NCBI GenBank assembly: GCA_012729815.1
Contig: JAAYCJ010000242.1
Span: 1-49,698, forward strand
Reading direction: 5' to 3'
Length of the DNA: 49,698 nucleotides
DNA from: Phycisphaerae bacterium
GTDB taxonomy: Bacteria; Planctomycetota; Phycisphaerae; JAAYCJ01
Numbering within the stretch: position 1 is the first letter of the stretch; the number at the start of each line of letters is the position of its first letter. Positions 1 to 49,698 of the stretch are shown in pieces. The position numbers and the translations under genes were made by a program. The notes under the pieces are model-generated. The model was given only the letters and a program-made list of their open reading frames with translations, was not told the origin of the DNA and did no database searches.

Positions 1-297
1 ACGATCACCGACCGCGACATCACGATTCGGGTGACCGCTGAGGGGTTGGACCCGACGACCACCAGCGTCAGCGAGGCGATGACCGAAGGCGTGGTTCACT
101 GCCGCGAGGACGAGTCGATCGAGCGGGCGGCTGAGTTGATGGAAGAGCGGCAGATCCGGCGGCTCGTGGTGGTCGATGAGGACAACCGGCCGGTGGGCAT
201 CGTCTCGCTGGGCGACCTGGCGGTGCGGGTTCACGATGACCGGTTGACCGGCGAGGTGACCGAGCGGGTCTCCGAGCCGGCCAAGATACGCCGGTAA
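1..297 (+). CDS. CBS-domain protein, 3' end (5' truncated by window edge)
   Basis: The frame is open from the first base, so this is the C-terminal part of a longer gene; the internal GTG at 31 need not be a real start. The visible 98 residues hold the end of one CBS motif (ITDRDITIRV) and one complete CBS motif (VSEAMTEGVVHCREDESI, then RRLVVVDEDNRPVGIVSLGD). CBS pairs bind adenine nucleotides or act as small regulatory modules; paired stand-alone CBS proteins of about 140-150 residues are common, and the sequence ends soon after the second motif, as those do. The partner it regulates cannot be told from the window. The next gene starts 108 bp downstream on the same strand. Confidence 0.85.
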   Translation, partial: TITDRDITIRVTAEGLDPTTTSVSEAMTEGVVHCREDESIERAAELMEERQIRRLVVVDEDNRPVGIVSLGDLAVRVHDDRLTGEVTERVSEPAKIRR

Positions 298-405
298 GAC
301 GCGTTGGAATGGATCAACCGTTGACCCCGCCACGGGTCGGCGCACGCTCACGACGGTACGCCCGCGCCCGGAGGGGATGGCGCCCCATCGCGGGCGAGAG
401 GAGAT

Positions 406-2700
406 ATGGTCTACCGCTGGCTGCCGTGGAAATGGCTGGTCCGCCGTATGGCTCGGACTCACGGGTTCGTGGATCCGCTGCGTCTGCTCTCGCGGCTTGA
501 CCGGTTCGCCCAGCCGTCGGAGGTTCGCACGCCGATCGAGTTGTTGCGGGCGGGCGTGGCGTTTCACGCCCGCGGCCTGATGAACACCAAGGCGATCCAG
601 CACAACCTCGACTGGGTCTGGCCGTGGTGGGTTCAGAAGCAGTACGACCCGAACGACGAGTCGTTTCTGCCCCGGGCGTTTTCGATCACGCACGTGAACC
701 TGACGCACCGGAACTGGACGGCGGTGGGGTTGCCCGGCTGCCGGGCCTTTCCCATCGTCGATCCTCGCGGCTTGGTGACGCCGTTCTTCGACGGCTGGTC
801 GATCGACGCGTGGATTGTCGCCGACGACGGCGGCGAATTGATTCCCGCCCGCCAGGACACGGTATCGCAGCGTCTGCTCCTTGACGGCGAGGCGCTTGCG
901 GTTCGGACCGAGAGCGCGGGCCAGGCGGGCCGATTGCGGACCGACGTGGACGCGGTCGACGGCGAGACGGTCGAGTGCCGCATCGCCTGCCGCGCCGCCT
1001 GTCCGGACGGCGGATGGCTGGTGGTTTCGCTGCGGCCGTTCAACCCGGAGGGTGTCAGTTTCGTCCATCGCATCCGGTTCGACGACGAGGATCGCCAGTG
1101 GCGGATCGGCCGGCGCGGGCGGGTGCGATTCGACCGCTGGCCCGACCGCCACACCACCTCCACCTACGGCGAAGGCGACGTTCGCATCGGGTTGACGCAG
1201 CGTCCGCCGAGCGGCCAGTGCGAGTGCGACGTGGGGTTGGCCACCGCGGCGGCGATGTATCGCCTCGAACCCGGCTGCGAGTCCGCGGTCGAGCTTCGCG
1301 TTCCGCTGGTCTACGACAAGCGCTCCAAACCCATCCTGCCGACCGGACGCACCGAACCGTGGCCGGCGGCTTTGGACGGCGCCGCTGCGATGTCCGTGCC
1401 CGACGAGCGCTTCGCGTTCCTCTACGACGCCGCCGTGCGCTACCTGGTTCTGCTGTCGCCCGACGACGTCTATCCCGGCCCGTACACCTACAAGCGATTC
1501 TGGTTTCGCGACGCCGCGTTCATCCTCAACGCGATGCTGGCCACGGGCATGAGTCAGCGCGCCGCCCCGGTGCTCGAGCGCTTTGGCCCGCGCCAGCGGA
1601 TCGACGGGTTTTTCCTGTCGCAGGCCGGCGAATGGGACTCCAACGGCGAGGCCCTCTGGGTCCTGCGCCGGTATCACGAGTTGACCGGACTGCCGCCGCA
1701 TGCTTCGCTGCATCCGATGGTGATCTCCGGCGGCCAGTGGATCATCCGCAAGCGATGTGCCAGGGATATCGAGGCCCTTCACGCCGGGCTGCTGCCGGCT
1801 GGTTTCAGCGCCGAGCATCTGGGCAACAACGACTTTTACTACTGGGACGATTTCTGGGGCGTTGCCGGTCTTCGCGCCGCGGCTTGGCTGTGCCGGCGGT
1901 GGGACGACCGGACGCACGCCCAGATGTTCGCCAACGGGGCTGACGACCTGGCCGCCGCGATCGAGCGGAGCCTGGAGCGGTCGCGGGATATTCGCCGCTG
2001 CGACGCGCTGCCGGCCTCGGCCTATCGGCGGATGGACGCCGGGGCGGTCGGCTCGGTCGTGGCGTCGTACCCGCTGCGCCTGCTCGAATGGGACGATCCG
2101 CGGATGCGCCAGACGGTTGACTTCCTGTTGGAGCGGTGCCGCGTCCGCGGCGCGTTCTTCCAGGACCTGATCCACTCCGGGCTCAACGCGTACCTGACGC
2201 TGCACCTGGCCCAGGCCCTGCTGCGGATGGGCGATCCGCGGTTTTTCGAATTGGTGCGGACGGTGGCCGATCTGGCGTCACCCACCGGCCAGTGGCCCGA
2301 GGCGATCCATCCGCGGACCGGCGGCGGCTGCATGGGCGACGGCCAGCACCTGTGGGCCTCCGCTGAGTGGGTCATGATGATGCGGAACCTGTTCGTACGC
2401 GAGGAGGATGATCGACTCATTTTGGGCAGCGGCATTCCTGACGAGTGGGTCCGGCAGGGGTCACGGATTTCCTTCGGCCCGACGGCGACGCCGTGGGGCG
2501 CGATCGACGTCGAGATCGAAGGGTTCGACGATCGGGTCGAGGTGCGGTGGCGCGGGCAATGGCGAGACCACGCGCCGCCGGTCGAGGCGCGGCTGGGCGA
2601 CCGGACGCCGATCATGATCGAAGGCGCGATCGGCCGGGCGGAGTTTGGCCGATCCGCCGCGAAGGTTCACAGCGTGCGCGACGAAAGCGAGAGACGATGA
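406..2700 (+). CDS. (alpha/alpha)6-barrel glycoside hydrolase, glycogen-debranching/amylo-alpha-1,6-glucosidase-like
   Basis: The product is 764 aa with no signal peptide, so probably cytoplasmic. The N-terminal half is beta-rich. From about residue 345 the sequence has the repeated helical hairpins of six-hairpin glycosidases, with YTYKRFWFRDAAFILNAM, GEWDSNGEALWVLRRYHE, a FYYWDDFWGVAGLRAAAW segment, and near the C-terminus GQWPEAIHP followed by GDGQHLWASAEWVMM. Acidic residues in the WFRD, WDDFW and WPE segments are the catalytic candidates. This arrangement is seen in GH15/GH63/GH133-type glucosidases; the exact family cannot be fixed by eye. The AGGAG at 399-403 lies only 2 nt from the ATG, so a slightly later start (ATG 448) is possible. 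The leader holds a GC-rich inverted repeat (359-366 with 389-396). The stop codon overlaps the start of the following glycosyltransferase (ATGA), so the two are translationally coupled and probably act on the same glycan. Confidence 0.8.
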   Translation: MVYRWLPWKWLVRRMARTHGFVDPLRLLSRLDRFAQPSEVRTPIELLRAGVAFHARGLMNTKAIQHNLDWVWPWWVQKQYDPNDESFLPRAFSITHVNLTHRNWTAVGLPGCRAFPIVDPRGLVTPFFDGWSIDAWIVADDGGELIPARQDTVSQRLLLDGEALAVRTESAGQAGRLRTDVDAVDGETVECRIACRAACPDGGWLVVSLRPFNPEGVSFVHRIRFDDEDRQWRIGRRGRVRFDRWPDRHTTSTYGEGDVRIGLTQRPPSGQCECDVGLATAAAMYRLEPGCESAVELRVPLVYDKRSKPILPTGRTEPWPAALDGAAAMSVPDERFAFLYDAAVRYLVLLSPDDVYPGPYTYKRFWFRDAAFILNAMLATGMSQRAAPVLERFGPRQRIDGFFLSQAGEWDSNGEALWVLRRYHELTGLPPHASLHPMVISGGQWIIRKRCARDIEALHAGLLPAGFSAEHLGNNDFYYWDDFWGVAGLRAAAWLCRRWDDRTHAQMFANGADDLAAAIERSLERSRDIRRCDALPASAYRRMDAGAVGSVVASYPLRLLEWDDPRMRQTVDFLLERCRVRGAFFQDLIHSGLNAYLTLHLAQALLRMGDPRFFELVRTVADLASPTGQWPEAIHPRTGGGCMGDGQHLWASAEWVMMMRNLFVREEDDRLILGSGIPDEWVRQGSRISFGPTATPWGAIDVEIEGFDDRVEVRWRGQWRDHAPPVEARLGDRTPIMIEGAIGRAEFGRSAAKVHSVRDESERR

Positions 2701-3977
2701 GAATTGCGATGTTCACCAACAGCTATCTGCCTCAGGTCGGCGGCGTGGCCCGCTCGGTCGAGCGGTTCACGTGCGCCTACCGGCGGCTGGGGCATCGCGT
2801 GCTGGTGGTGGCGCCGGAATACCGCGAACCGTCCGACGACGACCCGGACGTGGTCCGCGTGCCGGCGATCCAGCACTTCAACGGCAGCGACTTTTCCGTG
2901 ACCCTGCCGGTCAGCCTCGGGCTCTCGGAGGTCATTGACGACTTCCAACCCGAGATCATCCACGCCCACCACCCATTTCTGATCGGCAACACGGCCCTTC
3001 GCGTCGCGGCGGAACGCGGCTTGCCGCTGGTGTTCACTCACCACACGATGTACGAGCACTACACGCACTATGTCCCGCTCCACCTGGAGGCCCTCCGGCG
3101 GTACGTGCTGGAGCTCTCGACCGGGTTTGCCAACCTCAGCGACCGGGTGATCGCCCCGAGCCGCAGCGTGGCTGAGATCCTGGAGCAGCGCGGCGTGCGC
3201 CGCCCGATCGCGGTCGTGCCGACCGGCGTCGAACTGGAGCAGTTCGAGCGGGGCGACGGCGCCGCGTTTCGACGACGTCACGAGATCGATTCGGACGCGT
3301 TTGTGATCGGGCACGTCGGCCGCTTGGCGCCGGAGAAGAACCTGGCGTTTCTCGCCCGCGCCGTCGCCGACGTGTTGGCCCGCCGGCCGCGGAGCGGGTT
3401 CGTGGTCATCGGGGCCGGCGTCTCGCGGCAGGCGATGCGGGACATCTTCGCCGGGGCGAACGTGCTGGAGCGGGTGCGTTTCGCCGGAATCTGCACCGGA
3501 AGCGATCTGGTGGACGCGTACCACGCGATGGACTTGTTCGCGTTCGCCTCGAAGACCGAGACGCAAGGCATGGTGCTGGTCGAGGCCCTCGCCGCCGGAT
3601 GTCCCGTGGCCGCCCTCGACGCGCCCGGCGCTCGCGAGGTGGTCCGCGACGGCGAGAACGGCCGGCTGATCGTGTGCGAAGACGAAGCGGCGTTCGCCGA
3701 AGCGATCGACTGGGCGGCGAACTTACCGGCCGGCCGGCGCGAGCGGCTTCGCCGGCGGGCTCGGCAAAGCGCCGAGCCGTTCTCGACCGACCGCTGCGTC
3801 CGGAGCACGTTGGACATCTACAGCCAGGTGCTTGGCCAGGCGGGCGATCGTCCCGCCGCGGAGATCACCCGTTGGGCCTCCTTGCAGCGATCGCTTCAGC
3901 GGGAGTGGGACATCTGGGCCAATCGCGCCCGCGCCCTGGCTGAGTCGATCGGCACAGAACCGAACGGCAAGAGTTAG
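2697..3977 (+). CDS. GT4-family glycosyltransferase
   Basis: This 426-aa GT-B fold glycosyltransferase begins MRIAMFTNSYLPQVGGVARS, the classic N-terminal GT4 loop that includes the GGV motif. The N-terminal Rossmann half includes EIIHAHHPFLIGNTAL and FTHHTMYEHYTHYVP. The C-terminal half starts near HVGRLAPEKN and carries the E-x7-E nucleotide-sugar motif in ETQGMVLVEALAAGCPV. The pattern is closest to retaining glucosyl or mannosyl transferases acting on lipid acceptors (diacylglycerol glucosyltransferase and PimB-like types), but the acceptor cannot be read from sequence. The ATG at 2697 overlaps the upstream TGA by 4 nt; the frame is open further upstream but antisense-like there, so the coupled start is preferred. 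It ends 8 bp before the convergent gene on the other strand. Confidence 0.9.
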   Translation: MRIAMFTNSYLPQVGGVARSVERFTCAYRRLGHRVLVVAPEYREPSDDDPDVVRVPAIQHFNGSDFSVTLPVSLGLSEVIDDFQPEIIHAHHPFLIGNTALRVAAERGLPLVFTHHTMYEHYTHYVPLHLEALRRYVLELSTGFANLSDRVIAPSRSVAEILEQRGVRRPIAVVPTGVELEQFERGDGAAFRRRHEIDSDAFVIGHVGRLAPEKNLAFLARAVADVLARRPRSGFVVIGAGVSRQAMRDIFAGANVLERVRFAGICTGSDLVDAYHAMDLFAFASKTETQGMVLVEALAAGCPVAALDAPGAREVVRDGENGRLIVCEDEAAFAEAIDWAANLPAGRRERLRRRARQSAEPFSTDRCVRSTLDIYSQVLGQAGDRPAAEITRWASLQRSLQREWDIWANRARALAESIGTEPNGKS

Positions 3978-3985
3978 CCGCCGCT

Positions 3986-4975
3986 TCACGGCGCCCGCAG
4001 TTCGCCGGCTGGATGCACGCGGGCAAAGGCGCGGGCGTTTCCGTCGTAGCCGACCCATACGTACCACGGACGAGGCAGGCCGCGCGGATCGATGAGCCGC
4101 GACGGATGGACCGGTCGAAGCGCCAGCTCGAAGGAGGCCTCCTGCCCCGGCGCCAGCTCAAAGGCGACCTGGTCCGAGAGCGGTTCGGCCACACCGTCGA
4201 CCCGCAACTGGATCATTCCCGCCGCCGTTTCCGGCAGGTGATTGACCAGCCTCGCCCGCACGGGCCCGCCGGCGGCGGACTGCTCCGCCCAGGCCAGCAG
4301 CGGCCCGGATTCGCCGACCGCCAGCAGGATCGTCGTGCCCTCCAGCAGCGGGATGGTCGTCGCAAGCTCCCGACCGTCGAGCGAGAAGGGCAATTCCATC
4401 AGCCGCTCGCGCACCGTATCGAGGCCGTACAGCTTCGCGACGCGATCGAACGGCAGCGTCATTCGCGCGGGCACGTTGTGCCGGCGGCGCGGACCCCAGT
4501 TGGTCACGCCCAGCATCGCCGTTCCTTCGTCGCCGCAGTACGAGAGGATCTGGAAGTGCATGTCGTCCACCTCCGGGTCCGCGTCGCGCAGGTCCACGTC
4601 GGCCGGCGGCGTCACGCCGTTCTCGCTGAGGAAGGCGCCGATCAGCTTGCGGATGACCGGGTCGCCCTGGTTGAGCAGTTCGCTGTCGCGGCAGACCGGA
4701 TTGGGCGCCCGCGAGAGGGTGTAGAAGTAGTTGCGGTACGCGTTGAAGACCGCCGCCGCCACGTAGAGCGTGCGACCCTCGCCAAAGGTTCCATCCACCG
4801 CTGCGGGCAGGCCGCTGGGCGGGCCGGCCGACTGGGTCGCGGTTTCCTGCGGAGCGAGGAATGTCGGGACCTGGTCCAGCACATGGTCGACAACGTTTTG
4901 GCGGACCAGCTCATCGGGGAAGGTGGCCAACACGCGGGTGGCTTCGCCCCGCCGAATAATTCCCGCTCGGGCCAT
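3986..4975 (-). pseudogene. C-terminal fragment of a glycosidase/beta-galactosidase-like protein, N-terminus missing
   Basis: The minus strand encodes about 330 residues of beta-sandwich-like sequence typical of the accessory C-terminus of large planctomycetal glycosidases. It starts with RVLATFPDELVRQ, which looks like the end of an amidotransferase-like or trimerisation module that tests a fund of 'ATF', then GEGRTLYVAAAVFNAY, and ends with a domain containing PRPWYVWVGYDGNARAF. No catalytic barrel is present. The frame stays open to 5128, but above about 4975 it reads antisense through the neighbouring repeat protein, so those residues are not credible. The ATG at 4975 has only a weak GAGG upstream. 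I read it as a gene that lost its N-terminal part at the junction near 4960-5020; expression is doubtful. Confidence 0.6.
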
Positions 4976-5020
4976 CGGCGCGCACGCCTCGCCGCTGTTC
5001 TCGATCGGCGACGGCGAGGT
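4960..5020. other. Head-to-head junction of two N-terminally truncated genes
   Basis: Left of this point the minus strand carries glycosidase-like sequence; right of it the plus strand carries repeat-protein sequence that begins inside a repeat unit (VRTVGSSKW aligns with the later TVTGGGSKW). Neither side has its own start region, signal peptide or ribosome-binding site. A rearrangement (deletion or inversion) or an assembly join would both give this picture. Confidence 0.5.
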
Positions 5021-5960
5021 CAGGACCGTCGGCAGCTCGAAGTGGATCAATGCCGACAACCTCTGGGTGGCCTCCCATGGGAGCGGCGCGCTGACCATCG
5101 AGGAAGGGGGCGAGGTCTCCAACGCCACCGGGTATCTGGGCTACGGGTCCGGTTCGCAGGGGATGATCACCGTCACCGGAGGGGGGTCGAAATGGACCAA
5201 TGCCGAGGACCTCTATGTGGGCTATGAGGGGACCGGATCGCTCGCGGTGATCGACGGAGGGGCGGTGGATGTCGGAAGGACGCTCTGGGCGTCGATGGGG
5301 GACCTGTCCGGGGACGGGACAATCACTGTGGGCAAGGGTGCCGTGTTGGATGCCGATCTGGTCTTCGACGCAGCCCACGGAAACCAGCAGACCCTGGCGT
5401 TTGGGACCGGCGGCCAATTGCACCTGACCATCGATGGCACAGAGTCGCTGGGCGTCGGGTACAAAAACGCCGGGACGTTGACGGTCGCTGAGGGGGCGGC
5501 CATCGACTCATCCATCGGGTATCTGGGCTACCACGCCGGTTCGCAAGGGACAGCCACCATCACCGGCAGGGGGTCGAGGTGGACTGTTTCCTCCGGGCTC
5601 CGTGTGGGCTGTGGTGGTAGCGGCACGCTGACCATTGAGGACGGAGGGGAAGTCTCCAGTTCCTATGGAGGGATCCTGGGCTTGGGTCCCGGTTCACAGG
5701 GGACAGTCGTCATCACCGGCGGCGGGTCGAGGTGGACCAATGCCAGTGCGCTCTACGTGGGCTACGACGGCGGGAGCGGCACACTGACTATCGAGGGCGG
5801 GGGTGAGGTCTCCAACACCGCCGGTTACCTGGGCCGCCAGTCCGGTTCGCACGGAACGACCACCGTCATCGGCCCGGGGTCGAGGTGGACCAATGCTGGC
5901 GAACTCTGGGTGGGCTACCCTGGACGTGGCGGCATACCGTCGGGGACCGGATCGCTGACG
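5019..5960 (+). repeat. Tandem coding repeats (T5SS/PEP-CTERM repeat type)
   Basis: Five to six units of roughly 50-56 codons repeat within the gene. The conserved cores 'tcgaggtggaccaatgc' and 'ggttcgca(a/g)gggac' recur at the DNA level, for instance near 5729 and 5879. Such repeats are prone to recombination and to assembly errors, which bears on the junction just upstream. Confidence 0.75.
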
Positions 5961-6722
5961 GTGGCCGATGGGGGGCAGGTGACGGCGGACAGCCTGAGCA
6001 TCTACTATCAGTCCACTGTCGACCTCTCGGTCAGCGGCGATGACATGCTGGTGCTGGGAACCGCCTCGACGACCGGAAGCGTTACCAACAACGGACAGAT
6101 CAACCTCCATGCCGACGCGTTCCTGCCTGCCGGGACCTACCGACCGATCTCCGAGTATGCCGGACGGACGATGACCTGGAGCGGCAGCGGTTCATACAGC
6201 GGCGTCGGCGGGACGTGGGACCAGACGGCCAAGACCTTCACCGTCATGGCTCCGACGGCCCAGGACGCCGGCGCGGCTGGCCCGGTTGTCGACGGCGGAC
6301 GACTGGTGATCACCGACGCGATCAGCGGTCGGCGGGTGGGGGTCGGCTTCGGAGATGTGCCCGAGGGCGCCACCTTCGCCGCCGAGCCGCTGGGACCTGC
6401 CGAGTTGGCTGGGCTGACCGGGCTGCTGACCGCTGGCGAAGAGGTGCTTGCGGTCTGGGACTTCCAGACCACCCTGACCGGCATCCCGGTGCTTTTGTCG
6501 TTCGAGGTCGACCCGCAGGCGAGCGGCCTGGCGGTCTGGCACTTTGCGGACGAAACCTGGAGCCCCTGCGTCCCGGACTTCCTGGTGCGCAGCCAAGCCG
6601 GGGTCTTGAGCTTCACCGTCACCGACTTCAGCGCCTACGCGGTCACCGGCGTGCCCGAGCCAGCCACGCTGATCCTCCTGGCGGTTGGAGGCTTGGCCGG
6701 TCTGGGCCGTCGACGGGCGTAA
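5019..6722 (+). CDS. PEP-CTERM surface protein with T5SS/PEP-CTERM-associated repeats, N-terminus missing
   Basis: About 567 recognisable residues. Residues 1 to about 320 are tandem repeats with the pattern GSGTLTIE(D/G)GGEVSN, GYLGY(G/H)..GSQGT, ITGGGSRWTNA..LYVGY, the repeat family found in type V secretion and PEP-CTERM proteins and expected to form a beta-helix. A non-repeated domain follows (about 6240-6640), and the protein ends VPEPATLILLAVGGLAGLGR, a clear PEP-CTERM sorting signal: PEP motif, hydrophobic helix, Arg-rich tail. Such proteins are exported and processed by exosortase at the cell surface; no exosortase lies in this window. The frame is open to 4770, but that part is antisense to the glycosidase fragment, and no secretion signal or RBS is visible. 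It is therefore a 5'-truncated gene or the result of a misjoin. Confidence 0.75.
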   Translation, partial: VRTVGSSKWINADNLWVASHGSGALTIEEGGEVSNATGYLGYGSGSQGMITVTGGGSKWTNAEDLYVGYEGTGSLAVIDGGAVDVGRTLWASMGDLSGDGTITVGKGAVLDADLVFDAAHGNQQTLAFGTGGQLHLTIDGTESLGVGYKNAGTLTVAEGAAIDSSIGYLGYHAGSQGTATITGRGSRWTVSSGLRVGCGGSGTLTIEDGGEVSSSYGGILGLGPGSQGTVVITGGGSRWTNASALYVGYDGGSGTLTIEGGGEVSNTAGYLGRQSGSHGTTTVIGPGSRWTNAGELWVGYPGRGGIPSGTGSLTVADGGQVTADSLSIYYQSTVDLSVSGDDMLVLGTASTTGSVTNNGQINLHADAFLPAGTYRPISEYAGRTMTWSGSGSYSGVGGTWDQTAKTFTVMAPTAQDAGAAGPVVDGGRLVITDAISGRRVGVGFGDVPEGATFAAEPLGPAELAGLTGLLTAGEEVLAVWDFQTTLTGIPVLLSFEVDPQASGLAVWHFADETWSPCVPDFLVRSQAGVLSFTVTDFSAYAVTGVPEPATLILLAVGGLAGLGRRRA

Positions 6723-6725
6723 TGG

Positions 6726-8981
6726 CTACGGCCCAACTGCCGACGCGGCTTGGGCGAAGCTGGTCAGCAGGGCTTGGCTGTCGGCTTTGGCGATCAGGAA
6801 TCGGGGTTCGCCGTCGTAGGGCAGGGCGGTTCCTTGTTCGTCGGTCTTGAGTTCGACCGGGTTGTCCATCAGGTCGACCAGCCGGGCCGGACCGGCGGGC
6901 AGCCGGACGTTGAGCTTGCCCGATTGTTCCGGGGTCTTGCCGTACCAGTAGGCCACCACGGTCTGGTCCGCATCCGTAAACGCCATCGCGTAGAGGCCCT
7001 CGTCGGTGACTACCTTGCCCGCGAAGGGCCGGCGGTCGAGCATCCAGGTCATCGTGTTGTACGCGCAGATGATCGGCTTGATGCCCTCCGGCCGGATCAT
7101 GTTGTAGTGCCAGCGGTCGTTGTACGACTGGAACGTGAAGTACATGAAGTGCTCGACCCCCTCCGACAGCCCGAGCAGGTGGGCCCGCACGCAGTAGATG
7201 GCCTGGAGGCGTTCGGGCACGACGATCCTCCGCATCGGTTCCGGGGCGTCATCGGGATAGTGCGGGTTGTCGTGGTCGTTCGCCGACCACGCGAACTCGG
7301 TCCACCAGACCGGCATGCCCGGCCGGTACTTGTCGATTTCCTCCCGCACGGTCCGCTGGAACCCGACCATGCCGCCGTCCTCCGGCGAGGCTTTGCCGTC
7401 GTTGACGTACGGGTGGACGGCGATGGCGTCGGACGCCTCGGCCCCGCCGGCCTTCAGATACGCCTTCAGATAGTCCACCGCCCAGATCGAGCTGACGCAC
7501 GCCAGCACAACGGTGTTCGGATCGACCTTGTGGGCCTCTTCCATCGCGATCCGATGGACCAGCACGCAGTTGTCCACGGGCATCTCGCCAATGTAGACCT
7601 CGTTGGAGACTTCCAGGGCGTTGGTCTGGCCGGCATACCGCTCGGCCTTCAGGCGGCTGAACGTCCGCCACGCCTCGAGGTCCTTGACCGGCGGCCGCCA
7701 CCCTTCGCCCATCGATCCCGGCCACGCGGCGAACTCGCCCCACAGCATGTTGCCCATCTTCAGCTCGGCGGTGTACTTGAGCGCCTTGTCGGTGAATCGC
7801 CAGTCGTACTGGCCCTTGGCCGGCTCGCGATAGCGCCAGCCGCACTCGTCGCGCGACCACTGGACGCCCATCTTCTTGGCCAGCGTCAGGGCGCTGCCGT
7901 TGTCGTACGCCGCGCTGATGCCGAACAGGCCGAACCGGTCCGACGGCTCGAACGGCCGATCCAGCGGATGGCTGCGGATCACGCCAAACGTCAGCAGGCC
8001 TTCATAGTTGTGGCCGTAGCGGGACTCGACGGCCTCGACCGTCACCGTGTGGAACCCCTTCTTGCGGACGGCTGGCTGCAGCGTCACCGTCTGCGGTTCG
8101 CCCGCCGGCAGCACCTTCTCCGTCGTCGTCTCGTCGATGCATTCGCCGTAGAAGTCCACCACCTTCACCCGAAGGCTGATCGGCAGCGGATCGGCCAGCA
8201 TATTGGCAAGCTTCAGCGAGATCTCGACCTTTTCGCTCTCGTCGAAGACGTTGCGGAACCGCTCGGTCGACAGCGCCACCTCGACGGCCGGCGAGGGCGC
8301 AGCCAGCGAGAAATCCAATGCGCCGTCGTCGCCCGCCCACAGGCTCAACAGCAGACAGCCGTCAGGCCCGCGTTCGATCCGCACCGCCGACGCCTTGTTG
8401 ATGAGCACCTTGAGATTGCGGCTCGGATCCTGCGCCAGCTCGATCCGTTTGGGATTGGACGCGACGAAGGGCTTCTCGGCGATCAGCGATTCGAGCGCCG
8501 CTGCGACCTCATCCACCACGAATCGCTCCTTGGCGAATGCCGCCGCGGTTAGTCGCAGGACAAATCCCGTTTCACAGCCGCCGGCGTTCGGACCGATCAT
8601 CACGCGGACGCTTTGCTCTTCCGCCTGCCAGGTCTGCTGGATGGCCGCCGTCCCGCCCGGCAACGTCGCCTGCCCGGTCAGGCTGATGACCTGGCCGGTC
8701 CTGGTCACTTCGAGCTGATCCAGCGAGGCGCCCTGACCCGCGGCCAAATCCCTGCCGATCGCCAGCCCGCCGCCGTCGGCCAGCACGTGGCCGAACCCCG
8801 TGATCCGCGAGACCTTCTGCGGATACTCCGGGTCCAGCGCCACCTGCAGGCGATCGTTGTAGAACGTCTTCTCCCGGATCTCGTTCCAAGGCGTCTTCTC
8901 CTGGACGACGAGTTTGATCTGACCCAGGGCCGTCCCGGCCGATAGACATACCAATACCGCCATGGTGCAGATTCGGATCAT
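6726..8981 (-). CDS. Secreted clan GH-A (TIM-barrel) glycoside hydrolase, GH39/GH5-like
   Basis: The product is 751 aa. The start ATG at 8981 has GGAG 9 nt upstream and gives a clean signal peptide (MIRICTMAVLVCLSAGTALG, cleavage likely before Q). Residues about 20-330 are beta-rich. The TIM barrel follows from about FGLFGISAAYDNGSAL: it has WSRDECGWRYREPAKGQYDW, an acid/base candidate in ALEVSNEVYIG (about residue 460, the NE pair of clan GH-A), AVHPYVNDGK, and a nucleophile candidate in VWWTEFAWSAND (about residue 560). The C-terminus is a small beta domain. The exact GH family is uncertain. The gene lies 32 bp downstream of the pilin-like gene on the same strand and may be co-transcribed from the promoter at 9751-9779, next to a divergent LacI regulator. 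Confidence 0.85.
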   Translation of the reverse strand: MIRICTMAVLVCLSAGTALGQIKLVVQEKTPWNEIREKTFYNDRLQVALDPEYPQKVSRITGFGHVLADGGGLAIGRDLAAGQGASLDQLEVTRTGQVISLTGQATLPGGTAAIQQTWQAEEQSVRVMIGPNAGGCETGFVLRLTAAAFAKERFVVDEVAAALESLIAEKPFVASNPKRIELAQDPSRNLKVLINKASAVRIERGPDGCLLLSLWAGDDGALDFSLAAPSPAVEVALSTERFRNVFDESEKVEISLKLANMLADPLPISLRVKVVDFYGECIDETTTEKVLPAGEPQTVTLQPAVRKKGFHTVTVEAVESRYGHNYEGLLTFGVIRSHPLDRPFEPSDRFGLFGISAAYDNGSALTLAKKMGVQWSRDECGWRYREPAKGQYDWRFTDKALKYTAELKMGNMLWGEFAAWPGSMGEGWRPPVKDLEAWRTFSRLKAERYAGQTNALEVSNEVYIGEMPVDNCVLVHRIAMEEAHKVDPNTVVLACVSSIWAVDYLKAYLKAGGAEASDAIAVHPYVNDGKASPEDGGMVGFQRTVREEIDKYRPGMPVWWTEFAWSANDHDNPHYPDDAPEPMRRIVVPERLQAIYCVRAHLLGLSEGVEHFMYFTFQSYNDRWHYNMIRPEGIKPIICAYNTMTWMLDRRPFAGKVVTDEGLYAMAFTDADQTVVAYWYGKTPEQSGKLNVRLPAGPARLVDLMDNPVELKTDEQGTALPYDGEPRFLIAKADSQALLTSFAQAASAVGP

Positions 8982-9013
8982 TGGAGCGATCTCCGGATTA
9001 CCACGTGCCGTTT

Positions 9014-9742
9014 CTAGAAAGACCACGCACTGTTTCGAAAGAGGGTATCCGCCCCCAGGGTGTACCAAGGGGGGTTGTTGTAGTGATCGCAATGGATCAT
9101 CTCGACGTGGCCGTCCACAAACAGCGTCTGTCGCAGCAGTTCGCTGTGCAGCGCGGCCGGCTGCTCGCTGTAGCTCGGCGCTATGCGGCAGTACCAGTAC
9201 TCGCACAGCAGCAACAGTTCCGACGCCCGGTGACTTGGCGCTTGTTGCGGCGGGCAGTTCACTGTGGTCTCTGTGTTGCCCAGCCAGGGGTTCATCGAGT
9301 AGTTGCCGCCGTTGCCGAACTGACCGCAGGCCGATCCCTCCGGATCGGACGGGCACCGCAGCAGGTTCGGCGCCGCGGCGGCGGGCGAGGTGGCGGGATC
9401 GATTGCCGCATAGGCTGCAATCTTCTGCGGCCACGTGGTGTTCGTGGCCCGCTCGTACGCCAACGGCAGCCAATCGGAATAGTCGTCGACGTAATGATGA
9501 AAAGCCGTACCCAACTGCCGGAGGTTCGACCCGCACGTCACCCGCCGGGCTCCTTCGCGGGCGCTGGCCAGCGCCGGCAGCAGCATCGACACCAGCACCG
9601 CAATGATCGCCACCACCACCAAAAGCTCAATCAACGTAAATGATTTCGAATTCCGAATTTCGGATTTCGAATGGACAGGCGGTCGTCGTATTGGCGGGCA
9701 ATCCATAGAAGTCAACACCATCTCCTTGCCAAGCTCAGGCAT
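9014..9742 (-). CDS. Type IV pilin-like (prepilin N-methylation) protein of the planctomycetal type
   Basis: The protein has about 242 aa. The prepilin signature [20 protein letters not shown] begins near residue 37, after a long leader, and is followed by [23 protein letters not shown]. Near the end it has [17 protein letters not shown], the VDGH block usual in the abundant pseudopilin-like proteins of Planctomycetota. These are processed by prepilin peptidase and anchored in the envelope; most have no known individual function. The start is uncertain. ATG 9742 lies 8 nt after a good -10 box and could be leaderless; ATG 9721, GTG 9718 and TTG 9715 follow an AAGGAG. The part of the leader just before FTLIELL is encoded by a simple TTCGAA-type repeat (9642-9672). 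Confidence 0.85.
9642..9672. repeat. AT-rich TTCGAAT/CCGAAT short repeat inside the pilin leader
   Basis: A low-complexity stretch built from 'ttcgaat' and 'ccgaattt' words encodes SEIRNSKS directly before the FTLIELL core. Its composition differs sharply from the GC-rich surroundings. A related 'gaaatttcgaat' word occurs at the heparinase gene start near 17430-17441. Repeats of this style are dispersed in many planctomycetal genomes (recalled, not tested here). Confidence 0.5.
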
Positions 9743-9750
9743 CAACGGCT

Positions 9751-9779
9751 AGTCTACTGGAACCGGGCGGCCGAGTCAA
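9751..9779 (-). promoter_or_regulatory. Predicted sigma70-type promoter for the pilin/glycosidase genes
   Basis: On the minus strand TTGACT (9774-9779) is followed by a 17-bp spacer and TAGACT (9751-9756). Transcription would begin around 9744, almost at the first possible start codons of the pilin gene. Confidence 0.45.
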
Positions 9780-9790
9780 GGTGTTTTTTG

Positions 9791-9808
9791 TGATGTCACG
9801 TGAAATCA
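9791..9808. promoter_or_regulatory. Palindromic operator candidate for the adjacent LacI-family regulator
   Basis: TGATGTCACGTGAAATCA is an 18-bp palindrome with a single mismatched pair and a central CG, the symmetry expected of LacI-family operators. It sits between the two divergent promoters, 11 bp upstream of the pilin -35 box and 22 bp upstream of the lacI-type -35 box. Autoregulation plus control of the neighbouring gene is the simplest reading. Confidence 0.5.
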
Positions 9809-9830
9809 GCCGATTCAGGCGATTCCGCCC

Positions 9831-9860
9831 TTGACCGCGGCGGGCCGGACGGGGTATACT
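9831..9860 (+). promoter_or_regulatory. Predicted promoter of the LacI-family gene
   Basis: TTGACC (9831-9836), an 18-bp spacer and TATACT (9855-9860) precede the ATG at 9868 by only 7 nt, which would make the transcript leaderless or nearly so. Confidence 0.5.
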
Positions 9861-9867
9861 GGAGGCC

Positions 9868-10869
9868 ATGTCGGACCAGAAACCCCCAGCCGCGATGACC
9901 ATGGCCCAGATCGCCCGCCTCGCCGGGGTCTCCCGGACCGCGGTCTCAGCCGTCCTGAACAAACGCCAGGGAACCACCCGTCTGAAGCCCGAGACGCGTC
10001 AGCGGATCGAAACCCTCCTGCGCCAGACCCGCTACCGGCCCAACAGTGTGGGCAAAGCCCTGGTCTTGCGGCGAAGCCTGCTGGTCGGCGTCATGGCCCA
10101 GGAGGTCGGCTGGTCCTTCATGCCCCAGGCCCTCCAGGGCATCGAAGACTTCGCCGAAGACCGCGGCTGCGGCGTCCTGGTCATGACCGGCCGGCACGAG
10201 CCGCAGCGGGAGGAGCGGGTTCTCGAGTTCCTCCTCGAACGCCGCACCGACGGGATCATCCTCGCTCCGCTCTCCGGCATGTCCAGCCGCATGCGAGAGC
10301 TCCTGATCGAAAAGAAGACGCCCATCGTCTACCTCTTTCACGAGCCCGCCGACCCGCTGCCCGGCGCGCGAGCCGTCCGCGTCGATGAGGTTCGCCTCGG
10401 CCAACTCGCGGTTCAACATCTTCTCGAAAAGGGCCATCGTCACATCGCCTGCATCGGCATGCCGCCGGAGATCCGGCAGGGCATCGACCTGGCCGCCCAA
10501 GCCGTCGCCGACGCGGCCGTCGAGCACTGGGAGTGGGAAACGCCGCGCCCCGAGGCCCCGCCCGGCTTCCATCGCTGGCGCCAGGCCGACCCGCAGCCGA
10601 CCGCGGTGTTCGTCCGCGGCGACGAACACGCCTGCGCATTTATGAACCTGGCCCTCCGCTTCGGCTTCAAGGTTCCCGACGACCTGGCGATCATCGGAGT
10701 CGACGACCTGCCCCCCGCCCGAGACGCCGTGGTGCCCATGACCACGATCAGCCAGCCGAAGTACGAACAGGGATTCCAAGCCGCGAAACTGCTCTTCGAC
10801 CTGATGGACGGCAAACCGCGAAATAACGTCATCCTCAAGCCCGAACTGGTCCCGCGCCAGTCCACCTGA
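9868..10869 (+). CDS. LacI-family transcriptional regulator
   Basis: The protein has 333 aa, the normal family length. An N-terminal helix-turn-helix is seen in MAQIARLAGVSRTAVSAVLN, followed by a hinge-helix region (YRPNSVGKALVLRRS) and a periplasmic-binding-protein-like sensor domain with RTDGIILAPLSG, HLLEKGHRHIACIGMP and AIIGVDDLPPARDAV, and the late TTISQPKYEQGFQAA block. The effector is probably a sugar or sugar derivative, which cannot be specified. ATG 9868 follows a good promoter by 7 nt; GGAGG lies only 2 nt away, so either leaderless initiation or ATG 9895 is possible. It diverges from the pilin and glycosidase genes, which it probably regulates through the palindrome at 9791-9808. 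Confidence 0.92.
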   Translation: MSDQKPPAAMTMAQIARLAGVSRTAVSAVLNKRQGTTRLKPETRQRIETLLRQTRYRPNSVGKALVLRRSLLVGVMAQEVGWSFMPQALQGIEDFAEDRGCGVLVMTGRHEPQREERVLEFLLERRTDGIILAPLSGMSSRMRELLIEKKTPIVYLFHEPADPLPGARAVRVDEVRLGQLAVQHLLEKGHRHIACIGMPPEIRQGIDLAAQAVADAAVEHWEWETPRPEAPPGFHRWRQADPQPTAVFVRGDEHACAFMNLALRFGFKVPDDLAIIGVDDLPPARDAVVPMTTISQPKYEQGFQAAKLLFDLMDGKPRNNVILKPELVPRQST

Positions 10870-10897
10870 ACATCGAGCTTCCCGCAGCGGCGAACCC

Positions 10898-11383
10898 TCA
10901 CAGCGTCATGCCGTACGTCCGCGCGTCGAACAGCCGCTCGAAGCCCGCCCGCTCGTACATCTTCCTGGCGGCGGCGTGGCCGTCGTTGAGGCCCGTCTGC
11001 ACCTCCGCGATCGTCATCCCGCGGCGGCGAAGCTCTTCCAGAACGAACGCAAGCTGCCGCGAGCCGACGCCGGTCCCCTGGACGTCCGGATGGACGCCGT
11101 TTTGCCCGACCTGCCCGATGCCGGTTGAACTGTCCGAGTGGGCGCTGCAAAAGCCGACCACCCGCCCCTCCGCCTCGGTGACAAACCAGTCGTCGAGCCC
11201 GCTGAAGGCTTCGGCCTTCAGCGCCTCGACCTTCCGCTGGTCCCACGGTTTGCCGCCGACCTGAATGCCATACCGCTGCTCGCGCAGGTAGTCCAAGCCG
11301 ATGTTCCAGATCCGCCGCACGATCGCCTCGACCGCCGGCCAGTCCTCCGGGCGCATCGGCCGAATGTCCGCCGACTCTGACAT
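10898..11383 (-). CDS. GNAT-family N-acetyltransferase
   Basis: The product has 161 aa. The start ATG 11383 has a strong AAGGAGG 5 nt upstream; the frame runs on to 11425 but without an RBS. GNAT features run in order: IRPMRPEDWPAVEAIV (beta1-alpha1), DWFVTEAEGRVVGFCSA (beta3/4), the acetyl-CoA motif A region NGVHPDVQGTGVGSRQL, and motif B LNDGHAAARKMYERAGFE. The motif A loop reads QGTGVG, matching the Q/RxxGxG/A consensus. The substrate is unknown. It converges with the LacI gene (28 bp between stops) and diverges from the glycosidase at 11506. Confidence 0.9.
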   Translation of the reverse strand: MSESADIRPMRPEDWPAVEAIVRRIWNIGLDYLREQRYGIQVGGKPWDQRKVEALKAEAFSGLDDWFVTEAEGRVVGFCSAHSDSSTGIGQVGQNGVHPDVQGTGVGSRQLAFVLEELRRRGMTIAEVQTGLNDGHAAARKMYERAGFERLFDARTYGMTL

Positions 11384-11505
11384 GACGGCCTCCTTCCTCG
11401 CCGCCATTCTACCGACTCGCCGCACGCGAGGCCCCCGTCAATCCTTGACTTCCCCTCACCGCGGCCATAGAAGATGGCGCAAGTCATTCTGACGGAGACG
11501 CAACG

Positions 11506-13569
11506 ATGGCTCAATTCTGGTACGCTCACGCCTATCGGCGGAACGTGGTGGACATGCACATCACCGACGACGATCCGCAATTCATGACCCGGATCGACCC
11601 GAAGCGCTACGCAGCCATGCTGAAGAAGTCCGGCGTCCAATCAGCCGTCGTCTACGCCCACTCCCACGTCGGCCACACCTACTATCCGACCAAGGTCGGC
11701 CATACGCACGGCAACCTCCAGGGACGCGATCTGTTCGGCGAACTGGTCGCCGAGTGCCACCGCGAAAAAATCGCCGTCCAGGCCTATTACAGCCTGATCT
11801 TCAACACCTGGGCCTACCGCGCCTTTCCCGACTGGCGGATCATCGACGTGAACGGGCGCGGCCACGGCGATAGCAGTCGCTATGGCGTCTGCTGTCCCAA
11901 CTCGCCCTATCGCGACCACGTCGCCGCCCAGGTCGAAGAGCTGTGCACCGCGTACCCCTTCGAAGGGATTCGTTTCGACATGACCTTCTGGCCCGCCGTC
12001 TGCTACTGCCCGCATTGTGCGAGACGTTTCGCCGAGGAAGTCGGCGGCGAACTGCCGCGGACCATCGACTGGACCGACCGGCGATGGACGGCGTTCCAGC
12101 GGGCCCGCGAACGGTGGCTGGTGGACTTCGCCGCATTGGCCACCGCCACCGTGCGGCGGTTCCGGCCGGAGGTCTCGGTCGAACACCAGGCCTCAGCCTA
12201 CCCGCTGACCTGGCAGTTCGGCGTCTCGGTCGATCTGGTCGAGCACAACGACTTCCTCCAGGGCGACTTCTACGGCGGAGCCCTGCAGGGCTCGTTCGTC
12301 TGCAAGCTGCTGGCCGACCTGACGCCCAATCAGCCGTTCGCCTTCGAGACGTCGATCGCCCTGGGCCTGGGCGACCACACCTCGATCAAGCCCGAGCACC
12401 TGCTTGAAGCCAAGGCCTGCCGGGCCATCTCCAACGGCGGGGGGTTCGTGTTCATCGACGCGATCGACCCGGTCGGCACACTGGACCGTCGCCGGTACGA
12501 GCGGATGGGCCGCGTCTTCGCCCGGACGAGTCGTTTCGACCCATACCTCGGCGGACGGATGGTCCACGACGTGGGCATCTACATGTCTACCGAGTCCAAG
12601 CACGACCCGGACGACACCGGCCGCAAACCGACCGAAGGTTCGCACAAAACTCCCCACGTCAGCGCCTGCCTCGGTGCCGCTGAGGCGATGATCGAGGCCA
12701 ACATTCCCTATGGCGTGGTCACGCGAAAGGGCCTCGACCGGCTTTCGCGGTTTTCAATCCTTGTGCTGCCCAACGTGCTGATGATGAGCGAGCAGGAGGC
12801 CGAGGCGATCCGCCAATACGTGCGGCAAGGCGGCTGCGTGTATGCCAGCCGGTTTACCTCGCTGACCACACCGGACGGCGCGAGGCAGCGAGACTTCCTG
12901 CTGGCCGATGTCTTTGGTGCGACCTTCGACGGCGAAACGAAGGAGGCCTACACCTACATCGCTCCGACCGGAGCGGGCAAGCGAGTCCTCGACCAGTACG
13001 ACGATCAGTATCCGCTGGGCATGGCGAACCGCCAGGTGATGATCCAGCCGCACGAGAGCGCCAAGGTGCTCGGCCGACTCGCTCTGCCCTACACCGATCC
13101 CGCCGATCCGCAGCGGTTCGCCTCGATCCATAGCAATCCGCCGGGCCGGCCGACCGACCGTCCGGCGATCGTGCTCCACCGCTTCGGCAAGGGCCGGGCC
13201 ATCTACGCCGCAGCGGACCTCGAGAGCCTCGAAGACCGTCGCTGGGTCTTCGCCAACCTGATCCGCTCACTGGCCCCGCGACGCGGATTTGCCTTCGAAA
13301 GCGATGCCCCCAAACCGGTCGAGCTGACGCTGTTCGATCAGCCGGAGCGGTCGCGAATGATCCTGCACGTGCTGAACTTCCAGGAGCCGATGCCGAATAT
13401 CCCGGTGAACGACATCCACGTGCGGGTCCGCCTCGATGACCGCGCGCTCAAGGCGGTGACCGAAGTCCCCAGCCGCAAGAAGGTCCGGTTCAAGATCAGC
13501 AAAGGCTTCGTCGAATTCGCGATCGACCGCCTCGAGACCTTCCGCATGTTCGAACTGCGCTGCCGCTGA
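11506..13569 (+). CDS. GHL6-like glycoside hydrolase with amidotransferase-like/trimerisation domain
   Basis: The protein has 687 aa and no signal peptide, so it is probably cytoplasmic. The N-terminal 340 residues are a TIM-barrel of the hypothetical glycosyl hydrolase 6 / alpha-fucosidase-like type: VVDMHITDDDPQ, VYAHSHVGHTYYPTKVG, YPFEGIRFDMTFWP, then CYCPHCARRFAEEVGGE, a Cys-rich loop typical of this group. A Rossmann-like domain similar to the beta-galactosidase trimerisation domain follows (HVSACLGAAEAMIEANIPY, LVLPNVLMMSEQEAEAIR, YVRQGGCVYAS), then a C-terminal beta domain. The start is chosen on GGAG about 8 nt upstream. A possible promoter reads TTGACT at 11444 with TAGAAG 18 bp on. 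The substrate is unknown; context suggests plant or algal glycans or host-type fucosides. Confidence 0.82.
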   Translation: MAQFWYAHAYRRNVVDMHITDDDPQFMTRIDPKRYAAMLKKSGVQSAVVYAHSHVGHTYYPTKVGHTHGNLQGRDLFGELVAECHREKIAVQAYYSLIFNTWAYRAFPDWRIIDVNGRGHGDSSRYGVCCPNSPYRDHVAAQVEELCTAYPFEGIRFDMTFWPAVCYCPHCARRFAEEVGGELPRTIDWTDRRWTAFQRARERWLVDFAALATATVRRFRPEVSVEHQASAYPLTWQFGVSVDLVEHNDFLQGDFYGGALQGSFVCKLLADLTPNQPFAFETSIALGLGDHTSIKPEHLLEAKACRAISNGGGFVFIDAIDPVGTLDRRRYERMGRVFARTSRFDPYLGGRMVHDVGIYMSTESKHDPDDTGRKPTEGSHKTPHVSACLGAAEAMIEANIPYGVVTRKGLDRLSRFSILVLPNVLMMSEQEAEAIRQYVRQGGCVYASRFTSLTTPDGARQRDFLLADVFGATFDGETKEAYTYIAPTGAGKRVLDQYDDQYPLGMANRQVMIQPHESAKVLGRLALPYTDPADPQRFASIHSNPPGRPTDRPAIVLHRFGKGRAIYAAADLESLEDRRWVFANLIRSLAPRRGFAFESDAPKPVELTLFDQPERSRMILHVLNFQEPMPNIPVNDIHVRVRLDDRALKAVTEVPSRKKVRFKISKGFVEFAIDRLETFRMFELRCR

Positions 13570-13672
13570 TCCAGTGGCCCGGAGATTGCCGCCGATCATC
13601 AAGGACGCCAGAGCCTTCCATCCAGCCGTTGCCGCACGAATTCATCGGTCGCATTGGAATGGGTCGGTGCGT

Positions 13673-13678
13673 TATAAT
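13673..13678 (+). promoter_or_regulatory. Perfect -10 box upstream of the metzincin gene
   Basis: TATAAT stands 29 nt before the ATG at 13708. No convincing -35 is found at normal spacing, so the promoter call is tentative. Confidence 0.3.
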
Positions 13679-13707
13679 TGGTGTGACCTGTTTCCAGCCG
13701 GTGGGGG

Positions 13708-14655
13708 ATGTGTCGCGTGTGGTGGATGCCGATAGCGCTGGTCCTGATCGGGGGGACGATCATGGCTCAGGACGAATCCAGGGATGGTCGCGCGGATGCT
13801 CTGCGGCGAACGATGGGGCAACTCGAACCGCTGCACAAACCGCTGGGCCCGCCGCGGCCGGGCGACTGGCTGGCCGTCCACCGCGAGCCGGGCCAGAGCT
13901 TCGACCAGTACATCCGCTCCCGTCCCACCGTGCCCACCTCGCGGCGGCGGGTGATCTACATTCAGCCGCTGGGCGATTTCACCGACGGCCAGCGGCGGGT
14001 GGTTGCCCTGACCGCCGAGCTGACCGAGGACTACTTCGACCTGCCGACGAGGATGCTGGAGAGCCTGCCGCTCAGCGTGATTCCGGCGCGGGCCCGCCGC
14101 GTCCATCCCGTCTGGAAGGTTGATCAGGTCCTGACCACCTACGTGCTGGACGAACTGCTTCGCCCGAAGCTGCCGGACGACGCCTTCGCCTGCATCGCGT
14201 TTACCGCCAGCGACCTGTGGCCCGGACGCGGCTGGAACTTCGTCTTCGGCCAGGCCTCGCTCCGCGAACGGGTCGGTGTCTGGTCGCTGTTCCGCAACGG
14301 CGATCCGGACGCGGGCGACGACGAGTTCCGTGCGTGCCTGCGGCGGACGGCCAAGACCGGCGTCCACGAACTGGGCCACATGTTCTCGATACTCCACTGC
14401 GTCGCCTTCGAGTGCGGTATGAACGGCAGCAACAGCGAAGCCGAGAAGGACCGCCGGCCGCTGTGGCTGGGGCCGCAGTGCCTGGCCAAGGTCTGCTGGG
14501 CGACCGGGGCCGATCCGGTGCGGCGGTATCGCAGGCTCCTGGCGTTCTGCGACGCGCACGGCCTGGAGGAGGAAGCGGACTTCTACCGCCGCTCGCTGGC
14601 CGCCCTGGGCCATCCGGCCACTTTGCCGGCGACCGCGCCGGCGATCGGCGATTGA
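13708..14655 (+). CDS. Secreted archaemetzincin-like zinc protease (M54 type)
   Basis: The protein has 315 aa with a hydrophobic N-terminus (MPIALVLIGGTIMAQ, either from ATG 13708 or ATG 13726), so it is probably exported. The core reads HELGHMFSILHC, then VAFECGM, SNSEAEKDRRP and QCLAKVC. This matches the archaemetzincin signature HExxHxxGx3Cx4CxM followed by a second Cys pair, with deviations: Ser replaces the usual Gly after the second His pair, and the last Cys pair is spaced C-x4-C rather than CxxC. The first zinc ligands (two His and the Glu) are intact, as is the structural C-x4-C-x-M. Archaemetzincins are usually cytosolic and about 180-200 aa, so an exported, longer version is unusual. 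The following ATPase gene has its own promoter inside this gene's end. Confidence 0.8.
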   Translation: MCRVWWMPIALVLIGGTIMAQDESRDGRADALRRTMGQLEPLHKPLGPPRPGDWLAVHREPGQSFDQYIRSRPTVPTSRRRVIYIQPLGDFTDGQRRVVALTAELTEDYFDLPTRMLESLPLSVIPARARRVHPVWKVDQVLTTYVLDELLRPKLPDDAFACIAFTASDLWPGRGWNFVFGQASLRERVGVWSLFRNGDPDAGDDEFRACLRRTAKTGVHELGHMFSILHCVAFECGMNGSNSEAEKDRRPLWLGPQCLAKVCWATGADPVRRYRRLLAFCDAHGLEEEADFYRRSLAALGHPATLPATAPAIGD

Positions 14656-14680
14656 GCGCCGCCGCGCCGGCCGCTACAAT
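14652..14680 (+). promoter_or_regulatory. Predicted promoter for the ATPase gene, leaderless type
   Basis: TTGAGC (14652-14657), a 17-bp spacer and TACAAT (14675-14680) are followed by ATG after exactly 7 nt, with no Shine-Dalgarno sequence. The -35 overlaps the stop codon of the upstream protease gene. Confidence 0.45.
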
Positions 14681-14687
14681 CGCCCGC

Positions 14688-15449
14688 ATGGATCACAGCC
14701 TGCGACAGCACTGCGCCGAGTTGGATCGCTGCAACCAGCGCGGTGGACGGATGCTCTCGATCTTCGACCTGCTCGACGCCGGATCGCTCGATCTGGACCT
14801 GGCGACGTACCTGATGGCCCGGATCAGCCGCGGCGCGTCGCTCATGGTCGGGGCCTCGCCCGGCGGGGCGGGCAAGACCACGGTCATGGCGGCGCTGCTG
14901 AATCTGGGTCCGGCGGACCGGCCGCTGGTGGCGGCGACGCCCGAGGCGGTGCACGCAGCGGCGCGGTCGCCGTCGCGCCCTGGCTGCTACATCTGCCATG
15001 AGATTGGATCAGGCGACTATTTCGCGTATCTCTGGGGCGAAACGCTGCGCGGGTACTGCGGCCTGGGACGCCGCGGGCACATGCTGGCGACCAACCTGCA
15101 CGCGGACGATCCGGCTGAGGCCCGCGATCAGGTCTGCGGCGATAATGCGGTGCCGATCGAGGATTTCAACCGGTTCGAGCTGATGGTCTTCCTGCGGGTC
15201 GATGGCGGCTGGCATCCGCGCCGGCGGATCGAGAGGGTCTATGCCGGCGATGGAAGTAACGGGCATCGGCTGATCTTCGACGCCGCAGCCGGATTGACTC
15301 CGGACCTCAATTCATCCGATTGTACCGGCGACGTGGCGTATGCCCAACGCTGCCGGCGGTTTCTCGAACACACGCTGGCAACGCCAACGCGGACGATCGA
15401 GCAGACCCGCCGGGCGGTGCTGGAGTTCTTTCAGTCCAGCCAGACCTGA
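14688..15449 (+). CDS. Small PilT/VirB11-like P-loop ATPase
   Basis: The product has 253 aa. The Walker A loop is GASPGGAGKTT. HMLATNLHADDPAEARDQV resembles the His-box region (TLHAND-type) of type II/IV secretion ATPases and their relatives, and ICHEIGSGDYFAYLWGET lies in the place of the Walker B/Asp-box. The protein is shorter than PilT or GspE (340 aa and up) and lacks an obvious N-terminal domain, so it is a minimal member of the family or a derived relative. No other secretion genes are beside it; its partner might be the envelope pilins coded elsewhere. The start is placed at ATG 14688 directly after a -10 box; the frame stays open upstream but overlaps the protease. The 3' end overlaps the convergent heparinase gene by 19 bp. 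Confidence 0.7.
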   Translation: MDHSLRQHCAELDRCNQRGGRMLSIFDLLDAGSLDLDLATYLMARISRGASLMVGASPGGAGKTTVMAALLNLGPADRPLVAATPEAVHAAARSPSRPGCYICHEIGSGDYFAYLWGETLRGYCGLGRRGHMLATNLHADDPAEARDQVCGDNAVPIEDFNRFELMVFLRVDGGWHPRRRIERVYAGDGSNGHRLIFDAAAGLTPDLNSSDCTGDVAYAQRCRRFLEHTLATPTRTIEQTRRAVLEFFQSSQT

Positions 15450-17443
15450 TCGCCGTGACGGACGACGATCTTCCCGCCCGCGATCTGGATGACATCACAA
15501 CCCATCGTGACCGTCAGACCATCCAACGAATCGTCCGCCTGAATGCCGGTGACCTTCGGGCCGTCTGAGCGACGCAGCGGCTCGATGCACGCGATGAACC
15601 GAACGTGCTGTCCGCAGCGGGACAGCACCATCAGCGGCACGCGATCGGCCACCGAGGTGAACGGCCCATCACCCAGCGTTAACTCCGTGCCGACCTGCCC
15701 GGCCGCCGTCACAGCCGTTGTCAGATCATCGTCCTCAAATCGGACGACCAGCATCCCGTCGCTTCGACCGCAGCGGACGCTGTGGATGTACTCGCCGCCC
15801 GCGAGCCTGTCCTTGAGGGCGGTTGGATCAAGCGGCAGGTCCGTCTCGACACAGCGGGCCCGGTGATGGTAGAGCCAGTCGAATCGCCGCGGACGGTCGG
15901 CCCGCAAATCATCGACCACCAGCAGATAGTCCGGCGTCAGGCACAGCGTGCGGCGATGGCAAACCCCTTCGTAGGCTGTATCGCAGGCCAGCACGGCGGC
16001 GGCGCAGAACTCGCTGGAGCGAAAGCACTCGAGTCGTCCGCCCGTCGACTGCTGGGCCTCGCCATCGACCACCACCGTGTTGTGGCCGATCGTTGCCTTG
16101 TACCACCCGTTGTGGATCGGCAGGCGGTAGGCCTGGCTGACCGCGCATCCCGGATCGACGGCCAGTTCGCAGCCGTGGCCGTACAGCACGAAACTGAGTT
16201 TGTCCAGATGGGCGTGAAACCCGCGGTACGGGCTGAACGTCGCCGCTACGACCAGATCCGCCTGGCCCGACGTCCGCAGGATCACGTGGCCGGTATCGGG
16301 CAGGCTCATGCTCCCATAGGTCAGCCGGCCAGCCGGTGCGGCTTGGCGACCCAACAGCACGGTTGCCCAGATCGGCTTTTCCGGCAGGCACACGGCCAGT
16401 TCATCCGAAGGACAAGCGTGATAGGCGTGTTCGTAGAGATCGGCAAATTGCGGCGCGGTGACGCGGCTGACGTCGCCGAACCGCGGCAGCGCCCCGTCCG
16501 GCATCGTGCAGCGGATCGGAAGCACAAACGCGTTGATCAGCCGAGGATGCGACCACAGATCGATGCCCATCCGCCTCGCGCCCTCGACGGCGGCGACGAC
16601 CCCGGTCAAGGCATAGAAGTGATACCCCCAACTGTCCTCCGTCCACATCCCTTCGGCGCTGATGCAGCGGTCCAACTGGAAGGCCACGCCGTGCTCCGGA
16701 TCGTTGAGGGCCTGCTCGACCCGCTCGCGGTCGCCGATGACCGCTCCGCCCAAAAGCAGGGCGGCGTTGTGCCACGTCTGCCAGTTGCTCGTGCCCTTCC
16801 GGTTCTTCGCGATGTTGGCCAGCATCGGCTCGATCAGGCCTTCGCGGATCGCCTCCTGCTGCCGATCGGAGAGAAACCCGCGGACCAGGTCGAACGCCGG
16901 AGCGATGAAGCTCGCCATTGCGTTGGCCTCGTCGAGCGTCTGCTCGAACAGGTGCCCGCCCGCCCGCTCCGTCCACCCCTCAGTCTGGCGCGTCGCGCCG
17001 TGGTAGGGGTACGCCCGGTAGCGCTCGGCGTAACCGCTCAGCACCGCGGCGGCGTGCTCGCCAAAACGCGGCTCGTCGGTGATCGCGAATGCCCACGCCG
17101 CGTCGAGGGCCGAGGCGAGGTTGTCGCGGTGCCGGGCCTTGAACAGCACGTCGTCAAACGGCTCGCCGGAATACACGCTGCCGCAGCGAGGACAGCGGTG
17201 ATGCGTCGCGTCAACCGTCTCCAAACCCATCTGGCACGGCTCGCACTGATACCACCAGTTGTGCTGTGAGCCGCGGGGCGGAAAGGCCAGCGGTTTGGTC
17301 AGCGCCGCTTCGGCGCGGCCGATCGCCTCGGCCACCGGCGCTCGCTGCGGACCGTCGGACCGCCAGGCGGTTCGCAGCCGCGAGAGTTCCTCAGCGGTGC
17401 AGGCGATCACGGGGTAGGATGGCTGATTCGAAATTTCAGACAT
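15431..17443 (-). CDS. Heparinase II/III-like polysaccharide lyase
   Basis: The protein has about 670 aa. The N-terminal half is the (alpha/alpha) toroid with LDAAWAFAITDEPRFGEHAA, FEQTLDEANAMASFIAPAF and NWQTWHNAALLLGGAV; the C-terminal half is the heparinase beta-sandwich with FSPYRGFHAHLDKLSFVLY, GHNTVVVDGEAQQSTGG and RRTLCLTPDYLLVVDDLRAD. GFHAHLDKLSF carries the conserved His of the family. A CxxC...CxxC pair near residues 65-95 (CEPC, CPRC) looks like a small zinc site, as often seen in planctomycetal members. No signal peptide is evident. ATG 17443 leaves a 7-bp gap to the upstream ceramidase-like gene; GTG 17461 would overlap it. The two genes form one operon. The substrate is probably a uronic-acid polysaccharide. 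Confidence 0.85.
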   Translation of the reverse strand: MSEISNQPSYPVIACTAEELSRLRTAWRSDGPQRAPVAEAIGRAEAALTKPLAFPPRGSQHNWWYQCEPCQMGLETVDATHHRCPRCGSVYSGEPFDDVLFKARHRDNLASALDAAWAFAITDEPRFGEHAAAVLSGYAERYRAYPYHGATRQTEGWTERAGGHLFEQTLDEANAMASFIAPAFDLVRGFLSDRQQEAIREGLIEPMLANIAKNRKGTSNWQTWHNAALLLGGAVIGDRERVEQALNDPEHGVAFQLDRCISAEGMWTEDSWGYHFYALTGVVAAVEGARRMGIDLWSHPRLINAFVLPIRCTMPDGALPRFGDVSRVTAPQFADLYEHAYHACPSDELAVCLPEKPIWATVLLGRQAAPAGRLTYGSMSLPDTGHVILRTSGQADLVVAATFSPYRGFHAHLDKLSFVLYGHGCELAVDPGCAVSQAYRLPIHNGWYKATIGHNTVVVDGEAQQSTGGRLECFRSSEFCAAAVLACDTAYEGVCHRRTLCLTPDYLLVVDDLRADRPRRFDWLYHHRARCVETDLPLDPTALKDRLAGGEYIHSVRCGRSDGMLVVRFEDDDLTTAVTAAGQVGTELTLGDGPFTSVADRVPLMVLSRCGQHVRFIACIEPLRRSDGPKVTGIQADDSLDGLTVTMGCDVIQIAGGKIVVRHGDQVWLD

Positions 17444-17450
17444 TGACAGT

Positions 17451-18890
17451 TCAGTCCTCACATCGGCGAATAAGGTCCAGGGACTTGCGGCGGGTCAGGT
17501 TCGTCGCCTCGCGGGCCAGGCAACTGCACCAGTAGGCGTAGCCGCCCATGTCGTACTGCTCGCTGGTGGTCTGGTAAGCGCAATAGCCGTTGACCTGGTC
17601 GACCGTGACCAGGCGCCGGCCGAGGCTCTGGGCCCGCAGCCACTGCGACGTCTCGGCCATGCTCTCGCCCGGCAGACCGGCCAGCACGAGATCGCCCAAC
17701 CGCACAGCCTGGAGCTCGACCCGCATCGCCCGTCGCCGCAGTTCGTCCTCCGACAACCCCGCCCAACGGTCGATGATCCGGTCCATGCACAGCCAGTGCT
17801 GGTGCAGGTCGGCCAACTGCTTGACCTGCCAGGCGGGAGCGTTGCTGCGGATCGCCGCTTCGAACTCCTGATGGACCTGCCGGGACCGCGGCTCGGCGGC
17901 GGCAATCTCATCGCGGCAAGTGGGAACCGTATCGCGAAGCGGCAGATCGAGGTCCGCATACACGACAGGGCCCAGGTCGAGCGGCCGCCACCGCGGCTTG
18001 CTATGCCAAGCCTCCAGCAAAGCGTCCGCAATGCCGCAGCCGATCTCGCGCGACCGGCGGTCGCCGGCGTCCGAACCGGCGGCGTGGCGGTTCCTGGTCG
18101 ACAGATCGCCGCACGGGCCGCAGAGCGTTACGCCCACCCCGCCAAGCGTCTCTTCCAGTCGCCGACGCAGATAGCCCGGCCAGTCGAAGTGGTACCACAG
18201 GTCCTTCGGGTCGCCTCGGCCGAGGTCCCACGTGCAGTTGGCAAACACGTCCGCATGGGCGGCGAAACGGGCCAGGGTGCCGAGGACCTTTCCGCCGTCG
18301 CGCTGCCGCAACACCACGATCACCCCTTGCGGATCGGCTGGGCGGTCGAAGTAGATCGGCTTCTCGAACGCGGGCAGCTCCGGCTTGTAGCCGCACATCA
18401 GCATCAGCCCGGCGTCCTGCGTGAACGGCCGGCCGGCTTCGTCGAACTCCAAGCCGTGCCAGACCGTCACCATGCCCAGTCCGGGAACGTACTGCTCGCG
18501 GTTGAGGTTGAACCGATCGCCCAGATCGATCACCGCGAAAGAGACCTCAGCCTCGCACGCCCCGGCGATCGCCTCTTGGATGGCGGGCAGGCACGCTTCG
18601 ACCAGCCGGTCGACTGGCTCGCCGTCGAGCTCCAGCGCGATCGGCGCCGAGTGATTCTGCAGCTCGTGCACCCAGATGCACTCGACCGGAATGCCCGTGG
18701 CCTCCGCGATCGCTTCGCGCCACGCCCGGCTGCTGCGGCGGAACATGTACGAAAAATCGAACGCCGCGATCAGCCACCGCCGCTCGCCCTCCGCCACGTA
18801 GACGAACCGCCCCTCGATATCCGTCTTGAACGGCCGCGTCGCCGCCCAAACGCCGTTGACCGCCGCTTTCGCCAACCCGCAAACCGCCAT
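17451..18890 (-). CDS. Neutral/alkaline ceramidase-like hydrolase
   Basis: The product has 479 aa. The start at ATG 18890 has AGGAG 7 nt upstream; the open frame extends to 18920 without one. The N-terminus has the typical GLAKAAVNG opening (compare GAAKVDITP), then IWVHELQNHSAP (metal-binding His region), a FAAHADVF segment and GPCGDLSTRNRH, which corresponds to the GAAGDVSP block around the catalytic site of neutral ceramidases. Planctomycetota carry many such proteins with unproved substrates; some may act on acylated sugars rather than ceramide. No signal peptide is seen. It is the first gene of an operon with the heparinase-like lyase, which argues for a role in glycan rather than sphingolipid breakdown. 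Confidence 0.75.
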   Translation of the reverse strand: MAVCGLAKAAVNGVWAATRPFKTDIEGRFVYVAEGERRWLIAAFDFSYMFRRSSRAWREAIAEATGIPVECIWVHELQNHSAPIALELDGEPVDRLVEACLPAIQEAIAGACEAEVSFAVIDLGDRFNLNREQYVPGLGMVTVWHGLEFDEAGRPFTQDAGLMLMCGYKPELPAFEKPIYFDRPADPQGVIVVLRQRDGGKVLGTLARFAAHADVFANCTWDLGRGDPKDLWYHFDWPGYLRRRLEETLGGVGVTLCGPCGDLSTRNRHAAGSDAGDRRSREIGCGIADALLEAWHSKPRWRPLDLGPVVYADLDLPLRDTVPTCRDEIAAAEPRSRQVHQEFEAAIRSNAPAWQVKQLADLHQHWLCMDRIIDRWAGLSEDELRRRAMRVELQAVRLGDLVLAGLPGESMAETSQWLRAQSLGRRLVTVDQVNGYCAYQTTSEQYDMGGYAYWCSCLAREATNLTRRKSLDLIRRCED

Positions 18891-18962
18891 CGCGCGACTC
18901 CTGCTTCCCAAATCCTCCAAACCGCGAGATTCTACCCCTACTCCCCATCCTGTCCAGCCTTA

Positions 18963-19026
18963 CCCGAAAATTAAACTTTCAAGACCTGACCCCATGGGGT
19001 CAGGTCTTGAAAGTTTAATTTTCGGG
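18963..19026. repeat. Perfect 64-bp palindrome, REP/RAYT-like element
   Basis: Two 32-bp arms without a loop are exact reverse complements; the centre is CCATGG. Each arm contains TTTCAAGACCTGACCCC. It lies between the ceramidase-like gene and a hypothetical gene on the same strand, is AT-rich at the ends and would form a long hairpin in either transcript. Similar 'GGGGTCAGG...' palindromes in other bacteria are moved by REP-associated tyrosine transposases; none is encoded here. Confidence 0.85.
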
Positions 19027-19037
19027 CGGACCGGCGA

Positions 19038-19901
19038 TCAGTTGGCGGGCGATGCGGGTTGCGTGGCGGCGGTTGGGGTGGTTAGTTGTTTCCGCGGTGG
19101 GCGGGCTTGTTTGAAGAGGCGTTTTTTCTGCTCAGCGGTCAGCAGGGCTGTCTCGCGGTGGTTGTCCTTGAAGGTGTACCAGACCCATTTGGGGAAGCGC
19201 GGGTCGTCCGCGTCGGCTTGGGCCATGTCGGCCTTGTCGAACCGCAGGAGCTGGTAGACCCAGAAGTTGTGGTCGCGGCCGTCGCGGGTCTTTTCGTCGC
19301 CGCTGTGGATCAGGCCGCTGTGGATGAAGTAGCATGGGCCGCCCTTCTTGAGGCGGATGAGGTCTTCGGGACTGAAATCGAAGGTGTAGTAGCTATGAGG
19401 CTCATAGCGCGTTTCGCGGGAGACAAGGAACGTCACGACCGAGCCGCAGCCCGCCAGGCCGCCTCCTCCCGACATGATGTTCACGAGGAAGTCAGGTCGC
19501 TTGTCCCGATTGAGGTCGGCGCTGTAGACGGTGTAGAGGCAGGTGGTCATCTCGTTGACGGTGGGGAGCGACAAGGCTGCTCCGTGGCGGTCGAGGACGG
19601 TGATCTCCCAGCCGCCGAGGTCGGGCTCATCGACGACGCGCAGCCTCACGACGGGCGATCCGCCGGTCCTGGATTCGGCAAGGAAGACGATGCTTGGGTA
19701 TCCCTTCTTGTCGCCGGACAGATACCGGTCCGCGATAACGGGGCACCTGCGAAGCGGAACCTTGCGAGGCATCTCGCCCTGGTCGAACGGACCGTACTCA
19801 GCCGGGTAGCCGCAAACGCGCGTCGCAAAGGCGATCAATAAAACCAACGCCAAAAAGCATCGGCGCGCCGAATGACGTGCGTCTGCGTTCCGATCGGTCA
19901 T
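19038..19901 (-). CDS. Hypothetical secreted protein
   Basis: The protein has 287 aa. The start has a strong AAGGAGA 8 nt upstream. A signal peptide is visible (RRCFLALVLLIAFATRVCG). The mature part carries YSADLNRDKRPDFLVNIMSG, a calcium-loop-like DxNxDxxxD element of the FG-GAP/dockerin-like type, and ends with a proline/threonine-rich tail. I do not recognise the family. It is the second gene of a pair with the sugar isomerase-like gene, 18 bp downstream of it, and the palindrome lies just after its stop. Confidence 0.7.
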   Translation of the reverse strand: MTDRNADARHSARRCFLALVLLIAFATRVCGYPAEYGPFDQGEMPRKVPLRRCPVIADRYLSGDKKGYPSIVFLAESRTGGSPVVRLRVVDEPDLGGWEITVLDRHGAALSLPTVNEMTTCLYTVYSADLNRDKRPDFLVNIMSGGGGLAGCGSVVTFLVSRETRYEPHSYYTFDFSPEDLIRLKKGGPCYFIHSGLIHSGDEKTRDGRDHNFWVYQLLRFDKADMAQADADDPRFPKWVWYTFKDNHRETALLTAEQKKRLFKQARPPRKQLTTPTAATQPASPAN

Positions 19902-19919
19902 CGGGAATTCTCCTTTGCG

Positions 19920-20741
19920 TTATTCCACCGGCGGAATCGACGTCGGACGCCCGAACATGCGATTCTGCGTGTCCAAACCGGCGGCATAGGCTGCGCTGAG
20001 AAACGCGTCGGTGTCCTGGTGCCTGGAGTGCTGCATCATGACCTCCATGAGCACCGGTCCGCGGTATTCGGCTTGCCTCAGTGCGTTGCACATTTCCGGC
20101 CAGTCGATGAAGCCTTCGCCGGGGATCACGTGGTCCACGTGCGGCCGGATGCGATCGGAGAGGTGGACCATGAAGATGCGCCCGGCGAACTCGTCGATCA
20201 GGTCGAACGGCCGCGGACCGTCGATCTGGTCGTGCGACGAGTCGTAGCAGAGGCCGAAGCGCGCCGGATCGAGTCGATGCAGGGCGCGTCGGGCCAGTTC
20301 CGTGGCCGGACCCGGCAGGACGTTTTCGATCGCCAGCCGCACACCGCAGCCGTCGAGAACGGGAGCCAGCGCGTGGCACGCGGCGAGGACGGCGTCGAGC
20401 CGACGATCGACATCGTCCGAACCGCAGGCAAACGGCCCGGCGTGGGCCACCACGAATCGGGCGCCGAAGTCCGCCGCCGCCTCGATCGCCGTTCGCACGT
20501 CGCGCGCCGCATCGGCGCCGTCAAGCGGCGGAGCGTGCAGACTGGCGACGCCCAACGAGCACTCCGCCAGTTGGCTTTTGATCCGCCTCCTCGCCGCGCG
20601 GTCCGGATAGCCGGAATGGCCAACCCTGCCGCCGAGGGACACGGACGAAAACCCGGCCTGGGCGACGCACGGGATCTGCCGGTCCAGCGGCATCTGGTAT
20701 TGGAACGACGTGGCAATCGAAATGTCCGTTTGTCTGGTCAC
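19920..20741 (-). CDS. Sugar phosphate isomerase/epimerase family (xylose isomerase-like TIM barrel)
   Basis: The protein has 273 aa, the family's usual length. The TIM barrel strands are visible: SVSLGGRVGH, GVASLHAPPLDG, ARFVVAHAGPF, VRLAIENVLPG (the Glu of the metal site), FGLCYDSSHDQIDG (Asp/His), FMVHLSDRIRPHVDHVIPGEG and VLMEVMMQHS. The metal ligands (Glu, Asp, His, Glu) appear conserved. Members include myo-inositol catabolic enzymes and keto-sugar epimerases; the substrate is unknown. The start codon is GTG at 20741 with a weak GGTGG 8 nt upstream; a nearby ATG at 20748 is out of frame. A secreted hypothetical protein follows in the same operon. The 226 bp upstream (20742-20967) hold a TTGACA but no matching -10. 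Confidence 0.82.
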   Translation of the reverse strand: MTRQTDISIATSFQYQMPLDRQIPCVAQAGFSSVSLGGRVGHSGYPDRAARRRIKSQLAECSLGVASLHAPPLDGADAARDVRTAIEAAADFGARFVVAHAGPFACGSDDVDRRLDAVLAACHALAPVLDGCGVRLAIENVLPGPATELARRALHRLDPARFGLCYDSSHDQIDGPRPFDLIDEFAGRIFMVHLSDRIRPHVDHVIPGEGFIDWPEMCNALRQAEYRGPVLMEVMMQHSRHQDTDAFLSAAYAAGLDTQNRMFGRPTSIPPVE

Positions 20742-20967
20742 TGCTCATCCACCAAGTCACTTGGGTCTGTCGTTACGAGCACCCGCCTATTGTCACTGCG
20801 GAACCTCCTACCGTCCAGTGCGGGCGGGCAAGGCTATGGAGTTGTCAAGCGTCGAGGCGGGCCGACGCGCGGGGGTGGAGGTTCCCGCCTGTTAAAGAGG
20901 CCACAGGTTTTCGGGAAATGCAAACGCGATTTTTGGGGCGGGGGCAGGAGGGCGGACAGGGATTTGC

Positions 20968-22458
20968 TCAGGGATTTGCGGGGCGTGCAGGAGTGTCCTG
21001 GGAAGGCGTTGACGGCTGGGGCGGATACTCTACGGCGCGGCTGTGCGTGGGGACGGGATCGGCGGTGGGCCATTGGAGGTCGAGGGTGAGGCGTTCGGCT
21101 GAGGTGTCGGTCTCGGCGAGGTCGAGGCGGCCGCTGCAGAGTTTTTCGATGAGCCGGCGGGCAAGGAAGAGGCCGAGGGTCGGCCCCTGGATCCTGGCGG
21201 GGTGGAAGAGGCGTTCGCGGAGTTCGGCGGGCTCGGGCAGAGGGTGGCGGGCGAGGAAGGAAACGCGGAAACAGAGGGTTGGCGCGGGGTCGTGGTTCTG
21301 GGAGAAGATCGCGATTTGCAGGGGCGATCGGCCGTGGATCATGGCGTAGTGCACCAACTGGTAGAGGGCGAAACGGACGCCCACGGGTTCGTGGGACGGG
21401 CGAACGGCGGGCAGCGTGGGGATGGGTTGGTTGTCGGGCCGTTCGCAGCGGAATTCGCCGATGCGCCTGGACCACTGGGGGTCGTGCCGGCCGGGACGGG
21501 AGAGGAGGTGCTGTCGGACGTCGGCGAGGGCCTCGTCAATCCATCGCGGAAGGTCGCTGCATTCGACTGCAATGGGAGCGGAACCCGGTCGGGCGGCCCG
21601 AAGGGCCTCGAAGAACCGCTGGATTTCCCGGAGACGTGGGCTCCGCTGGGCGTAGCGGTCGATTTTTTCGGCGATGCGGTCAAGGGCGGGGTCGGGCCGA
21701 CCGTCGCGCCAGGCCGCGGCGAGGAGGTCGACGTCGTCGGCGATGGCGGTCAGCGGGTGGGTCCAGCGCATCAGGACCTGCCCGATGACGAAGAGGATCG
21801 CGGCGGTCAGGGCCAGAAGCAGGATCGGGAGCGACGGGACGGTTCGGGGCAATCCGCCGGCAAGAAGCCCGTGGACGAGGATGATGAGGGCGGCGGCGGA
21901 CCAGGCGAGTGCGACGCGGCCGAGTTCCTTAGCGGTGATTCGGGAGCGCGAGACGCTGCGCAGCGGGTGGGCAAGCCACGACAGGAGGTTCGACGAGGGA
22001 AGGACCTGTGGGACGGCCAGCGACCAGTTCAGATGCTCGTTTCCGAAGCGGTCGGCGAGGATCCGTTCCTCGTCGCGCAGGGCCGGTGCGTAGGCCCAGA
22101 AGAACAGGAAGGGGTAGAGAAAGACCAGGACGATGTTGCCGCTGAGCAGGCAGAGGGCGGCGTCGACGAGGAAGTTGGCCAGATAGTAGGGGTGTCGGAC
22201 CAGGCTGTAGACGCCGTCGGTGCAGAGCACCTCGTTACGGACGAGGGTTGCCTTGGTCAGGATTCGCAGCAGGCTGGCGGCGGCGAGGACGATGAGGGCC
22301 GTTGCGATGAGCCAGGCCGGCGCGGGGAAGAACGGGGCCGAGCCCGCGGCCAGCAGGATGACCACGTCTCGCAGGTTGCCACGGTGCAGCGAGTTTTGTT
22401 TCACAGGCACAATCCATACGACAGCAAGCCGGTTGTTCGGAAGTCCGCAGATATCCAA
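20968..22458 (-). CDS. ICMT/PEMT-like membrane methyltransferase with C-terminal degenerate histidine-kinase ATPase-like domain
   Basis: The product has about 496 aa from a TTG start (GTG 22404 is an alternative). Residues about 25-240 contain five to seven hydrophobic segments and the isoprenylcysteine/phospholipid methyltransferase block GVYSLVRHPYYLANF (near residue 80), followed by EERILADRFGNEHLNW (the FGxEY block). Residues about 250-500 are soluble: RFALYQLVHYAMIHG resembles a kinase N-box, and GPTLGLFLARRLIEKLCSGR matches the G2 glycine box plus following helix of HATPase domains. The G1 and most N-box catalytic residues are not evident, so ATP binding is doubtful, and no phosphorylatable His block is clear. 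It reads like a fusion of an envelope methyltransferase with a sensor-kinase-derived domain. Confidence 0.7.
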   Translation of the reverse strand: MDICGLPNNRLAVVWIVPVKQNSLHRGNLRDVVILLAAGSAPFFPAPAWLIATALIVLAAASLLRILTKATLVRNEVLCTDGVYSLVRHPYYLANFLVDAALCLLSGNIVLVFLYPFLFFWAYAPALRDEERILADRFGNEHLNWSLAVPQVLPSSNLLSWLAHPLRSVSRSRITAKELGRVALAWSAAALIILVHGLLAGGLPRTVPSLPILLLALTAAILFVIGQVLMRWTHPLTAIADDVDLLAAAWRDGRPDPALDRIAEKIDRYAQRSPRLREIQRFFEALRAARPGSAPIAVECSDLPRWIDEALADVRQHLLSRPGRHDPQWSRRIGEFRCERPDNQPIPTLPAVRPSHEPVGVRFALYQLVHYAMIHGRSPLQIAIFSQNHDPAPTLCFRVSFLARHPLPEPAELRERLFHPARIQGPTLGLFLARRLIEKLCSGRLDLAETDTSAERLTLDLQWPTADPVPTHSRAVEYPPQPSTPSQDTPARPANP

Positions 22459-22490
22459 GCCCCGCCTATCCGTTTTACGGCAATGCAGTT

Positions 22491-22499
22491 ATTGTATCA
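22491..22499 (-). promoter_or_regulatory. Extended -10 promoter candidate for the methyltransferase fusion gene
   Basis: On the minus strand TGATACAAT is an extended -10 (TGn before TACAAT) 33 nt before the TTG start at 22458. No -35 is obvious. The same CATGATACAAT word occurs at 29464-29472 before another minus-strand gene. Confidence 0.4.
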
Positions 22500-22632
22500 T
22501 GTTGCCGACCGATTGCACGTGATTTTTTCGCGGAGTCGCGGATGGAAGGGGGTGGCGCTGTGGTGGCGGAAAGGGCCCCACGCCCCGGCGGTCGCGGCTC
22601 TCTGAAGGCGATGGGCGGCAATGGGTTGTGGT

Positions 22633-23883
22633 TCAGCGGCGGTTTTTGTCGGCGACGTGTCGGATGATGTCGGCTGCGAGTTGGCAGTGGTCGGGGGTGT
22701 ATTTTTCGCAGAAGGTGGCCCATCGGATGAAGGTGTCGAGGAATTTGGCGGCGGTCGGGCAGGTGTCGGGGCCGTAGTGGTAGCGTCGGGAGGCGGGCGG
22801 CATGGAGTAGGGATAGGTTTTCTCGGCTGCGGCTTTCTGAAGGAAGGTGAGGGCGGCGCGCATCAGGTAGTAGCGTCCGGTGCCGATGGCGGGGATGTCG
22901 GCGGCGCACTGTTCGGCGAACTGGTCGGTGGTGCAGGTGAAGGCGTGGGGGTCGATGGAGAAGCCGGCCATCCAGCAGGAGTAGACGTCGAGGTAGTCGG
23001 GGATCGGCAGGGGGGTGATGCCCGGGATCTCGGCGAGGAGGTTGGTGAGGAGGCGGATCATCTGGTCGCGCTGGGCGACGTTTTCGGGGGCGATTTCGAG
23101 CTGGGCCAGGCAGATGGCGGCGGTGCAGGCGGGCATGCGGTAGGCGTATCCGGCGGCGATGTGCTTTCGTCCGAAGCCCGGTTCGGCGGCGGCGCCGCGA
23201 CTCTGGCCGATGAAGCGGATTCGTTCGGCGAGTTCGTCGTCGTTGGTGATCAGGCATCCTCCGACGTCGGAGCCCATGGTTTTTTCCGAGTCGAAGGAGA
23301 ATCCGGCGGCGTGGGACATGGTTCCGGCGAGTCGGCCCTTGTAGCGGCCGAAGACGGATTGGCAGGCGTCTTCGTAGACGATCAGGCTGTGTTTGGCGGC
23401 CAGTTCGTTGATCGGGTCCATGTCGCAGATGATGCCGGTCTTGTGGACGACGAGGATGGCGCGGGTGCGGTTGGTGATGCAGGGTGCGATGGTTTCGGCG
23501 CTGAAGTTGACGGTGTTGGGCGCGGTGTCGGGGAAGACGGGGATCAGGTGCTCCTTGACCAGGCCCATGATGGTGCCGTAGTCGGTGACGGGCGAGACGA
23601 TGACCTCGTCGCCGGGATCGAAGCCGAGGGCGGCGGCCAGGACGTGGAGGGCGGGTGTGCAGCCGGGGGTGGCGATGCAGTGTTTGACGCCCATCGCCTG
23701 GGCGAAGGCCTTTTCAAAGCGGCCCATCATATCGACGATCAGGCCGCTTTCGACGACTTCCTGGACGTATCTGGCGGCGTTTGGGCCCATGATGCGGGGG
23801 AAGGGGTTGGGCAGCGAGCCCTTGAGGCTGGTATAGGCGGCGGCGCCGTAGGCGGCACGGTCGAGCTTCTTGGCTGAGGTCAT
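22633..23883 (-). CDS. DegT/DnrJ/EryC1/StrS-family PLP-dependent aminotransferase
   Basis: The protein has 416 aa, the family's usual size. It shows CIATPGCTPALHVLAAAL (substrate and PLP phosphate loop), AILVVHKTGIICDMDPI, IVYEDACQSVFGRYKG (PLP-binding Asp) and FSFDSEKTMGSDVGGCLITN with the Schiff-base lysine in SEK. The Asp and Lys are both present, so it is probably active rather than a catalytically dead homologue. Such enzymes make amino sugars in surface glycans, lipopolysaccharide or natural products. The start ATG overlaps the stop of the upstream polysaccharide deacetylase (ATGA) and has AAAGGAA upstream, so the two are translationally coupled and may act on the same sugar. Confidence 0.9.
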   Translation of the reverse strand: MTSAKKLDRAAYGAAAYTSLKGSLPNPFPRIMGPNAARYVQEVVESGLIVDMMGRFEKAFAQAMGVKHCIATPGCTPALHVLAAALGFDPGDEVIVSPVTDYGTIMGLVKEHLIPVFPDTAPNTVNFSAETIAPCITNRTRAILVVHKTGIICDMDPINELAAKHSLIVYEDACQSVFGRYKGRLAGTMSHAAGFSFDSEKTMGSDVGGCLITNDDELAERIRFIGQSRGAAAEPGFGRKHIAAGYAYRMPACTAAICLAQLEIAPENVAQRDQMIRLLTNLLAEIPGITPLPIPDYLDVYSCWMAGFSIDPHAFTCTTDQFAEQCAADIPAIGTGRYYLMRAALTFLQKAAAEKTYPYSMPPASRRYHYGPDTCPTAAKFLDTFIRWATFCEKYTPDHCQLAADIIRHVADKNRR

Positions 23884-24623
23884 CGGGAGTTCCTTTCGTT
23901 GAGGATGTAACGGACGACTTCGTTGGGTTCGGCGAGCCAGACGTCATCGCCGCCGACCCGGCGGACGGTTTCGAATCGCTGATCGAGTTGTTCGGTGGTG
24001 CAGTCCTTGGCGGGATGGATGGGCTGGCCGGGGGTTGGGCAGTGGCAGTAGTCGATGATCCAGCCGCCGGCGTCGGCGGCTTGGTGGAGTCGCTTGTAGG
24101 GATCGAAGGCCGAGTGGAAGGGCGGGGGATACTGGGTGTGGAGGGGGCAACGGGCGAGGCGGAGCAGGTCGGTCTGAGCGGTGTTGATGTCGTCGTAGAT
24201 GGTGAGGTTGGCGAGGTAGCCGGCGTCGGCGGCGTGTTGGTGGACGATGGGCTGGTGGCTGTTGTCGCCGGGCAGGCAGAAGGTGGTCACGGGCATGCCG
24301 AGTTGTTTCTCCAACAGCGTGCGGCTCTCGTAGAGTTCGAATTGGACGTTGTCTTGGGTGATCAGGGCGTGGGTCATGCCGTGGCAGGAGACGCCCCATC
24401 CCTCGTCGCGGAGCTGTCGGATTTGTTCGGCTGAGAGGATCATCATGCCGTTGTAGCTGCTGCCGGGGACGTTTCGCGGGACGCCGATCTGCGAGGCGAC
24501 GAGGGCCACGTGGCCGGGAATGCCGTATCGCCGGTGAAGCGGGACGGCGTGCTTGAGCAGGTCGGCGCAGCCTTCATCGTAGGTGATCGAGTAGACCCAC
24601 TGTTTTCCGTTTTTCCAGGTCAT
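23880..24623 (-). CDS. Polysaccharide deacetylase (NodB homology) family protein
   Basis: The protein has 247 aa. It opens with SITYDEGCADLLKHAVPLH (motif 1, TYDEG in place of the more usual TFDDG), then GWGVSCHGMTHALITQDN (motif 2, H-x3-H as in SCHGMTH), VTTFCLPGDNSHQPIV and further family segments. The acidic pair and the two His of the metal site are present, so activity is plausible. No signal peptide, so it may act on an activated sugar or lipid-linked intermediate inside the cell. It is the first gene of a coupled pair with a DegT aminotransferase. The SD is weak (GGA near the start). Confidence 0.85.
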   Translation of the reverse strand: MTWKNGKQWVYSITYDEGCADLLKHAVPLHRRYGIPGHVALVASQIGVPRNVPGSSYNGMMILSAEQIRQLRDEGWGVSCHGMTHALITQDNVQFELYESRTLLEKQLGMPVTTFCLPGDNSHQPIVHQHAADAGYLANLTIYDDINTAQTDLLRLARCPLHTQYPPPFHSAFDPYKRLHQAADAGGWIIDYCHCPTPGQPIHPAKDCTTEQLDQRFETVRRVGGDDVWLAEPNEVVRYILNERNSR

Positions 24624-24965
24624 CGCTGGGATTCCATCCAGGGTTCGTTGAATTCGGTGCTATCTCCCATGTTATCCGTTGCCGAGGGTTTGTCGCTGGA
24701 CAAAACGATGAAAGGCGTGCACAATCCTACGGTCGAGGCGGAGGGGTCGGCCGGTTCGGCGTGCCCGCCAACCGCGTCGAACGGGCGCTTTGGGGGCGAT
24801 TGGCGCGGTTCGTCAGGGTCGCTCGGATCATGCACGATGGCCGTATCGGGAGGGGGGCAGTTTGCCGTTGTGGGGGCGGGGCGGATAGACGAGAATATCG
24901 GGCATAGGATTTATGGCGGCCGTGGAGGGTTCACGGGCGGCGAGCGACCTGAATCGGGAGATCAC
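24624..24965. other. Intergenic region between divergent deacetylase and GreA genes
   Basis: 342 bp. Both flanking genes start here, so it should contain two promoters, but I cannot identify convincing -35/-10 pairs. It holds a small inverted repeat (tttgtc-gctg-gacaaa, 24688-24703). Frames crossing it on either strand look non-coding. Confidence 0.4.
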
Positions 24966-27167
24966 ATGACGACGCTGGAACATGGCGGACCGGAGATACT
25001 GAAGCTCAAGAAGCTGGCGCAGGCGAAGCGATTCGACGAGCTGGAGGCGGCGTGGATTGCCGCGGCGGAGTCGGGCGATATGAGCACCGAGGACGTGATG
25101 ATCGTGCTCGGGGTGCTGGTGCGTCAGAAGGAGACGGCGACGGCGGAGACGCTGGCGTGGTGCCTGCTGAGCGCCTGGAGCGAGCGGAAGGGGGCGCCGG
25201 CGACGCTGGTGGCGGCCAAGCGGATCGCGACGGCGTTGGAGGGCGGGAGCATTCGATCGGAGACGGCTGAGTTGTGCCGGAAGGTTTACGCCGAGCTTCC
25301 GAACCGCGATACGCTGATCGATATGACGGTGCTGCGGGAGGCGACGCCGCTGGCGGAGGCGTTGGCGGAGATGGAGCTGATGGCGGCGTTGCCGCCGGGG
25401 AGTTTCGTCCGCGACCGGAACCTCAGCGCGCCCGGCCAGGTGGTCGGGCTGGACCCGGAGCGCAAGGCGTTGATCGTGAATATCGGCGGTCAGGAGCGGC
25501 GGTACGAGGGTCAGTCGCTGGGCCGGCTCTCGGCGATGGCGGCGGACGATTTCAAGGCGCTGCTGATTTTCGACCGGCCGCGTCTGGCGGCGGTGGCGGC
25601 GGAGGACCCGGAGCGGTTCACGATGTTGATCCTTCGGGAGTTCGGGCCGGCGCTCAAGTTCCGGGAGCTCAAGGCCCACGTGGCGGAGATCATCGGGGAG
25701 TCGGCGTGGTCGTCGTGGTGGTCGGAGGCGAAGCTGCGGATCAGCCGTTCGCCCATGATCGACATGAGTTCGAGCAGCCAGCCGACGTTCGAGCTGCGGA
25801 ACCGTCCGATCAGCCACGCCCAGTACATTCGCCACCAGCTCGACACGGCGGGCAATCTGGATGAAAAGTGTGCCCGGGTGTTCGATTACGCCCGTGAGCT
25901 GTCGGCGGGCGCGGAGGCGGACGGCGAGGTCGTGGCGTTTCTGGACACGGAACTGGCCCGGGCGGCTGGGGAGTCGAAGGAAGGGTACGTGAAGGTGGCG
26001 GTCGAGGCGGCCCGCGAAGAGCTGGCCCGCGCCGCCGGTCGTGAGTTGGCGGCGCCGGCGGTGAAGCTGGCGGAGGTGATCGCGGGGGAGTCTGACCTGT
26101 CGGTGATGATGACGCCGGCGACCAACGATGAGGTGGCGCGGTGCGCCCTGTCGTGGGCTCGCGGGCAGTTGGGGGAGAACTGGAAGCCGTTTTTCGCCGA
26201 CATCTTGCCGGGCAGTCCGGCGGCGGTGTGCGAATGGCTTGCCCAGGAGTTGCTGGCGGCAGGGGAAGGGCACCGTCTGGCGGTGTCGGCGGAGGCGGTG
26301 GTGGGTTCGCCGGATCGTTACCCACGGGCGGCGCTGTGGTTGTGGAAAGCGGTGACGGGGAGCCCGAAGGCGGCGTTCGCGGAGCGGATTGACGGGGCGG
26401 CGGCGTTGAACGCGGTTTTGGCGGCGGCGGCGGTGGTGAAGCGCACCCCGCCGTTCGCCGACGGCGAGTACGTCAAGAAGGTGGCGGCGATGATCCGAGG
26501 GGCCCTTTCGGCGGGCAAGTTCGAGCCGGTTCGGGTGGTGCTGGAGGACACCAGCGCCGAGCGGGTCGGGTGTTTGCGGGAGGTGGTGCAGCGGAACCCG
26601 GGGCTGACGGAGATTCTGCGGAACGACCTTCTGCGGGTGTTCCACCACGCCCATCCGAAGCTGTTCGTCAAAGAAGTGCCGGCGTGGCAGGAGGATGCGA
26701 TCTACACGACGGCGGAGGCGTTCGGGCGTCAGCAGGAGGCGTTCGCGCACCTGGTGAACGTCAAGATCGCGGAGAATGCCAAGGCGATCGGGGAGGCGGC
26801 GGCTCGGGGCGACCTGTCGGAGAACGCGGAGTTCACGGCGGCTTTGGAGGAGCGGGACCGGCTGACGGAGCGGGCGACCCGGATGCGTGAGGAGTTGACG
26901 AAGGCGAGGATTCTGGAGCCTGGATCGGTGCGGACGGACCACGTGACGATCGGGACGCGGGTGCGGGCGGAGAACGTCCAGAGCGGCCAGGTCGAGGATT
27001 TCACGTTTTTGGGTCCGTGGGACGCCGAGCCGGAGCGGCGGGTCTTTTCGTACCAAGCCCGGCTTTCGCAAGCATTTATGGGAAGGAAGGTCGGTGAGGT
27101 GGTGGAATTCTCGGCTGAGGGAACGAACCTGAACTGGAAGATCGCGGAGATCGAAGCCGTCGTGTGA
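24966..27167 (+). CDS. greA: GreA-type transcript cleavage factor with long N-terminal extension
   Basis: The product has 733 aa, about four times the length of E. coli GreA. Residues about 597-733 are GreA: IGEAAARGDLSENAEFTAAL is the coiled-coil tip with the two acidic residues (Asp and Glu of GDLSENAE) that place the catalytic metal in RNA polymerase, and the C-terminal FKBP-like domain ends FSAEGTNLNWKIAEIEAV. Residues 1-596 are alpha-helical; the segments LKKLAQAKRFDELEAAWIAA and many Ala/Glu-rich helices look repeat-like. Long GreA proteins with helical N-termini are known in chlamydiae and planctomycetes. The start ATG 24966 has GGGAG 5 nt upstream; the frame is open further up but reads antisense. 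The gene ends in a strong bidirectional terminator (27200-27231). Confidence 0.9.
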   Translation: MTTLEHGGPEILKLKKLAQAKRFDELEAAWIAAAESGDMSTEDVMIVLGVLVRQKETATAETLAWCLLSAWSERKGAPATLVAAKRIATALEGGSIRSETAELCRKVYAELPNRDTLIDMTVLREATPLAEALAEMELMAALPPGSFVRDRNLSAPGQVVGLDPERKALIVNIGGQERRYEGQSLGRLSAMAADDFKALLIFDRPRLAAVAAEDPERFTMLILREFGPALKFRELKAHVAEIIGESAWSSWWSEAKLRISRSPMIDMSSSSQPTFELRNRPISHAQYIRHQLDTAGNLDEKCARVFDYARELSAGAEADGEVVAFLDTELARAAGESKEGYVKVAVEAAREELARAAGRELAAPAVKLAEVIAGESDLSVMMTPATNDEVARCALSWARGQLGENWKPFFADILPGSPAAVCEWLAQELLAAGEGHRLAVSAEAVVGSPDRYPRAALWLWKAVTGSPKAAFAERIDGAAALNAVLAAAAVVKRTPPFADGEYVKKVAAMIRGALSAGKFEPVRVVLEDTSAERVGCLREVVQRNPGLTEILRNDLLRVFHHAHPKLFVKEVPAWQEDAIYTTAEAFGRQQEAFAHLVNVKIAENAKAIGEAAARGDLSENAEFTAALEERDRLTERATRMREELTKARILEPGSVRTDHVTIGTRVRAENVQSGQVEDFTFLGPWDAEPERRVFSYQARLSQAFMGRKVGEVVEFSAEGTNLNWKIAEIEAVV

Positions 27168-27199
27168 CCCCCCGGTCGGTCGGCTGCAGATCCAAAAAG

Positions 27200-27231
27200 A
27201 AAGGGAAGCCGTCCTGCGACGGCTTCCCTTT
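27200..27231. terminator. Bidirectional intrinsic terminator
   Basis: A perfect 14-bp stem (27200-27213 with 27218-27231) with a CTGC loop is flanked by T-rich sequence on each strand. It lies between the convergent greA and RNA-binding protein genes. Confidence 0.9.
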
Positions 27232-27257
27232 TTCAAGTTTTTGCGGAAACGAGTGGT

Positions 27258-27593
27258 CTAGTAGCGTCCACCGCGACCGCCACGGCCGCCGCCGCCGCCG
27301 TACCCACCGCGGCCGCCGCCACCGCTGCCGCCACGGGGACGGTCTTCGCGGGGCCTGGCCTCATTGACGGTGAGGGTCCGGCCGTTGACTTCCTTGCCGT
27401 TGAGGGCGTCGATCGCGGCCTGGGCTTCGTCATCGTTGCCCATTTCGACGAATCCGAAACCCTTGCTGCGGCCGGTGCTGCGGTCGATGATGACCTGAGC
27501 GCTTTCGACGGTGCCGTAGGCGCCGAAGAGTTCTTCCAGCGACGAGTCATTCGTGTCGTAGCTCATGTTGCCCACATACAGTTTCTTGCCCAT
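27258..27593 (-). CDS. RRM-domain RNA-binding protein with glycine/arginine-rich tail
   Basis: The protein has 111 aa. RNP2 reads KLYVGNMSY and RNP1 reads KGFGFVEM, both with the aromatic residues that stack on RNA. After the single RRM (residues 1-85) a GGRGGYGGGGG-type RGG tail follows. Small RRM proteins of this form occur in cyanobacteria, planctomycetes and some proteobacteria and are often cold- or stress-induced; they bind RNA as chaperones. ATG 27593 has GGAG 6 nt upstream; a TTG at 27605 is less likely. Transcription probably starts near 27756, giving a 160-nt leader that could be regulatory. It ends in the shared terminator with greA. Confidence 0.93.
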   Translation of the reverse strand: MGKKLYVGNMSYDTNDSSLEELFGAYGTVESAQVIIDRSTGRSKGFGFVEMGNDDEAQAAIDALNGKEVNGRTLTVNEARPREDRPRGGSGGGGRGGYGGGGGRGGRGGRY

Positions 27594-27762
27594 AGCATTC
27601 TCCAATGACTAGGCGGTTCCGACCTGAGTTTTACTTTCCAGGTCAATACGAAAGGGGTCATAATTCCGACCCGGGAAGGCGGTTAGGCGACTGGCGGTTT
27701 TTGATGGGATCATGAAAGTAATCTGTCAATGCCCTGCTTCATTCGACTGACCAACCGATGAT

Positions 27763-27791
27763 ATGATAGCATGACCCTGGATATTTATCAA
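27763..27791 (-). promoter_or_regulatory. Predicted promoter of the RRM protein gene with long leader
   Basis: On the minus strand TTGATA (27786-27791), a 17-bp spacer and TATCAT (27763-27768) sit about 170 nt upstream of the ATG. The 27594-27954 interval is AT-rich compared with everything around it; the remaining part (27792-27954) holds no gene I can support. Confidence 0.5.
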
Positions 27792-27954
27792 ACGTAAAAA
27801 GAGCAAGGAAATTCGTTTTTATTTGTCGGTCGTTTTCTGACCAACAGCGAGTGATGGGCGACACCGGAATACATTCTTCTATAACTGTATATTATATAAT
27901 AATTACTGTAATGTTAACTCTATGGCGCCACGGGCATCAGCAAGGGCGATTCGG

Positions 27955-29409
27955 TCACTCCCTGGTCACCTGGAACGCAAAAATTTTCATATTCTTCATT
28001 TCGAACCGCAGGTAGACTGCTTTGCCCGTCAAAACCGAAAGATCGCCGTTGCCGCGCCAGGTGACGGGAGCGTCGGTGCGGTTGGCGGTGACGGGGTCGG
28101 CGTTTTCGAGGCGGAAACCGGGGATGCCGGGCATGGCGCCGAAGTGGCCGCCGAGCGGCGGGTGTTCGGTCAGTTCGACCTTGATGTAGGCGTCGGCGGC
28201 GCCGCCTTCCTTGCGGCTGCAGTTGATGCGGAGGCGATTGCCTTCGAGGAGGAATTCGCGGGTCAGGAGGAAGCCGGTCTGGTCGCCGGCCTCCTGGGCG
28301 GCGAAGCGGTCGCGGCGGATCATGGCGACGCCCATGCCGCCGGCCATATTTTCATCGTATTGCGGGGCGACGGTGCCGGTGAAGTAGATCAGGAGGTGGT
28401 CGCCGTGGGGGACGGGGGGGCAACTGACGGTGATTTGTCCGCCGTCCCAGTCGCCTTCGCGGCCGCGGGCCAGGAAGGGCTGACGCGACCAGAACCGCTG
28501 CCAGTGCAGGCCGTCGCGGCTGACGGCCAGGCGGGTCTCGTTGGCCCCGCGGTCGTCGCCTTCCATGGCGTGGTAGAGCATGAGGAACTGGCCGGCGTAG
28601 CGGAAGACCAAGCAGGCGTCGTAGTCGGGCGTGTCGCGTTCGTCGGGGACCATGACGGTGCGCGGGTAGGACCAGTGGACGAAGTCGTCACTGGTCATGG
28701 CGGCGACGCGGCGGCGCATGTGGCGGTGGGCGATCTTGCGGCCGGCTCCGTACATGTGGATGGGCCGGCAGTAGAGGATCCAACGCTTCCGCTCCGGGTC
28801 GTACACGACGTGGTTTTCGCAGTCGCTGTGGTAGTCGAGGATGTGGTTCTCGCCGGTGAGCTTCCAGCGGAGGCCATCGGGCGAGACGGCGAGGTTCACG
28901 CCGCTTTGGAGTTCGCCGGCGAGCGGCCGGGCCTCGAGGCAGATCATCTTGTAGCGTCTGGCCTGGTCGGTTTCGGCTTCGTCTCGCCAGACCTGTACGC
29001 CCTGGACCCGCTGGCGGTGCGTGCCGCAGTAGACGATGTTGGTTTTTTTGAAACCGGGAAAGTCGCAGACGTCGAGCAGGGGTTTTTGCCAGTTGAAGCC
29101 GTCGTCGCTCTCGGCGTAGCCGATGTAGTAGACCGGTCCGGCGGCGCCGTAGTAGTTCATCATGGAGATGCACTGGTACCACATGCGGTACTTGCCGACG
29201 GTTTGGTCGTAGATGACGTGCGGCCGGTAGGCCAGGTCGCCTTCCCAGGGTTTGTCGCGGACGAGGATGGGATTGCGGATGAACTTTTCGGGCCGTTCCA
29301 GGACGCGGGCGAGCCGCCAGCGGTCTTCGACGATGTGGTCGTCAAGCAACAGGTGCGTGCCGCAGCCGATTTGCAACGGCTGGCCGGCGAAGTAGTCGTG
29401 CTCGGTCAT
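27955..29409 (-). CDS. Five-bladed beta-propeller glycosidase-like protein (GH32/GH43-like)
   Basis: The product has 484 aa and no signal peptide. Five repeats of the blade pattern can be traced, with a first strand like IGCGTHLLLDDHIVEDRW, a HVIYDQTVGKYRMWYQC blade, GYAESDDGFNWQKPLL, LAVSPDGLRWKLTGENHI, HVVYDPERKRWILYCRPI, AAMTSDDFVHWSYP, and LAVSRDGLHWQRFWSR. Asp residues in the SDDG/SPDG turns are typical of GH32/GH43 and GH130-type propellers. The C-terminal beta domain ends LRFEMKNMKIFAFQV. The catalytic set is not certain, so the specificity is open. The start ATG 29409 has GGGAG 7 nt upstream. A promoter candidate lies at 29464-29472. A related, shorter gene lies just upstream on the same strand. 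Confidence 0.75.
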   Translation of the reverse strand: MTEHDYFAGQPLQIGCGTHLLLDDHIVEDRWRLARVLERPEKFIRNPILVRDKPWEGDLAYRPHVIYDQTVGKYRMWYQCISMMNYYGAAGPVYYIGYAESDDGFNWQKPLLDVCDFPGFKKTNIVYCGTHRQRVQGVQVWRDEAETDQARRYKMICLEARPLAGELQSGVNLAVSPDGLRWKLTGENHILDYHSDCENHVVYDPERKRWILYCRPIHMYGAGRKIAHRHMRRRVAAMTSDDFVHWSYPRTVMVPDERDTPDYDACLVFRYAGQFLMLYHAMEGDDRGANETRLAVSRDGLHWQRFWSRQPFLARGREGDWDGGQITVSCPPVPHGDHLLIYFTGTVAPQYDENMAGGMGVAMIRRDRFAAQEAGDQTGFLLTREFLLEGNRLRINCSRKEGGAADAYIKVELTEHPPLGGHFGAMPGIPGFRLENADPVTANRTDAPVTWRGNGDLSVLTGKAVYLRFEMKNMKIFAFQVTRE

Positions 29410-29463
29410 GTCGAGTCTCCCAGTCGGACGCCATCATCGACGCGGAACGTACCGCTACGGACC

Positions 29464-29472
29464 ATTGTATCA
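29464..29472 (-). promoter_or_regulatory. Extended -10 promoter candidate for the propeller gene
   Basis: TGATACAAT on the minus strand, 55 nt before the ATG, identical to the element at 22491-22499. A small hairpin (gcggtt-atg-aaccgc, 29481-29495) sits between it and the end of the upstream gene. Confidence 0.4.
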
Positions 29473-29494
29473 TGCCAACGGCGGTTATGAACCG

Positions 29495-30418
29495 CTATCG
29501 TGCGTACGCAAAGTCGAAGGCGAAGAGGGTGGCGTTGGTCAGTTCGATCCGGACGTGGAGGGACCGGTTTTCGGGTACGGTCGGCCAGCGGCTGATGTTG
29601 TTCCAGCGGAGGGGCGCAGCGAGATGGTCGCCGGCGATGGGCTGGCACTGGTCGAAACCGTATCCGGGGATCGGCTCGCCGTTTTCGTAGGTCAGCGCGG
29701 CCCGGAGGCATCCGTTGGGCTCGGTGACGGCGTTGAGGGTCAGGCCTTCGACGCGTCTGGTGCCGGGAGTCAGGATGATCCGGTTCGACAGGTACGAGCG
29801 GTAGCCCATGATCCGGTCGCGGGTCCACTTGGCCAGACCGATCCTGGCGAAGCCGCGAAGTTCCTTGAGGGTCTTGACCCACTGGGCGTAGTCGATGCCG
29901 TGGCCGCAGTGGCCGTGACGGTCGATCGTGCCGGTGAAGTACAGCCGCGTTTCGTCGCCGACGTGGATGGGGTTCGAGGCGGTATAGAGCGCGCCGCGGG
30001 CCCAGGCGGGCGCGTCGTCGGCGCAGAGCCAGTCGGGCCGGCCGGGCAGGTGATGCCAGCAGCCGCCGCGTTCGAGTTGGTAGACGATGGAGATATCCAC
30101 CCGGCCCATCACGCCGATGCACTGGACGGGCAGTTGGTGGCGGAAGGTCCAGAGGAACCCGACGGTGGGGCCGTCGGTGGGCATCAGGCCCGCGCCGTAG
30201 TAGTCGGCGGAGGCGAAGCCGCGAAGCCTGGCGTGGTGGTCGTCGTACTCGTCGGGTATCAGGGCGCTGACGGGCTGGGAGGGTTGGCCGTCGATCCACT
30301 CAGCGAGAGCCAGCGGGCGAACTGGCGGAGATTTGGCATGTTGGGCATTGCGGTTTTCACGGCCTCCGGCGGATGACACGCTGGGTTTCCAGTATGGCTG
30401 GGGGATTTGGTCCGTCAA
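29495..30418 (-). CDS. Beta-propeller glycosidase-like paralogue, probably N-terminally truncated
   Basis: The frame gives 307 aa from a TTG start with no SD. The C-terminus (VRIELTNATLFAFDFAYA) matches that of the neighbouring 484-aa protein (LRFEMKNMKIFAFQV), and the middle (YTASNPIHVGDETRLYFTGT) is the same propeller type. The N-terminal blades are missing: the sequence enters at RPLALAEWIDGQPSQPV, a segment that normally follows several blades. It is therefore a remnant of a longer gene or a functional short variant. The 76 codons after the TTG start are less convincing than the rest. Confidence 0.6.
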   Translation of the reverse strand: MTDQIPQPYWKPSVSSAGGRENRNAQHAKSPPVRPLALAEWIDGQPSQPVSALIPDEYDDHHARLRGFASADYYGAGLMPTDGPTVGFLWTFRHQLPVQCIGVMGRVDISIVYQLERGGCWHHLPGRPDWLCADDAPAWARGALYTASNPIHVGDETRLYFTGTIDRHGHCGHGIDYAQWVKTLKELRGFARIGLAKWTRDRIMGYRSYLSNRIILTPGTRRVEGLTLNAVTEPNGCLRAALTYENGEPIPGYGFDQCQPIAGDHLAAPLRWNNISRWPTVPENRSLHVRIELTNATLFAFDFAYAR

Positions 30419-30627
30419 GTTTTTCTCTTGCGCGGGATCGGGTGTATGTCTGACGGGGGTTCAGGGATGTTCCGCGGCGGGATTCAGGGGTTTGGCCGAT
30501 TGTGGCGGATGGGCGTTTCGCATAGGTTGGACGTGCCAACTGTATGGGGGGCCGAAGGCGGATGCACGGAGGGTTCCGGGCCAGCCGCGGCGCGCTCCCG
30601 TTCTGGAACCGTATAAGGAGGTATCCG

Positions 30628-30987
30628 ATGGCCATTGCCGACGTGGTAAAAGTGACGAGCCTGACCAACGTGGACGTGTACAACCTTCAGGACGAGAAGG
30701 TGGGGACGATCCAGAACCTGATGATCGACGCGGAGCGCGGCTGCATCGCCTACGCGGTGCTGTCGCACGGCGGGTTCCTGGGGATCGGGGACAAGCTGTT
30801 CGCGATTCCGTGGTCCTCGCTGGGTCTGGACACCGACCGCGGGATCTACACCATGGACGTGTCGCGGGAACGGTTGGAGAACGCACCGGGGTTCGACAAG
30901 GACAACTGGCCGAACATGGCCAACGAGGAGTGGGGCCGTCGCGTGCACGAGTACTACGACGCTGAGCCGTACTGGCTGCACGTCTAA
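30628..30987 (+). CDS. PRC-barrel domain protein A
   Basis: The protein has 119 aa. ATG 30628 has a textbook AAGGAGG 6 nt upstream; the longer frame to 30544 is not needed. The PRC-barrel core reads VYNLQDEKVGTIQNLMID, GCIAYAVLSHGGFLGIG and KLFAIPWSSLGL, with a C-terminal helix ending WGRRVHEYYDAEPYWLHV. PRC barrels occur in photosynthetic reaction centres, RimM and many stand-alone stress-related proteins of unknown role. A paralogue of identical length and about 60% identity lies at 35429-35788. The two share the tail RRVHE(Y/F)Y..EPYW.HV, which is unusual for the family. Confidence 0.9.
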   Translation: MAIADVVKVTSLTNVDVYNLQDEKVGTIQNLMIDAERGCIAYAVLSHGGFLGIGDKLFAIPWSSLGLDTDRGIYTMDVSRERLENAPGFDKDNWPNMANEEWGRRVHEYYDAEPYWLHV

Positions 30988-31010
30988 AGTCCGACAGGCA
31001 GACCAACCGG

Positions 31011-31037
31011 CAAGGTGGGCCGTTTCGGCTCGCCTTG
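31011..31037. terminator. Hairpin between convergent genes
   Basis: A 12-bp stem with two G-U pairs and a TTT loop (31011-31022 with 31026-31037) lies after the PRC-barrel gene and before the end of the DMT transporter gene. It has no U tract. Confidence 0.45.
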
Positions 31038-31077
31038 TCCTGCGCGCGGAGATTCCGCCCGGACCCTGCGCAGCGGG

Positions 31078-31956
31078 CTATTTGGTCATGGCCAGTGACA
31101 GGGCGACCAGTCCGGCGACCCCGAGGGTGCAGGCGAGGCAGGCGGTTCGGCTGAGGCGCTCGCGGTAGAGAACCCGGGCCAGCAAGAGCATGATGACGGC
31201 GGGCCCGGCGATCACGAACGGGAAGACCAGTTCGGGTCCAAGGCGGGGCAGGACGGTCAGCACGGCGAAGGCGATGGCCACCTGGAGGGCCCCGTTGACT
31301 GATCCGAAGATCAGTTCGTTCCCGCGGAGTTGCGTTTGGCCGAGGCGCAGAATCGCCGCGGCGAGGATCGCCGCAGAGATGCAGTTGAACGCGCAGATCA
31401 GGGCCAGGGGCTTGGCCGGGTCGTGAATGCTGGCCACCAGTTGGCCGGTCATGCAGAGCCCCGACAGAACCCAGCAGAGGACCGCCCAGATCAGCCATCG
31501 AAGCGAGACGCTCCTGGTGTTGGCGGGGTTGCCATCGGTGGGGCGGTTGAAGGCGAAAGCGATCAACGAACCCAGCACCAGGACCAGGCCCGCTCCCAAC
31601 TCGTTGGTGAACGGCCGGGGCTGAAGCCACAACGCCCCCAGCGCCACCGGCCAGACCAGGCCCATGTTGTTCATCGCGACGGTCGGCCCGGCCGGGCCGA
31701 TCCGCAGGCAGTGCATGGCGATCAGACAATAGCCGACGCCGTAGCCGAGGGCGACCAGGGCCCCAAGGCCCCAGACGACCGGGTCGTCGAGCGGCTGACC
31801 GAGGGCCAGGGCCAGGATCCCGGAGATGACCGCCCCGCTGAGGGCGACCCAGAAGCCGAAGGCGACGGCGCGGCCGCCGCCGTCGAGGATGCGGCGATTG
31901 CCCAGCCAGATCAACGTTCCACAGATCACGCCGAGGGCGACAAGCAGTGCATCCAT
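31078..31956 (-). CDS. DMT-superfamily (EamA-like) membrane transporter
   Basis: The protein has 292 aa. ATG 31956 is the first credible start (MDALLVALGVICGTLIWLGN); residues further upstream in the same frame are antisense to the UroD-family gene. About ten hydrophobic segments can be counted in two halves, the drug/metabolite transporter layout. The glycine-rich segments (GYGVGYCLIAMHCLRIGPAG and the matching position in the second half) are typical. The gene follows the UroD-family gene after 11 bp and should be co-transcribed with it, suggesting export or uptake of that enzyme's substrate or product. Confidence 0.85.
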   Translation of the reverse strand: MDALLVALGVICGTLIWLGNRRILDGGGRAVAFGFWVALSGAVISGILALALGQPLDDPVVWGLGALVALGYGVGYCLIAMHCLRIGPAGPTVAMNNMGLVWPVALGALWLQPRPFTNELGAGLVLVLGSLIAFAFNRPTDGNPANTRSVSLRWLIWAVLCWVLSGLCMTGQLVASIHDPAKPLALICAFNCISAAILAAAILRLGQTQLRGNELIFGSVNGALQVAIAFAVLTVLPRLGPELVFPFVIAGPAVIMLLLARVLYRERLSRTACLACTLGVAGLVALSLAMTK

Positions 31957-31967
31957 GTGAATGGGCC

Positions 31968-32987
31968 TCAATCGGATGAGGTGGCGGCGCGGGCCATGGC
32001 CTCGACGTTTTGCGGCGGGACGTTGGGCAGCAGGGCCTCGTGGCTGGGGCTGACAATCAGGCATGGGCCAAGGAGCTTTTTGACCCGCCGGACCTCGGCT
32101 TCGATCTGGTCGGGCGAGCCGTGGACCAGGAGCTGCTGGGTGTCGATGCCGCCCATGAAGGCGATGCGGCCCTTAAAGTCCCGGGCGAGGGTTTCGGCGT
32201 CCATGTTGGCGGCCAGAGCCTGGAGCGGGTGAAGGCACTCGACGCCGGCGTCGATGAGCCGGTCGATGACCTTGTGGATGGCCCCGCAGGAGTGGAGAAT
32301 GACCTGGTAGCCGTGACGGTGGGCCTGGTCGGTGAACTTGCGGAACCAGGGCATAATGAACCGGTCGAATTGGGTCAGGCCGCAGATCAGGTCGAGCTGG
32401 GTGCCGAAGTCGTTGCCGAAGAAAAAGCCGTCGATCTCGTCGCGGGCGGCCTCGAAGAGCCGCTCGTTGGCTTCGTAGTAGAACCCGCAGACGCGGTCGG
32501 TGACGGCCAGGACCAGTTCGGGGTTGTCGTACATGTTCATCATGTAGCTTTCCATGCCGAACAGGTCCATGACGTTGTGGTAGAAGGGGGTCCAGAAGCC
32601 GCTGGCCCGGTAGACGTCGCCGGCGTTGCGGAGGGCGGCGACGCAGTCGTCGAGGTGGAGGTAGTCGGGATTGGGCCAGGGGAACTGCTCGACGGCGGAA
32701 AGGTCGGTTGCGTCGGCGAAGGGTCCGGGCTCGCCGTGGCGTTTCTTGGAGAGCCCGAGATCGAACATGCCGCGGCCGTCGGGCGACCGGTAGGTGCTGG
32801 CAAACTCGTGCGGGCCGATCCAGCGGAAATCGTCGTCGAGTTTGCGGCGGAGTTGCTCCGGCGTTTGTGTGCCGAAGTAGCGGTGGTACAACGGCCAGGT
32901 CTCGCCGTGGGGGTTGCCGATCCAGAATCCGCAGCGGTCGGCGGCTTGGCCGGAGATAATGGTGCGGATGCGTTGACGATGAGTCAT
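31968..32987 (-). CDS. Uroporphyrinogen decarboxylase-family protein (methyltransferase-like branch)
   Basis: The protein has 339 aa. AAGGAGG stands 6 nt before the ATG. The fold of UroD/MtaA is recognised from MTHRQRIRTIISGQAADRC, WPNPDYLHLDDCVAAL, VILHSCGAIHKVIDRLIDAG and FMGGIDTQQLLVHGSPDQIE. The HSCG segment supplies the His-x-Cys zinc pair of corrinoid-dependent methyltransferases (MtaA/MtbA type) rather than haem synthesis residues. The N-terminus lacks the RQAGR motif of true HemE. Such proteins are very common in Planctomycetota with unknown methyl donors. It heads an operon with the DMT transporter and diverges from the GH10-like gene. Confidence 0.85.
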   Translation of the reverse strand: MTHRQRIRTIISGQAADRCGFWIGNPHGETWPLYHRYFGTQTPEQLRRKLDDDFRWIGPHEFASTYRSPDGRGMFDLGLSKKRHGEPGPFADATDLSAVEQFPWPNPDYLHLDDCVAALRNAGDVYRASGFWTPFYHNVMDLFGMESYMMNMYDNPELVLAVTDRVCGFYYEANERLFEAARDEIDGFFFGNDFGTQLDLICGLTQFDRFIMPWFRKFTDQAHRHGYQVILHSCGAIHKVIDRLIDAGVECLHPLQALAANMDAETLARDFKGRIAFMGGIDTQQLLVHGSPDQIEAEVRRVKKLLGPCLIVSPSHEALLPNVPPQNVEAMARAATSSD

Positions 32988-33183
32988 CGTGGACCTCCTT
33001 TAGTTGGGGCTGCCGTGCATCAGTTGGCTCAAGGGTTTATCGTCATGGCAAGGGGCGGTCAAGGGAAATGTGAACTGACTGGACTCCGGCATCCGTCCGG
33101 CTAGAATGTTGCCCAAGAATGCGGCAAGGGCCGCGACCGACAATCTGCAAAGGACCGCATCGGACGGCAGAAAGGACCACGAC

Positions 33184-34692
33184 ATGCCCGGCTTGATGCT
33201 CAACGAGGACGACAGCCACTTTTATGCGTGCCGACCGCCGGAGAAGATCAACCGCGACGGCGTCTACGAGCTGGTGGACCACTACATCAGTCCGCCGATG
33301 AAGGAACTGATCTTCAACGTCAACGCCATGCGGGCGAATTTCCCGAGCCGCGTCTGGCCCCGGGTCTGGGACGGGTTCGATCCGGGCCAGGGGCTCGATC
33401 AGCCGAAGCTGCGGGCCGTGCCGGCGGAGCATCGGCAGCGCGTCTGGGAGATGTACCGCAATCTTTCCTCGCTGGACATTCCGCGGTGCTGGATCGAGCG
33501 CGTTCGGCATCATGGGCGATCGGCTTGGCTTTCGGTCCGAATGAACGACGTCCACGACGTGGACAACCTCGATCTTCCCGGGCACAGCCCGTTCTGGCGG
33601 GATCATCCGGAATACTGGCGGGTTCCGGATCCGCAGCGATTCACGACGTGGACGGACCGGGCGTTCGATTACGGTCACCAGCCGGTCGGCGAGTACTTCG
33701 TGAGCCTGATCGAAGAGGTGTTCGATCGCTATGACGTCGACGGCTTGGAACTGGACTGGATGCGGTTTCCCCTGCATTTCCGTCCGGGATTCGAGGACGA
33801 GGGGCGGGAGATTCTGATCGACTTTCACCGGCGGGTCCGGGCCCTGGCGGATTCTCACGCGGGGCGGCGCGGCCATCCGATCAGGATCGGCGTGCGGGTG
33901 CCGTCGCGCCCGCAGACCGCATGGGCGATGGGGCTGGACGCGGTCGCCTGGGTCAAGGAGAAGCTGGTCGACCTGGTCGTGATCACGCCGTTCTGGCCAA
34001 CCATCGAGTTCGACATGCCGATCGAGCTGTGGCGGGAGCTGCTGGCGGGCAGCGGCGCGACGCTGGCGGCGGGCTTGGAGATCTGCGTGCGGCCGTCGCC
34101 GAAGGTCTGGCCGAAGCACGACGATCTGGTGCTGAACACAGCGGAGACCGCGCTGGGGGCGGCGGCGTCGCTGCTGGATCGGGGAGCGGACCGGATTTAC
34201 CTGTTCAACTACATGGACAGCGGCACGACGGTGCAGGATCCCGACGACTACCGATCCATCCTGAACCGGGCGGGCGACCCCTCGACGATTGTGGATCAGC
34301 CGCGGCGCCACGTCGTGACGTACAGCGACACGGTGGCGCCCGGAGAACCGGAGGCCCTGGCCCTTCCGTCGCTGTGCCGCGCCGGTCAGCCGTCGCGTTT
34401 CCGCCTTCACATCGGCCCCAAGCCCGAACGCGGCACGGCCCGCGTTTTTGTCGGATGCGGCGAGAACGGCAACCAGGACACTTCGCCGCTTGAGGTCCAT
34501 GTCAATGGAACTCGGTGTACGCCTGGGGAGTATCCCTTGCCCAGACCGATCCATCCTGTGGTTCGCCAGGTTCGCGGGTTCGCGATTCCGGAAGGTATCC
34601 TGCACCGAGGCTACAACTGCGTGGAGGTTTCGAGCGCCAGTCCCGATCCGCACGAGGTCTTCTGGATCGAGATCAGGATCGAGCCGGCGTAG
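33184..34692 (+). CDS. GH10-like (glycosyl hydrolase-like) protein
   Basis: The protein has 502 aa. ATG 33184 has AAAGGA 9 nt upstream. The TIM-barrel segment reads LIFNVNAMRANFPSRVWP, WLSVRMNDVHDVDNL, YDVDGLELDWMRFPLHF, HPIRIGVRVPSRPQTA, DLVVITPFWPTI, and YLFNYMDSGTTV, the pattern of the GHL10-type hypothetical glycosidases; the GLELDWMRFP Asp/Glu residues are catalytic candidates. A C-terminal beta-sandwich follows (FRLHIGPKPERGTARVFVG...). No signal peptide. A possible -10 (TAGAAT, 33102-33107) lies upstream. The divergent UroD-family gene starts 196 bp away. Confidence 0.75.
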   Translation: MPGLMLNEDDSHFYACRPPEKINRDGVYELVDHYISPPMKELIFNVNAMRANFPSRVWPRVWDGFDPGQGLDQPKLRAVPAEHRQRVWEMYRNLSSLDIPRCWIERVRHHGRSAWLSVRMNDVHDVDNLDLPGHSPFWRDHPEYWRVPDPQRFTTWTDRAFDYGHQPVGEYFVSLIEEVFDRYDVDGLELDWMRFPLHFRPGFEDEGREILIDFHRRVRALADSHAGRRGHPIRIGVRVPSRPQTAWAMGLDAVAWVKEKLVDLVVITPFWPTIEFDMPIELWRELLAGSGATLAAGLEICVRPSPKVWPKHDDLVLNTAETALGAAASLLDRGADRIYLFNYMDSGTTVQDPDDYRSILNRAGDPSTIVDQPRRHVVTYSDTVAPGEPEALALPSLCRAGQPSRFRLHIGPKPERGTARVFVGCGENGNQDTSPLEVHVNGTRCTPGEYPLPRPIHPVVRQVRGFAIPEGILHRGYNCVEVSSASPDPHEVFWIEIRIEPA

Positions 34693-34714
34693 GGCTGGCG
34701 GCCGATTCGGCTGC

Positions 34715-34879
34715 CTATTGGGGGGACGGTGGTCTGTCGCGTTGCGGGTCGGCGAGGGCGGCCAGTTGGACGAAGAGCTTCTGGCGGGCGGTCAGTCGCG
34801 GGTCGTTGTGGGCCACGGGCTTGCCGTCGATTCGGTAGGCTTCAAGCCAATCGGCGTTGTCGGTTCGGCGGTCGGTCAT
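34715..34879 (-). CDS. Micro-protein 2 of a small bicistronic unit
   Basis: A 54-aa product: MTDRRTDNADWLEAYRIDGK at the start, then NDPRLTARQKLFVQLAALAD. It looks like real protein (amphipathic helix, balanced composition). SD is weak (AGAGA). It follows the other micro-protein gene after 14 bp. I know no family for it. Confidence 0.5.
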   Translation of the reverse strand: MTDRRTDNADWLEAYRIDGKPVAHNDPRLTARQKLFVQLAALADPQRDRPPSPQ

Positions 34880-34893
34880 GATGGATCTCTGGA

Positions 34894-35067
34894 TCAGGAG
34901 GCCAGGGCCCAGAGGTGGCTGGTGTCGGCGTTGGCCCGCAAGGCGTTGAGGACCTTCTGGTACTCGTTGGGGCCCTGGGGGCGGAGTTGCGGTCGCGTGG
35001 CGTCGGTGTTCTCGGTGTTGCGTCCGGTCGAGAGCCAAGGCTGCGTGTGCTGTCGTGTCTTGAACAT
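34894..35067 (-). CDS. Micro-protein 1 of a small bicistronic unit
   Basis: A 57-aa product that starts MFKTRQHTQPWLSTGRN and ends NEYQKVLNALRANADTSHLW plus ALAS. GGGGAG lies 8 nt before the ATG. The C-terminal half is a plausible helix. Function unknown. Confidence 0.55.
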   Translation of the reverse strand: MFKTRQHTQPWLSTGRNTENTDATRPQLRPQGPNEYQKVLNALRANADTSHLWALAS

Positions 35068-35428
35068 TCGTGATCTCCCCTTTGTGGTTGCGACAGACAA
35101 GGAATGCAAACCGCGTGCCGAAGGAGGAAGGATTCTTTTTGGGTTTAGGAGGCGGTTGCGCGGCGGGAGCGGTGGGGGATTTGCCCCGATTGGGTCATTA
35201 GTGGGGGAAATTCCGCAGCGGTGATGGGTTATCGGTCGTGGCGTCGGATGGGAGATTGGCCCGATGGGTGGTGGGAGTTTTGCTCACCCGGGATTCAGGT
35301 GCGTCACTGATTGCGGTTGAGGCTGCGCGGCTGTAGCTTGATTGGCACAGCCGGGCAGGGCGTTGAGGTGCTTATCGTTACGGCGGGAGAACAGCCGCCA
35401 GTTGTGGATCGGACGAAAGGGGGCGCCG
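35068..35428. other. Intergenic region between micro-protein and PRC-barrel genes
   Basis: 361 bp with divergent genes on either side. A TTGGCAC word at 35342 resembles a sigma54 -24 box but the -12 box is missing at the right spacing. No gene or clear promoter is visible. Confidence 0.4.
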
Positions 35429-35788
35429 ATGGCGATCGGGAGAATCTACAAGGGGTCGAGCCTGCTGGACGTGAACGTCTACAACCGCCAGGACGAGAAT
35501 CTGGGAACGATCACCGAGGTGATGGTGGACGTGGATGTCGGCTGCATCGCCTACGCGGTGCTGTCGCACGGCGGGTTTCTGGGGATCGGCGAGCAGTTGT
35601 TCGCGGTTCCGTGGGCGGCTTTGGAGTTGGACGATCAGCGTGAGGCGTACGTACTGGACGTGACGCCGGCGCAACTGGAGCAGGCGCCGGGGTTCCAGCG
35701 TGACGAGTGGCCGGACATGACGGATGAGGCATGGGGCCGGCGGGTACATGAATTCTACCATATCGAGCCGTATTGGCAGCACGTCTGA
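35429..35788 (+). CDS. PRC-barrel domain protein B
   Basis: The protein has 119 aa; ATG 35429 is preceded by AAAGGGGG at 6 nt. It aligns without gaps to the protein at 30628-30987 (72 of 119 residues identical by my count), including GCIAYAVLSHGGFLGIG. The differences cluster in the N-terminal strand and the loop after PW. It is the first gene of the long + strand island; the lipoprotein gene follows after 226 bp with its own SD. Confidence 0.9.
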   Translation: MAIGRIYKGSSLLDVNVYNRQDENLGTITEVMVDVDVGCIAYAVLSHGGFLGIGEQLFAVPWAALELDDQREAYVLDVTPAQLEQAPGFQRDEWPDMTDEAWGRRVHEFYHIEPYWQHV

Positions 35789-36014
35789 GCTATATGAATG
35801 GAAGGTGATCGACGCCGATCCTTGTTCGCTGACGAGAGCCGATGCGAAGGGGAAGCCTCGGCCGGAGGCTGGAGATGGATCGGCGTTGCGACCAGAGATA
35901 CAGCAGGGGATGTGGCGAGAGGCGGGCGTCCCGCAGAGGGCGGTGGGATGCCCGCCCGACTCTTGGCCGCTGGGTGCGGGGTTGGAGTCGCCTGGGAGGA
36001 ACGGGAGGATCGTC

Positions 36015-37433
36015 ATGACTGGCACACTGAGACAATGGTGGTGGGCGGGATTGATCATGGCGGCGGTGGTCGCGGCGTGGGGTTGCGAGCATTCGCCGTG
36101 GCGGTGGGAGCAGCGGGACAAGGTTTCGTACCTGCGCGGGCCGTACAACTATGACTTCTGGAACCGGCACAATGAGTCGTACCGGTTCGGCTCGACAATT
36201 CACTTTGCCCATGGGATTCAGCACGACATCCTTGAGACCACGCCGCTGGCCGAGCACGTGAAGTGGGACGAGTGGACCAACGGCCGGTACGTGGACAAGT
36301 CGTATGACAAGATGCGGCTCGAGCCGCACATGATGTACTGGGGGCCGTACGTTTTCCAGGGAGCGTGGAAGCTGTACTGGTCAATTGACTGGACGCACAT
36401 GCACCACGAGCAGACGTATGACGTGCTCAGCTCGCCGCAGATCGCCTGGCCGGACAAGGACCCCTGGACGGTGCGGTCGGTGGGCTACTACCTGGAGATG
36501 TCCGAATGGGCGCGGAGCCCGGCCCCGCTGGACCTGACGATGCGGCGGGCGGGCACCATGATGAAGCCGTACTTCACGTACTTTCGCAACTACTATCCCA
36601 AGTCATCCAATTACTTCTTCGTGGCTCACTGGTGGCACCCGGTGATCTACGAGGCGATGATGATCGCGGGCAACGACGACGAGCAGAGCGTCTCGGTTCA
36701 GCAGGCCCAGAACCTGCTGCCGGTGGCGCTGGAGGACCGGCCGCTGCGAATGCTGCTGTCGCGTGAGATGATGCCGCGGTATTCGCGCATGTCGCCGGCC
36801 TCGGCCAACATCTTCGACAACCTGCACATGCTGCACGGGATCGCCTACGACATCCTGGCCTACGAGGGCTGGACGATGGACCAGAAGCGTGCGGAGCTCT
36901 ACCGGGTGCTGAAGGCGATGAGCTACCAGGAGGGTGACGAGCAGTACGTCCGGACGTTCCCGCTGCCGCACCCGGAGATGGACCCGCGGGTCTACTACGA
37001 GTGGATGAAGCCGGTGGAGGGCTCGATGAACGAGATCATGTTCACCATGCTCCAGGAGATGTGGCCGATGATGAGCCCGGATGGGAGCGGCGAACTGCCG
37101 CCGGAGGTGGTCGACCAGTTCTGGAAGAAGATGACCCCGGGCCTGCAGGAGGGCGAGGTCGAAGGGTCGCTGCACGATGCGATTATGGCGGTGGCCCCGA
37201 ACATCAAGATGATGCCGGAGGCCAGCGAACCGGGCGTTCCGGCGCAGAAGATGATTGACGCGATGGTGGAGGCATGGACGAGCCGGTTGCCGGAGATTCC
37301 GGAGGTCGAGCCGTACCCGATGGCCGAAGACCCGGTTTTGCCGCCGCTGGAGAAACCAGCCGACGGGGTGATCGCGCCGTTGGACCCCAACGACGTGCAA
37401 CAGGCGAAGCGCGGATGGTGCCTGACGTGGTAG
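36015..37433 (+). CDS. Lipoprotein of unknown family, Met/Trp/Tyr-rich with conserved His
   Basis: The protein has 472 aa; GGGAGG stands 6 nt before ATG 36015, and the open frame upstream is spurious. The N-terminus (WWWAGLIMAAVVAAWGC) is a lipoprotein signal with Cys24 as the likely lipidated residue; AWGC is a loose lipobox. The mature part repeats similar His-containing helices, HFAHGIQHDILETTP and NLHMLHGIAYDILAYEGW, in a four-helix-like arrangement, and is unusually rich in Met, Trp and Tyr, as seen in periplasmic metal- or haem-binding proteins. I do not recognise the family. The barrel candidate starts 22 bp downstream and the CopB-like ATPase soon after, so a role in envelope metal handling is a reasonable guess, not more. 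Confidence 0.75.
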   Translation: MTGTLRQWWWAGLIMAAVVAAWGCEHSPWRWEQRDKVSYLRGPYNYDFWNRHNESYRFGSTIHFAHGIQHDILETTPLAEHVKWDEWTNGRYVDKSYDKMRLEPHMMYWGPYVFQGAWKLYWSIDWTHMHHEQTYDVLSSPQIAWPDKDPWTVRSVGYYLEMSEWARSPAPLDLTMRRAGTMMKPYFTYFRNYYPKSSNYFFVAHWWHPVIYEAMMIAGNDDEQSVSVQQAQNLLPVALEDRPLRMLLSREMMPRYSRMSPASANIFDNLHMLHGIAYDILAYEGWTMDQKRAELYRVLKAMSYQEGDEQYVRTFPLPHPEMDPRVYYEWMKPVEGSMNEIMFTMLQEMWPMMSPDGSGELPPEVVDQFWKKMTPGLQEGEVEGSLHDAIMAVAPNIKMMPEASEPGVPAQKMIDAMVEAWTSRLPEIPEVEPYPMAEDPVLPPLEKPADGVIAPLDPNDVQQAKRGWCLTW

Positions 37434-37454
37434 ACGTGCGGAGGAGGAAGAACG

Positions 37455-38267
37455 ATGAACGCGACGATGGCCCGAATGTTGGGCTGTGCGGTGCTGATTG
37501 CGGGGCTGATCGGTATTGGGGACATGGCGCAGGCGGCGGACCACAAGAATCTCGAGGAGAACCTGCCGCTGACGGTCGAGGACGCCTACCCGATCGGCTA
37601 TCTCGGCCGGGAGTTTCAGCTCATCACCCGTTACGAGCGCGGCGAGAAGGGCGAGGACCGGTACCTGGTCGAGCCGGTGCTGGAGTTCGGGTTCCCGAGG
37701 AACGGGGAACTGTCGATTTCGGGACCATTCTTGTGGGGCGAGGGCGAACCGGACGGCTGCGACGATGTGACGCTCGAGCAGTTGTACCTGCTGAACCAAG
37801 AGACGCGGGTGCTGCCGGCGTTCGCGGTGATCGGCAAGGTGCATGCCCCGACGGGACCAGAGAGCGAAGGGGTGGACTGGACGCTGAAGATGGCGGCGAC
37901 CAAGACGCTGAGCCGGTCGTGGTATCTGCATCAGCTCCACGCGAATTTCGCCTGGACGTTCAACGAGAAGGAGCGGCCGGGCGAGCGGGACGGGTTCTAC
38001 GAAGCCGTGCTGGGCTACAGCGCCCGGATCAACAACGAGACGATGTTCCTGGCCGACTTCGTGCGCGACGAGGACATCGAGAGGGGGATCGAGAGCAATA
38101 TTTTCGAAGCCGGCGTGCGGTACATGCTCACGCCGTACGCGGTGCTCTCGGGCGGTGTGGGCTTCGGGGTGGGCGACGACTCGCCGGACATCCGGGCCAC
38201 GCTGGGCATCCAGATCTCGCTGTTCGGCAAGTACGCGATGTGGCGTCCCGCGCCGAGGAAGGACTAG
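37455..38267 (+). CDS. Outer-membrane beta-barrel-like protein
   Basis: The protein has 270 aa with a signal peptide (MLGCAVLIAGLIGIGDMAQA). The mature part consists of alternating hydrophobic strands, such as REFQLITRYERGEKGEDRYL, HQLHANFAWTFNEKERPG, and AVLSGGVGFGVGDD, ending with an aromatic-containing last strand region (GIQISLFGKYAMW). The spacing resembles small barrels annotated as MetA-pathway/transporter-like outer-membrane proteins. GGAGGAGG lies 7 nt before the ATG. It forms a pair with the lipoprotein and probably works with it in the outer envelope. Confidence 0.72.
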   Translation: MNATMARMLGCAVLIAGLIGIGDMAQAADHKNLEENLPLTVEDAYPIGYLGREFQLITRYERGEKGEDRYLVEPVLEFGFPRNGELSISGPFLWGEGEPDGCDDVTLEQLYLLNQETRVLPAFAVIGKVHAPTGPESEGVDWTLKMAATKTLSRSWYLHQLHANFAWTFNEKERPGERDGFYEAVLGYSARINNETMFLADFVRDEDIERGIESNIFEAGVRYMLTPYAVLSGGVGFGVGDDSPDIRATLGIQISLFGKYAMWRPAPRKD

Positions 38268-38335
38268 ACCTGTGCCAGGCGACTTAGGAATACCGTTCCA
38301 AGCCCGAAGGCATAGGTGAATGGGGAGGCAAACCG

Positions 38336-40435
38336 GTGACGGCCAATCAGGACCACCAACACGAGCACGGCCATCACGGGCACGATCAGCCCGAATCGCG
38401 GGCGGCGCGAGGATCCCAGGAGCAGGCGATGGTCCAGCGGGGGGCGCACGCGGGGCACGAGTCCCATCACGCCCACATGGTGGCCGATTTTCGCCGGCGG
38501 TTCTGGGTCTCGCTGGTCCTGACCGTGCCCGTGCTGATCCTGGACCCGATGATCCAGGAACTCCTGGGTCTGCGGGAGACGCTCCACTTTCCCGGTGACA
38601 GTTACCTCCAGTGGGTCCTGGCGACGATCATCTTTATCTACGGCGGACGGCCATTCCTCGAGGGGCTGCGGGATGAACTGGGCGATCGGAGCCCGGGCAT
38701 GATGACGCTGATCGGCCTGGCGATCAGCGTCGCCTACCTCTACAGTTCGGCGGTGGTCTTCGGCCTGACCGGCAAGACCTTGTTCTGGGAACTGGCCACG
38801 CTGATCGACGTGATGCTTCTGGGGCACTGGATCGAGATGAAGTCGGTCATGGGGGCCTCGAAGGCTCTCGAGTCGCTGGTGCAACTGATGCCGTCGGAAG
38901 CCCACCGGGTCACCGAGTCGGGCGGCACGGTGGACGTGCCGATCGCTGAACTGAAGCCCGGCGACCGCGTGGTGGTCAAGCCGGGCGAGAAGGTCCCGAT
39001 CGACGGGCAGATCGTTGAGGGCCGCACGAGCATCAACGAAGCCATGCTGACCGGCGAGAGCCGCCCGATCGAGAAGGCCGAGGGCGACCAGGCCATCGGC
39101 GGGTCGGTCAACGGCGAAGCCGCCTTCACCATGGAGGTTCAGAAGACCGGTGATCAGACGTACCTGGCCCAGGTGATCGAGATGGTTCGCAAGGCCCAGG
39201 AGTCCCGCTCGCGCACCCAGGATATCGCCAACCGAGCGGCGCTGTGGCTGACGATTATCGCCTTGAGCGTCGGTGGGGCGACACTGGTGGTCTGGCTGGC
39301 GTTGGGGGCGGCGTTTGAGTTTTCGCTGGAGCGGATGGTGACGGTGATGGTGATCACGTGTCCGCATGCCTTGGGCCTGGCTGTGCCGCTGGTGGTGGCA
39401 GTCTCGACGGCCATCTCCGCCGGCAGCGGGCTGCTGATCCGCGACCGCAGCGCCTTTGAGCGGGCCCGCGACGTGGACGCCATCCTGTTCGACAAGACCG
39501 GCACGCTGACCGAAGGGCGGTTTGGCGTCTCCGACGTGATTCCGCTGGCGGATCAGGACGAGCGGGAGCTTCTGCGGCTGGCGGCCGGCCTGGAGAGTCA
39601 GTCGGAACATCCGATCGCCCAAGGCATCGTTGACGGGGCCAGGGAGCGGAACGTTGAGTTCCCAGCGCCGCGGGAATTCAGAGCCATTCCCGGCCGTGGC
39701 GCTCGGGCGATTGTGGACAATCGGGACGTCAAGGTGGTCAGCCCCGGATATCTGAAGGACAACGATCTGACCGCTGACGATGCGAAGGTTGGAGCGATGG
39801 CGGCGGAGGGCAAGACGGTAGTCTACGTGCTGGTCGAGGACCGGGTGGTCGGGGCGATCGGCCTGGCCGACATCATTCGGCCCGAGTCGCGCGAGGCCCT
39901 CGGGCGGCTCAAGGCGATGGGCATTCAGACGATGATGGTCACCGGCGACGCGGAGGCGGTCGCCAGGTGGGTGGCCCGGGAACTGGGCTTGGACGACTAT
40001 TTCGCGGAGGTGTTGCCGGACAAGAAAGCTGAGAAGGTCCGCGAGGTCCAGCAGCGCGGGCTGGTGGTGGCGATGGTCGGCGACGGCGTCAACGACGCTC
40101 CGGCCCTGACCGCCTCCGACGTGGGCATTGCGATCGGGGCGGGAACCGACGTGGCCATCCAGTCGGCCGACATCGTTCTGGTTCGCAGCGACCCGCGAGA
40201 CGCGACGGCGATGATGAAACTGGCGCGGGCGACCTATCGGAAGATGGTCCAGAACCTCTTGTGGGCCACCGGCTACAACGTGGTCGCCATTCCGCTGGCG
40301 GCCGGCGTTCTGTACTCGCTGGGCATTGTGTTGAGTCCGGCGGCCGGGGCGGCCCTGATGGCCCTCTCGACGGTGATCGTGGCGATCAACGCGCGGTTCC
40401 TTCACGTCGAACGGGAAGGCGAACGGGCTGCATGA
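38336..40435 (+). CDS. copB: P1B-type heavy-metal ATPase, CPH class (CopB-like)
   Basis: The protein has 699 aa from a GTG start with GGGGAGG 7 nt upstream. The N-terminus is a His-rich tail (HEHGHHGHDQPES and more) instead of an HMA domain. The signatures are all present: LTGES in the actuator domain (near residue 240), CPH in the metal-binding helix (near 341), DKTGTLTEG with the phosphorylated Asp (385), SEHPIA in the nucleotide domain and GDGVNDAPAL (near 583). CPH in place of CPC, with a His-rich N-terminus, marks the CopB subclass that exports Cu (Cu2+ or Ag+). About eight transmembrane segments. The 68-bp gap to the barrel gene suggests it is in the same transcript, though it could have its own promoter. 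Confidence 0.92.
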   Translation: MTANQDHQHEHGHHGHDQPESRAARGSQEQAMVQRGAHAGHESHHAHMVADFRRRFWVSLVLTVPVLILDPMIQELLGLRETLHFPGDSYLQWVLATIIFIYGGRPFLEGLRDELGDRSPGMMTLIGLAISVAYLYSSAVVFGLTGKTLFWELATLIDVMLLGHWIEMKSVMGASKALESLVQLMPSEAHRVTESGGTVDVPIAELKPGDRVVVKPGEKVPIDGQIVEGRTSINEAMLTGESRPIEKAEGDQAIGGSVNGEAAFTMEVQKTGDQTYLAQVIEMVRKAQESRSRTQDIANRAALWLTIIALSVGGATLVVWLALGAAFEFSLERMVTVMVITCPHALGLAVPLVVAVSTAISAGSGLLIRDRSAFERARDVDAILFDKTGTLTEGRFGVSDVIPLADQDERELLRLAAGLESQSEHPIAQGIVDGARERNVEFPAPREFRAIPGRGARAIVDNRDVKVVSPGYLKDNDLTADDAKVGAMAAEGKTVVYVLVEDRVVGAIGLADIIRPESREALGRLKAMGIQTMMVTGDAEAVARWVARELGLDDYFAEVLPDKKAEKVREVQQRGLVVAMVGDGVNDAPALTASDVGIAIGAGTDVAIQSADIVLVRSDPRDATAMMKLARATYRKMVQNLLWATGYNVVAIPLAAGVLYSLGIVLSPAAGAALMALSTVIVAINARFLHVEREGERAA

Positions 40436-40467
40436 CAGGCCGATGGGCTGGCGAAACCAATTGGGGC

Positions 40468-40496
40468 TTGGATGGGGGCTGACGGTCGAGTATAAT
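40468..40496 (+). promoter_or_regulatory. Predicted promoter of the ElaB-YqjE-DUF2892-MscS operon
   Basis: TATAAT (40491-40496) with TTGGAT (40468-40473) at 17-bp spacing, about 70 nt upstream of the first gene. The -10 is perfect; the -35 matches only TTG. Confidence 0.45.
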
Positions 40497-40568
40497 TCAG
40501 CACAGACCACGGGGGTCTTCCAAGCAGTGCATATCGAACCGAAGTGACAGGTTGAAAGGGGGTCAGAG

Positions 40569-40898
40569 ATGATTCAGGATGCCGTCAAGTCGAAAGAGCT
40601 GCAGGCCATCAAGGATGACATTGATTCGCTGCGGTCGGATCTGCGGTCGTTGATGAAGACGGCCAAGGGCGAGGGCCGCGGGCGTCTCGAGGACATTCGC
40701 GACCGTCTGATGGAGGCGTCACGGGACCTGGAGGCCCGCGCCGAGGAGCAGTTGCGCCAGGCGATGGGCGTGGCCCGCGAGCGGGGCGAGGAGGCGGTCG
40801 AGCGGAGCCGCGAGGAGATCAGCAAACGCCCGCTGACGATGGTGCTGTCCTCGATGGCGATCGGGTTGGTGCTCGGGGCGCTGCTGCGACGGAGTTGA
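40569..40898 (+). CDS. ElaB/YqjD-like (DUF883) membrane-anchored ribosome-associated protein
   Basis: The protein has 109 aa. A long amphipathic helix with heptads (SDLRSLMKTAKGEGRGRLED through RERGEEAVERSREEI) precedes a single C-terminal transmembrane helix (MVLSSMAIGLVLGALLRR) ending in the RRS tail. This is the exact layout of the ElaB/YqjD/YgaM family, which sits on the inner membrane and binds ribosomes in stationary phase in E. coli. AAAGGGGG stands 7 nt before the ATG. It starts a four-gene operon; the YqjE-like gene starts 4 bp after its stop, as in the E. coli yqjCDEK cluster. Confidence 0.88.
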   Translation: MIQDAVKSKELQAIKDDIDSLRSDLRSLMKTAKGEGRGRLEDIRDRLMEASRDLEARAEEQLRQAMGVARERGEEAVERSREEISKRPLTMVLSSMAIGLVLGALLRRS

Positions 40899-40902
40899 GA
40901 CG

Positions 40903-41235
40903 GTGAGCGTCTACAGCATCTTGCTGCGTGATATCGCTGCGTTGGTCAAGGCCGAGGTGAGCGCGGTTCTGGCCGACGTGCTGGTGCGGATCGCGGACCT
41001 GCTGGAGACCGAGGCGGAAAAACTCCGTCGGGCGATCCTGCGGGTCGCGGCCGCGCTGGTGGTCGTGCTGGTGAGCGTGGCCTTTTTGTTGATCGGGTTC
41101 GCGTTCATGATCGGCGGGGTGTACCTGATGCTGCTGCCGGAGATCGGGCCGGCCAGCGCGGCATTTATCACGGGGGGAATCTCACTGCTGCTGGCGGGCA
41201 TCCTGGTGCTGATTGCCAAGTTGATTGGGGGGTAG
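40903..41235 (+). CDS. YqjE-like membrane protein (phage holin superfamily III)
   Basis: The protein has 110 aa from a GTG start with GGAG 8 nt upstream. An N-terminal amphipathic helix (AVLADVLVRIADLLETEAEK) precedes two transmembrane hairpins (ALVVVLVSVAFLLIGFAFMI and AAFITGGISLLLAGILVLIA). This matches YqjE/DUF1469-type proteins, a family used in stress-related envelope roles despite its holin-like name. It is sandwiched between the ElaB-like and DUF2892-like genes. Confidence 0.85.
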   Translation: MSVYSILLRDIAALVKAEVSAVLADVLVRIADLLETEAEKLRRAILRVAAALVVVLVSVAFLLIGFAFMIGGVYLMLLPEIGPASAAFITGGISLLLAGILVLIAKLIGG

Positions 41236-41302
41236 GAACCTGGGCGACGGCGTCGCGGAGGTGCTGCGCGCGGAACCAGGGATGACCAAAAGGAGGTTCG
41301 GC

Positions 41303-41791
41303 ATGGGGCCAAGGCGTAGAGAAGAGCGGGCGGAAGGTCGGGTGGCGGAGAGCACTTCCGAGCGGGTCAACCGCCGGATCGAGCGCGACATCGAGGCGCA
41401 CGTGATGTACTATTCTCAGCGGCTCGACGAGATCGAGGAGCGGCTGACGGAGCTGGACCGCGAGTGGGACATCGAACGGACGCTGGAGACGAACGCCGCA
41501 GCGCTTTCGCTTCTGGGTCTGATCCTGGGATCGGTGTCGCGCAAGTGGCGGGCGTTGCCGATGGTGGTGGCGGGATTCCTGCTGCAGCACGGCATCCAGG
41601 GTTGGTGTCCGCCGTTGCCGCTGTTCCGCCGGTTGGGGATTCGGACGCGGGACGAGATTCTGCGGGAACGGACGGCCTTGCGGGCGCTGCGAGGGGACTT
41701 CGATCGGATGGCGCCGTCGAAGGGCAAGGAGCCGTGCGATCGTGCGCAGGATGTGCTGGAGGCGATCAGCGGTTCGGGTCGCGACGGGTAA
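41303..41791 (+). CDS. DUF2892-domain membrane protein with N-terminal coiled coil
   Basis: The protein has 162 aa. ATG 41303 is preceded by AGGAGG at 6 nt; the frame continues upstream to 41225. The first 60 residues form a charged helix (RVNRRIERDIEAHVMYYSQR), followed by the DUF2892 core: ERTLETNAAALSLLGLILGS, KWRALPMVVAGFLLQHGIQG, and WCPPLPLFRRLGIRTRDEI. The Cys-Pro element after the second membrane segment is conserved in the family. The protein likely sits in the inner membrane. It belongs to the operon with the ElaB-like, YqjE-like and MscS genes. Confidence 0.8.
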   Translation: MGPRRREERAEGRVAESTSERVNRRIERDIEAHVMYYSQRLDEIEERLTELDREWDIERTLETNAAALSLLGLILGSVSRKWRALPMVVAGFLLQHGIQGWCPPLPLFRRLGIRTRDEILRERTALRALRGDFDRMAPSKGKEPCDRAQDVLEAISGSGRDG

Positions 41792-41829
41792 ACACCAACG
41801 CCGAAGGTGTGGCGGCGGCAAGGGGAGGC

Positions 41830-43296
41830 ATGGGGGAGAGCGTGTCGAGGGGGAACATCGTACGGCAGGCGTGGTTGACGGCAATCTTTGCCGGGGCGGT
41901 GACGATCTGTGCGGTGCGTGGGCAAACGGGGTTGGTTCAACAGTCACCCGCGCCAGACGCACAGGACGCCGCGACGGCTGAAGAACCTGGCGTGACGGCG
42001 GCGGCCCCGGCAACAGAGATCGCGGTGGAAGGCGAAGTGACCGATAAGCAGTTGCGGGCGACCCTGGAACGATTGCTGGCCAGGTATCCGGGGGTGCGCG
42101 AGGCGCGGGTGTCGGTGAGCGAAGGGGTGGTCGAGCTGGAGGGGCACGTCAGCACGGAGGAAATCCATGACGGCGTCACGCAGTTCGTCCGGCGGGTGCA
42201 GGGGACGCGGCTGGTGCTCAATCGGATGAGGACGGACCAGCAGGTGCTTTCGGCGTGGCAGCTTCTCCGGCAGACGGTCGGTTCGTACGCCCAGACGATC
42301 GGACGGTCGTGGATGCTGGTGGTGCTGGCGATTGTGATCGTGGTGCTGACGCTGGCGTTGATCCGGGTGCTCTCGCCGATTTGGGATTTTCTGTTTTCCT
42401 TCGTGGTGGAGCGCGACTTCGTCCGGGCGGTGATCGGTCTGTTCCTCAACACGCTGATCCTTTTGGGCGGCCTGATGCTGGCCCTGTCGGTGCTGGGGTT
42501 GACGCGGGCGGTGCTCTCGGTCATCGGGGTGGCGGGGATCATTGGTCTGACCCTGGGGTTTGCGTTCCGGGACATCGCCGAGAACTTCATCGCGTCGCTG
42601 TTGCTGGGGGTCCGCCGGCCGTTTCGGGCGGGCGACCTGATCGAGGTGGCGGGCCGGCTGGGCGTGGTGCGGGCGATGAACATGCGGGCGACGGTGCTGG
42701 TGACGTTTGAGGGGGACTACGTGCGGATTCCCAATTCGACGATCTATAAGGAGGTCCTGGTCAACCACTCAGCGGGTCCGCAGGTGCGGGGCGATTTCGA
42801 GATCGTGGTGGGCTACGACCTGTCACTCAAGGATGTGGTCGAAGGACTGTGCGAAGCGGTTTCAGGCCATCCGCTGGTCAGACACGAGCCTGTTCCGCAG
42901 GTGCTGATCGACCAGTTCGGCACGGGTGGCATTCATCTGCGAGTCTATTACTGGTACGATCCGAAGGCAGCCGTTCCGGTCAATATCCGCGGGGAGGTGA
43001 TGCTGCGGGCTCGGGTGGCCCTGACGAAGATGGAGATCACGCCGCCTCCGACCATCATCTCGCTGCAAGGAACGCAGGGAGGCATTCAGCGGCTGGCGAT
43101 CACGGAGAAGGGCAGGAAAGGGACGCCGGAGACGAAGCGGGAACAGATCGCGGAGGAAGAGCAACTGGTGGCCGAGTCGCAGGGGACGGAGAGCCCCGGC
43201 GCAGCCGAGGCGATGTCGGCGCCGGTGGAGGCGGTCAGCGAGGAAGGCAGCGACCTGTTACGGTCGCCGTCGGACAGGGATTCGAACAAGGGCTGA
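41830..43296 (+). CDS. MscS-family mechanosensitive channel with N-terminal BON domain
   Basis: The protein has 488 aa with a signal-like N-terminus (VRQAWLTAIFAGAVTICAVRG). A BON domain lies at about residues 70-134 (TLERLLARYPGVREARVSVS, then VELEGHVSTEEIH). Three transmembrane helices follow (about 160-182, 200-224, 228-260), the last being the pore helix with GVAGIIGLTLGFAFRDIAEN and the gate-like LLLGVRRPFRAGDLIEV. The cytoplasmic beta domain (VRIPNSTIYKEVLVN) and alpha/beta domain are typical of MscS. The last 80 residues are a charged extension. The GGGGAGG sits only 1 nt from the ATG, so GTG 41842 is possible. It protects cells from hypo-osmotic shock. BON domains are usually periplasmic and bind lipids, so its place before the channel is notable. 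Confidence 0.88.
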   Translation: MGESVSRGNIVRQAWLTAIFAGAVTICAVRGQTGLVQQSPAPDAQDAATAEEPGVTAAAPATEIAVEGEVTDKQLRATLERLLARYPGVREARVSVSEGVVELEGHVSTEEIHDGVTQFVRRVQGTRLVLNRMRTDQQVLSAWQLLRQTVGSYAQTIGRSWMLVVLAIVIVVLTLALIRVLSPIWDFLFSFVVERDFVRAVIGLFLNTLILLGGLMLALSVLGLTRAVLSVIGVAGIIGLTLGFAFRDIAENFIASLLLGVRRPFRAGDLIEVAGRLGVVRAMNMRATVLVTFEGDYVRIPNSTIYKEVLVNHSAGPQVRGDFEIVVGYDLSLKDVVEGLCEAVSGHPLVRHEPVPQVLIDQFGTGGIHLRVYYWYDPKAAVPVNIRGEVMLRARVALTKMEITPPPTIISLQGTQGGIQRLAITEKGRKGTPETKREQIAEEEQLVAESQGTESPGAAEAMSAPVEAVSEEGSDLLRSPSDRDSNKG

Positions 43297-43317
43297 TTTC
43301 GAAAAAGGAGTTCGATC

Positions 43318-44544
43318 ATGAAAGCGGTTGTGTTTCACGACGTGGGCGACATACGGGTGGATGAGGTTCCCGAACCGAAGATCGAGCAGTCGCACGACGC
43401 GATCGTCCGGCTGACCGTCAGCGCGATCTGCGGGACGGATCTGCACATGGTGCGCGGGACGATGGCGGACATGAAGCCGGGCACGATCCTTGGCCACGAG
43501 GGCGTGGGGATCGTCGAGCAGGCGGGCCCGCAGGTGCGCAACGTCAAGGAGGGCGACCGGGTGGTGATCTGCTCGACCATCGCGTGCGGATACTGCTCGT
43601 ACTGCCGTGCGGGCTACTACGCCCAGTGCGACAACGCCAATCCCAACGGGGCGCGGGCGGGCACGTGTTTTTTCGGCGGGCCCAAGAGCACCGGTCCGAT
43701 CGACGGGTTGCAGGCGGAAAAAGCGCGGGTGCCGTTCGCGAACGTCGGACTGGTCAAGGTGCCCGACGAGATCAGCGACGACCAGGCGATCCTGCTGTCG
43801 GACATCTTTCCGACGGGGTACTTCGGCGCGGACCTGGCGGAGATCAAGTCGGGCGACACGGTGGCGGTCTTCGGCTGCGGGCCGGTCGGCCAGTTCGCGA
43901 TCCTCAGCGCGGAGCTGCTGGGCGCGGGGCGGATTCTGGCGGTGGACCGGATCGAGTCGCGGCTGGCGACGGCCAGGGACTTGGGCGCCGAGGTGATCAA
44001 CTTTGAGGCGGAGGATCCGGTCGAGGAGATCATGGCGCTGACCGGCGGGATCGGCGTGGACCGCGCGATCGACGCGGTGGGTATCGAGGCCGAGCACGCC
44101 GAGAGCGGTCCGGCGGCCCAGGAAGCCTCGGGCGAGAAGGCGGCGCGGTTCGCCCGGCAGCGCGAGCAGGTGGCGCCGAAGACCGCCCCGTCGGGAGATC
44201 TGTGGCAGCCGGGAAGCGCGCCGTCGCAGGCGGTCGAGTGGTGTGTTCGGTCGCTGGCCAAGGCGGGCACGCTGTCGGTGATCGGGGTCTATCCGCCGAC
44301 GGTGAACTTCTTCCCGTTCGGGAAGGCGATGAACATGAACCTGACGATCAACATGGGCAACTGCAACCACCGCAAGTACGTCTCGCTGCTGATGGAGCTG
44401 GTGCTCAGCGGGGCGGTGCATCCGGAGAAGGTGCTGACGGAGGCCGAGACGCTGACCTATGCCATCGACGCCTACGAGCATTTCGACCGCCGCGAGTCCG
44501 GCTGGCTCAAAACGGCGCTGCTGCCGGTGGAGGCGGCGGTGTAG
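43318..44544 (+). CDS. Zinc-dependent alcohol dehydrogenase, glutathione-independent formaldehyde-dehydrogenase-like
   Basis: The protein has 408 aa. AAAGGAG stands 7 nt before ATG 43318. The catalytic zinc site reads ICGTDLHMVRG and GHEGVGIVEQ; the structural zinc loop is CGYCSYCRAGYYAQC. The NAD-binding site reads VAVFGCGPVGQFAI. A longer insert between residues 250 and 300 (QEASGEKAARFARQREQVAP region) is typical of glutathione-independent formaldehyde dehydrogenases and related enzymes. It stands 21 bp after the MscS gene and could be transcribed with it. Likely role: oxidation of formaldehyde or other short aldehydes/alcohols in stress defence. Confidence 0.88.
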   Translation: MKAVVFHDVGDIRVDEVPEPKIEQSHDAIVRLTVSAICGTDLHMVRGTMADMKPGTILGHEGVGIVEQAGPQVRNVKEGDRVVICSTIACGYCSYCRAGYYAQCDNANPNGARAGTCFFGGPKSTGPIDGLQAEKARVPFANVGLVKVPDEISDDQAILLSDIFPTGYFGADLAEIKSGDTVAVFGCGPVGQFAILSAELLGAGRILAVDRIESRLATARDLGAEVINFEAEDPVEEIMALTGGIGVDRAIDAVGIEAEHAESGPAAQEASGEKAARFARQREQVAPKTAPSGDLWQPGSAPSQAVEWCVRSLAKAGTLSVIGVYPPTVNFFPFGKAMNMNLTINMGNCNHRKYVSLLMELVLSGAVHPEKVLTEAETLTYAIDAYEHFDRRESGWLKTALLPVEAAV

Positions 44545-44618
44545 GAAAGTCGTGGCGGACAGGGAAATGCCGAAGGCGCGCGTGTCGAGGGCGCCGCGCG
44601 AGGTCGATTTCCACGGAG

Positions 44619-44659
44619 AAGGTTGCATCGGGGTAGATGATGCTGTATAATGCAACCTT
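44619..44659 (+). promoter_or_regulatory. Promoter framed by a perfect 10-bp inverted repeat
   Basis: TTGCAT (44623-44628), 17-bp spacer, TATAAT (44646-44651). AAGGTTGCAT (44619-44628) and ATGCAACCTT (44650-44659) are exact reverse complements whose centres are 31 bp apart, i.e. three helical turns. The left arm covers the -35 and the right arm covers the end of the -10 and the expected start point. No U tract follows, so it is not a terminator. The remaining leader (44660-44857) has no gene. Confidence 0.6.
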
Positions 44660-44857
44660 AACGTCCGGGGGGTAAACCGGCGCGTACGAGCTGTCGCCGC
44701 CAAGTGAAAGGAGGATCACGGGTGATCAATGCCGGAGGATTCTCTTAGCTGCGTGGAGGCGTAGACGTTGCGCGCGGGATGGATGTGGATACCATCGCTG
44801 AGACGTGCGGTGCGGCTCGGCGGGCCAGGGAATGGTGTTACTCACAAGGAGAGAGCG

Positions 44858-45145
44858 ATGGAGAGCAAGTGGATCATGTTGCTGTTCGCGGGGCTGTTCG
44901 CCGTGAGCGTGATGGGCATGCCGGCGACGGTTCTGGCTGACGATTGGGGCGAAGACGACGGATGGTTCAACGGGGAGGACGAATGGGATAACGGCTGGGG
45001 CGATACCGGCTGGGGCGAAGAGGAGTACGGCGAGGACGACTGGTGGGATGATGATTACGGCGACGACTGGTACGACTGGGACAGCGACTACTATACCGAG
45101 GACTGGTACAACGAGGATGAAGGCTGGTTCAACGACTGGTGGTGA
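44858..45145 (+). CDS. Small secreted acidic Asp/Glu/Trp-rich protein, no basic residues in mature part
   Basis: The protein has 95 aa; AAGGAGAG precedes the ATG at 6-8 nt. A good signal peptide (MLLFAGLFAVSVMGMPATVL, cleavage after ADA-like VLA) leaves a 68-residue mature chain composed of 20 Asp, 10 Glu, 13 Trp, 6 Tyr, 10 Gly, 4 Asn, 2 Phe, 2 Thr and 1 Ser by my count, with no Lys, Arg, His or Cys at all. Short units such as DDWGEDDGW, GWGDTGWGEEEYG and DWYDWDSDYY alternate acids and aromatics. It cannot fold as a normal globule; cation binding or coacervation with basic polymers is likely. I know no family. The following Gln/Arg-rich secreted protein starts 77 bp downstream, probably in the same transcript. 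Confidence 0.8.
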   Translation: MESKWIMLLFAGLFAVSVMGMPATVLADDWGEDDGWFNGEDEWDNGWGDTGWGEEEYGEDDWWDDDYGDDWYDWDSDYYTEDWYNEDEGWFNDWW

Positions 45146-45222
45146 TCGTCGGTCGTAAAAGACGTTCGCGCGGATCAGGTTGCAAGCCACTACATTCAAC
45201 CAACCGAACAAGGGGGTCTACG

Positions 45223-46710
45223 ATGAGGACGAGAGTATTGGGATTGATGATGATTGGTCTGGCGCTGGCGGTGTTTGTGGGCGTTTTGCCGGCGAACGCC
45301 GACCAGCAGGACCAGTACGGCCAGCAGGATGAATACGGCCAGCAGGGACAACAGGATCGCGGCCAATCGCAGGACAACGGGGACTGGCAGCAGCGAAGCC
45401 GGCAGGACGAGTACGATCAGCAGGACGATTACGGACAGGACGATCAGGACCAGGGTCAAGGCCAGGACCCGAACCAGCGCTGGAGGCAGGATCGCGGCCA
45501 GGGTCAACAGCAAGGCGATCAGTGGCAAGGCGATCAGGGCCGTGCCCAGCGGATCCAGTGGCAACAGGGCGGCCAGCAGGACCAGTGGCAGGAGAACGGC
45601 TGGGGCCAGCAGGGCGGCCAGGACTGGCAGCAGCGAAATCAACAACAGCGCAGTCAGCAGGGCAGCCAGACTCAGCGTCAGAGCCGCTGGCAACTCCAGC
45701 CCCAGGGCTGGGTGCTGGTCGGATACGATTGGGACCAGGATGGGACGTTTGACGCCTATGAGTACCTCTCGATGGACGATCTACAGCGGGCCCGCCGCCA
45801 GAGCCGGCAGCGGATGCAGCAGGGCCAGGCCCAGGGCGGCCAGCAGTTCCGTTCCGGCCTTCAAGCTGCGCAGCAGGGCCGCCAGATGAGGCAGGCGCAG
45901 CAGCGCCGGCAGACTCGCATCACCGGCCAGATCCAGGACATCACCCGCAAGTCGCTGATGGGCCTGGAGGGCCGGCAGGTGTTTGCCAAGATCCAGACGC
46001 AGCAGGGCCGGACGGTCCGCACGCTGCTAGGGCCGCAGCAGAATCTGCAACAGTTGGATCTCCAGGAGGGCGACCAGGTGACGGTGATCGGCCGTCGCGG
46101 AACCATCAACGACCGCTCGGTCCTGATCGCCCAGCGGATCCAGTCCAACGGTCAGTCGGTGCAGGTCCAGTCGCAGGCCCTGCGGCAGGCCCAGCTCAAG
46201 CGCTACTCGGGCACGATCCAGCAGACGCGGACGATTTCGATCCAGGGCCAGGACCAGTCGTTCCTGGTGGCCAAGGTCCAGCTTGACCAGCAGGGTCAGA
46301 CCGTTCCGGTGATCTTCGGTCCGCGACAGGAACTGGGAACCTCGCTGAACCAGGGCCAGCAGATTTCGATCCTGGCCAGCACCGGTCAACTGAACAACAA
46401 GCGGGTGCTGGTGGCCAACCAGTTCAGCAAGAACGGCCAGAAGTTCGACACCACGTTCAGCGACATGGGAAGCCGGCGGTTCAATTTCCAGACCTCCGGC
46501 GGCCAGCAGTTCCGCCAGAGCGCCCAGCAGGGCGGGAGCGGCCAGGGCTCTGAGTCTCAGCAGCAATCCGGTCGGAGTTGGAGCCAGCAGGATTCTCAGT
46601 CGCAGCAACGCTCGAGCCAACAGGACTGGGGCCAACAGGGCTCACCGTCTCAGCAGCGATCGCAGCAACCGCAGCGTTCGGGACAGCAGAGGGGGCAAGA
46701 CGATTACTGA
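45223..46710 (+). CDS. Secreted glutamine/arginine-rich protein with duplicated OB-like domain
   Basis: The protein has 495 aa; AGGGGG lies 6 nt before ATG 45223. The signal peptide is MMIGLALAVFVGVLPANA. After it comes a Gln/Asp/Gly low-complexity region (QDQYGQQDEYGQQ and the like), then a DWDQDGTFDAYEYLSMDDL element that looks like a calcium-binding EF-hand loop. Two related domains follow: ITGQIQDITRKSLMG to LIAQRIQSNGQ, and YSGTIQQTRTISIQG to VLVANQFSKNGQ, each with a GPxQ..LQ..L..G(D/Q)Q(V/I) stretch. These small beta modules resemble the OB-like BOF type. The C-terminus is again Gln/Ser-rich. It is basic and hydrophilic, a likely partner of the acidic protein upstream. Function is unknown; a matrix or sheath role is inference. 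Confidence 0.78.
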   Translation: MRTRVLGLMMIGLALAVFVGVLPANADQQDQYGQQDEYGQQGQQDRGQSQDNGDWQQRSRQDEYDQQDDYGQDDQDQGQGQDPNQRWRQDRGQGQQQGDQWQGDQGRAQRIQWQQGGQQDQWQENGWGQQGGQDWQQRNQQQRSQQGSQTQRQSRWQLQPQGWVLVGYDWDQDGTFDAYEYLSMDDLQRARRQSRQRMQQGQAQGGQQFRSGLQAAQQGRQMRQAQQRRQTRITGQIQDITRKSLMGLEGRQVFAKIQTQQGRTVRTLLGPQQNLQQLDLQEGDQVTVIGRRGTINDRSVLIAQRIQSNGQSVQVQSQALRQAQLKRYSGTIQQTRTISIQGQDQSFLVAKVQLDQQGQTVPVIFGPRQELGTSLNQGQQISILASTGQLNNKRVLVANQFSKNGQKFDTTFSDMGSRRFNFQTSGGQQFRQSAQQGGSGQGSESQQQSGRSWSQQDSQSQQRSSQQDWGQQGSPSQQRSQQPQRSGQQRGQDDY

Positions 46711-46754
46711 GCCCAGGGGCTTGGATCGGTTGACCTGACAGGCATCCGGGAAGT

Positions 46755-46783
46755 CGAGACCGGGCCTATGAAGCCCGGTCTCG
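46755..46783 (+). terminator. Hairpin after the Gln-rich gene
   Basis: A perfect 11-bp stem (CGAGACCGGGC with its complement) and a 7-nt loop, 44 nt after the stop. No clear U tract follows, so it may be Rho-dependent or only a transcript-end hairpin. Confidence 0.5.
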
Positions 46784-46871
46784 GCCGCACCGGACCTTTG
46801 TTTGAGCGGGACGAACGGATCGGTGACGCAAGTATGGGAGAGGGCAAGGCCTATCGGCTGGGAGAGCCTGG

Positions 46872-48227
46872 ATGTGGACGAAGCTGGGAAATTTCTGGGA
46901 CACGCTTCGGACGAGCTACTGGTTCGTGCCGACGGGGATGGCCGTGGGAACCGTCGTGCTCTGGGTTGTGATGATCAGGATCGATCGCAATGTGCCACCG
47001 GGGTACACGGGAACCGCGTGGTGGGTCTACGGCGGAGGCATGGAGGGCGCGCGGGAAGTGCTCTCAACGGTAGCCGGATCGATGATCACCGTGGCGGGCG
47101 TTGTCTTTTCGATCACGATGGTGGCCCTGACGATGGCGGCCCAGCAGTTCGGTCCGCGGCTATTGCGGAGCTTCATGCGGGATCGGGGCAATCAGGTAGT
47201 GCTGGGCACGTTCGTTTCAACATTCCTCTACTGCCTGCTGGTGCTCCGGACCGTCAGGGAAGGGCGCGACGGCGAATTCGTGCCGCAGATCGCGGTGACG
47301 GTGGCGGTGGGGTTGGCGATTCTGAGCATCGCGGTGCTGATCTACTTCATCCACCACGCCTCGATGTCGCTGCAGTCGACCAGCGTGGTGCTGGCGGTGA
47401 GCCGGGACGCGGACCAGGTGATCGAACGGGTGTACCCGAAGGAGCTTTCGCCGCAGGAACGGGAACAGGATCAGCAACCGACCGACGGTGAGGCGGAGTC
47501 GACGCAGGCCGAATCGTCATCGGTGCGGGCCAACGTCAGCGGCTATCTGCAGGTGGTGGACGAGAGTTCGCTGATCGGATTGGCTCAGGAGCGGGACCTG
47601 GTGGTCACGCTGTCGCATCGGCCGGGGGATTTCGTGGTGCGTGACGCCGAAGTGGCGAAGGTCTGGCCCGCCGACCGGCTGGACCAGGAGGTTGAAGACG
47701 CGGTGCGTGACGCCCTGGTCATCGGCAAACATCGGACCTCGGCGCGGGATATCGCGTTCGTCATCAGCCAGTTTTCGGAGGTGGCGGTGCGTTCGCTGTC
47801 GTCATCGATCAACGATCCGTACACGGCGACGGAGTGCGTGGACCGGCTGGGGGCGGCGCTGTCGAAACTGGCCGGCCGTTCGATGCCTCAGCGATACTCC
47901 CACGACGAGCGGGGCAGGCTCCGGCTGATTCACAAGCCCAACACCTTCATGACGATCGCCAACGAGACGATCGGAGATATCCGGCCGCATTGCCGTCACT
48001 CCAAGATGGTGACGCTGCGGCTGCTGGAGATGATCGAGGAGGTCGCCCGGCATGTCCACCGAAACGAGGACTGCGACGTGCTGCGGCGGCAGGCGGTGAT
48101 GATCGAGCGCGGCAGCCGTGAAGGAATTGAAGAGGAGTGGGACCGCCAGGAGGTCCGCGAGCGCTATGACCGGGCGATGCAATCGCTGGAATGGCAGGGC
48201 CGGCACGAGGAGCCGGTCGTGGTATAG
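46872..48227 (+). CDS. DUF2254-family membrane protein
   Basis: The protein has 451 aa; GGAGAG stands 5 nt before the ATG. Four transmembrane segments lie in the first 190 residues (TGMAVGTVVLWVVMI, MITVAGVVFSITMVALTMAA, VVLGTFVSTFLYCLLVL, AVTVAVGLAILSIAVLIYFI). The rest is soluble and has the DUF2254 blocks: QFGPRLLRSFMRDRGNQVVL, RANVSGYLQVVDESSL, VISQFSEVAVRSLSSSINDP and YTATECVDRLGAAL. The family has no proven function; the conserved soluble part resembles a sensory or regulatory module. It lies between the secreted low-complexity pair and a flavoprotein in the same direction. Confidence 0.9.
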   Translation: MWTKLGNFWDTLRTSYWFVPTGMAVGTVVLWVVMIRIDRNVPPGYTGTAWWVYGGGMEGAREVLSTVAGSMITVAGVVFSITMVALTMAAQQFGPRLLRSFMRDRGNQVVLGTFVSTFLYCLLVLRTVREGRDGEFVPQIAVTVAVGLAILSIAVLIYFIHHASMSLQSTSVVLAVSRDADQVIERVYPKELSPQEREQDQQPTDGEAESTQAESSSVRANVSGYLQVVDESSLIGLAQERDLVVTLSHRPGDFVVRDAEVAKVWPADRLDQEVEDAVRDALVIGKHRTSARDIAFVISQFSEVAVRSLSSSINDPYTATECVDRLGAALSKLAGRSMPQRYSHDERGRLRLIHKPNTFMTIANETIGDIRPHCRHSKMVTLRLLEMIEEVARHVHRNEDCDVLRRQAVMIERGSREGIEEEWDRQEVRERYDRAMQSLEWQGRHEEPVVV

Positions 48228-48254
48228 ACGTCGGGAAGTGATAGGGGGACGCCG

Positions 48255-49661
48255 ATGCGTGACGTGGACGTCATTGTGATTGGCAGCGGGCAGGGAGGCG
48301 TGCCGTTCGCGGTGAAGATGTCGTATCGCGGCAAGCGGACGGCGTTGATCGAGCGGAGCGACCTGGGCGGGAGCTGCGTGAATTTCGGCTGCACCCCGTC
48401 CAAGGCGTTTCTGGGATCGGCCCAGGCCATCGGCCGGGCGCGTCACGCAGCGGGACTGGGCGCGGAATGCCGGGTCAAGGCGCATTTCGGCGGCGTGATG
48501 GCGCGGGTGCGGGACATCCGCGACCGGTGGCGCCAGAGCGTGCGCGAGTACGTCGAGGACTCGGCGGTGGAGCTGGTGCGGGCCGAGGCGCGGTTCGTCG
48601 GCGAGCGGACGGTGGAGGCGGGCGGCGAGCAATACCGGGCGCCGCTGGTGCTGATCGACACGGGCCGTCGGTCGCGGATTCCGCCGATCGAAGGGCTGCA
48701 GGACGGTCCGTACCTGTCGGCGGAGAACTTCTTTGAGTTGACGGAGATGCCGGATCGCACCGCGGTGCTGGGCGCGGGCTACGTCGGCTTGGAGTTGGGT
48801 CAGGGACTGGCGCGGCTGGGCAGTCGGGTGACGATCATCGATCGTGCGGATCACGCGCTGGTACTGGAAGAGCCGCAGGTGGGAGAGGCGGTGGCCCAGA
48901 GTCTCAAGCGGGACGGGATCGATCTGCGGCTGAAAACGACGATCGAGCGGGTACGGCGCGACCGCGGGAAAGTGCAGATGACCCTTTCGACGGGCGGCAC
49001 GCTGGAGGCCGATGCGATCCTGGTGGCGGCGGGACGGGCGCCGAATACCGAAGCCCTTGACCTGGCCAGGACCGGCGTGGAGACAGACGAGGATGGCTGC
49101 GTGCGGGTCAACCAGCATCTGGAGACGGCGTGCGAAGGCGTCTATGCGATCGGCGACGTGGCGGGCCAACCGCCGTTCACGCACGTTTCGTGGGAGGATC
49201 ACCGCCGCGTGCTGGGCGTGCTGGACGGCGAGTCGCGGCGGCGCGACGATCGCGCCGTGGGCTACGCCGTGTTCACAGATCCGCAGGTCGGACGGGCGGG
49301 ACTGACGCTCGATCAGGCCAGGCGGCGGGGCCTGGCGGTGCGCGAGGTGTCGATGCCGGTGGCGGAGACGGCGCGGGGAATCGAATGGGGCCAGACGATC
49401 GGGTTCTATCGCGTGGTGGTGGAAGAGCCCAGCGGCCGGATCATCGGCGCGACGCTGGTCGGCGACGAGGCGGGCGAACTGGTCAGCATCTTTCTGGTGA
49501 TGATGGAAGGCGGCGACGACTGGCGGGTGATGGAGCGGACGATGAACATCCATCCGACGTACGCGGAGGGGATACCCATCCTTAAACAAGAACCCGCACA
49601 ACGAGAGCTCCATCATCTGCTTTTCTTCCGCTCGGGGTGGCCGCACCGCCAATGCACTTGA
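48255..49661 (+). CDS. Mercuric-reductase-like pyridine nucleotide-disulfide oxidoreductase
   Basis: The protein has 468 aa; AGGGGG stands 7 nt before the ATG. FAD-binding VIVIGSGQGGVPFAV, redox pair GGSCVNFGCTPSK (Cys-x4-Cys), NAD-binding AVLGAGYVGLELGQGLARLG, FAD O-domain AIGDVAGQPPFTHVSWEDH, and the dimer interface with NIHPTYAEG (catalytic His-Pro-Thr-x-x-Glu) are all intact. It lacks an N-terminal HMA domain and the extra C-terminal Cys pair of true MerA, so the substrate may be something other than Hg(II). The last 27 residues after HPTYAEGIP (ILKQEPAQRELHHLLFF...) do not look like the normal family end and change in base composition near 49570, as if the original 3' end were replaced. 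Confidence 0.85.
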   Translation: MRDVDVIVIGSGQGGVPFAVKMSYRGKRTALIERSDLGGSCVNFGCTPSKAFLGSAQAIGRARHAAGLGAECRVKAHFGGVMARVRDIRDRWRQSVREYVEDSAVELVRAEARFVGERTVEAGGEQYRAPLVLIDTGRRSRIPPIEGLQDGPYLSAENFFELTEMPDRTAVLGAGYVGLELGQGLARLGSRVTIIDRADHALVLEEPQVGEAVAQSLKRDGIDLRLKTTIERVRRDRGKVQMTLSTGGTLEADAILVAAGRAPNTEALDLARTGVETDEDGCVRVNQHLETACEGVYAIGDVAGQPPFTHVSWEDHRRVLGVLDGESRRRDDRAVGYAVFTDPQVGRAGLTLDQARRRGLAVREVSMPVAETARGIEWGQTIGFYRVVVEEPSGRIIGATLVGDEAGELVSIFLVMMEGGDDWRVMERTMNIHPTYAEGIPILKQEPAQRELHHLLFFRSGWPHRQCT

Positions 49662-49698
49662 TTAACGCCAAACATTCTCCCCCCACTCCGCCTCAAGC

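Follow-up and report, generated by a model that had tools for sequence, protein, structure and literature searches.

A secreted acidic, Trp-rich protein encoded beside an OB-fold protein gene in a Phycisphaerae bacterium, and its relatives in planctomycetes

The acidic gene and its product

The window, i.e., the whole stretch of 49,698 nt analysed here from a Phycisphaerae bacterium (contig JAAYCJ010000242.1), carries a short frame coding for a chain so acidic and so rich in Trp that two questions arise: whether it is a gene at all, and what such a product could do. The frame (44858..45145, + strand) starts with ATG at 44858, ends with a stop codon at 45143-45145, and codes for 95 aa, reading MESKWIMLLFAGLFAVSVMGMPATVLA followed by DDWGEDD...FNDWW. 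Residues 1-27 form a signal peptide, and the mature chain, if cleaved after VLA, is DDWGEDDGWFNGEDEWDNGWGDTGWGEEEYGEDDWWDDDYGDDWYDWDSDYYTEDWYNEDEGWFNDWW, 68 aa long, with D20, E10, W13, Y6, G10, and N4, no K, R, H, or C, and a net charge of about -30 at pH 7. The Shine-Dalgarno region CACAAGGAGAGAGCG (44844..44857, + strand) lies directly 5' of the ATG, with its core AAGGAGAG a few bases from the start codon. The translation agrees with the initial annotation, which had described a 68-residue mature chain of 30 acidic residues, 13 Trp, and no basic residue behind a clean signal peptide and SD. GC3 of the gene is 0.84, similar to adjacent genes, and a sequence search identified a single copy in its own genome. 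The antisense frame opposite the gene is also open; as a gene it was rejected, being a V/L/I-rich mirror of a D/E-rich gene, with an equal mirror opposite the homologues.

The annotation had named no described family of this composition, and neither the protein nor its relatives matched any Pfam or NCBIfam model above cut-off. No plain homologue was found in nearly 400 genomes of its class, where weak compositional matches (e.g., DxDxDG repeat proteins) were rejected on inspection, nor in a further contig search or in plasmids; the one PDB match was a meaningless low-complexity one. A profile built from four acidic proteins recovered nothing else in 392 genomes of the phylum. Because the acidic proteins are too divergent for HMMER, the neighbouring OB-fold partner was used as the search anchor. 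The initial annotation overlooked this partner gene, the family to which the pair belongs, and the C-terminal signature of that family.

The OB-fold partner and the gene pair in relatives

The partner gene (45223..46710, + strand) starts 77 nt 3' of the acidic gene on the same strand, no terminator-like site was found between them, and the two are probably co-transcribed. Its product of 495 aa has a signal peptide, a Gln/Arg/Gly-rich low-complexity stretch, an EF-hand-like calcium loop, two OB folds, and a Q/R/S-rich tail, and the mature chain has a pI of 9.75. The loop DWDQDGTFDAYE (residues 169-180; 45727..45762, + strand) is a canonical EF-hand loop within the segment GWVLVGYDWDQDGTFDAYE. 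An AlphaFold2 model of residues 158-419, computed from a 12-sequence alignment, has a mean pLDDT of 78.5 and consists of an N-terminal hairpin with a helix and tandem OB folds (model residues ~70-154 and 167-248; 45901..46449, + strand). In this predicted model the first OB fold is most similar to PriB/SSB (Z 11.1, 82 residues, 2.0 A) and the second to RPA14 (Z 9.3), and thus the OB fold typical of SSB and PriB was recognized in the partner, with no SSB or PriB profile among its Pfam and NCBIfam matches. The WGxxGxxG family (NF041742) was dismissed for the partner itself (E 0.2, below cut-off); one relative was matched weakly (E 0.00046). The partner was not found in viral contigs. The idea that the acidic and the Q-rich gene are duplicates was rejected after a repeat scan, as they have only short codon-level repeats in common. 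The same genome also encodes elsewhere (contig C37, L036:7365-8795, - strand) a secreted protein that combines two PRC-barrel-like parts with a single OB repeat akin to those of the partner; it has no acidic neighbour.

Such OB folds might suggest that the acidic protein mimics nucleic acid, filling the OB groove in trans as a removable cover, a part played in cis by the acidic tip of SSB, and that the partner binds extracellular or imported nucleic acid. The likeness of the predicted folds to PriB/SSB and RPA, the Q/G/R-rich linker adjoining them, and the acidic-aromatic C-terminus, for which SSB is a precedent, are in line with this. This explanation nevertheless seems rather improbable, given that the ligands of OB folds are diverse, that a function cannot be read from a common fold, that the partner is a secreted protein, and that the conserved surroundings include no nuclease or uptake gene.

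A search with the partner revealed relatives in its own class, several of which run from a signal peptide through an acidic-aromatic segment into the same repeats, all in one chain. A stand-alone acidic protein next to a secreted R/Q-rich OB protein was found in Candidatus Laterigemmans baculatus (L054), Roseimaritima sediminicola (L056), and Planctomycetota MAG LB_PLM_3 (L052), the last with the gene order of the pair reversed. The acidic proteins of L056 and L052 end in YYTSDWYDDNGVFDGWYDAF and WYYTDDWYDDESDFDLWYDS, respectively, compared with DYYTEDWYNEDEGWFNDWW in the window. A profile of the OB partner only then recovered seven strongly matching relatives from other parts of the phylum (L082-L088), and afterwards five new genomes in one family (L108-L112). 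These 12 OB relatives, from Pirellulaceae and a sister family, were fetched by OB sequence alone, and every one of them has an upstream neighbour on the same strand of secreted acidic/aromatic character; the 12 genomes represent fewer than 12 independent events, since some are congeneric close relatives. Directly upstream at L082, L084, L085, L086, and L088 lies an acidic/aromatic secreted protein, at L087 a less acidic one terminating in YYTNDDWWDWD, and at L083 a frameshifted one.

The stand-alone proteins have in common a C-terminal signature YYTxD(D)W[WY], present, or replaced by a close variant, in 11 of the 12 upstream neighbours. Of the five genomes from the second search, L112 has a protein terminating in the variant YYDDNWWDWD, and the other four carry the signature as predicted (YYTADDWWD, YFTADEWWD). 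In L083 the signature reads YFTDRWWDW in a frame other than that of the signal peptide, and L088 has a loose form only (YYSNDAFDNDGLFDEWYD), with a charged extension after it. Among the 3174 ORFs in the fetched loci, a strict regular expression for the signature matched eight, each being the acidic partner gene. Likewise, strict acidic-aromatic limits, applied to small ORFs in 580 kb of fetched loci, were passed by nine, again in every case the acidic partner gene. In the window, the C-terminal part DSDYYTEDWYNEDEGWFNDWW (45080..45142, + strand) includes YYTEDWYN (45089-45112, + strand), which conforms to the signature. Of 200,000 shuffles that kept the composition, 726 scored as high, so that the observed sequence outscores 99.6% of them (p of about 0.004 when taken alone). 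The window protein also has the signal peptide followed by an acidic-aromatic chain and the same-strand adjacency to a gene of the split OB clade that mark the stand-alone family. It is tied to the family only through position, composition, secretion signal, and this signature, and among the members found it is the smallest and the most Trp-dense.

Between close species pairs, dN/dS of the acidic homologues is 0.10-0.25, and on these ratios the homologues are under purifying selection. The possibility that the frame is not translated, which the annotation had itself raised, is contradicted by the conserved gene pair, the signature, and the purifying selection in homologues. Since homologues in other genera occupy the corresponding position next to this partner and carry the C-terminal signature with such dN/dS values, the acidic gene is not a product of chance, and it is confirmed as a real gene rather than an oddity of a single genome. 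If the ORF were spurious, or an artefact of composition in GC-rich DNA, this would account for the lack of any homologue in a plain search of nearly 400 class genomes; in view of the SD, the signal peptide, the normal GC3, and the conservation just described, such an explanation is extremely improbable. A two-gene acidic/OB family of planctomycetes, with homologues adjoining the OB partner at L052, L054, L056, L082-L088, and L108-L112, is well supported. The acidic-OB link is strong and not absolute, because L093 and L094, two OB relatives from a single genome belonging to the class of the window, have no acidic neighbour. Besides the pair itself, no neighbours are kept across lineages, and for this reason the metal-ATPase, MscS, and oxidoreductase genes nearby were not used in considering function. 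No description of such a gene pair was found in the literature.

Several loci have features of their own. The acidic gene at L083:7117-7800 (- strand) is broken by a frame change, either a sequencing error or a broken gene. The partner at L054:5764-6966 has one OB domain, a PDZ-like region, and a long R/Q/E-rich tail in place of two OB folds. A Gly/Tyr-rich secreted protein (GYGYDGYDDYGYDGY...) is encoded at L052:7034-7371, directly after the OB gene and acidic gene, and a Tyr/Gly-rich secreted ORF at about 4900-5333 of L089 precedes a related OB gene.

Fused homologues and possible roles of the pair

The single-chain relatives constitute a secreted family spread across PVC bacteria (L038-L051 and L053), found by profile search and marked by the motif Y[YH]xEDxWYD[IP][TS]EWFDGND, DxDxDG loops, two to four OB repeats, and a signal peptide. 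Hosts are Rhodopirellula, Roseiconus, Botrimarina, Aeoliella, Phycisphaerae MAGs, and some Verrucomicrobiota, e.g., Pelagicoccus. No Pfam or NCBIfam model covers the family, of which this is a first description. Several paralogues per genome occur; L040 and L041 come, together with L052, from one MAG. The string WYDPSDWFD is identical in stand-alone L054, L056, and L086 and in fused L050 and L053, and thus ties the stand-alone and fused modules by sequence. The refuting condition named in the annotation, that the protein prove to vary an acidic repeat family already known, does not hold for any named family, although the window protein does belong to a wider, unnamed one.

The window pair and the fused family have in common the acidic-aromatic module predicted as disordered, the calcium-type loop, the tandem OB folds, and the secretion signal. 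In contrast to the fused chains, which carry acidic module and OB repeats together, the window has two genes 77 nt apart, and in the OB-domain tree the split partners form one clade and the fused proteins another (support 100/100). The window protein lacks WYDPSDWFD and the broader motif WYD[IP][TS][ED]WF, as do several other stand-alone members; its MAFFT alignment to the fused N-terminal motif was ambiguous, and no match is claimed. In the model of a fused relative, the acidic module (first 62 residues) has pLDDT below 50 and is predicted to be disordered, with the loops and OB folds ordered. From its composition and from this module, the window acidic protein is probably disordered too.

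The pair most likely works together outside the cytoplasm, as the two genes are encoded side by side, both with export signals, and are fused elsewhere. Of the roles suggested in the initial annotation, the best fit is electrostatic pairing with basic polymers, since in most pairs the conserved secreted neighbour is basic and the fused chains join acidic and mostly basic halves: the first 135 residues of fused chains have a net charge of -21 to -39, and the remainder is net positive in 10 of 11. The reading we favour, tentatively, is that the acidic chain is the disordered, polyanionic-aromatic member of a secreted two-protein module, binding the OB protein either in the periplasm or extracellularly. 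Asp and Glu would pair with Arg and Lys of the OB half and of the low-complexity tail, Trp and Tyr would contribute cation-pi contacts, and the conserved aromatic-acidic C-terminus could be the peptide that docks, in the way the acidic SSB tip docks on OB folds. The pair might then condense into an envelope or matrix complex, which Ca2+ may tune via the EF-hand-like loop of the partner. Physical binding, docking, condensation, and Ca2+ tuning are all inferred. The main internal objection to the binding model is the little charge complementarity in pairs such as those at L086 and L087, where the partner has a net charge of -7 and -5, respectively; in most pairs it is basic.

Bacterial SSB combines an OB fold, a disordered linker, Q/G-rich in the E. 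coli protein, and an acidic tip with a terminal aromatic residue. The partner OB folds resemble SSB/PriB, a Q/G-rich linker is present, and the terminal peptide of the acidic protein is acidic-aromatic. Unlike cytoplasmic SSB, the window pair is exported, its acidic part is a separate protein (an N-terminal module in the fused homologues), and SSB has no sequence relationship to the partner, so that the likeness is one of working principle, not of membership. The C-terminal peptide of SSB and ssDNA are competitors for the OB fold, and condensation is supported by contacts between OB fold and peptide (PMC11947617). By analogy, the pair might be a split, exported SSB-like system in which tandem OB folds with a Q/R-rich linker operate beyond the cytoplasm and a dedicated micro-protein provides the acidic-aromatic tip in trans, gating the binding of a ligand, perhaps a nucleic acid, and driving condensation at the envelope; we regard this as improbable.

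Cation binding, also suggested earlier, is possible, with the reservation that the only canonical EF-hand loop sits in the partner. As a calcium or metal buffer, the acidic protein would bind Ca2+ or other cations loosely through its 30 carboxylates, whether at the surface or in the periplasm, with the partner sensing or sharing that calcium by its EF-hand-like loop. The zero bases of the acidic chain and the DxDxDG loop kept in the partner and the fused forms speak for such a role. The acidic protein itself, however, has no DxDxDG loop, its 13 Trp are unexplained by cation binding, the conserved feature is an aromatic C-terminal signature and not spaced carboxylates, and several homologues (L084, L087) have many K and R, so a buffer is unlikely. 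Lanmodulin and other small periplasmic EF-hand proteins are likewise small, secreted, and acidic, and differ from the window protein, which has no EF-hand loop, a very high Trp content, and a homologous fused module predicted to be disordered.

The third suggestion, biomineral control, received no specific support. More broadly, the acidic-aromatic chains may be a surface material of planctomycetes (matrix, holdfast, or biomineral protein) cross-linked by the OB protein, which would suit secreted, disordered, low-complexity chains and the Gly/Tyr-rich proteins encoded beside OB genes at L052 and L089. Against this, the OB partner had a match in 13 of the 170 Pirellulaceae genomes searched and is missing from most; this rarity contrasts with holdfast and matrix, given as typical planctomycete traits in the taxonomic descriptions found. 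Acidic biomineral and Asp-rich matrix proteins are also polyanionic, low-complexity, and secreted, and the window protein differs from them in being Trp-rich, OB-partnered, and conserved at its aromatic C-terminus. A matrix function is thus of low probability.

What seemed an orphan curiosity has become a two-gene module that can be defined and that carries a linear signature, and its occurrence in cultured genera and MAGs (Roseimaritima, Candidatus Laterigemmans) makes it testable. Should the two proteins bind each other, they would form a natural exported couple of a polyanion and an OB-fold protein, useful in studying how the unusual envelope and the surface material of planctomycetes are constructed, and would offer condensate research a minimal chain rich in Trp.

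The region upstream of the pair

A probable promoter/operator, TTGCAT-17 nt-TATAAT (44619..44659, + strand), lies upstream, enclosed in a perfect 10-bp inverted repeat (AAGGTTGCAT/ATGCAACCTT) with a 21-nt spacer. The element occurs only once in the genome and looks like a putative operator over the promoter of the gene pair. A consensus promoter scan omitted it because its -35 matches only 3/6 positions. No Rfam match was obtained on the region. The leader of about 200 nt 5' of the acidic gene also includes, at 44704-44749, a mini-ORF (GTG ATC AAT GCC GGA GGA TTC TCT TAG) preceded by the very strong SD-like sequence GAAAGGAGGATCAC.
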